Virus record (IMG/VR): IMGVR_UViG_3300028361_000108
Coordinates: 1 to 26,440 of that record
Direction: 5' to 3' (one strand)
Length of the DNA: 26,440 nucleotides
DNA from: a virus
Part shown: positions 1 through 26,440 of the stretch, one piece after another
Layout of the letters: each line of letters opens with the position of its first letter
Position numbering within the stretch: the first letter of the stretch is position 1
The notes under the pieces: model-generated
The model's input: only the letters and a program-made list of their open reading frames with translations
Database searches by the model: none
Told to the model about the DNA's origin: nothing
Position numbers and translations under genes: made by a program

Positions 1-203
1 GTGGTCTGCAGGTTACGTTTAAAACGTTTTTTCCAGACGTATTAACACCCAACGACACATATACTGAAATTGGGGCATTTATTGACGGCACCATTACCCT
101 TGCAAGTGGACGCCTGTGGAGCCGGTTAATATTGGCGGCCCCACTGGTTAAAGCTAGCGGCGAGGACAATACAATAACCTACCGTGTGACAGCTAGTGTA
201 TAA
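1..203 (+). CDS. phage tail protein, C-terminal end (partial)
   Basis: An open frame enters the window (first full codon at base 3) and stops with TAA at 201-203, giving 66 residues. The visible part contains EIGAFIDGTITLASGRLWSR, followed by a strand-rich stretch ending in TASV. The pattern of an 'EIG(x)F' segment, then 'SG.L.SR', then a hydrophobic strand resembles C-terminal domains of phage tail and baseplate-associated proteins that precede the receptor-binding fibre. The tail-fibre gene starts 11 bases downstream, which supports a structural tail role. The start codon and most of the protein lie outside the window, so the family cannot be fixed. Confidence 0.6.
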   Translation, partial: GLQVTFKTFFPDVLTPNDTYTEIGAFIDGTITLASGRLWSRLILAAPLVKASGEDNTITYRVTASV

Positions 204-214
204 TAATAAATATT

Positions 215-1762
215 ATGATTGCTGAGGACAACCTAACATCACCATCAGATTTCATTAACGCTGCCGAGCGTAATGCTGACCCCACGCTTGACGAGGGCCG
301 GGTACCCAAGTTAGAGGCTAATGGAAAACTGCACCCGGAATTTATAGGGGGAGAAATTGTTACGCTAACTGCAAATGAGGATTTGACCGCCGGTGCGCCA
401 GTTGGTATTGGAAACCTTTTTGGTGGTGGTAGCAGGGCAAGGCGCAGCACATTGAGTGTTCCACATGGCATACCAACAGCAAACAACAATACTACTGCGT
501 ATGCCCGTGCGTGCGCTATATCTGATACAAAAATTGTACACCTGCAAACAAATAACGTTAGCAGTGGAACGTTATTTGCTCAAGTTATCGAAACGGATTT
601 TGACACTTTGACACCAACTTTAGGGACACATATTGAAATAGCAACGGCTACAAATATATCATCCGACATCGACCGTGCAACTGTTTGCAAACTTGACACT
701 GACAAGTTTATAGTTTTTTACATAAAAGACAGCAGTGCAACAATCGTATACTACAGAGTTGGGACAGTTAGTGGTACAACCATAACGCTAGGTGCAGAAG
801 ACACTTTTGTGACGGCTGGTAGTGCCTTGGCAACCAGCGGTATAGTTTTGACTTGTGACCAAATGAGTGTCAATAGTGGGATTTTGCTTTATAAAACAAC
901 TACTGGTACAAACTCAAGAGTGGTGGCTTTTACTGTTACTGGTACAACTGTAAACGCTACGGGTGTAAGTGCTGCTTTGATTACTAGGGTTGGAAACGCA
1001 AATATAGGATTAATAAAAACGATTGCTCCAAACAAGTTTCTTGTTTACGCACACGACACCAGCCTTGGCGTCTTTGGTATTTATGCTCAAATCGGCACTT
1101 TGTCTGGCACTACAATAACGCTAGGCGCTGAGCAATTTGTTGGCGAAATCTTTAATCCGAGCCTGCGGCACGAAGCAGTAGTTAGTGGCGCGAGCGACAG
1201 CTTTGTGATTAGGTCTGGTGTAAGTAATGCTAATGATGTAAAAGTAATTGCTGGCACAGTAAGTGGCACCACTATCACTTTTGGTACACCGCTTATATTT
1301 GCTAATAGGGGTGGCGGTGGTATGGCAATCGACGGAAATGACGTATATATCGGATGTGGTCAAAACGTTTCAAATGGAGGAAAAATCATCAAAGCCACTT
1401 TGGCTGGCACTACATTAACGGCACAGTTAACACTCGAACGGTTTTCAGCTGGCGGCGGGCACATTATAAATACTGGTACACATATCGTGTCTATACTTGT
1501 CAGTAGCATTAACATGACTATTTGGCTGGAAGGTATGTCGACCAACTGGATTGGTATGGCTAAAAATACAGTTAGTAAAGGTGAGTTGGTAACAGTGCAA
1601 ACCAGTGGAATTGTTACTGGATTGACTGGTTTGTTTGCTGGTACAACTTACAAAGTAGATGAAGATGGGTCATTGGCCGAGCAAAACATATATAGCGCAG
1701 TAACAAGCACCGAGGATATAAAAAACGCTTATGCATTAAGCGATAGTCAACTACTTTTATAA
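215..1762 (+). CDS. tail fibre / receptor-binding protein with repeated beta modules
   Basis: 515 residues, probably the host-recognition fibre. The N-terminal ~50 residues contain LHPEFIGG, a form common at the start of phage fibre proteins. The body (about 70-430) is built of repeated beta-rich units, each ending in a short 'G(T)xSGTTITLGAE' type hairpin. Clear copies are encoded near 766, 1096 and 1255, with weaker ones near 928 and 1396. This suggests a propeller-like or stacked-blade structure. The last ~60 residues (GLTGLFAGTTYKVDEDG... ending SDSQLLL) match the small C-terminal module seen at the end of many fibres. It lies directly upstream of holin and endolysin. No SD is visible; the start follows an AT-rich TAATAATAAATATT. 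The structural role is well supported; the receptor is unknown. Confidence 0.8.
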   Translation: MIAEDNLTSPSDFINAAERNADPTLDEGRVPKLEANGKLHPEFIGGEIVTLTANEDLTAGAPVGIGNLFGGGSRARRSTLSVPHGIPTANNNTTAYARACAISDTKIVHLQTNNVSSGTLFAQVIETDFDTLTPTLGTHIEIATATNISSDIDRATVCKLDTDKFIVFYIKDSSATIVYYRVGTVSGTTITLGAEDTFVTAGSALATSGIVLTCDQMSVNSGILLYKTTTGTNSRVVAFTVTGTTVNATGVSAALITRVGNANIGLIKTIAPNKFLVYAHDTSLGVFGIYAQIGTLSGTTITLGAEQFVGEIFNPSLRHEAVVSGASDSFVIRSGVSNANDVKVIAGTVSGTTITFGTPLIFANRGGGGMAIDGNDVYIGCGQNVSNGGKIIKATLAGTTLTAQLTLERFSAGGGHIINTGTHIVSILVSSINMTIWLEGMSTNWIGMAKNTVSKGELVTVQTSGIVTGLTGLFAGTTYKVDEDGSLAEQNIYSAVTSTEDIKNAYALSDSQLLL

Positions 1763-1815
1763 TATGGACGACATCTTCAAAGGACTCACAATCGGCCTAG
1801 CCCACAGGTAAAAAC

Positions 1816-2265
1816 ATGTTACAAAACTACACCGAGACAGGCACTTATATAGTTAGCCTAACCACAACACTGGTTGAGCCAACTGTATTAAAAATAATAA
1901 TTACCGGCCTGCTAGCCGTGTTGTTTTTTCTATTTGGTGATTTGTATACGGACGCACTGGTTGCTATAGCCATGCTAATGGTTTTTGACACCATGCTTGG
2001 GGTTAGTGCAGCCAAGCGCGAGGGCCAAGTAATAACTAGCCGGGCGTTTAGCCGGGTGGTGCTAAAAGGTTTGGTTTATTTTACCGCCATTAGTGCCGGG
2101 TACTTTGCTGATCTAACTATCCCGTTTAGTGTAATACAGGCAACCATGATAGGCTTTGTGGGTGTAACTGAGTTTATATCCATACTAGAGAACGTTGGTC
2201 GGCACGGGTACCAAACACCAAAAAAATTATTAAACGACCTGCAGGCTTTAAGAGATAGCAAATAA
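1816..2265 (+). CDS. holin (phage_holin_4 / toxin secretion-phage lysis holin family)
   Basis: 149 residues. Hydrophobic segments lie at about 25-42, 45-62 and 85-120, separated by a charged loop with AAKREGQVITSR. The 'D(T)xLGVxAAxxxG.(I)TS' loop after the second membrane span, followed by 'GLxxK/..LxY', is typical of the phi105/Cph1-type phage holin family. Holins form holes in the inner membrane that release the endolysin. It sits between the tail fibre and the endolysin, with 4 bases to the latter, the usual lysis cassette order. The soluble basic C-terminus (KKLLNDLQALRDSK) is also typical. Confidence 0.8.
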   Translation: MLQNYTETGTYIVSLTTTLVEPTVLKIIITGLLAVLFFLFGDLYTDALVAIAMLMVFDTMLGVSAAKREGQVITSRAFSRVVLKGLVYFTAISAGYFADLTIPFSVIQATMIGFVGVTEFISILENVGRHGYQTPKKLLNDLQALRDSK

Positions 2266-2269
2266 ATAT

Positions 2270-3436
2270 ATGCAGCACAACAAATTACATTTTTATTGCA
2301 TGGTAGATAAGCGGGCCAGCCGCGCGTACCGGGAGCTGGAAGCGTACAAAACCGAAATGAGCCGACACTACCCATGCAAGTTTACGGTTGAGGAATTTGA
2401 CGGGGCTGATATTGACTGGGAGGTGCGCCGCAATAAAGCCTATGCCAGCGACAATTTTGTGCTAAAGCACACGGCACGCATTGCAGCCAAGCATGGCAAA
2501 ACTGTAGACAGTGTGAAGTTTTTTGTCTCTAACAGTAGCTGGGTTAACGATGACGTGCGGCTGCTTGGGTTTAAACTAGGCCGGGTATTTAACGGCTACT
2601 ACGTAACGTTTACAAAGTACCGCCGGGGGTACCAAGACACTGCTGAGCACGAAGATTTACATTTTATTGATGAGTTTGCTCTACTAAATGCCAACGTTAG
2701 ATTTGAGACCCTGCTAGAGGTAGACGATTTTGACAAGGATATTGTGCACGGCAAACAGTATTGGGAACGCGGTTATAACTACGACCGTATCTGGCAAGTG
2801 ATTGGTCCGCACATTAGCAATGGTGTATTTAACCGGCGCAACGGCGGTGAAAGCCGTGTAGCGTTATTGCAGCAATACATAAAGCTGCTAATGCAGCTGG
2901 TTGGTTTACTGCAGTACAAAAGCCACTCAATACGTGAGCTGGAAATTGTAAAGCACCACACTACAAAATTTACCAACCAGCCGCTGGTTAGTGAGCGGGC
3001 CGTTATTGGCCATATTGACCTTGGTACTGAGGCTGGCACAATTGACACTATATTAAACGGCACCCGGAGCGCCAGCTACCATTGGTATATACCAAGGCAC
3101 TGCAAATACATTATTGAGTTTGTGCCTAAAGACAAAATTGCGTGGCACGCTGGCAAGGTGCACGAACCAGTCAAAGCTGCAATTGATTTAGTTAGTGGCC
3201 GGGACGGTGTAATACAGAGTGGTGAACCAAATTATTTTGCATACGGTATTTGTTACGAAGGCTTGACCCCTGAGACCCAGCCACTGCCAGAGCAAATTAA
3301 ATTAGCTGCCGAGCTGGTTGCTATAAAAAAAATTAACCACCTACCATGGTTTGCGCACTGGCAGGTAACGTCATACAAGCCAAAAATTGTTACAATGTTT
3401 GTGGACGGGGTGATGGAGTTATTAACTAAAAAATAA
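2270..3436 (+). CDS. endolysin: HExxH metallopeptidase-like N-terminus plus N-acetylmuramoyl-L-alanine amidase (Amidase_2)
   Basis: 388 residues in two parts. The C-terminal part (about 230-385) looks like an Amidase_2/PGRP domain that cuts the MurNAc-L-Ala bond of peptidoglycan. It has VIGHID (candidate zinc His248), SASYHWYI, the diagnostic IAWHAGK (His293), then YGICYEG and FAHWQVTSYKPK (candidate ligand His363). The N-terminal part (about 15-190) carries AEHEDLHFIDE, a HExxH motif (His127, Glu128, His131), suggesting a second, zinc metallopeptidase-like domain. No signal peptide is visible, so export would depend on the holin upstream. No separate cell-wall binding repeat is recognised; the N-terminal domain could be catalytic or targeting. 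The amidase assignment is firm; the metallopeptidase idea rests on one motif. Confidence 0.85.
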   Translation: MQHNKLHFYCMVDKRASRAYRELEAYKTEMSRHYPCKFTVEEFDGADIDWEVRRNKAYASDNFVLKHTARIAAKHGKTVDSVKFFVSNSSWVNDDVRLLGFKLGRVFNGYYVTFTKYRRGYQDTAEHEDLHFIDEFALLNANVRFETLLEVDDFDKDIVHGKQYWERGYNYDRIWQVIGPHISNGVFNRRNGGESRVALLQQYIKLLMQLVGLLQYKSHSIRELEIVKHHTTKFTNQPLVSERAVIGHIDLGTEAGTIDTILNGTRSASYHWYIPRHCKYIIEFVPKDKIAWHAGKVHEPVKAAIDLVSGRDGVIQSGEPNYFAYGICYEGLTPETQPLPEQIKLAAELVAIKKINHLPWFAHWQVTSYKPKIVTMFVDGVMELLTKK

Positions 3437-3438
3437 TT

Positions 3439-3618
3439 ATGCAAAAAACAAAAAGCATTTTAAAGTCACGCACATTTTTACTAGCGGCGGCCCAAGCTGT
3501 AGGTGGTTTGGTGTTGCTGTTTTTAACCGAGGCCGATATGGTGGGCTTGGCGGTTATGATCAAGTCAATAATGGACATTGCATTACGCCTAGACACCGAC
3601 ACCGCGGTCAAGTTATAA
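3439..3618 (+). CDS. small membrane protein of the lysis cassette
   Basis: A 59-residue protein starts 2 bases after the endolysin stop and ends just before a terminator. It has a basic N-terminus (MQKTKSILKSR), one hydrophobic segment (TFLLAAAQAVGGLVLLFL) and an amphipathic second half ending in LDTDTAVKL. Position and topology suggest an accessory lysis protein (second holin, antiholin or spanin-like), but no family signature is present. The start is in an AATAATTATG context without an SD. Confidence 0.65.
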   Translation: MQKTKSILKSRTFLLAAAQAVGGLVLLFLTEADMVGLAVMIKSIMDIALRLDTDTAVKL

Positions 3619-3682
3619 TGGGCCTGCAGGTTTGTTTGGCTGCAACCTGCTACTCTACGTTGTAACTATTTTTTTCACCCAC

Positions 3683-3703
3683 AAAGCCCCTAACGGGGTT
3701 TTT
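3683..3703 (+). terminator. intrinsic terminator after the lysis cassette
   Basis: AAAGCCCC-TAAC-GGGGTTTTT forms a stem of about 8 bp with a 4-base loop and a U-rich 3' side, downstream of the last lysis gene. An additional hairpin (GCAGGTT...AACCTGC) lies between it and the stop codon. Confidence 0.8.
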
Positions 3704-3720
3704 GTGTTGTCCCCGCTTGT

Positions 3721-3752
3721 ATGATTGCATGACGCGCCGGGTGCAGTATAAT
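3721..3752 (+). promoter_or_regulatory. sigma70-like early promoter with ATGATTGCAT motif
   Basis: TTGCAT (3725-3730), a 16-base spacer and TATAAT (3747-3752) lie 28 bases upstream of the first small early gene. The -35 overlaps the decamer ATGATTGCAT (3721-3730), the reverse complement of ATGCAATCAT, which recurs upstream of other promoters (4993, 8250, and one mismatch at 10698). Confidence 0.65.
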
Positions 3753-3780
3753 AAAAAGCATTACAGGTAACACACACAAA

Positions 3781-3921
3781 ATGGACTATTTTAAATTGAC
3801 AAGGTTAGAGACAATTACGCAGCTACGCAGCTACGCACACCCAACGTATTACCCGGATTTAATTTACTGGCAAACCTACCACCTGCAACTGCTGTTGAAC
3901 TACTATGCAAAAACCCGATAA
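3781..3921 (+). CDS. small hypothetical protein, Tyr-rich
   Basis: A 46-residue protein beginning MDYFKLTRLETITQLRSYAH, rich in Tyr and Leu. It is the first ORF after the promoter at 3725-3752 and overlaps the next small ORF by 17 bases. The DNA contains a short tandem repeat (ACGCAGCT twice, then ACGCA) around 3817. No family recognised. It is supported by position and by the tight overlap rather than by homology. Confidence 0.45.
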   Translation: MDYFKLTRLETITQLRSYAHPTYYPDLIYWQTYHLQLLLNYYAKTR

Positions 3922-4057
3922 CGTTAAATACAACTGCAATTGGTGCAAGGACACCGGCCAAATGCCGGCAGATGTTTTTGACCAAGACAGCGGCCAGTAT
4001 ATGCGTGGCGTTGGTTTGCAGCGTTGTGGCTGCGACCACGAAGACCACGACGATTAG
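3905..4057 (+). CDS. small zinc-knuckle protein
   Basis: A 50-residue protein with an N-terminal CNWC pair and a C-terminal CGC, followed by an acidic, His-rich tail (DHEDHDD). Two Cys pairs separated by about 24 residues suggest a small zinc-binding fold. It overlaps the preceding ORF and is followed by a hairpin-rich non-coding stretch. Function unknown. Confidence 0.55.
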   Translation: MQKPDNVKYNCNWCKDTGQMPADVFDQDSGQYMRGVGLQRCGCDHEDHDD

Positions 4058-4062
4058 TTGAC

Positions 4063-4117
4063 GGGCGTTTGTCGCCCTACCCTGCCGACAGTGTGTGTCA
4101 ACTCTTTGGCGGGGTAG
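4063..4117 (+). repeat. nested hairpins downstream of the zinc-knuckle gene
   Basis: GGGCG-TTTGT-CGCCC (4063-4077) is followed by a longer inverted repeat, CTACCCTGCC (4077-4086) with GGCGGGGTAG (4108-4117), ten pairs including one G-U. The inner loop can itself fold (GACA...TGTC). There is no clear U-tract, so this may be a structured 3' end, an RNA processing site or an attenuator rather than a simple terminator. Confidence 0.5.
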
Positions 4118-4119
4118 CG

Positions 4120-4155
4120 CGGCACGTGCCGTATTTTATCAGTATGAATTAATTC
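4120..4155 (+). promoter_or_regulatory. pair of perfect 12-bp palindromes upstream of acidic protein gene
   Basis: CGGCACGTGCCG (4120-4131) and TGAATTAATTCA (4144-4155) are both perfect palindromes 12 bases apart, ending 9 bases before the next ATG. TATTTTAT between them could serve as a -10. They look like protein-binding sites, and the GC-rich one could also end the upstream transcript. Confidence 0.45.
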
Positions 4156-4164
4156 ACATACACC

Positions 4165-4509
4165 ATGGACGAAACCAAAATAATGAACACTGAGGGGCCT
4201 ACAACAGGTCAAAGCCACGTGGCTGGCGGTGTTGACCTAGCGCGTGAGGCTGCGCTAGCTGAGAATGCGCCGGTTGACGCTGTAGCAGACGCAGAGACCA
4301 CTACGGCGGACGCAGAGACCACTACGGCCCAAACTGACACCACAGAACCTGTGGCAACTGCAGAGCCCGTAAATGACCCCGCAGTGCTCGGTGAGGCGGC
4401 TGATATACCGCCAGCACCGGACGCAGCACCCGCTGCGCCAGACGCCGCACCCGTAGACCCGGCTGCTGTAGTACCTAACCCGTCAAATGATGGGACCCCG
4501 CTGCTGTAG
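4165..4509 (+). CDS. very acidic, Ala/Pro/Thr-rich disordered protein
   Basis: 114 residues with about 26 Asp/Glu and only about 3 basic residues, so strongly acidic. It has no predicted fold; it is low complexity with tandem units DAETTTA DAETTTA, and later PDAAPA APDAAPVDPA. The first pair is encoded by a perfect 21-bp tandem duplication (4288-4308 and 4309-4329, last base differing). Small acidic phage proteins sometimes mimic DNA or act as linkers, but the Ala/Pro richness argues for a flexible spacer; no function can be assigned. It is a single-gene unit between palindromes and a terminator. Confidence 0.55.
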   Translation: MDETKIMNTEGPTTGQSHVAGGVDLAREAALAENAPVDAVADAETTTADAETTTAQTDTTEPVATAEPVNDPAVLGEAADIPPAPDAAPAAPDAAPVDPAAVVPNPSNDGTPLL

Positions 4510-4530
4510 TAAAAAACACCATACGCAAAC

Positions 4531-4560
4531 CAGCGCCGCGAGAAAGGCGCTGTTTTGTTT
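4531..4560 (+). terminator. intrinsic terminator after acidic protein gene
   Basis: CAGCGCC (4531-4537), 8-base loop GCGAGAAA, GGCGCTG (4546-4552), then TTTTGTTT. A perfect 7-bp GC-rich stem with a U-tract. Confidence 0.85.
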
Positions 4561-4604
4561 GTGCTAATATAAAAATAGACGTACCTGTAACCATGGAGGA
4601 AAAA

Positions 4605-4775
4605 ATGGACCATGACAACCAAAAGCGCCTACCGTTTGATGAGCAAGCCATGCGCAATGCGGAGCAATTTGCACTGGACTTGGAAACACCAAAACCACAA
4701 CCGCCATCGCCGGACTATCCGAAGCCGTGCGGCAACCTAGGGTATTGCTACTGCCCAAGGTGCAACCCGAAATGA
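4605..4775 (+). CDS. small Cys-rich (zinc ribbon-like) protein
   Basis: 56 residues from the ATG at 4605; an in-frame ATG at 4593 would give 60. I prefer 4605 because GGAGG lies at 4595-4599, five bases upstream, one of the few good SD sequences in the window. The C-terminus has CGNLGYCYCPRCNPK, four Cys that could bind zinc. The stop overlaps the next start as ATGA. Function unknown. Confidence 0.6.
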   Translation: MDHDNQKRLPFDEQAMRNAEQFALDLETPKPQPPSPDYPKPCGNLGYCYCPRCNPK

Positions 4776-4918
4776 GGTGTGACCGGTGCAACGCTGTACG
4801 TGGCAGCGTGCTCGAAATGTTCCAGCATAAAGGCTGCATATTTTGCTCGATACATTGTTTAGCCGTTCACTTTGGACTGCTAAACCGGCAACACCTTGGC
4901 AACTTTGAAAGGAGGTGA
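4772..4918 (+). CDS. small zinc-finger-like protein
   Basis: A 48-residue protein beginning MRCDRCNAVRGS, with CDRC at the N-terminus and CIFCSIHCLAVH in the middle, consistent with a small treble-clef or FCS-type zinc finger. It starts within the stop codon of the previous gene (ATGA), so the two are probably translationally coupled. A longer in-frame version starting at 4727 would overlap the previous gene without benefit. The last codons and stop are embedded in the SD-like sequence GAAAGGAGGTGATC. Confidence 0.6.
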   Translation: MRCDRCNAVRGSVLEMFQHKGCIFCSIHCLAVHFGLLNRQHLGNFERR

Positions 4919-4920
4919 TC
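4907..4920 (+). promoter_or_regulatory. 14-nt perfect complement of the 16S rRNA 3' end (super Shine-Dalgarno)
   Basis: GAAAGGAGGTGATC is fully complementary to the canonical bacterial 16S 3' tail GATCACCTCCTTTC. The next possible start (TTG at 4927) opens a 38-codon frame that runs through a terminator, so no credible gene uses it. It may act as a ribosome-binding element in the mRNA 3' end. Confidence 0.6.
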
Positions 4921-4948
4921 TATATCTTGACAGCTGGGAAAGACCAGC

Positions 4949-4975
4949 GGCGGCCAACTTATTGGCCGCCTTTTT
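4949..4975 (+). terminator. strong intrinsic terminator upstream of recT region
   Basis: GGCGGCCA (4949-4956), ACTTAT loop, TGGCCGCC (4963-4970), then TTTTT. A perfect 8-bp stem and U-tract, ending the small zinc-protein operon before the recombination/replication block. Confidence 0.9.
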
Positions 4976-5017
4976 ATCCACTTATACACACCATGCAATC
5001 ATGCAGCCTGTGCATAA
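4974..5017 (+). other. candidate replication origin: cluster of DnaA-box-like sites
   Basis: TTATCCACT (4974-4982, one mismatch to TTATNCACA) abuts TTATACACA (4982-4990, full match). TGTGCATAA (5009-5017) is a full match on the opposite strand. Three boxes in 44 bases of intergenic DNA, next to recT and in a phage encoding a DnaA domain IV protein, suggest a DnaA-dependent origin or a DnaA-regulated promoter. A further perfect box TGTGGATAA lies at 8206-8214 inside the DnaA domain IV gene. Confidence 0.5.
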
Positions 5018-5054
5018 AATGGTGTATACTGTTGCGCAGTGGTTAACGCCACTG
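4993..5054 (+). promoter_or_regulatory. promoter region of recT operon
   Basis: The decamer ATGCAATCAT (4993-5002) precedes a TATACT -10 box (5025-5030, context GTGTATACT); the -35 is weak. Just downstream, CAGTGG-TTAACG-CCACTG (5037-5054) is a perfect inverted repeat that could be an operator or a leader hairpin. recT starts at 5076 without a convincing SD. Confidence 0.5.
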
Positions 5055-5075
5055 TTACAAATAGCAAGTTAAAAT

Positions 5076-5927
5076 ATGAGTGAAAATATAGAGACTGTAG
5101 ATTATGGCAGCCACCAATTTGATAACGTTAATGATCTAAAAATGGTGCTAGCCACCACGTACCGCCGGCAAATTGACAATTATTTTGGTGACCCAAAACT
5201 AGCACTGCGCTTTTTGAGCGGTGTAGTTAGTGCCGTGCAGCGTACCCCAAAACTTTTGGAGTGCGAACCTGTGTCAGTGATAAATAGCTTTATGACAATG
5301 GCCCAACTGGAACTAATGCCCAGTGACGTAAGTGGCGAGGCATACGTTTTGCCATATAAAAATGTTGCCCAATTTCAGCTTGGGTACCAAGGCCTAATAA
5401 CGTTGTTTTACCGCAGCGGTGCCAAGGACGTTAACGCAGAGATTGTATACAAAAACGACAGCTTTAAATTTGTTAATGGCCAAGTGCAGCACGAGCCGGA
5501 CGTGTTTAACGATAATCGGGGAGAAGCGATTGGCGCGTATGTTATTGTCACTGTGCAGGGTGGTGGTAAAGTTGCCAAGGTAATGAGCAAAAAAGATATT
5601 TTAGCCATTGCTGCAAAGTTTAGTAAAAGTTACAAGAGCAGCCACAGCCCGTGGGACGTAGCCAATGACCCCGAGCTGTGGATGTGGAAAAAGACCGTAC
5701 TAAAACAGGTAGCCAAGCTGGTACCTAAAAACCAAACCATTGTGCACGCAATTAGTGAGGATAACAAAGACAGCATTATTGGTGACCGTATGCAGCTGGC
5801 CAAGGACAGCAGCGCCGGTTTAAAAATGAGTAGTTTAATTAAAACAGATGAAAAAGAAAACAACGGAAAAGCCAACCAAGTTGAAGCCAAAAATGACGAT
5901 GCCCAAGGTGACGCGCAGCAAAAGTAA
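5076..5927 (+). CDS. recT: RecT family single-strand annealing recombinase
   Basis: 283 residues. RecT proteins bind single-stranded DNA and anneal complementary strands during phage recombination. Family signs are LLECEPVSVINSFMTMAQLE followed by LMPSDVSGEAYVLPYKN and AQFQLGYQGLITLFYRSGA (about 60-120), the typical 'Q..YKG/L..L..RSG' core, and a helical segment with SPWDVANDPELWMWKKTVLKQ (about 190-215). The C-terminal ~40 residues are charged and low complexity, as is common in RecT. It is the first gene after the promoter at 5025 and overlaps the nuclease-translocase gene downstream, so the pair is probably co-translated as an exonuclease/annealase system. Confidence 0.92.
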   Translation: MSENIETVDYGSHQFDNVNDLKMVLATTYRRQIDNYFGDPKLALRFLSGVVSAVQRTPKLLECEPVSVINSFMTMAQLELMPSDVSGEAYVLPYKNVAQFQLGYQGLITLFYRSGAKDVNAEIVYKNDSFKFVNGQVQHEPDVFNDNRGEAIGAYVIVTVQGGGKVAKVMSKKDILAIAAKFSKSYKSSHSPWDVANDPELWMWKKTVLKQVAKLVPKNQTIVHAISEDNKDSIIGDRMQLAKDSSAGLKMSSLIKTDEKENNGKANQVEAKNDDAQGDAQQK

Positions 5928-7884
5928 AACCAACCTGCAGGGTTTTCCACTAACCCACTTGAGCGCCAGCAGCATGCGACTTGCTGCCACTAATGCAATT
6001 TTATTTAAAATAAAATACATTAACGGCGACACCATCGACAGTACCAGCAGCCCGGTGTTGGTGTTAGGCAGTGCCTTTCATTGTGCTATGGAGACCTACT
6101 ACGGCGGCAGCGATACGCTGGTACCCAGCAACGAGGCCGAGGCCATTGAGTACGGCCTAAAAACCGGGCTGGCCTACATAGACAATTACCCGGATGGGTT
6201 TATTGGTTGGAACACCACGTACCAAAACAAACAGCAGATACAGGACAAGTTTGTGTTTGCGTTTAATGCCTACGTGCACGAGCGGCCCTATGCGCCAGAC
6301 GTGCTGCACAGCACAGAGGAAAAATTAGAGGAAAAAATTGACATCGAGTGGCGGGGTAAGCAACTAACGTTGCCCGTGGCACTAAAGGGGTACACGGATA
6401 AAATTATTAAAGAGGACGGCAAGCTAATAATTGTCGATTACAAAACCTGCAGCAGTTTTAGTGACCCGGAAAAAATTGACGGGGCTAAAATACTGCAGGG
6501 GGTGATTTACTATTTTTTGGTGTACGCCAAGTACGGGGTTGAACCGTACGCCATGCGGTACGAGGAAATTAAAATGAGTAAAAACCGGGACGGCAGCCCG
6601 CAGGTGCGCGAGTATGAAATGGTATACGCGGACAACGAATTATTTTTTGATTGCTTTTTGCGGTTTTATGATGACGTGATAAGCGCCATCAATGGCAAAA
6701 TGGTTTGGCTACCAAACATTGACGCAATGTTTAACAGTGACATTGCCCTAATTGCCTACATTAACCGGCTGGACGTAGAGGAGGAAAAGGCTGCTCGGAT
6801 GAAAGAAAACAACGTAACTAACATTACTGATCTGCTAAAAAAAGAAATTGCCAACGCTAATAACATGCGCAGTTTCCAAAAGACGCTGGAGAAAAACTTT
6901 ATAAGTGCCAAAAGTTTAGACTATTCTAAAATGACAAATGCTGAAAAAATTAAAACCAAACTAATGGAGTTTGGTATGTTGCTTGACCACGAGGATACTA
7001 TTAACGGCGCCACCGTAGACTTATACCGGTATACGCCCAGCGTAGGGTTAAAAATGAGCCGTGTAGCCAGTTATGCTGCAGATATACAGCAGGTGCTGGG
7101 AGTTGACGGTGTGCGGATATTGACACCAATACCCGGGACCAGTTTTGTGGGCTTTGAGGTACCTGCCGCCGAACGCACATTCCCAGCCATGCCAAAACCA
7201 TTGGGCGGCTTTAAAGTTGCTATTGGAGCAACGCCACAGGGTGACGCGTACCGCTTTGACATACGGGAAGCCCCGCATATGTTAGTGGCCGGTGCCACCG
7301 GTTCTGGTAAAAGTGTTTGGTTGGGTAACTTGATACGACAGCTTGACACTATTAGTAATGCAGAAATTGTATTGTGTGACCCCAAAAAAGTTGAGCTGAA
7401 AGAATTTGCAGGCATGGATAAAGTGGTTGCCCACGTTACTGATCATGACGCCATTGCTTTGGTGCTTATAGAATTGGTCGACGAAATGAACAAGCGCTAC
7501 AACACGTTGGCTGCAGCTGGGGTTAAAAATATTGGCAGCTACAAAGGCAATGACATGCCGTACAAGTTTGTATTTATTGACGAGTTTGGCGACATTACCA
7601 ACGGTGAAAATAAAAAGCTGGTTAACGTGGCACTGCGTGGCTTGGCCCAGATGGCCCGGGCTGCAGGTATACACCTAATATTAGCGACCCAGCGTACTAG
7701 TGTGGACGTGCTGAGCGGTACTATACGGGCAAATTTTCCCACCAAGGTGGCATTTAGAGTGGCTAAACAAGTTGACAGTTTGGTCATACTGGACGAGGCC
7801 GGTGCAGAAAAATTGCTCGGCAAGGGTGACATGCTGTTTAGTACCGAGGCTGGGATTACTAGGTTGCAGGGGTATAAGGAATAA
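5848..7884 (+). CDS. fusion protein: RecB-family PD-(D/E)XK nuclease + FtsK/SpoIIIE DNA translocase
   Basis: 678 residues with two complete domains. Residues about 35-290 are a RecB/Cas4-type PD-(D/E)XK nuclease: GSAFHCAMETYY (His78), GYTDKI (Asp184), IVDYKT (Asp197, Lys199) and the QGVIYY element (Gln217, Tyr221). Residues about 363-678 are an FtsK motor. The alpha part has YTPSVGLKMSRVAS and PIPGTSFVGFEVP. The beta RecA-like part has Walker A GATGSGKS (482-489), Walker B FVFIDEFGD (Asp578, Glu579) and the FtsK hallmark ATQRTSVDVL, then NFPTKVAFRV and GAEKLLGKGDML. It stops right after beta: there is no gamma (KOPS-reading) domain and no membrane segment. It overlaps recT by 80 bases, or 35 if the Met codon at 5893 is used. 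It probably degrades or resects duplex DNA processively for RecT. The two domain calls are firm; joint function is inference. Confidence 0.9.
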   Translation: MKKKTTEKPTKLKPKMTMPKVTRSKSKTNLQGFPLTHLSASSMRLAATNAILFKIKYINGDTIDSTSSPVLVLGSAFHCAMETYYGGSDTLVPSNEAEAIEYGLKTGLAYIDNYPDGFIGWNTTYQNKQQIQDKFVFAFNAYVHERPYAPDVLHSTEEKLEEKIDIEWRGKQLTLPVALKGYTDKIIKEDGKLIIVDYKTCSSFSDPEKIDGAKILQGVIYYFLVYAKYGVEPYAMRYEEIKMSKNRDGSPQVREYEMVYADNELFFDCFLRFYDDVISAINGKMVWLPNIDAMFNSDIALIAYINRLDVEEEKAARMKENNVTNITDLLKKEIANANNMRSFQKTLEKNFISAKSLDYSKMTNAEKIKTKLMEFGMLLDHEDTINGATVDLYRYTPSVGLKMSRVASYAADIQQVLGVDGVRILTPIPGTSFVGFEVPAAERTFPAMPKPLGGFKVAIGATPQGDAYRFDIREAPHMLVAGATGSGKSVWLGNLIRQLDTISNAEIVLCDPKKVELKEFAGMDKVVAHVTDHDAIALVLIELVDEMNKRYNTLAAAGVKNIGSYKGNDMPYKFVFIDEFGDITNGENKKLVNVALRGLAQMARAAGIHLILATQRTSVDVLSGTIRANFPTKVAFRVAKQVDSLVILDEAGAEKLLGKGDMLFSTEAGITRLQGYKE

Positions 7885-7891
7885 TTTAACC

Positions 7892-8227
7892 ATGACACTA
7901 ATTGAAAAAATAAAAGCGGTTGAGGCGGCTATTACTACCGCGGCCAATTTAACCGACACTGAGCTGCACAGTCAAAGCCGGGTGCAAAACGTGGCGGACG
8001 CCCGGGCAGCAGTGTGGTGGCTGCTGCGTAAGCGGCTGGGGTTAAGTTACAAGTATATTGGCCGGTACTACAGCCGGGACCATACAACCGTCCTGCGGGC
8101 CGTTGAGCGGGTGCAGGGGACAAAGATTGCTAGTGTTGCCCAACTAGTGATCGAAAAGCACGCCCCCGAGGTGTTACGTACAGTAACCACAGATGGGCCG
8201 CGCAGTGTGGATAATTGGGTTTGTTAA
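7892..8227 (+). CDS. free-standing DnaA domain IV (DNA-binding) protein
   Basis: 111 residues. The core DARAAVWWLLRKRLGLSYK then IGRYYSRDHTTVLRAVERV is the DnaA C-terminal DNA-binding domain: helix-turn-helix plus the DHTTV signature that contacts DnaA boxes. Domains I-III, including the AAA+ ATPase, are absent, and the protein starts only ~30 residues before the HTH. An upstream in-frame extension to 7772 overlaps the motor gene and looks like out-of-frame translation, so I use the ATG at 7892. It could direct replication to phage DnaA boxes, compete with host DnaA, or act as a transcription factor. A perfect DnaA box lies in its own 3' end (8206-8214). It sits 7 bases after the nuclease-FtsK gene. 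Confidence 0.88.
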   Translation: MTLIEKIKAVEAAITTAANLTDTELHSQSRVQNVADARAAVWWLLRKRLGLSYKYIGRYYSRDHTTVLRAVERVQGTKIASVAQLVIEKHAPEVLRTVTTDGPRSVDNWVC

Positions 8228-8249
8228 CAGGTTGTCCCCTGATGACATC

Positions 8250-8278
8250 ATGCAATCATATTACAAAGTTAGTATACT
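8250..8278 (+). promoter_or_regulatory. promoter for the replisome organiser gene (probably leaderless transcript)
   Basis: ATGCAATCAT (8250-8259) is followed by GTTAG-TATACT with the -10 at 8273-8278. Only 6 bases separate the -10 from the ATG at 8285, so the expected transcription start coincides with the start codon. Confidence 0.6.
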
Positions 8279-8284
8279 GGAATT

Positions 8285-9049
8285 ATGAGTAACGGAAAGC
8301 AAAGGTACATACGCGACGAAACATGGCGGGACAGCTGGTTTTATGGCCTACCAATTGAGGAAAAAACGGTCTGGCTGTACCTGTTAACCAACCCTAATGC
8401 TAACGTGGCAGGGGTGTACAAATTAAACCCAAAAGTTGCCAGCAGTGAAATTGGCATACCAGAAAAACAGTTGAGGGGGGTACTAAATAAATTTACGAGG
8501 GATGGAAAATTGGCCGTGTACCAAGACTGGTTATTTTTGGTTAATTTTCACAAACACCAAAGTGCCAGCCCCAAAATTATGGCCGGTGTTCAGCGTATTT
8601 TAACCGAAGCCCCCGAGGCTGTGCAGCAATACCTATACGGTATGCATACCCTACCCATAGCGTATCGCACTATACTTCACTCTACTTCACTTAACTTAAC
8701 TTTACCTGACGGGGTTTTTCCTGAAGCCCCTGCAGCCCCGGTTATGTTTACTGAAAAAGATTTAGAAATGGCACAGCTGTTGGCTGATCTAATAAAACGC
8801 AATAACCCAGACTGGCAGCTGCGCGGCAATATGGACACGTGGGCCAACCACATAGAAAAACTGCGGCGCATAGACGGGCGCACCTATGTGCAAATTGAGT
8901 TTATGGTTAGGTGGACGCAAAACGACAGCTTTTGGCAGCAAAATATTTTGAGCACTGCCAAGCTGCGCGACAAGTTTAACGACCTGATACCCAAAGTAAA
9001 AGCTGCAGCCATTAAAAACCAACAAAGCAATAAACCAAAAATGTTATGA
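8285..9049 (+). CDS. phage replication initiation protein (DnaD-like replisome organiser)
   Basis: 254 residues. The N-terminus (RYIRDETWRDSWFYGLPIEE, VWLYLLTNPNANVAGVYKL, then LRGVLNKFTRDGKLAVYQD and WLFLVNFHKHQS) is the winged-helix DNA-binding domain of phage replisome organisers. The C-terminal part from about residue 158 (EMAQLLADLIKRNNPDWQLR to STAKLRDKFNDLIP) matches the helical C-terminal region that recruits the host helicase or loader. The two are joined by a low-complexity linker encoded by 10-bp DNA repeats, which in related phages marks the origin. It lies immediately after the DnaA domain IV gene. No phage helicase or polymerase is seen nearby, so host machinery is presumably used. 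Confidence 0.8.
   Translation: MSNGKQRYIRDETWRDSWFYGLPIEEKTVWLYLLTNPNANVAGVYKLNPKVASSEIGIPEKQLRGVLNKFTRDGKLAVYQDWLFLVNFHKHQSASPKIMAGVQRILTEAPEAVQQYLYGMHTLPIAYRTILHSTSLNLTLPDGVFPEAPAAPVMFTEKDLEMAQLLADLIKRNNPDWQLRGNMDTWANHIEKLRRIDGRTYVQIEFMVRWTQNDSFWQQNILSTAKLRDKFNDLIPKVKAAAIKNQQSNKPKML
8671..8710 (+). repeat. iteron-like 10-bp direct repeats within the initiator gene
   Basis: Four consecutive decamers, TATACTTCAC, TCTACTTCAC, TTAACTTAAC and TTTACCTGAC, run in exact 10-bp phase, with CGTATCGCAC just before as a weak fifth. One-helical-turn spacing in the linker region of an initiator gene is the arrangement of lambda-like and lactococcal phage origins. Confidence 0.55.
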
Positions 9050-9204
9050 ACCGAGACGAAATACTAGCGCACCTTGAGACCGAGGAAGCCTACTACCTAC
9101 GCCGCGGAAGCGAGGAAAAAGACCAGTTTATGCGAAATTATTTGTATGAAAAATCGAGGTGGCATAGCGATATTGTCCGGCTAATTAGAAAAATGACCGT
9201 ATGA
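9046..9204 (+). CDS. small hypothetical protein, charged helical
   Basis: A 52-residue protein beginning MNRDEILAHLETEEAYYLRR, rich in Glu, Arg and Tyr and probably a helical hairpin. It overlaps the stop of the initiator gene and the start of the next gene, both through ATGA, which strongly supports translation as part of the operon. No family recognised. Confidence 0.65.
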   Translation: MNRDEILAHLETEEAYYLRRGSEEKDQFMRNYLYEKSRWHSDIVRLIRKMTV

Positions 9205-9578
9205 CCTACCCACACAAAATAGTTTTTAAGGTGACGTATGGGTACCGGCCAACTGACTTTGTGTTAGTGCACAATACGGTTGATTTGCAAAAGGCTATTT
9301 ATGCCAAGGTGGAACGGATACCCGTAACCCTTGACGGCAAAGTAATTAGTGGCAATGAAATTAAAGTTATTGAGCCGGACGTGCACAGCTACACTGGGTG
9401 GCACCGCACGTACCAACCGTTGGACGGCAGCGACTTTGCGCAGCTTGAGCGGGACGTGCCCAAGGTACTGTGCGACATTGTGCGGCAAGCAACCCAACAC
9501 ATTAACGAGCTGGTCGGCACCGGGCGCACTGATCTGGTCGGTATGCGTGAGCTGCCAAAATTAAAAGAAATAAACTAA
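9201..9578 (+). CDS. conserved-looking hypothetical protein of the replication operon
   Basis: 125 residues. The N-terminal half is beta-rich (HKIVFKVTYGYRPTDFVLVH, AKVERIPVTLDGKVISG), followed by a possibly helical C-terminus (LERDVPKVLCDIVRQATQHI). No catalytic motif recognised. It starts with an ATGA overlap with the previous gene and ends one base before the next ATG, consistent with a co-translated operon. Function unknown; the neighbourhood suggests DNA metabolism. Confidence 0.7.
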   Translation: MTYPHKIVFKVTYGYRPTDFVLVHNTVDLQKAIYAKVERIPVTLDGKVISGNEIKVIEPDVHSYTGWHRTYQPLDGSDFAQLERDVPKVLCDIVRQATQHINELVGTGRTDLVGMRELPKLKEIN

Positions 9579-9579
9579 C

Positions 9580-10191
9580 ATGGAGAAAAAAGACATATAC
9601 AACACCGGCAAAATGCCAAAACTTTGGGATTACCTTGTTATGCTGCACGCTGAGCGACCCGAGGCATTTAGTGCTACCGGGGATTATTTGCGGGCCATTG
9701 TGGCTATGCGGTGGAAAGAATTAAACAACAAAAAACGTTGCCCAAACTGCGCTGCCAGCATGGAGCAATATATTACCAGCTTTGATTATTTTGACGCCAA
9801 GCTGCTACAGGCAATGGGTAGCGTGGTGCGGGGTAAACTGAGCAAGGGCATGGCATTTACTCACGCCAACCGGGTGCATATACAAAAAGACTGCGCCGCT
9901 GATTACACTACTAAAAGCCGGCAAACAAAATGTCGCACCCTTGGTTTAATTGCAAAAGTTATGCAGGGGGAAAAGCACGACCTGCAGGCCGGGTGGGTGG
10001 TTACTAGGCGAGGCTGGGAGTTGCTGCGTGGCAAAGCTATACCCAAAAAAGTTGTGGTTTTTAGAAATGAGATTATTGACCGGTTTGACGAAACTATTAC
10101 AATGGCCGAGGTGATGGCTTCAAAGCAAGACAGTTTTGACCCGGCAGAATGGTACCAAGTTGCAAGTTTAGCGGAAAGTAATTTAGATTAA
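9580..10191 (+). CDS. hypothetical protein with CPNC zinc-binding pair
   Basis: 203 residues. A CPNCAASM motif near residue 55 plus Cys at about 108 and 122 could form a zinc site. Residues about 118-170 (CRTLGLIAKVMQGEKHDLQ, GWVVTRRGWELLRGKAIPKK) look like a helix followed by a winged-helix-type hairpin, suggesting nucleic acid binding. No enzyme motif is recognised. It lies in the replication operon, one base after the previous stop. Confidence 0.7.
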   Translation: MEKKDIYNTGKMPKLWDYLVMLHAERPEAFSATGDYLRAIVAMRWKELNNKKRCPNCAASMEQYITSFDYFDAKLLQAMGSVVRGKLSKGMAFTHANRVHIQKDCAADYTTKSRQTKCRTLGLIAKVMQGEKHDLQAGWVVTRRGWELLRGKAIPKKVVVFRNEIIDRFDETITMAEVMASKQDSFDPAEWYQVASLAESNLD

Positions 10192-10196
10192 AATTT

Positions 10197-10376
10197 ATGA
10201 CGGATATAAACAGTTTAAACACAAAATTAAAAGAGCGCAGCCGTATTAGGGTTGGCGTATGTGACGCTATTGAGGCTAGTGGCGTGGAGGTAAATGGGGT
10301 TATGCATATACCAGTAAGTGTCATGCTACACTTATTGCATGATACTAGTTGCGATAGCGGGGACAATACCGTCTAA
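10197..10376 (+). CDS. small hypothetical protein
   Basis: A 59-residue protein beginning MTDINSLNTKLKERSRIRVG. It ends inside the following rusA gene (38-base overlap with the rusA start at 10339), consistent with translational coupling. No domain recognised. ATG context is AAATTTATG without an SD. Confidence 0.55.
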   Translation: MTDINSLNTKLKERSRIRVGVCDAIEASGVEVNGVMHIPVSVMLHLLHDTSCDSGDNTV

Positions 10377-10701
10377 AAAAAACACCCAACGGATTAGCAA
10401 ACACGGCGGCATATACAAACAGCAAGACGTCCGGGATTACGAGGATTTGGTTGCATGGAGCATGATCAGAAGTAAAGGCGCCCTGCTAGTGCCGTTTGGT
10501 ATACGCGGCACGTTTACAATTGCCAAGCGCAAAGACTTGGACAACGCGTTAACCACTGTGCTGGACAGCCTGCAGCTTTGTGGGGTTATACGTAACGACA
10601 AAGATTTAATGCATATTAGCGATTTAAAAAAAGTGCCCGCCAATAAACGCCAAGGCGAGCGGTGCGACTTGGAGTTATACCCGTTAACCCCTGCAGCATG
10701 A
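10339..10701 (+). CDS. rusA: RusA-family Holliday junction resolvase
   Basis: 120 residues from the ATG at 10339 (MILVAIAGTIPSKKNTQR). RusA is a homodimeric Mg-dependent endonuclease that resolves Holliday junctions and branched DNA before packaging. Family marks are 'P.(K)KN' near the N-terminus, the catalytic segment KRKDLDNALTTVLDSLQLCG with paired Asp residues, then RNDKDLMHISDLKK. Length is normal for RusA. An upstream in-frame ATG (10318) adds seven residues and is less likely, because family members begin with the beta strand at 10339. Together with RecT and the nuclease-FtsK protein it completes a phage recombination set. Confidence 0.87.
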   Translation: MILVAIAGTIPSKKNTQRISKHGGIYKQQDVRDYEDLVAWSMIRSKGALLVPFGIRGTFTIAKRKDLDNALTTVLDSLQLCGVIRNDKDLMHISDLKKVPANKRQGERCDLELYPLTPAA

Positions 10702-10721
10702 TTACATGATTAGTGTATAAT
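10698..10721 (+). promoter_or_regulatory. promoter with TATAAT and leaderless start
   Basis: ATGATTACAT (10698-10707, one mismatch to the recurrent ATGATTGCAT) precedes GTGTATAAT; the -10 TATAAT is 10716-10721. The ATG at 10728 begins 6 bases after the -10, at the expected transcription start. Confidence 0.6.
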
Positions 10722-10727
10722 AAAAAT

Positions 10728-10937
10728 ATGAGCACCAAAACAATTTTAAAAAGAAAAACGTACACCGTTAGCATGAAAACTGCGTACACATTAAGCTATA
10801 TGTCCGTCGAGATGTCTGCAGCTAGCAGCCTAAGTGTTAGCCGGCAGGATTTACTTGACGCTGCTATTGAAATTATTAGCGACCCTAAGTTGGCAAAAAA
10901 AGTGCTGCAAACTGTGGTAAAAAATAAAAACGTATGA
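10728..10937 (+). CDS. small basic protein, possible DNA-binding regulator
   Basis: 69 residues starting MSTKTILKRKTYTVSMKTAY. The C-terminal half (SVSRQDLLDAAIEIISDP) reads as two helices preceded by a short basic strand, loosely like ribbon-helix-helix proteins. It is probably expressed from the leaderless promoter just upstream. The stop overlaps the next ATG (ATGA). Function is inferred only from shape. Confidence 0.6.
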   Translation: MSTKTILKRKTYTVSMKTAYTLSYMSVEMSAASSLSVSRQDLLDAAIEIISDPKLAKKVLQTVVKNKNV

Positions 10938-11737
10938 TTACTGATGTTGATTTTTTAATTGCGACAAATACCAACCCAGACGGGTTAGAGCAATTAGTTT
11001 TGAGTATTGCCAAGCATTACCCGGGCGCCCATATTTATATTGGCGATACTAGTAAGCACTTGGTGCGTGCTGATTTTAAAGACTTGGCCACCAAGGCCCG
11101 GGACGCTGGTTTGATTAGCCGGCTGCGGATAAAGCACCTTGGTTACAATGCTAGCGCTGCTGCAGTTTGGACCGCGCTGTTTAGTGAAACGACCCGTAAA
11201 TATAAATTGCTACTAAACGACAGTATGCTATTTACAGAATTTACCGACATTGACACCATGGTGCACACAATGGAAACGCAGCCCAAGGCTATGGTGGTTA
11301 ATGGCACAACCGACAAGGGCGAGGGTGGTGTTGGTTACGATACGGTGGTTAGCACTTTTGCACTTTTGCACGTTGATTTATTTAACGCGTACCGGTGGAA
11401 AGGTGTGGATATTTACCAAGATTTATTTGATTACATTGTAGCTGGTACCACGTACCATGTTTACTTTTGTACAGCACTTATAGGCAGCAGCATAATTGAA
11501 AAAGATGAAAATACACGTGAGCAAACAGGGGGACTTGGCAATGGTGACGGAACACTTACCCAACCAGACGTACCGGGTGACAATGCTGGAGGGGGCCAGC
11601 CAGACGGAAAGCCTGCAGTGCTACCTAGCGGGCAAAATGAAAAAAATGAGAATACAAATACTAGTGGGCGACAAGGTGCAGGTGCTGGTAGACCCGTACA
11701 AAGGCAAGGCAACAAACAAAATAATTTGGCGAAATAA
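10934..11737 (+). CDS. glycosyltransferase-like (GT-A, family 2-type) protein
   Basis: 267 residues as read. Residues 1-190 resemble a GT-A fold: DVDFLIATNTNPDGLEQLVL then HIYIGDTSKHL, a nucleotide-sugar binding pattern, and a KYKLLLNDSMLF segment where GT2 enzymes place their metal-binding acidic residues. From about residue 190 the sequence turns Gly/Asn/Gln-rich and repetitive, and this part is encoded over the IF-1 gene in another frame (233-base overlap). The tail may therefore be a genuine dual-coded extension or just readthrough for want of a stop. The substrate could be modified phage DNA or host surface sugar; nothing decides this. Confidence 0.6.
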   Translation: MITDVDFLIATNTNPDGLEQLVLSIAKHYPGAHIYIGDTSKHLVRADFKDLATKARDAGLISRLRIKHLGYNASAAAVWTALFSETTRKYKLLLNDSMLFTEFTDIDTMVHTMETQPKAMVVNGTTDKGEGGVGYDTVVSTFALLHVDLFNAYRWKGVDIYQDLFDYIVAGTTYHVYFCTALIGSSIIEKDENTREQTGGLGNGDGTLTQPDVPGDNAGGGQPDGKPAVLPSGQNEKNENTNTSGRQGAGAGRPVQRQGNKQNNLAK

Positions 11738-11741
11738 ATAG
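11505..11741 (+). CDS. infA: translation initiation factor IF-1 homologue
   Basis: 78 residues from the ATG at 11505 (a TTG at 11496 would add three). IF-1 is a small OB-fold protein that binds the 30S A site and works with IF-2 and IF-3. The sequence follows bacterial IF-1 almost end to end: an 'xGxVxExLPN' equivalent (LAMVTEHLPN, 11-20), TYRVTML, LAGKMKKMRIQILVGDKVQV (41-60), DPYKGKATNKIIWRNK. Bacterial IF-1 is ~72 residues with LPN..FRV, SGKMR, IRIL.GD.V.VE..PY and a final RI..R. The only departure is a few extra residues before LAGKM. It overlaps the glycosyltransferase-like frame and ends one base before the next gene. In a phage with few SD sites it may bias host initiation; that is inference. 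Confidence 0.85.
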   Translation: MKIHVSKQGDLAMVTEHLPNQTYRVTMLEGASQTESLQCYLAGKMKKMRIQILVGDKVQVLVDPYKGKATNKIIWRNK

Positions 11742-11742
11742 T

Positions 11743-12090
11743 ATGACTACATTAACTGATCCAAAAACCGTTGAGCAAAAAGTAACTGTACCAGCAACCG
11801 AGGCCCAGCCTTATAAAAAACTAATGCGGCGTATTGAGGTTGCACCCATGCAATTTCAAAAAGACCACATGCAGCGGCAAGCTAATAAAATTGTGCAGCG
11901 TATTTGTGGCAATGGCGCAGTTACCCTGTCCGAGGGTGGTGAGGCTTTTAACCCAGCTGGTGTGGCGTGCCCGTACTACGTAATTAGCGTTGATAAAACC
12001 AAGTGCCAAAACCAGCGCCGGCACGGCAGCAAGTTTTGCCAAGCCTGCAGTGACGCCCATACAGTTACAAGCGCAGCAATCATTAACTAA
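11743..12090 (+). CDS. hypothetical protein with C-terminal zinc-finger-like Cys set
   Basis: 115 residues. The N-terminal ~50 are polar. The C-terminal half has CPYYVISVDKTKCQNQRRHG then KFCQACS: four Cys spaced as in a small zinc-binding domain with a basic loop. One base separates it from the IF-1 stop (TAGTATG), so it is probably co-translated. Function unknown; nucleic acid binding is plausible. Confidence 0.65.
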   Translation: MTTLTDPKTVEQKVTVPATEAQPYKKLMRRIEVAPMQFQKDHMQRQANKIVQRICGNGAVTLSEGGEAFNPAGVACPYYVISVDKTKCQNQRRHGSKFCQACSDAHTVTSAAIIN

Positions 12091-12104
12091 CCCTAAAAAT
12101 AATT

Positions 12105-12506
12105 ATGCAATTAACTCGAGACGCCCTGCAAAATATCCACCGTTTAAGCGATGAGGTAGCGGCGGCAAAAGACAGGTTTGAGGAAGCCACCCGTACAGCC
12201 CAAGACCGCCACAAAGACCGCGAGGTGGAAATTGAGCGCGGGGGCAAAACTATTATGCTGGCGGAAAAAATTTTGTGGGACGAATTATTTCACTTGGGCC
12301 TAGAAAGCCAAGCCGGGCTCAAGCTAAAAGCGTTACACCCGGACGTCTTTACAAATATGGCCGAGCAAAACGCCAAGGCTGCAGAATTAAAAGAATTTGT
12401 CATAGCTACCCTTGGCGTTAACTACACTCAAATGAACCTGAGCGATTACCTGCACGTAACCGAGCAGCTGTACTTGGTGTTGGCTGACGAAAGAAAAAAT
12501 ACGTAA
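12105..12506 (+). CDS. hypothetical helical protein
   Basis: 133 residues, strongly helical. The first ~55 residues (QNIHRLSDEVAAAKDRFEEA, RHKDREVEIERGG) look like a coiled coil. The rest is a compact helical region ending with a Leu-rich helix (YLHVTEQLYLVLADERKNT). No family recognised. One base separates its stop from the ParB-like gene. Confidence 0.65.
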   Translation: MQLTRDALQNIHRLSDEVAAAKDRFEEATRTAQDRHKDREVEIERGGKTIMLAEKILWDELFHLGLESQAGLKLKALHPDVFTNMAEQNAKAAELKEFVIATLGVNYTQMNLSDYLHVTEQLYLVLADERKNT

Positions 12507-12507
12507 T

Positions 12508-13098
12508 ATGGAAATACTGCAATTAGACATAAACGTTGTAATGCCCTACGAGAAAAATGCTAAAAAGCACCCGCAGGAGCAGGTACTAAAAATTGCAAAT
12601 AGCATAACCGAGTTTGGTTTTAACCAGCCCATTGTATGTGACACCAAAAACGTGATCATTGTGGGCCATGGCCGGTTGGAGGCCGCTAAAAAACTTGGTT
12701 TAAAGACAGTACCAGTTACGTACGCAAATATTACCGAGGACCAAGCCAAGGCGTACCGGCTAGCTGACAATAAATTAAATGAAAGCCCTTGGGATATGCA
12801 GCTGGTAATTGCCGAGCTGCAGGAAATTAGTTTACCGATGGTGCAGCTAACCGGGTTTAGTAGCGAACTGGTTGACCTAGGTCTAGATATGGACGGGTTT
12901 GCTTTACCTACGGACGGGGACGGCACGGAGCAAATGACATTTACATTAACCAACCTGCAGGCCAAGGCTTTAAAAGACGCACTAGCCAACGTAAAGACAC
13001 TGCCAGAATTTGCGGCAATAGTGGAGACTGACCAAAATACAAATAGTAACGGTAACGCGCTTTATGCGCTGGTAACACTATGGGAGCAAAAGACCTAA
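12508..13098 (+). CDS. ParB N-terminal (ParB/Srx-fold) domain protein
   Basis: 196 residues. Residues 1-95 match the ParB N-terminal domain of phage and DNA-modification proteins: ILQLDINVVMPYEKNAKKHP, IANSITEFGFNQPIVCD, the nucleotide-binding GHGRLEAAKKLGLKTVPV, then RLADNKLNE. In phages this domain commonly precedes an adenine methyltransferase in one polypeptide; here it stands alone, and its gene overlaps the Mom-like gene by 19 bases. The C-terminal ~100 residues (TFTLTNLQAKALKDAL) have the features seen at the end of such phage proteins. I infer a partner or targeting subunit for the Mom-like enzyme. The ParB domain can bind and hydrolyse CTP in chromosome partition, but a partition role is unlikely without ParA. 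Confidence 0.8.
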   Translation: MEILQLDINVVMPYEKNAKKHPQEQVLKIANSITEFGFNQPIVCDTKNVIIVGHGRLEAAKKLGLKTVPVTYANITEDQAKAYRLADNKLNESPWDMQLVIAELQEISLPMVQLTGFSSELVDLGLDMDGFALPTDGDGTEQMTFTLTNLQAKALKDALANVKTLPEFAAIVETDQNTNSNGNALYALVTLWEQKT

Positions 13099-13733
13099 AA
13101 CTAAAAACCATTAGCTCCAAGCTAGCTAACCAGTTTATCAAGGACACGCATTACAGCGGCAAGGTGGCACCCAACAGTCAGCTGCACTTTGGCGTCTACT
13201 ATGAGGGCGGGTTACATGGGGTTATGCAGTACGGCCCCAGCATAAATAAAAAGGGCACAGTCAACTTAGTTGCTGGTACTGGGTTTTATGAGTTTTGCGA
13301 ATTAAACCGCATGGCGTTTGATGACGTGCTGCCCAAAAATAGTGAAAGCCGGGCCATTGCAATTAGCTTGAAGCTGATCAAAAAATACGCCCCGCATATT
13401 AAATGGGTTATTAGTTTTGCGGACGCAACCAGTTGCGGGGACGGTGCTATTTACCGGGCCAGTGGTTTTAAATTAGTTGGGGCCACTGCCAACACAGCCC
13501 TGCGGCAAAACCCTGACAATGGGGAGGTTATGCATACAATACAGGCCCACCATAAAATGATTGCTGGTGACTTTAGAAAATGGAAACCGCTGCAGGGTTT
13601 CCAAATAAAATATATATTTTTTATTGACAAAAGTTGCGAGCAAAACCTAACGCTGCCGGTGCTGCCGTTTAGCCACCTTGAAAAGATTGGTGCACGTATG
13701 TATAAAGGCAAGCGGCCCACTGTGGTAAAATGA
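13080..13733 (+). CDS. Mom-like DNA modification protein (GNAT-related)
   Basis: 217 residues. Mu Mom converts adenine to N6-(carbamoylmethyl)adenine, protecting DNA from restriction. The pattern here fits Mom-like proteins: FIKDTHYSGKVAP, HFGVYYEGGLHGVMQYG, CELNRMAFDDVLPKNSESRA, KYAPHIKWVISFADATSCG, then AIYRASGFKLVG, typical of the GNAT-like fold with its central strand-loop-helix. The rest is basic (KMYKGKRP-like ending). It overlaps the ParB-like gene by 19 bases, so the two form a unit. The modified base and target sequence cannot be read from sequence. The family call is from pattern recognition. Confidence 0.75.
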   Translation: MGAKDLKLKTISSKLANQFIKDTHYSGKVAPNSQLHFGVYYEGGLHGVMQYGPSINKKGTVNLVAGTGFYEFCELNRMAFDDVLPKNSESRAIAISLKLIKKYAPHIKWVISFADATSCGDGAIYRASGFKLVGATANTALRQNPDNGEVMHTIQAHHKMIAGDFRKWKPLQGFQIKYIFFIDKSCEQNLTLPVLPFSHLEKIGARMYKGKRPTVVK

Positions 13734-13740
13734 TGGCAAC

Positions 13741-13812
13741 GCGTTAGCAGTGTAATGGCTACACACCGGGCTACCAGCTTGGAGATGGCGGTTCGATACC
13801 GACCCTGACGCA
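13741..13812 (+). tRNA. tRNA-like gene, apparent anticodon ACC (glycine codon GGU)
   Basis: A cloverleaf can be drawn. Acceptor GCGTTAG (13741-13747) pairs with CTGACGC (13805-13811), discriminator A at 13812. D-stem GTGT/ACAC with loop AATGGCT (GG at 13757-13758). Anticodon stem CCGGG/CTTGG with two G-U pairs and loop CTACCAG. T-stem GGCGG with CCG(A)CC (one bulged A) closing the loop TTCGATA. No CCA is encoded. Oddities are C instead of U at position 8, the bulged T-stem and an ACC anticodon, which is very rare in bacteria. The acceptor 5' side also lies in a 13-bp sequence repeated in the promoter at 19129. It may be functional, degenerate or a tRNA mimic. Confidence 0.55.
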
Positions 13813-13868
13813 CAAATAACAACTAAAACTGACCGACACTTTTGTAGTTAAACAAGAGAGGAAAACAC

Positions 13869-13897
13869 TTGCATTATGCTAACCGTTAGGATACAAT
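13869..13897 (+). promoter_or_regulatory. sigma70 promoter with CTAACCGTTAG operator-like spacer
   Basis: TTGCAT (13869-13874), a 17-base spacer and TACAAT (13892-13897). The spacer holds CTAACCGTTAG, an inverted repeat about a single base. The 21 bases from the -35 through this palindrome are repeated exactly at 14855-14875. Confidence 0.75.
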
Positions 13898-13932
13898 CTA
13901 TGCATAACCAAAACAGTTAACACAAAAAAAAT

Positions 13933-14193
13933 ATGCTACTAAAAAACGCACTAAAAAAGATTGAGGCGGCCGGATACAAAGCGCTGCACGTACGGGGGGA
14001 ACGGAACAAAACTTACCAAGTGGACATGGGTGGCCGGACAATGGAGTTTATGGCCAGCAGCTACGGCGGTGACGTGGAGACAATTGACTGCATTGGTGTA
14101 CGCAATACCAACGACCTGAGCGACCCTATGACTGATTACTGCGCATACGTTTTTTACAACACATTAACCCAAGCCCTACGGCTTAATAAATAA
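13933..14193 (+). CDS. hypothetical protein
   Basis: 86 residues. The N-terminus is a basic helix (MLLKNALKKIEAAGYKALHV), followed by a compact beta-rich region (TYQVDMGGRTMEFMASSYGG) and a Tyr-rich segment near DYCAYVFYNTLTQAL. No family recognised. First gene downstream of the promoter at 13869-13897; 3 bases separate it from the next gene. Confidence 0.65.
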   Translation: MLLKNALKKIEAAGYKALHVRGERNKTYQVDMGGRTMEFMASSYGGDVETIDCIGVRNTNDLSDPMTDYCAYVFYNTLTQALRLNK

Positions 14194-14196
14194 TTT

Positions 14197-14487
14197 ATGG
14201 CTATACAAAAAATTACAATTGAACGGCGGCAACTGGCTGAGCTGGTTAACGCATTAGAGGACGCTATACGGTACAACCACCTGCAGGCGCTAGACAGCGG
14301 GCACGATCTAAAAAATTTAAAAATGCTGCACTTTAGAATGACGCAGCGGCTGTACAGGGCAAGGGAAATGCAAAATGAAAACCATTTGAGCATTGGTGTG
14401 CAAGAGGGTACCGACATAGGCTCTGCAATGACCCGAGACAAAGTATTGGAAAGGCCAGAGCTGAGTTTTAAAAATTCACATAAATAA
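14197..14487 (+). CDS. hypothetical helical protein
   Basis: 96 residues. The first 60 form a probable long helical hairpin (ITIERRQLAELVNALEDAIR, LKMLHFRMTQRLYRAREMQ), followed by a polar tail. The start context is AATAATTTATG without an SD, as for most neighbours. No family recognised; accessory operon position only. Confidence 0.6.
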   Translation: MAIQKITIERRQLAELVNALEDAIRYNHLQALDSGHDLKNLKMLHFRMTQRLYRAREMQNENHLSIGVQEGTDIGSAMTRDKVLERPELSFKNSHK

Positions 14488-14491
14488 TTTT

Positions 14492-14662
14492 ATGACAAAT
14501 ATTACAGTGCTGAGACCTGGTAATACGTATGGCAGTTTAGTAATTAAAGCTGTTGGCCATAAATATTACTGGGGCGTAGAGGACTGCGACAACAGCTATG
14601 GTTGGGAAGAAATAAGCGCAGAATTGTACACATTACTAGGAGCTACTAACAACCAAAAATAA
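14492..14662 (+). CDS. small hypothetical protein
   Basis: A 56-residue protein beginning MTNITVLRPGNTYGSLVIKA, with a central aromatic-rich segment (HKYYWGVEDCDNSYGWEE) suggesting a small beta fold. It lies 4 bases after the previous stop and 4 before the next start, in the same ATAATTTTATG context. Function unknown. Confidence 0.55.
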   Translation: MTNITVLRPGNTYGSLVIKAVGHKYYWGVEDCDNSYGWEEISAELYTLLGATNNQK

Positions 14663-14666
14663 TTTT

Positions 14667-14849
14667 ATGGCACAACCACAATTGCACCTGCAGCTAGAGG
14701 GTACTAACGGCAACGCGTTTGCTTTACTGGCCCGGTTCCAAAATGCCGCAAGGCGGGCCGGCTGGACAAACCAGCAGATTACCGCGGTAGTTGATGACGC
14801 AACCAGCGGTGATTATAACCACCTGTTGTCCACACTTACTGCAGTTTAA
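14667..14849 (+). CDS. small conserved phage protein (GNAFALL...ATSGDYNHLL type)
   Basis: 60 residues. The pattern 'GNAFALLARFQNAARRAGW' followed by 'ATSGDYNHLLSTL' recurs in small uncharacterised proteins of many phages and prophages. Its role is not known. It is the last gene before the second copy of the CTAACCGTTAG promoter. Confidence 0.65.
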   Translation: MAQPQLHLQLEGTNGNAFALLARFQNAARRAGWTNQQITAVVDDATSGDYNHLLSTLTAV

Positions 14850-14854
14850 ACCCC

Positions 14855-14883
14855 TTGCATTATGCTAACCGTTAGTATATACT
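14855..14883 (+). promoter_or_regulatory. second copy of the CTAACCGTTAG promoter
   Basis: TTGCAT (14855-14860), 17-base spacer, TATACT (14878-14883). The -35 and palindromic spacer are identical to 13869-13889 over 21 bases. Both promoters are followed by CAGTTAAC and an A-rich leader. Confidence 0.75.
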
Positions 14884-14912
14884 ATAGACAGTTAACCAAT
14901 AACACACACAAC

Positions 14913-15116
14913 ATGACAAAACGACTTACAGAACTAGAGTACAGCGTAGTAATGCAAGCTATAAGCAACGCCCGAGCAGAAATTGCAGACCAAAACTTTA
15001 TTGACCCATACGCAAACGAGGACAACCATACGCACACCCAACTAGCCGAGGCCCTAGACGCAGCAGAGACAAAACTAATTGCCCAGTACACAAAAAAAAG
15101 ACTGTATGCGAAATAA
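14913..15116 (+). CDS. hypothetical helical protein
   Basis: 67 residues from the ATG at 14913 (MTKRLTELEYSVVMQAISNA); an upstream in-frame extension runs through the promoter and is rejected. Two probable helices with an acidic, His-containing linker (DPYANEDNHTHTQ). First gene of the second small operon; its end overlaps the next gene by 11 bases. Function unknown. Confidence 0.6.
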   Translation: MTKRLTELEYSVVMQAISNARAEIADQNFIDPYANEDNHTHTQLAEALDAAETKLIAQYTKKRLYAK

Positions 15117-15318
15117 TATTACCGGCAAGACATTTACCCTGCACGACGAAAACCTAGCAACCCTAAAATATACTTTGGGTAAAGAGTACGGCCTAAAAGG
15201 CTTGCAGCTGGACCTAGCGTTTGACGCAGCCTGCGCAAACAAAGTGGGTGGCGGGGTGGACTGGGTGCACCAACAGTTTAGCGACATAGTAGCAATTATT
15301 TACGCCGGTAACATATAA
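15106..15318 (+). CDS. small hypothetical protein
   Basis: 70 residues from ATG 15106 (MRNNITGKTFTLHDENLATL). Helical character with a conserved-looking GLKGLQLDLAFDAACANKVG segment. An upstream TTG (15079) extension overlaps the previous gene and is not preferred. No family recognised. Confidence 0.6.
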   Translation: MRNNITGKTFTLHDENLATLKYTLGKEYGLKGLQLDLAFDAACANKVGGGVDWVHQQFSDIVAIIYAGNI

Positions 15319-15323
15319 CAAAA

Positions 15324-15521
15324 ATGACTAAAGAGACACTACAGCTAAAAACCGCAGCCGATACTGCCAAGTACGATTTGGCCATGGGGCGGATAACGTA
15401 CGACGAGGCGGTTGCTATTGTAAAAGCCTACATTGACCACGGCAACACTATTGCCAAGCGTATTGCTAAGGAGTTTGGCACGCGGCCCCGGTTAATGAGC
15501 GTAAAGGCGTACATGCGCTAA
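15324..15521 (+). CDS. small hypothetical basic protein
   Basis: 65 residues (MTKETLQLKTAADTAKYDLA...), mostly helical with a basic C-terminal third (IAKRIAKEFGTRPRLMSVKA). Five bases from both neighbours. No family recognised; possibly nucleic-acid binding from charge alone. Confidence 0.6.
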   Translation: MTKETLQLKTAADTAKYDLAMGRITYDEAVAIVKAYIDHGNTIAKRIAKEFGTRPRLMSVKAYMR

Positions 15522-15526
15522 CCTGT

Positions 15527-16003
15527 ATGCAAGTAAAACAAGCGGAGTTAATTGCCCTAAAGCTAATGCATATGCATGGGTTGGTAAAGGAGGGTTGGCA
15601 GTTTAAAATTGACGAGGCCAAGCGCCGGGGCGGGTTGTGCAGCTTTAAAAATAAAACCATTAGCGTTAGCCGCCACCTGATCGAACGTAACAACGAACCA
15701 GCCACCATTGACGTGCTGCTGCATGAGATAGCTCATGCCTTGGTTGGCCCTATGCATGGGCATAACGGGATATGGCGGCACCGGGCAATGTCCATTGGCT
15801 GCAACGGCAAACGTTGCCACAACCACGATATGCCCGAGGGTAAATATTTAGGCATGTGCCCAAGCTGCAGAAAAGAGCGCCGGGGACACCGGCGTAACCG
15901 GGTAGCCTGTGGGCAGTGCTGCCGCAAATACAATGGCGGCAAATTTACCCATGAGTATTTATTGGTATGGTCAGCAGCAAAATTAGTGGGTAATAAAAAA
16001 TAA
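15527..16003 (+). CDS. SprT-like zinc metallopeptidase
   Basis: 158 residues. The catalytic motif LLHEIAHALVGP (His66, Glu67, His70) with a downstream His (GPMHGHNGIWRHR) defines the SprT/SPRTN-like zincin fold. It is followed by a zinc ribbon with CPSC (111-114) and CGQCC (128-132). SprT-like proteases in eukaryotes cleave DNA-protein crosslinks; bacterial and phage versions are thought to act on DNA-bound proteins. Length and layout match small bacterial and phage members. It may clear proteins from phage DNA during replication or packaging; that is inference. Confidence 0.85.
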   Translation: MQVKQAELIALKLMHMHGLVKEGWQFKIDEAKRRGGLCSFKNKTISVSRHLIERNNEPATIDVLLHEIAHALVGPMHGHNGIWRHRAMSIGCNGKRCHNHDMPEGKYLGMCPSCRKERRGHRRNRVACGQCCRKYNGGKFTHEYLLVWSAAKLVGNKK

Positions 16004-16006
16004 ATT

Positions 16007-16480
16007 ATGCTAACGGAGATGGAGCAGTTAAAGAAAAATGTTGACGAACAGCAGGCACGCGACAAAATGGCCGAGGTGGCGCTGTATATTGACGGTTTGA
16101 TGTTTGCCATGCGTGCAGCCCTAAAAGATACGCAGCGGTCAACGAGGCTCGAATTAGCTGCATTTGTAGTAATACTAATAGCGGCGTTTAGTACAACCGA
16201 ACTGTTTTTACTAGCTTGGATGCTGTGGCTGTTTACCATGGTGCGGGGAATTGTGGCCGCACGGGTACCGCTGGTACGTATAAAGTCAGAACTTGACGGC
16301 GCGTTTAAAACTTTGGTGCTGCTAGGTTTTATTGACAGCCAGAAAAATATAAAGCGCACAAAACGGCGCCGAAAAAATACACGAAATAAATACGCCGGGT
16401 TAGTAGCCAAGTGGGGGCGGGCAAAAAGTAAAATGCGGGACGGTTTTGCCACAGCCTGCGTTAGCAATGTGATATACTAA
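16007..16480 (+). CDS. membrane protein, two-span hairpin with basic tail
   Basis: 157 residues. An N-terminal coiled-coil-like stretch (EMEQLKKNVDEQQARDKMAE) precedes two adjacent hydrophobic segments around 48-85 (AAFVVILIAAFSTTELFLLA, WMLWLFTMVRGIV). A soluble domain and a very basic region (NIKRTKRRRKNTRNK) follow. It is probably an inner-membrane protein with a cytoplasmic basic tail. Function unknown; superinfection exclusion or membrane takeover are possible. Its 3' end carries the promoter for the next gene. Confidence 0.65.
   Translation: MLTEMEQLKKNVDEQQARDKMAEVALYIDGLMFAMRAALKDTQRSTRLELAAFVVILIAAFSTTELFLLAWMLWLFTMVRGIVAARVPLVRIKSELDGAFKTLVLLGFIDSQKNIKRTKRRRKNTRNKYAGLVAKWGRAKSKMRDGFATACVSNVIY
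16469..16478 (+). promoter_or_regulatory. extended -10 promoter (GTGATATACT), leaderless start
   Basis: TG-A-TATACT (16470-16478), an extended -10, lies 6 bases before the ATG at 16485. GCGTTAGCA occurs just upstream. The same GTGATATACT string precedes the genes at 21104 and 26126. Confidence 0.6.
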
Positions 16481-16484
16481 CCGT

Positions 16485-16646
16485 ATGCAAAAAAGTAATA
16501 AAAGCGAAATTAGCAAAGTCATGTCAACGTTGGGGAAACGCAGTGGCCAAAACATGACGGCAGAGCAGCGCTCGGCCCGGGCCAGTAAAGCGGCCAAGGC
16601 ACGCTGGGCAAAGATACAGGCGGCCAAGGCAGGCGAGGCAGGTTAA
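16485..16646 (+). CDS. small basic Ala/Lys/Arg-rich protein
   Basis: A 53-residue protein beginning MQKSNKSEISKVMSTLGKRS. The C-terminal half (RSARASKAAKARWAKIQAAK) is the basic 'ARxAAxARW' repeat type found in small phage and plasmid proteins presumed to bind DNA. It starts 6 bases after an extended -10 box, so it is probably leaderless. The stop lies in a GCAGGTT-AAT-AACCTGC hairpin (16637-16653) that could end the transcript. Confidence 0.6.
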   Translation: MQKSNKSEISKVMSTLGKRSGQNMTAEQRSARASKAAKARWAKIQAAKAGEAG

Positions 16647-16665
16647 TAACCTGCAGGGGGGATTT

Positions 16666-16852
16666 GTGGCTAGGTGGCGAAAGCCCGGGGCGAATTGCGT
16701 ACCACTTGAAAACAGGCGCTGTTGGTGAAAGCCCGCAGCCACGGGCGTAAGTACATAAATGAGTTTGGGTTGCACCCCGGACGTCCAACTAATTTAATTT
16801 AGACAATGCACGGTGGAACTGGTTGGTTTTAAAGTAAGTGCGCGCAACCAGT
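16666..16852 (+). ncRNA. candidate structured non-coding RNA
   Basis: About 265 bases (16647-16912) have no credible ORF but many hairpins. GTGGCT (16666-16671) pairs with AGCCAC (16737-16742), enclosing GGC-GAAA-GCC (a GNRA tetraloop, 16676-16685), AACAG-GCG-CTGTT (16711-16723) and GGT-GAAA-GCC (16724-16733). An alternative hairpin is GCCCG...CGGGC (16731-16746). Further on are GGGT-TGC-ACCC (16767-16777) and ACTGGTTG...CAACCAGT (16818-16852). A related GGCGAAAGCC-hairpin-GGTAATTAC element lies before the capsid gene (24051). It could be a phage ncRNA or a long leader of the TM2 gene. Confidence 0.4.
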
Positions 16853-16875
16853 AACACCCAAACATATTTCCCCTG

Positions 16876-16889
16876 CAGTTTGTAAACTG
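16876..16889 (+). promoter_or_regulatory. perfect inverted repeat upstream of TM2 gene
   Basis: CAGTTT-GT-AAACTG, 24 bases before the ATG at 16913 and followed by GTGATTAAAAAATAAG. A possible operator or leader hairpin; no clear -35/-10 pair is seen. Confidence 0.4.
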
Positions 16890-16912
16890 TGATTAAAAAA
16901 TAAGTTAACACT

Positions 16913-17149
16913 ATGAGTAACGTTTCAGAGAAGTCAAGGTTAGCCACCTTATTATTATGCTGGTTTTTAGGCGTGTTTGGCGCGCACCGGTTTTATGCCG
17001 GCAAGACGGGCACCGCAATAGTAATGCTGGTTTTAACCTGCACTGTGGTTGGTTTATTGGTTACAGGGATTTGGATGTTTATTGATCTAATAATGACTGC
17101 CGCCGGCAGCTTTAAAGACGGGCAAGGGCGGCAAATTAAAACTTGGTAG
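16913..17149 (+). CDS. TM2 domain membrane protein
   Basis: 78 residues. The whole protein is a TM2 domain: two membrane spans (ATLLLCWFLGVFGAHRFYAG and VMLVLTCTVVGLLVTGIWMF), the diagnostic 'FLG.FGAHRFY.GK' turn, then a W-x-x-D-like element (GIWMFIDLIM). TM2 proteins are widespread in bacteria with no settled function; phage copies may act at the host membrane. The gene follows a hairpin-rich non-coding stretch and is 3 bases from the next gene. Confidence 0.88.
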   Translation: MSNVSEKSRLATLLLCWFLGVFGAHRFYAGKTGTAIVMLVLTCTVVGLLVTGIWMFIDLIMTAAGSFKDGQGRQIKTW

Positions 17150-17152
17150 CAT

Positions 17153-17377
17153 ATGACTAAGATACCAAGCGTAGAAGAGAGGGCAACGATGTTCAAAGAG
17201 TTTTATTGTGAATGTAACGGAAGCATGACCTCTGACACAATATATGCAACAACTCACCGAATAATCACCGAAGACCGCACCGCCCTAATACTTGAAGTAA
17301 GGAAAGTCCTTGCATCTGAAGGAGTGCTGTCTATGAGTGTTGAAAAAGCCCTATCAGAAATTAACCCCACCCACTAA
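17153..17377 (+). CDS. hypothetical protein, paralogue of the gene at 17657
   Basis: 74 residues starting MTKIPSVEERATMFKEF. The first ~26 bases of the gene are repeated at the start of the gene at 17657, and the ends are also similar (CCCCACCCACTAAATAAC against CCCCACCTACTAAATAAC). The protein is probably helical, with a central region of Thr and Glu. No function recognised. Base and codon use from here to about 18770 differ visibly from the phage core, suggesting imported cargo. Confidence 0.6.
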   Translation: MTKIPSVEERATMFKEFYCECNGSMTSDTIYATTHRIITEDRTALILEVRKVLASEGVLSMSVEKALSEINPTH

Positions 17378-17384
17378 ATAACCT

Positions 17385-17648
17385 ATGACACTCACTTACG
17401 AGCAAAACCGTACTAAAACAATCGAGCTAGACAGATTAAAGGAAAAAGTTTTGTGTGCTGAAATTACTTTTCCGCAAAAAATGCAAAAAGAGTTGGGAAT
17501 TACTGGCTTTACTATGAAAGCAAGCGAGGTACTAGATTTTGTAGAAAGCGAGTTTGATAATGGTGACGGTTATCCTGTTACGTTTACAGTAAAGTACATG
17601 ATGAGAAGCAACAGATGGATTGAGAATTTACCAGAAGCAGATATTTAA
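17385..17648 (+). CDS. hypothetical protein between two paralogues
   Basis: 87 residues (MTLTYEQNRTKTIELDRLKE...), with an N-terminal charged helix and a beta-rich C-terminal part (YPVTFTVKYMMRSNRWIENL). No family recognised. It is flanked by the two 'MTKIPSVEER' genes, as if the intervening gene was captured when the flanks duplicated. Confidence 0.55.
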   Translation: MTLTYEQNRTKTIELDRLKEKVLCAEITFPQKMQKELGITGFTMKASEVLDFVESEFDNGDGYPVTFTVKYMMRSNRWIENLPEADI

Positions 17649-17656
17649 CAACACCT

Positions 17657-18010
17657 ATGACTAAGATACCAAGCGTAGAAGAAAGGATGGCGGAGTTTAC
17701 TCTATTTGGTGTACATTCCTACATAGAACGGACAGACGACACCGAGCTATTGCCTATTGACGAATTTTTTAGTGGAGTAGTTGAAAATGAAAAAGGCGAA
17801 ACTGTTGTATTATCGGATTGGCTAAGAAAAACCCTCACCGCCGAACGTGAAGCAGGGGCAAGGGAGCGAGATATATACTGGCTAAAGTATATAGAAGCCA
17901 GAGCAACTCTTATGTTGGAAGGAAGTGTTATTGCAATTAGTGACCAGTTGCTGGCTGACATAAATGTAGCAAGCAGCAAACTGGAAGCCCTAACCCCACC
18001 TACTAAATAA
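17657..18010 (+). CDS. hypothetical protein, second 'MTKIPSVEER' paralogue
   Basis: 117 residues (MTKIPSVEERMAEFTLFGVH...). It shares the N-terminal decapeptide and its DNA with the gene at 17153, then diverges. It contains WLRKTLTAEREAGARERDIY, a charged helical segment, and ends LTPPTK. Recombination between the two copies could delete the stretch between them. Function unknown. Confidence 0.6.
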   Translation: MTKIPSVEERMAEFTLFGVHSYIERTDDTELLPIDEFFSGVVENEKGETVVLSDWLRKTLTAEREAGARERDIYWLKYIEARATLMLEGSVIAISDQLLADINVASSKLEALTPPTK

Positions 18011-18016
18011 CACCTA

Positions 18017-18118
18017 ATGATATTTGAGGACGCTTGGTACTACGTGGACGCGCAGGAGACGTTTGAGGCGGCGTCAGACGTGCAGGCGTTGAGCATTTAC
18101 ATTAGCCGATTAAAATAA
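18017..18118 (+). CDS. very small hypothetical protein
   Basis: A 33-residue ORF beginning MIFEDAWYYVDAQETFEAAS. It fills the gap between the second paralogue and the methyltransferase, 6 bases after one stop and 11 bases before the next ATG. It is acidic and aromatic. The assignment rests on gene packing only. Confidence 0.4.
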   Translation: MIFEDAWYYVDAQETFEAASDVQALSIYISRLK

Positions 18119-18129
18119 TTATCAAGTGT

Positions 18130-18966
18130 ATGACTGCCACAGAAATAAAAACTAACCCTACAGTGCTAAAATACTTCTCAACGTTTAGTGGCATTGGCGG
18201 CTTTGAGCTAGGTATTGGCCCGCACGGTCAGTGCGTTGGTTATTCAGAGATTGACAAGTATGCTTGCACTATTTATAAAAACCACTTCCCTAACCACAAA
18301 AACTATGGAGACATCACAAAAATTGACGCAAAAACTTTACCAGACTTTGATTTGCTTTTGGGGGGTTTTCCATGTCAATCTTTCTCGATTGCAGGAAAGC
18401 GTGGTGGATTTAGTGATACAAGAGGCACGATGTTCTTTGAACTCGCTAGGATTATTAAAGAAAAACTACCACGCCTTTTTATGTTTGAAAACGTCAAAGG
18501 CTTACTATCTCACGACCAAGGGAAAACATTTACTACCATCATCACCACGCTTGATGAATTGGGGTATGACTGTCAATGGCAAGTGCTTAACAGCAAAAAT
18601 CACGGTGTGCCGCAAAACCGCGAGCGAGTGTTCATTGTCGGACATTCTCGAGGAACACGCAGACCCGAAGTATTTCCTCTCCTTGGCGATGATAAACTAC
18701 CTAACGCAAAGGGCAGAACAGACCAAGGACGGGCACAAACCCAAATTTCACACACACTGCGGGGGTCAAGCGTAAAGGCTGATCAAGTGTTTATAAAGGT
18801 GGGTAAGCAAATACGCCGCTTAACCCCAACCGAGTGCGAGCGGCTGCAGGGCTTCCCAGACGGCTGGACGCAGGCCGTTAGTGACACTCAGCGCTATAAA
18901 ACACTGGGTAATGCGGTTACTGTAAACGTCATTAGAGATATTTTTAACAGAACAATTAACACCTAA
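18130..18966 (+). CDS. C5-cytosine DNA methyltransferase
   Basis: 278 residues with the motifs of the Dcm/HhaI family in order: I FSGIGGFELG (19-28, SAM binding), IV GGFPCQSFS (catalytic Cys82), VI FENVKG (119-124), VIII QNRERVFIVG, IX in LTPTECERLQGFPDGWT, X in GNAVTVNV. It transfers methyl from SAM to cytosine C5. The target recognition region between VIII and IX is short (about 60 residues), and the protein is near the lower size limit. No restriction partner is adjacent, so it is probably a solitary phage methylase protecting against host restriction. The last third returns to the phage's own base composition, while the first two thirds resemble the upstream cargo, suggesting a mosaic. 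Confidence 0.92.
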   Translation: MTATEIKTNPTVLKYFSTFSGIGGFELGIGPHGQCVGYSEIDKYACTIYKNHFPNHKNYGDITKIDAKTLPDFDLLLGGFPCQSFSIAGKRGGFSDTRGTMFFELARIIKEKLPRLFMFENVKGLLSHDQGKTFTTIITTLDELGYDCQWQVLNSKNHGVPQNRERVFIVGHSRGTRRPEVFPLLGDDKLPNAKGRTDQGRAQTQISHTLRGSSVKADQVFIKVGKQIRRLTPTECERLQGFPDGWTQAVSDTQRYKTLGNAVTVNVIRDIFNRTINT

Positions 18967-18969
18967 CCT

Positions 18970-19128
18970 ATGCAACCAACCAACCGATACAAAATAGTAA
19001 AACCAAAAAACATGATGTCCAGCTGCATTATCGATACCGAGACAAATACAGTGGTCGAGACTATAGCTAGCACCCGGGAGCAAAATATGCGGCTAAAGAA
19101 TTGGAACAGGAAAGGCTGCGCGTTATAA
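18970..19128 (+). CDS. small hypothetical protein upstream of terminase
   Basis: A 52-residue protein beginning MQPTNRYKIVKPKNMMSSCI. Basic at both ends with a central acidic stretch (DTETNTVVET). It starts 3 bases after the methyltransferase stop; its stop adjoins the promoter of the terminase genes. No family recognised. Confidence 0.5.
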   Translation: MQPTNRYKIVKPKNMMSSCIIDTETNTVVETIASTREQNMRLKNWNRKGCAL

Positions 19129-19149
19129 CAACGCGTTAGCATGTATAAT
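19129..19149 (+). promoter_or_regulatory. terminase operon promoter, leaderless start
   Basis: CAACGCGTTAGCA (19129-19141) followed by TATAAT (19144-19149); the ATG at 19157 begins 7 bases later. The 13-mer is identical to 13737-13749. The -35 is poor, so an activator or the GTTAG element may contribute. Confidence 0.55.
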
Positions 19150-19156
19150 AACCAAT

Positions 19157-19645
19157 ATGGCCAGCCCAAAACGTAGTTTAAAAAAAGCACATACCCACGC
19201 TATTACTGGCCGGCAGACGGGTAGGATAAACCCGTACACGTACGAAATTAGAGACATTAACTTTGGTGTGCTGCAGGTTAAAAATACCAGCAACGGGTGG
19301 TGGTTAGACAGGAGTAAAGTGCAACGGCTGATAGACGCATTTAAAATTGGTAGCACTGACGAAGAGGCTTGTTTATACGCCGGTGTAAGCCTGAACGCTT
19401 TTAAATATTTTATTGTACTGCACCCAGAGTTTGCACCCATAAAAAAGCAATTAAAGGATTTGCCAATATTAGTGGCCCGGCAGACAGTGGTTAACAACTT
19501 GGCCAAGGACGCAAACTTGGCCATGCGCTACCTAGAAAAAAAGCGCCGCGACGAGTTTGGTGCCAGCGTGGACATTACCAGTGGGGGCCAGCAAATTGGT
19601 GGTAACCAAATAGAATTTGTAGACTTCCATGATCCAAAAGATTAA
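19157..19645 (+). CDS. terS: terminase small subunit
   Basis: 162 residues. The middle (about 55-120) has the helix-turn-helix pattern of phage small terminases, 'RLIDAFKIGSTDEEACLYAG' then VSLNAFKYFIVLHPEF, followed by a helix (VARQTVVNNLAKDANLAMRY) and the common ending 'LEKKRRDEFG'. It recognises phage DNA at the packaging initiation site and delivers it to the large subunit. It overlaps the large terminase gene by 17 bases. The N-terminal ~50 residues are basic and less conserved. Confidence 0.83.
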   Translation: MASPKRSLKKAHTHAITGRQTGRINPYTYEIRDINFGVLQVKNTSNGWWLDRSKVQRLIDAFKIGSTDEEACLYAGVSLNAFKYFIVLHPEFAPIKKQLKDLPILVARQTVVNNLAKDANLAMRYLEKKRRDEFGASVDITSGGQQIGGNQIEFVDFHDPKD

Positions 19646-20918
19646 CAGCCATTATGCAAAAGTATTCACGGCCCCATTGGGGCACTACCGCTACATAATA
19701 AACATGGGCGGGCGTGGTGCCGGGCGTAGTAAAGTGGCGGCCCAGCGCGCCACAGCAAAAATTTGTGCGCCCGAGTATTACCGTGCAGCTATTATGCGTT
19801 TGGTAAAAGAAGATATTAAAAACTCTATTTTTACAGACGTCCGGGACAATATGGAGGAATTAGGTATTGACCAAATTATTAACATAACCGAGAACCCGTT
19901 GATGTTTAGGTATGGGAAAAACTCAATACGCGGCCTAGGCTTTAAAAAGAATGGCGACCAAAAAAGTAAACTAAAATCACTGGCCAACTTTAACGAAGTT
20001 ATTATCGAGGAAGCCGACGAAATTGGCCCCGAGGATTTTATAATGTTGGATGACAGTTTGCGTACGCTAAAAAGCCCGGTAACGGTAATGATGAATTTAA
20101 ACCCGCCTGACATAAACCATTGGATTATAAAGCGCTGGTTTAACTTGGTGCAGGCAATAGATGAGGACGGCAACGTGGTGGACGGTTTTTATAAACCGGT
20201 GCTAAAAAGTGAGTTTACTGAACAGGTTTTGTTTATTGACACAAACTATTTAGTTAATGCTAAAAACATTGCAGCCAGTACTAAATATAACTGGGAACAA
20301 TACCGCACAACTAACCCGGACCACTACTGGAGCGTGATACGTGGAATGGTTAGCGCCGGGGCCAAGGGGCGTATTTATAAAAATTGGTTACCCTTGTCTG
20401 CAACTGAGTTTGACGCGCTGCCATACCCCAGCTACTACGCAATAGACTTTGGTTTTACAAACGACCCCACGGCCATTGTGGAAATTAAAGAACATAACAA
20501 CCGGGTTTATGTTAAAGAGCTGGTATACCGCACCGGCCTAATTAACCGCGACCCGGGCGGCAAGCTGCCAAATATTAGCGACGAACTTGCCCGGCATGAC
20601 GTGCCCAAGGGTGCCCGGATTTATGCCGATTGTGCTGAACCCAAAAGTATTGCTGAGCTGCAGGCTGACGGCTGGAACGTGCACGCAAGCACCAAGGGTA
20701 GCGACAGCATACGGGTGGGGGTAGACTTGCTACTAGGTAAAGAGGTTTTTTATACTGAGAACAGCAGCAACGTTGAGCGTGAGCAGCAAAAATACTGTTG
20801 GGGTTTGGACAAAAACAAAGAACCCACTAACAAACCAATTGACGATTTTAATCACGCCATGGACGCCATCCGGTATGGGGTCTATACTCACAGTCTGCGC
20901 AGCTACGTTGGTTTTTAG
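19629..20918 (+). CDS. terL: terminase large subunit (PBSX/Terminase_3-like)
   Basis: 429 residues. ATPase motor: NMGGRGAGRS (Walker A variant, 26-34), VIIEEADE (Walker B with catalytic Glu, about 118-127), MMNLNPPDINHW (coupling motif). RNase H-like nuclease: YAIDFGFTNDPTA (first Asp), YADCAEPKSI (second Asp), then IDDFNHAMDAIRYG (third acidic site). It cuts concatemeric DNA and pumps it into the prohead. Length is normal for the PBSX-type family. It directly follows the small subunit and precedes the portal, the standard packaging order. Confidence 0.95.
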   Translation: MIQKINSHYAKVFTAPLGHYRYIINMGGRGAGRSKVAAQRATAKICAPEYYRAAIMRLVKEDIKNSIFTDVRDNMEELGIDQIINITENPLMFRYGKNSIRGLGFKKNGDQKSKLKSLANFNEVIIEEADEIGPEDFIMLDDSLRTLKSPVTVMMNLNPPDINHWIIKRWFNLVQAIDEDGNVVDGFYKPVLKSEFTEQVLFIDTNYLVNAKNIAASTKYNWEQYRTTNPDHYWSVIRGMVSAGAKGRIYKNWLPLSATEFDALPYPSYYAIDFGFTNDPTAIVEIKEHNNRVYVKELVYRTGLINRDPGGKLPNISDELARHDVPKGARIYADCAEPKSIAELQADGWNVHASTKGSDSIRVGVDLLLGKEVFYTENSSNVEREQQKYCWGLDKNKEPTNKPIDDFNHAMDAIRYGVYTHSLRSYVGF

Positions 20919-20927
20919 TGCTATACT
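20919..20927 (+). promoter_or_regulatory. extended -10 promoter after terL
   Basis: TG-C-TATACT begins at the base after the terL stop. It is followed by AACGG, so the CTAACGG half-site lies at the -10/start junction. It could drive a short transcript ending at the terminator at 21014. Confidence 0.45.
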
Positions 20928-20958
20928 AACGGTACGCAGTTACGGAGAAAATCACTGC

Positions 20959-21030
20959 ATGGTTTTAAAAAGCGCGAGCGCTAGCGTGGCAACACCTTGG
21001 CCCGCCGCCAGAGAAAAAGCTATATACTGA
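20959..21030 (+). CDS. possible 23-residue leader peptide
   Basis: ATG 20959 to TGA 21028-21030, MVLKSASASVATPWPAAREK plus three residues. GGAG lies at 20944-20947 and its stop is inside the terminator stem at 21014-21044, as in attenuator leaders. Translation is not certain; it may be chance. Confidence 0.25.
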   Translation: MVLKSASASVATPWPAAREKAIY

Positions 21031-21044
21031 GATATAGCTTTTTT
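21014..21044 (+). terminator. strong (bidirectional-looking) intrinsic terminator between terL and portal
   Basis: AAAAAGCTATAT - ACTGAG - ATATAGCTTTTTT: a 12-bp perfect stem with A-tract and U-tract on the two sides. It insulates packaging from head genes, which then start from the promoter at 21074. Confidence 0.85.
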
Positions 21045-21073
21045 GCTGACAAATAGTTTTGCTCTGGCAATTG

Positions 21074-21083
21074 GTGATATACT
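21074..21083 (+). promoter_or_regulatory. head operon promoter, extended -10 (GTGATATACT)
   Basis: TG-A-TATACT (21075-21083), the same 12-base string GTGATATACTAA as at 16469, 20 bases before the portal ATG and just after a terminator. No good -35. Confidence 0.6.
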
Positions 21084-21103
21084 AAAAGCACTATTTATTT
21101 TAT

Positions 21104-23068
21104 ATGGGACTACTAGACAACTTTAGGAAAAACTGGGGGGCCAAAAAGTATACGGGAATTATTGCCGGGGGGTTACCTGCTGGCACGCGCTGGGGCGATA
21201 TGTCATTTTTAAAAGCCAACGATGTCTCGCTGTACACAAACCGCGCTATTAGCCGCCGGGCACAAAAGGTAGGTGAGATTGATTTTGTGGTACTTGACGC
21301 CAAGGGGGCGGTCATTGAAAACGACCCAATACTAAAGGTTTTAAACCGGCCTAACAAACATTTTAGCAAGTACGATTTTTGGGCACTAAACCAAACCTAT
21401 ATTGACGTTGTTGGTGACAGTTACGTGTGGATGGAAACAAACCGAAAAGACGCATTTAGCGCCAAGACTATAACAGCAATGCACATACTGCGCCCTGATC
21501 TGGTAAAGGCCGTATACGTAAAGGGCATGCTGCTGCACTACGAGTACAGCACCCCAGACGGTACCGTAAATTATGACGCTGATGAGGTGGTGCACTTTTA
21601 CCGACCTGACCCGCTAAACCCGCTAAAGGGTGTTAGCTTGCTAAAAGCTGGTATACACGCCATCCAAACCGAGCAGCAGATTGGTGCGTACCATGCGCGC
21701 ATTTTAGAGAACGGTGGAAAAATTGAGGGTGTAATGAAATTTACTACTGAACGGCTGCAGCCAGAACAATTGCAGGAATTAAAGGACGGGTACGAAAAAG
21801 AATATGCAGACGCCCGTAACGCAGGCCGGCCACTGTTTGTCGGCGGTGACGCTGCATACCAAAACCTAGGGCTAACGCCACACGAAATGGCGTTTATGGA
21901 CGCCAAGAAAATGACGCTCGAGGACATTGTAATTATGACCGCGGTGCCTAAAATATTGCTTGGGTCGGTTGATGACGTGCAGTTTAGTAACAGTGACGCC
22001 AGCATGCGTATGTTTTTGCGGGAGACGATTAACCCGTTGTTAAAGGCGTTAACTAGTGCACTAACTCACAAACTAACCGACGACACCAAGACAATTAGTT
22101 TTATTGACCCGACCCCTGAGAACATTGACGAAAAGCTAAAGCAAATTGCTAGCGGTGTTACCAACCATTATTTAACTGTAAACGAAGCCCGTGAAATGAG
22201 CGAGTTAGGCCTTGAACCCATAGAGGGTGGGGACACCATTATGGTGCCATTTAACCTGTTGCCATTAGGCAAAGAACGGTTTACTACACCGGCCCCGGGT
22301 ACCGACGAAAAAAAACTAAAAAGCACAATTGAGCACCCACTGCTAGACGTAGACGTACGGTCTATGTGGGCTGACATTAGTGTAAAGCGTGCAGACGCGC
22401 GGGAGGAAATTTTTATCAAACACCTTGATAATTATTTTAAAGAACAGATGGGTCGGTTTGTGGCTGCCGTGTCCATTGATCAAAAACGGGTGTTTAGAAT
22501 TAAAAACCTGTTTGACGAGGTCGCAAATGCTACGCTTGAGATTAGGTTAGGCCACAGTACGTTATATCCAGTGCTGGCTGAGATGGCCGAGGCTGCTGGT
22601 AATGACAGTATGCGGTTGGCAGGCAGCACATACGGGTTTAACATGACCAGTGACGTCACGGGTTGGATTGACGCGCGCACCAATGTGTTTATGGAGAAAA
22701 TTACCGCAACCACTTTTGAGAAATTAAAGAGTGAGTTTCAAGCTAGCTTTGACGCCGGTGAAAGCCGGCCCGAATTAGTTGCGCGTATTGAAAATACATA
22801 TGGGGAAATTACCGAATGGCGGTCAAACCTTATTGCCCGCACCGAGGTACACATTGCCAGCCAGTATGCAAACATGGAGGGTTATAAACAGGCCGGGTTA
22901 AATATAAAAATATGGGTTGCCGTTGGTGACATACACACGCGGGACAGCCATTACATTATGGACGGGCAAGAGCGGCCAATTGGTATGCCGTTTAGTAATG
23001 GCCTAATGTTTCCGGGCGACCCAACCGGGTCTGCGGGTGAGGTAATAAACTGCCGCTGCACAATGTAG
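21104..23068 (+). CDS. portal protein fused to MuF-like head morphogenesis domain
   Basis: 654 residues. Residues 1 to about 400 are an HK97-type portal: AISRRAQKVGEIDFVVLD, DPILKVLNRPNKHFSKYDFW, DEVVHFYRPDPLNPLKGVSL, then MTLEDIVIMTAVPKILLGSV. The portal is the dodecameric ring for DNA passage and connector assembly. Residues about 430-654 match MuF/SPP1 gp7-type minor head proteins: a long helical part, LIARTEVHIASQYANMEGYK, then WVAVGDIHTRDSHYIMDGQE and the end GEVINCRCTM. Usually these are two genes; here they are one frame without a stop. The join is near DEKKLKSTIEHPLLDVDVRS. Confidence 0.88.
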   Translation: MGLLDNFRKNWGAKKYTGIIAGGLPAGTRWGDMSFLKANDVSLYTNRAISRRAQKVGEIDFVVLDAKGAVIENDPILKVLNRPNKHFSKYDFWALNQTYIDVVGDSYVWMETNRKDAFSAKTITAMHILRPDLVKAVYVKGMLLHYEYSTPDGTVNYDADEVVHFYRPDPLNPLKGVSLLKAGIHAIQTEQQIGAYHARILENGGKIEGVMKFTTERLQPEQLQELKDGYEKEYADARNAGRPLFVGGDAAYQNLGLTPHEMAFMDAKKMTLEDIVIMTAVPKILLGSVDDVQFSNSDASMRMFLRETINPLLKALTSALTHKLTDDTKTISFIDPTPENIDEKLKQIASGVTNHYLTVNEAREMSELGLEPIEGGDTIMVPFNLLPLGKERFTTPAPGTDEKKLKSTIEHPLLDVDVRSMWADISVKRADAREEIFIKHLDNYFKEQMGRFVAAVSIDQKRVFRIKNLFDEVANATLEIRLGHSTLYPVLAEMAEAAGNDSMRLAGSTYGFNMTSDVTGWIDARTNVFMEKITATTFEKLKSEFQASFDAGESRPELVARIENTYGEITEWRSNLIARTEVHIASQYANMEGYKQAGLNIKIWVAVGDIHTRDSHYIMDGQERPIGMPFSNGLMFPGDPTGSAGEVINCRCTM

Positions 23069-23078
23069 CGTCTGGGGT

Positions 23079-23088
23079 GTGATACAAT
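23079..23088 (+). promoter_or_regulatory. extended -10 promoter upstream of prohead protease
   Basis: GTGATACAAT (TG-A-TACAAT) 19 bases before the protease ATG, a variant of the GTGATATACT set. Supports separate transcription of protease and capsid. Confidence 0.45.
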
Positions 23089-23107
23089 TTAATTAACAAA
23101 AACCAGC

Positions 23108-24019
23108 ATGGCAAAAAAAAGTAATCTAAAACTAAAAACAGGTGAAAAGGCAATTATCTCAATGCCGGTTACTATTAAAGGTGTTGACAAGGAAAATTAC
23201 ACTTTAACCATGGTGGCTAGCACCCAAAAGGAAGACCGGCACGGGGACATAGTTTTGCAGGACGGTTGGGATTTAAAGCCGTACAAAAAGAACCCGGTTA
23301 TCTTAAATAGCCACAACTACAATGACGCAACCGAGGTAATTGCCAAGGCGGTTAGCACAAAAGTTGAAGGCACCGGGGTTAACGCCAAGCTGGTACAAGT
23401 GTGGAAATTTGCCGTCGACGAAAACCCCAAGGCAAAAATTATATTTGACCTGTACGCAGGTGGGTACCTGCACGCCAGCAGTGTTGGGTTTATCCCCAAG
23501 TCATTTAAAGAGGGTGACTATTTTACAATTGAAACCGCCGAACTTTTGGAGGTTAGTGCAGTAAGTGTGCCAGCCAACGCCACCGCCACGCTAGCCAAAA
23601 GCATTGGCGTTGATACCAAAGAGCTGGAGGCAGCTGTTGTGGTTGAACCGGAACCCGAAACTGAAACCGAACCCGAAACGGAACCCGAACCAGACGTCCC
23701 GGTTGAAACTGACGAACCGGAACCCGTTACTGATCCAGAACCAATTGCGCCAGTTGAACCAGTGGCCCCAGTTGCACCGGTTGAGCCAGACGTACCAGAC
23801 GTACCCGAGCCAATTGTGCAGCTGTCCGTAAATACCAAAACTTTAAACGCAATTAAAAGCATAGAGCTGGCCCACAGGGAAAAAGTGGCCAAGGCGTACC
23901 AGTTAATTAAAACCCTACACACTGACCATGGTATTACCTATCTACCCGGGGACAGTAAAGCCAAAGCCCGTAAAGAGAAAATTAACAAAGCCATTAGGTT
24001 GCTGGTAGCTGCAAAATAA
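23108..24019 (+). CDS. HK97-family prohead protease with acidic Pro-rich linker
   Basis: 303 residues. The protease domain (about 15-165) has DRHGDIVLQDGWDL, NPVILNSHNYN (catalytic His69), YLHASSVGFIPK (nucleophile Ser124 or Ser125) and TAELLEVSAVSVPAN (Glu149), the herpes/HK97 prohead protease triad region. A ~65-residue low-complexity stretch of Glu, Pro and Val (about 175-240) follows, then a basic helical C-terminus (HREKVAKAYQLIKTLH, KARKEKINKAIRLL). The extra C-terminal part may act as scaffold. The protease matures the prohead by cleaving the delta domain of the capsid protein encoded next. Confidence 0.88.
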   Translation: MAKKSNLKLKTGEKAIISMPVTIKGVDKENYTLTMVASTQKEDRHGDIVLQDGWDLKPYKKNPVILNSHNYNDATEVIAKAVSTKVEGTGVNAKLVQVWKFAVDENPKAKIIFDLYAGGYLHASSVGFIPKSFKEGDYFTIETAELLEVSAVSVPANATATLAKSIGVDTKELEAAVVVEPEPETETEPETEPEPDVPVETDEPEPVTDPEPIAPVEPVAPVAPVEPDVPDVPEPIVQLSVNTKTLNAIKSIELAHREKVAKAYQLIKTLHTDHGITYLPGDSKAKARKEKINKAIRLLVAAK

Positions 24020-24107
24020 AACCAATAGCAAGTGTCGATAACGTGACCCCGGCGAAAGCCAAAACTCCCAGACGTGGGCGGTAATTACAAAAAAACATAA
24101 TTTATTT
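24020..24107 (+). promoter_or_regulatory. structured 5' leader of the capsid gene
   Basis: Between protease and capsid lie GGC-GAAA-GCC (24051-24060), CCCA-GACG-TGGG (24067-24078), GGTAATTAC, and an A/T-rich run into the ATG. The order GGYGAAAGCC, hairpin, GGGCGgTAAnTACA also occurs at 16724-16755. Possibly an mRNA stabiliser, translation enhancer or processing element for the highest-expressed gene. Confidence 0.4.
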
Positions 24108-25442
24108 ATGAGCGAATTACTAAAACTGATTAAAAGTTTGATGAAAAAAGGGGTCGCAACTGTTGCCGAAAAAGCACAGGTTGCCAAGTTGCTAAAAGCG
24201 CTTGATGACGGTGACGCCGAGGTGGTTGCTGATGAGGCTGCTGCTGTTGCTGCGTTGCCCGAGGAGGCCGTTGAGGAACCTACCGACGAAGATGTGGATG
24301 CCGGCATTAAAGCGCTGTTTTCAAAGCACGCAAAAAGTGTAACGGACGAAGTCACTGAAAAAGTGAAAACGTTTATGTCAGAGCAAAACGAACTGATTGC
24401 AAAGCAAGCTGGTGCGTATCACCCTGACCTAGTGACAAAACGTAAAGGGCTAAACGCCACTTTGCGCGAGACGTGTAAATACCTATTGCGGGGCGACGAG
24501 GCCAAGCTAAAGGAAATGACAACCGACGAAAGTGGTACGCCGTACGCAGGGTACACAGTTGACAGTGAGCTGTCTGCTGAAATCCAACACCTTGTTTCCG
24601 TTTACGGTGTTGCACGGCGTGAAATGCAGTCAATCCAATTGACAAAGCATGAGTACAAAGCAAACAACCTAGCAACGGACGTGTCTGTATACTGGGTTGA
24701 CGAGGGTGCTGTGGTCAGTTCAACGCAGGCTGTACTAGGACAGGAAACGCTTACGCTTAAAAAGCTGGGTGCCATTATTACTGTTACAGCTGAGCTGTTG
24801 GAAGATACTGAAATTGACTTTATGTCATTTCTTGCAGCGCGTGTTGCTGAGGGGTTTGCCCTTGCCGAGGACCAAGCGTTCTTTGTGGGTAACGGGACAG
24901 GTACGTTTGGTGGCTTCACCGGTGTACTGCGTAACACGTCAACTAACAATGTGGCGATGGCTACAGGGCAAGTTGCGTTTACAAACTTGACCGCTGACCT
25001 GTTGCTGGATATGCAGGACGCAACGCCAGCAGGTGCTTTGCCTAACGCAAAGTATTACTACCACCGTAGTATCAAGTCAATTGTCCGAAAGCTAAAAGAT
25101 GATAACGGGGCTTACATTTACCAAGCGCCGTCACAGCAAGGGCCTGCGACAGTTTGGGGGATGCCCGAGGTATTGGTTGAATCCATGCCAGCAATTGCTG
25201 CTAGTGGTGCGTCAACGGCGTTTGTTCTCTTTGGTGATCTGCGAAAGGCGGCAATCTTTGGTTACAAAGGTTCCATTAACGCTGCACGGTTCCAAGGCGG
25301 TACAGTGCGCAACGTTGCTGCGGACGCTGACATTAACCTTATTACAACAGACCGAGAGGCGGTACGTTGGACTGAGCGAGTTGGTTACGTGACAATCGTA
25401 CCAAAGGCGGTTACCCGACTTACTACTGGGGCTGCGGCATAA
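24108..25442 (+). CDS. major capsid protein (HK97 gp5 fold)
   Basis: 444 residues. The N-terminal ~110 residues are an acidic, helical scaffolding (delta) domain (MSELLKLIKSLMKKG; TDEVTEKVKTFMSEQNELIA) that the protease should remove. The body has the HK97 signs: GYTVDSELSAEIQHLVSVYG (N-arm and E-loop start), WVDEGAVVSSTQAV, LGAIITVTAELLEDTEIDF, ALAEDQAFFVGNGTGTFGGF (spine and A-domain), MPEVLVESMPAIA and VLFGDLRKAAIFGYK near the C-terminus. Codon use is more regular than in neighbouring genes, as expected for a highly expressed protein. It assembles the icosahedral shell. Confidence 0.95.
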   Translation: MSELLKLIKSLMKKGVATVAEKAQVAKLLKALDDGDAEVVADEAAAVAALPEEAVEEPTDEDVDAGIKALFSKHAKSVTDEVTEKVKTFMSEQNELIAKQAGAYHPDLVTKRKGLNATLRETCKYLLRGDEAKLKEMTTDESGTPYAGYTVDSELSAEIQHLVSVYGVARREMQSIQLTKHEYKANNLATDVSVYWVDEGAVVSSTQAVLGQETLTLKKLGAIITVTAELLEDTEIDFMSFLAARVAEGFALAEDQAFFVGNGTGTFGGFTGVLRNTSTNNVAMATGQVAFTNLTADLLLDMQDATPAGALPNAKYYYHRSIKSIVRKLKDDNGAYIYQAPSQQGPATVWGMPEVLVESMPAIAASGASTAFVLFGDLRKAAIFGYKGSINAARFQGGTVRNVAADADINLITTDREAVRWTERVGYVTIVPKAVTRLTTGAAA

Positions 25443-25444
25443 CA

Positions 25445-25501
25445 TGCTATAGTGTAGTTATACTAACCCTTTGCATGACCTTTGTATGCATGGGGTTAGT
25501 G
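25445..25501 (+). promoter_or_regulatory. inverted-repeat promoter region after capsid gene
   Basis: TG-C-TATAGT (25445-25453) and TATACT (25460-25465) are two possible -10 boxes. An imperfect inverted repeat follows: CTAACCCTTTGCATG (25463-25477) against TATGCATGGGGTTAG (25485-25499). It could form a capsid-gene terminator-like hairpin without U-tract, or be an operator related to the CTAAC/GTTAG motif. Confidence 0.45.
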
Positions 25502-25512
25502 ATAAAAATATT

Positions 25513-25905
25513 ATGGTATTTGCAGAAAAAAAGACAAACGACAATAATTGGCAATATACATGCGAGGATTTGTTTGGCACCGCAGTATTTACGTCCAGCC
25601 TAAAATTGGACGGTGATATACTGGACGCAGCCATAACCGCTGTTACCGGGGTGCAGACAACCGCGGCCACAGTTACTGGCGATATGCCCTACAAAGACAG
25701 CCGCATTTTTTACAAATTAAATAAAGCACCATTATGGGAAAGCGAAACCACGGAGGAGGCATACAAACCGGCACCCTGTACGTTGACAAGCGCACAGGTG
25801 TTAAAGTGCTGGATGAGACGGGTGAGCTGGCCGGGGACCCGCTTTATAAAGTGGTGCTGCAGGTTCGCGGCAGCGCTCCGACAGGCGTGGCAAAACACAA
25901 TTTAA
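25513..25905 (+). CDS. hypothetical head protein, C-terminus overlapping the next gene
   Basis: 130 residues from ATG 25513 (MVFAEKKTNDNNWQYTCEDL). An upstream in-frame TTG extension runs through the inverted repeat and is rejected. The first ~75 residues are ordinary and include AAITAVTGVQTTAATVTGD. From about residue 75 on, the sequence is Trp/Cys/Arg-rich and overlaps the gene at 25734 by 172 bases in another frame. This part looks like out-of-frame translation, so the functional protein may be ~75 residues plus a fortuitous tail, or a frameshift may join the two frames. Position suggests a head completion or decoration protein. Confidence 0.5.
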   Translation: MVFAEKKTNDNNWQYTCEDLFGTAVFTSSLKLDGDILDAAITAVTGVQTTAATVTGDMPYKDSRIFYKLNKAPLWESETTEEAYKPAPCTLTSAQVLKCWMRRVSWPGTRFIKWCCRFAAALRQAWQNTI

Positions 25906-25925
25906 AAAATACTAAATATGTCTGA
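25734..25925 (+). CDS. small hypothetical head-region protein
   Basis: 63 residues beginning MGKRNHGGGIQTGTLYVDKR, Gly-rich then with a well-formed beta/helix segment (GVKVLDETGELAGDPLYKVV). The composition is more protein-like than the overlapping frame. It overlaps the next gene by 8 bases. No family recognised; likely a minor head or connector component by position. Confidence 0.55.
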   Translation: MGKRNHGGGIQTGTLYVDKRTGVKVLDETGELAGDPLYKVVLQVRGSAPTGVAKHNLKNTKYV

Positions 25926-26103
25926 AATTTGCGTACCAATTTACACTGCCCAGACACCCCCGTACACTAAAAGCGTGTCCCCATTTAGTGCAGCCGTGGC
26001 ACCATACGCGCCGTTATGTTTTCAGCCCGGCAACTATCTGCGGTACATGGACGAGACTGATTTTAGTTTTATGGACGGCGTCAATTTAGATTTCATGGGT
26101 TAG
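25918..26103 (+). CDS. small hypothetical protein
   Basis: 61 residues (MSEICVPIYTAQTPPYTKSV...), Pro/Tyr-rich at the N-terminus and acidic/aromatic at the C-terminus (YMDETDFSFMDGVNLDFMG). Not membrane-like. It ends just before an extended -10 promoter. Function unknown. Confidence 0.5.
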   Translation: MSEICVPIYTAQTPPYTKSVSPFSAAVAPYAPLCFQPGNYLRYMDETDFSFMDGVNLDFMG

Positions 26104-26108
26104 TAGCT

Positions 26109-26118
26109 GTGATATACT
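26109..26118 (+). promoter_or_regulatory. extended -10 promoter (GTGATATACT), leaderless start
   Basis: TG-A-TATACT (26110-26118), with the ATG at 26126 seven bases later. Third exact copy of GTGATATACT. Confidence 0.6.
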
Positions 26119-26125
26119 TTTTTGT

Positions 26126-26440
26126 ATGGCAAATCTAATAGCTAAAATCCCTACAGCTGAAAGCGCAGTTATTGGCACTGAGCAGGTATACGCCGTAAAG
26201 GACAACACCACTGACGTGCGCTTTGCCGTGCAGGCCATAATTGATAAAACCTTGGATGACGTAACCGCCGAGGATGTCGGTTTAGAGCTGGTTAATAATA
26301 CCTCGGACGCAGCCAAGCCTATTAGCACCGCACAGGGCGCTAAAAATGACCTGCAGGACGCCGCAATTGAAATAAACACAGGTAAGCGTACGTACCCACT
26401 AGCAGACGAGCAAAAGCTAGCCACAGTGGCTGCTAATGCT
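26126..26440 (+). CDS. fibre-like structural protein, N-terminal part (partial)
   Basis: 105 residues visible, open to the window edge. It begins MANLIAKIPTAESAVIGTEQ and contains GLELVNNTSDAAKPISTAQG, the 'VDNTSDANKPVSTA' motif that marks the collar or shaft modules of phage tail and head fibres. It is followed by a long helix (NDLQDAAIEINTGKRTYPLA). Just downstream of the head genes, it may be a head fibre or a tail/neck fibre. It probably uses the leaderless promoter at 26109. Confidence 0.65.
   Translation, partial: MANLIAKIPTAESAVIGTEQVYAVKDNTTDVRFAVQAIIDKTLDDVTAEDVGLELVNNTSDAAKPISTAQGAKNDLQDAAIEINTGKRTYPLADEQKLATVAANA

Follow-up and report, generated by a model that had tools for sequence, protein, structure and literature searches.

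The infA-like gene and its neighbours

The gene described here lies at 11505–11741 on the plus strand of the window, by which we mean the whole stretch of DNA analysed, a virus record of 26,440 bases. Read from its ATG at 11505 it encodes 78 amino acids, as the initial annotation had described, and it resembles the translation initiation factor IF-1, the product of bacterial infA. It lies entirely within the 3' end of a longer open reading frame (ORF) at 10934–11737 (plus strand, 267 amino acids), and in a different frame. This nesting went unreported in that annotation, which was right about the identity of the gene. The longer ORF is glycosyltransferase-family-2-like (GT-like) in its core, residues 1–196, and its C-terminal tail shares its DNA with infA. 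Upstream is an ORF of 74 amino acids (10713–10937, plus strand) that is conserved in a related record, L185, and just downstream of infA is a Cys-rich ORF of 115 amino acids (11743–12090, plus strand), with a C-terminal relative in a contig of 38.5 kb (L222).

The profile search against IF-1 families that had been proposed as a check gives a match to PF01176 with E=1.8e-9 and 37.5 bits, above the Pfam gathering cut-off of 30.2, and no other PF01176 match is found in the record. TIGR00008 (infA) matches at 5.4e-12 with 45.5 bits; this is under the NCBI equivalog cut-off of 61.15, and the ORF is therefore best filed as a homologue in the IF-1 family rather than as an assured infA. It is also matched by phrog_30201 (2e-10) and by IF-1 chains in the PDB (from 2.8e-7), with roughly 28–37% identity to solved bacterial IF-1s. 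The N-terminal OB domain of RsgA (PF16745) scores 20.9 bits on the same ORF, below its gathering cut-off of 27. The match to IF-1 is thus well beyond chance, but it covers residues 12–76 and not the whole length as first claimed, the N-terminal MKIH being without counterpart. A second start codon, the GTG at 11517–11519 (plus strand), would give a protein of 74 amino acids beginning MSKQGD, in line with the M[AS]KQ starts of IF-1s. This resembles the MAKQ(G) with which IF-1s begin in the phylum that a Chlorobiaceae genome belongs to, and also the SKE/AKE of phage IF-1s started by GTG or ATG. Because the product from the GTG fits an IF-1 N-terminus (MAKQ/MSKE), the start of infA is uncertain between the two codons, and GTG 11517 may be the true one rather than ATG 11505.

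Structure prediction, also proposed at the outset, points the same way. The AlphaFold model has a mean pLDDT of 74 and an OB-type strand order, and in a Foldseek search of the PDB all 13 of the first 13 ranks are bacterial IF-1; a second-look aligner, VIA, gives Z 9.6 over 63 residues at 2.1 A. The alignment behind the model consists of 27 window and IMG/VR sequences, all of them IF-1s, which leans the fold towards IF-1, so that the result is supportive and not independent. Judged by profiles and predicted fold together, the ORF is a real IF-1 homologue, and the observation of a phage-encoded member of this family is confirmed. The OB fold is common to IF-1 and cold-shock proteins. A protein that has left initiation altogether, and uses the IF-1 fold in the manner of a cold-shock protein as an RNA chaperone or antiterminator, would share this fold, and the residues that were lost (see below) are IF-1-specific ones; yet the best profiles and structures are those of IF-1 and not of cold-shock proteins, and we consider such a role distinctly unlikely.

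The protein has the OB fold, the length (74–78 amino acids) and the LPN...GK(M)...GDxV...PY...R core of bacterial IF-1. In E. coli numbering LPN, G38, K39, I45, G50-D51, V53, P59-Y60 and R70 are kept. Unlike bacterial IF-1, it scores below the equivalog cut-off, has a four-residue loop insertion and lacks E56, D61, G65 and R66. These are changed to L, K, N and K, respectively, at positions that are each at least 90% conserved among the 29 phage IF-1s compared. Further changes are R41 to K and R46 to Q; the PYDLxKGR signature is gone, with PYKGKATNK in its place, and the net charge is +6 compared with +2 in E. coli IF-1. The gene also differs from bacterial infA in lying outside a ribosomal-protein operon and nested in another gene. 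In a tree of 64 sequences the end branch of the window protein measures 4.3, about 24 times the median of 0.18. Its nearest rows are two phage IF-1s, L014 and L022 (98/94), where long-branch attraction is possible and the phage set was picked by similarity; for these reasons the placement does not settle the donor of infA. No close relatives were confirmed in IMG/VR, and the GTDB genomes searched gave only a Chlorobiaceae infA at 31%. Direct homology identified neither donor nor host, and in the collections searched this version of IF-1 is represented by one sequence only. The protein looks like a fast-evolving homologue, which after this divergence may or may not have canonical IF-1 activity.

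The GT-like ORF is itself unusual. It aligns with a GT2 protein (PF00535) of L185 at 30% identity (2e-27), and the similarity stops at residue 196, just inside infA; the L185 protein has a further C-terminal stretch that is missing from the window ORF. The metal-site DDD of the L185 protein aligns with NDS, and a Pfam search gave no match at E 1, so that neither a DxD-type site nor a Pfam match marks the ORF as an active GT2, and its GT core may be inactive. Modelled alone with AlphaFold it reaches a pLDDT of 41, too low to be informative. In L185 the GT gene is directly followed by a homologue of the window gene at 12105, with neither infA nor the ORF at 11743–12090 between them. Going by this one relative, the simplest reading would be that infA arrived on a segment that went into this GT gene at its 3' end.

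The phage, its start codons and its likely host

The gene order suggests a tailed phage with an ordinary small genome. The window has a head module of small-siphophage type (terminase large subunit, portal-MuF, prohead protease and major capsid, 19629–25442, plus strand), and RecT with a PD-(D/E)XK/FtsK fusion (5076–7884, plus strand), whose relatives are on contigs of 36–43 kb without IF-1; for RecT these are mostly on contigs of 30–43 kb. The best relative of the terminase is on a circular siphovirus of 39,642 bases and that of the portal in the 39-kb Geobacillus phage GBK2, where the gene order is broadly the same as in the window if read around the circle. The virus record is a linear piece of 26.4 kb, and a scan of the window for terminal repeats found none. 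From the gene order and the sizes of the relatives, the complete genome probably measures about 40 kb, and the phage is probably a tailed siphophage of roughly this type whose tail module is missing from the record. PF01176 was found in 0 of 38 related records, even at E 10. An IF-1 in a phage whose genes are ordered as in a ~40-kb siphophage, when none of these related records has one, would be new, as would an infA wholly inside the 3' end of a GT-like ORF in another frame.

The window holds several other genes of interest. The fusion is an ORF of 678 amino acids (5848–7884, plus strand) in which a PD-(D/E)XK exonuclease is joined to an FtsK/SpoIIIE motor; it adjoins RecT and is conserved in its relatives L179–L188. 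At 12508–13733 (plus strand) a ParB-N-like ORF is followed by a Mom DNA-modification gene, a pair that recurs in many IMG/VR contigs. A TM2-domain protein (16913–17149) and an SprT-like metalloprotease (15527–16003) are encoded on the plus strand. A tRNA-like element at 13741–13812 (plus strand) scores 32.8 bits, over the Rfam gathering score, and is not called by ARAGORN; its loop reads ACC (Gly GGU), it folds better than shuffled sequences (z -2.6) and it is without an encoded CCA.

The statement that the phage mRNAs are SD-less, without Shine-Dalgarno (SD) motifs at their starts, is borne out by the start contexts. Among 44 hand-chosen starts in the window none has an SD-like tetramer, where random positions would be expected to give 5.4 (P 0.0025); 73% of the starts have T at -1, and there is an excess of A at -3 and -6. 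When ORFs are called uniformly, the values for SD and T(-1) are 0.03 and 0.68 in the window, 0.04 and 0.64 in Prevotella phage Lak-C1, 0.10 and 0.72 in MW202577, and 0.05 and 0.41 in Nonlabens phage P12024S; GBK2 uses SD (0.68). The mRNAs of Bacteroidota likewise have no SD, with a preference for A at -3 and -6 (PMC6847099, PMC9976891). Since SD-less, A-rich starts with T at -1 are as in Bacteroidota phages, a Bacteroidota host is likely.

An IF-1 in a phage is not in itself new, and IF1 and IF3 of huge phages have already been published (PMC7162821). The convincing named phages with IF-1 have genomes of 469–595 kb (Phosso 469 kb, Lak about 540 kb, uncultured phages 484–595 kb), which together with that paper agrees with the earlier remark that such factors come mainly from very large phages. 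The IF-1s of these phages are phage-encoded like that of the window, whose tree neighbours L014 and L022 are also phage IF-1s, but they belong to genomes of hundreds of kb and keep the PYDLxKGR that it lacks. The loci sampled mostly use SD, and the frame that the window infA leaves open is interrupted by stops in them. Another comparison is phage bS21 (PMC6375957, PMC9723584, discussed in PMC9976891), also a single protein of the initiation side of the small subunit and with Bacteroidia as proposed hosts; it is a different protein at a different site, bS21 being at the mRNA platform and IF-1 at the A site.

In IMG/VR 496 stretches match IF-1, and PF01176 was present in 40 of 40 records tested, which might suggest that IF-1 is common in small phages. 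This was rejected: the phrog_2 terminase was found in 0 of 16 IF-1-bearing IMG/VR records, some of the contigs match stretches of 330- and 383-kb contigs exactly, and among the others a number have neighbouring DNA in common with these. Many are therefore probably fragments of jumbo phages, although this is not settled for all. MT835508, MT836419, MT840008 and MT836093 were excluded as contamination by cellular DNA, with ribosomal-protein, Adk, Map or housekeeping genes beside infA, as were contigs of 'Acinetobacter phage MD-2021a', which look chromosomal and carry leuB/C/D, truA and ansA. The phage-filed CAKLQH020000005 and CAKLQF020000005 also look like bacterial chromosome from the genes around infA.

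Two frames in the same DNA

The overlap of infA with the GT-like ORF extends over 11505–11737 on the plus strand. Codon scores over this region are 16.6 for the infA frame, 4.4 for the GT frame and -45.5 for the third frame. The GT frame is without stops across all 77 overlapping codons (P=0.0022, given the codon usage of the phage and the protein sequence that infA encodes); among 452 comparable windows in other genes none is open, and 29 other phage infA genes have 2–15 stops each in the corresponding one. T is absent from the third codon position of infA in all 68 codons from 11517 to 11722, where the lowest count elsewhere is 8 of 68 (4761 windows). Through the overlap the first position of the GT frame has G at 0.43 and T at 0.01, and so resembles the first position of a codon more than an unconstrained third one. 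The missing T thus appears to be the mark of a doubly read sequence, that is, of DNA read in two frames at once. The tail predicted for the GT frame is hydrophilic, rich in Gly, Asn, Gln and Pro, and without aromatic residues.

The T is avoided both where a stop would arise and where it would not. As avoidance at codons that carry no risk of a stop goes further than simple stop avoidance, selection on the composition of the tail or an unexplained codon bias are alternatives to it. In the second case the overlap would be incidental: an infA of unusual codon bias would leave a functionless GT frame open, an idea that also has in its favour that the pattern comes from a single sequence. A donor with T near 0 at the third position and yet A at 0.32 would be odd, however, the absence of T is seen in no other gene or phage infA examined, and the G-rich first position (0.43) is like that of real genes. 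We regard an incidental overlap as somewhat unlikely.

The open GT frame, with its coding-like base use through the overlap, and the very long IF-1 branch would also suit a decaying import, in which infA was recombined into the GT 3' end and only the GT protein with its new tail is now needed. The infA frame does not resemble a decaying one, having normal coding scores, no stops and its core residues, and the GT itself lacks the DDD motif and the C-terminal region, which makes decay very improbable.

The overlap is the most unusual feature of the locus. If the double reading is real, about 230 bases (~230) of one phage mRNA, read in two frames, would yield both an IF-1 and a disordered tail of the GT-like protein. 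Because the IF-1 start is SD-less and inside the upstream gene, it might itself be a target of IF-1 action, a self-tuning switch. We put this reading forward as a whole, double reading included, tentatively and at somewhat less than even confidence. Overprinted overlapping genes of viruses (PMC8227390) likewise have two coding-like frames in one stretch of DNA, with a younger product that looks disordered; they differ from the present case, in which a core translation factor occupies the older frame and the evidence is from a single sequence. Overlaps whose older frame encodes a core cellular translation factor would be rare, and this would be one of them if the double reading is real.

What the protein may do

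IF-1 binds the A site of the 30S subunit, where it helps IF-2 and IF-3. In vitro it promotes initiation on leaderless mRNAs and by 70S scanning (PMC9031893). Most likely the window protein would act as an IF-1 on 30S subunits during infection. The reason that had been proposed for carrying infA, a shift of ribosomes towards SD-less mRNAs, is unsupported, and nothing in the window points to leaderless ones. At other IF-1-bearing phage loci SD is found at 43% of 879 starts, compared with 12.6% in the control; as most of these contigs use SD, the rule that IF-1 goes with SD-less genomes was rejected, and a preference for SD-less mRNAs cannot explain in general why phages have the gene. Hosts of the kind considered here ignore SD, so that such a preference would not separate phage from host mRNA either.

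The best explanation seems to us the following. The infA gene would have been acquired by a tailed phage of roughly the 40-kb type, its DNA coming to lie at the 3' end of the GT-like gene, and the GT frame would continue through it, so that the GT protein gains a hydrophilic tail rich in Gly, Asn and Gln. The infA product, small and basic and with an OB fold, would then occupy the 30S A site as IF-1 does, work with host IF-2 and IF-3, and change initiation in favour of the phage, by way of start-codon or initiator-tRNA selection or the availability of 30S. That this is a genuine, fast-evolving phage IF-1 homologue, acquired by such a ~40-kb-type phage from a host that is SD-less and probably one of the Bacteroidota, and acting on 30S initiation to the benefit of the phage, we hold with slightly better than even confidence. 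The analysis itself shows the homology, the predicted fold, SD-less starts in the phage, the lack of the gene in related phages and a dual-frame signature in the sequence; that the protein is expressed, binds 30S and affects initiation, as well as the phylum of the host and who benefits, is what we infer from the DNA.

With near-invariant residues lost, tuning or blocking host IF-1 are real options beside substitution. As a decoy, the protein would bind the 30S A site without supporting IF-2 and IF-3 and so block host initiation (host shut-off). The fold and most core residues are kept while near-invariant ones are gone and the charge has risen to +6, as could be expected of such an inhibitor, and for a small phage with just one added gene of this kind an inhibitor would be fitting. 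A general block would strike the phage mRNAs too, which have the same kind of start, and a decoy seems to us quite unlikely. Action on initiation in favour of the phage is the reading that we prefer.

Bacteria cannot do without IF-1, which ranks with the most conserved of translation proteins. A hyperdiverged version carried by a phage would thus be a natural experiment on which of its residues are needed. In SD-less bacteria the usual handle on initiation, the SD-antiSD pairing, is unused, and a small phage that spends 240 bases on an IF-1 would offer a way to test whether initiation in such bacteria is steered by viruses.
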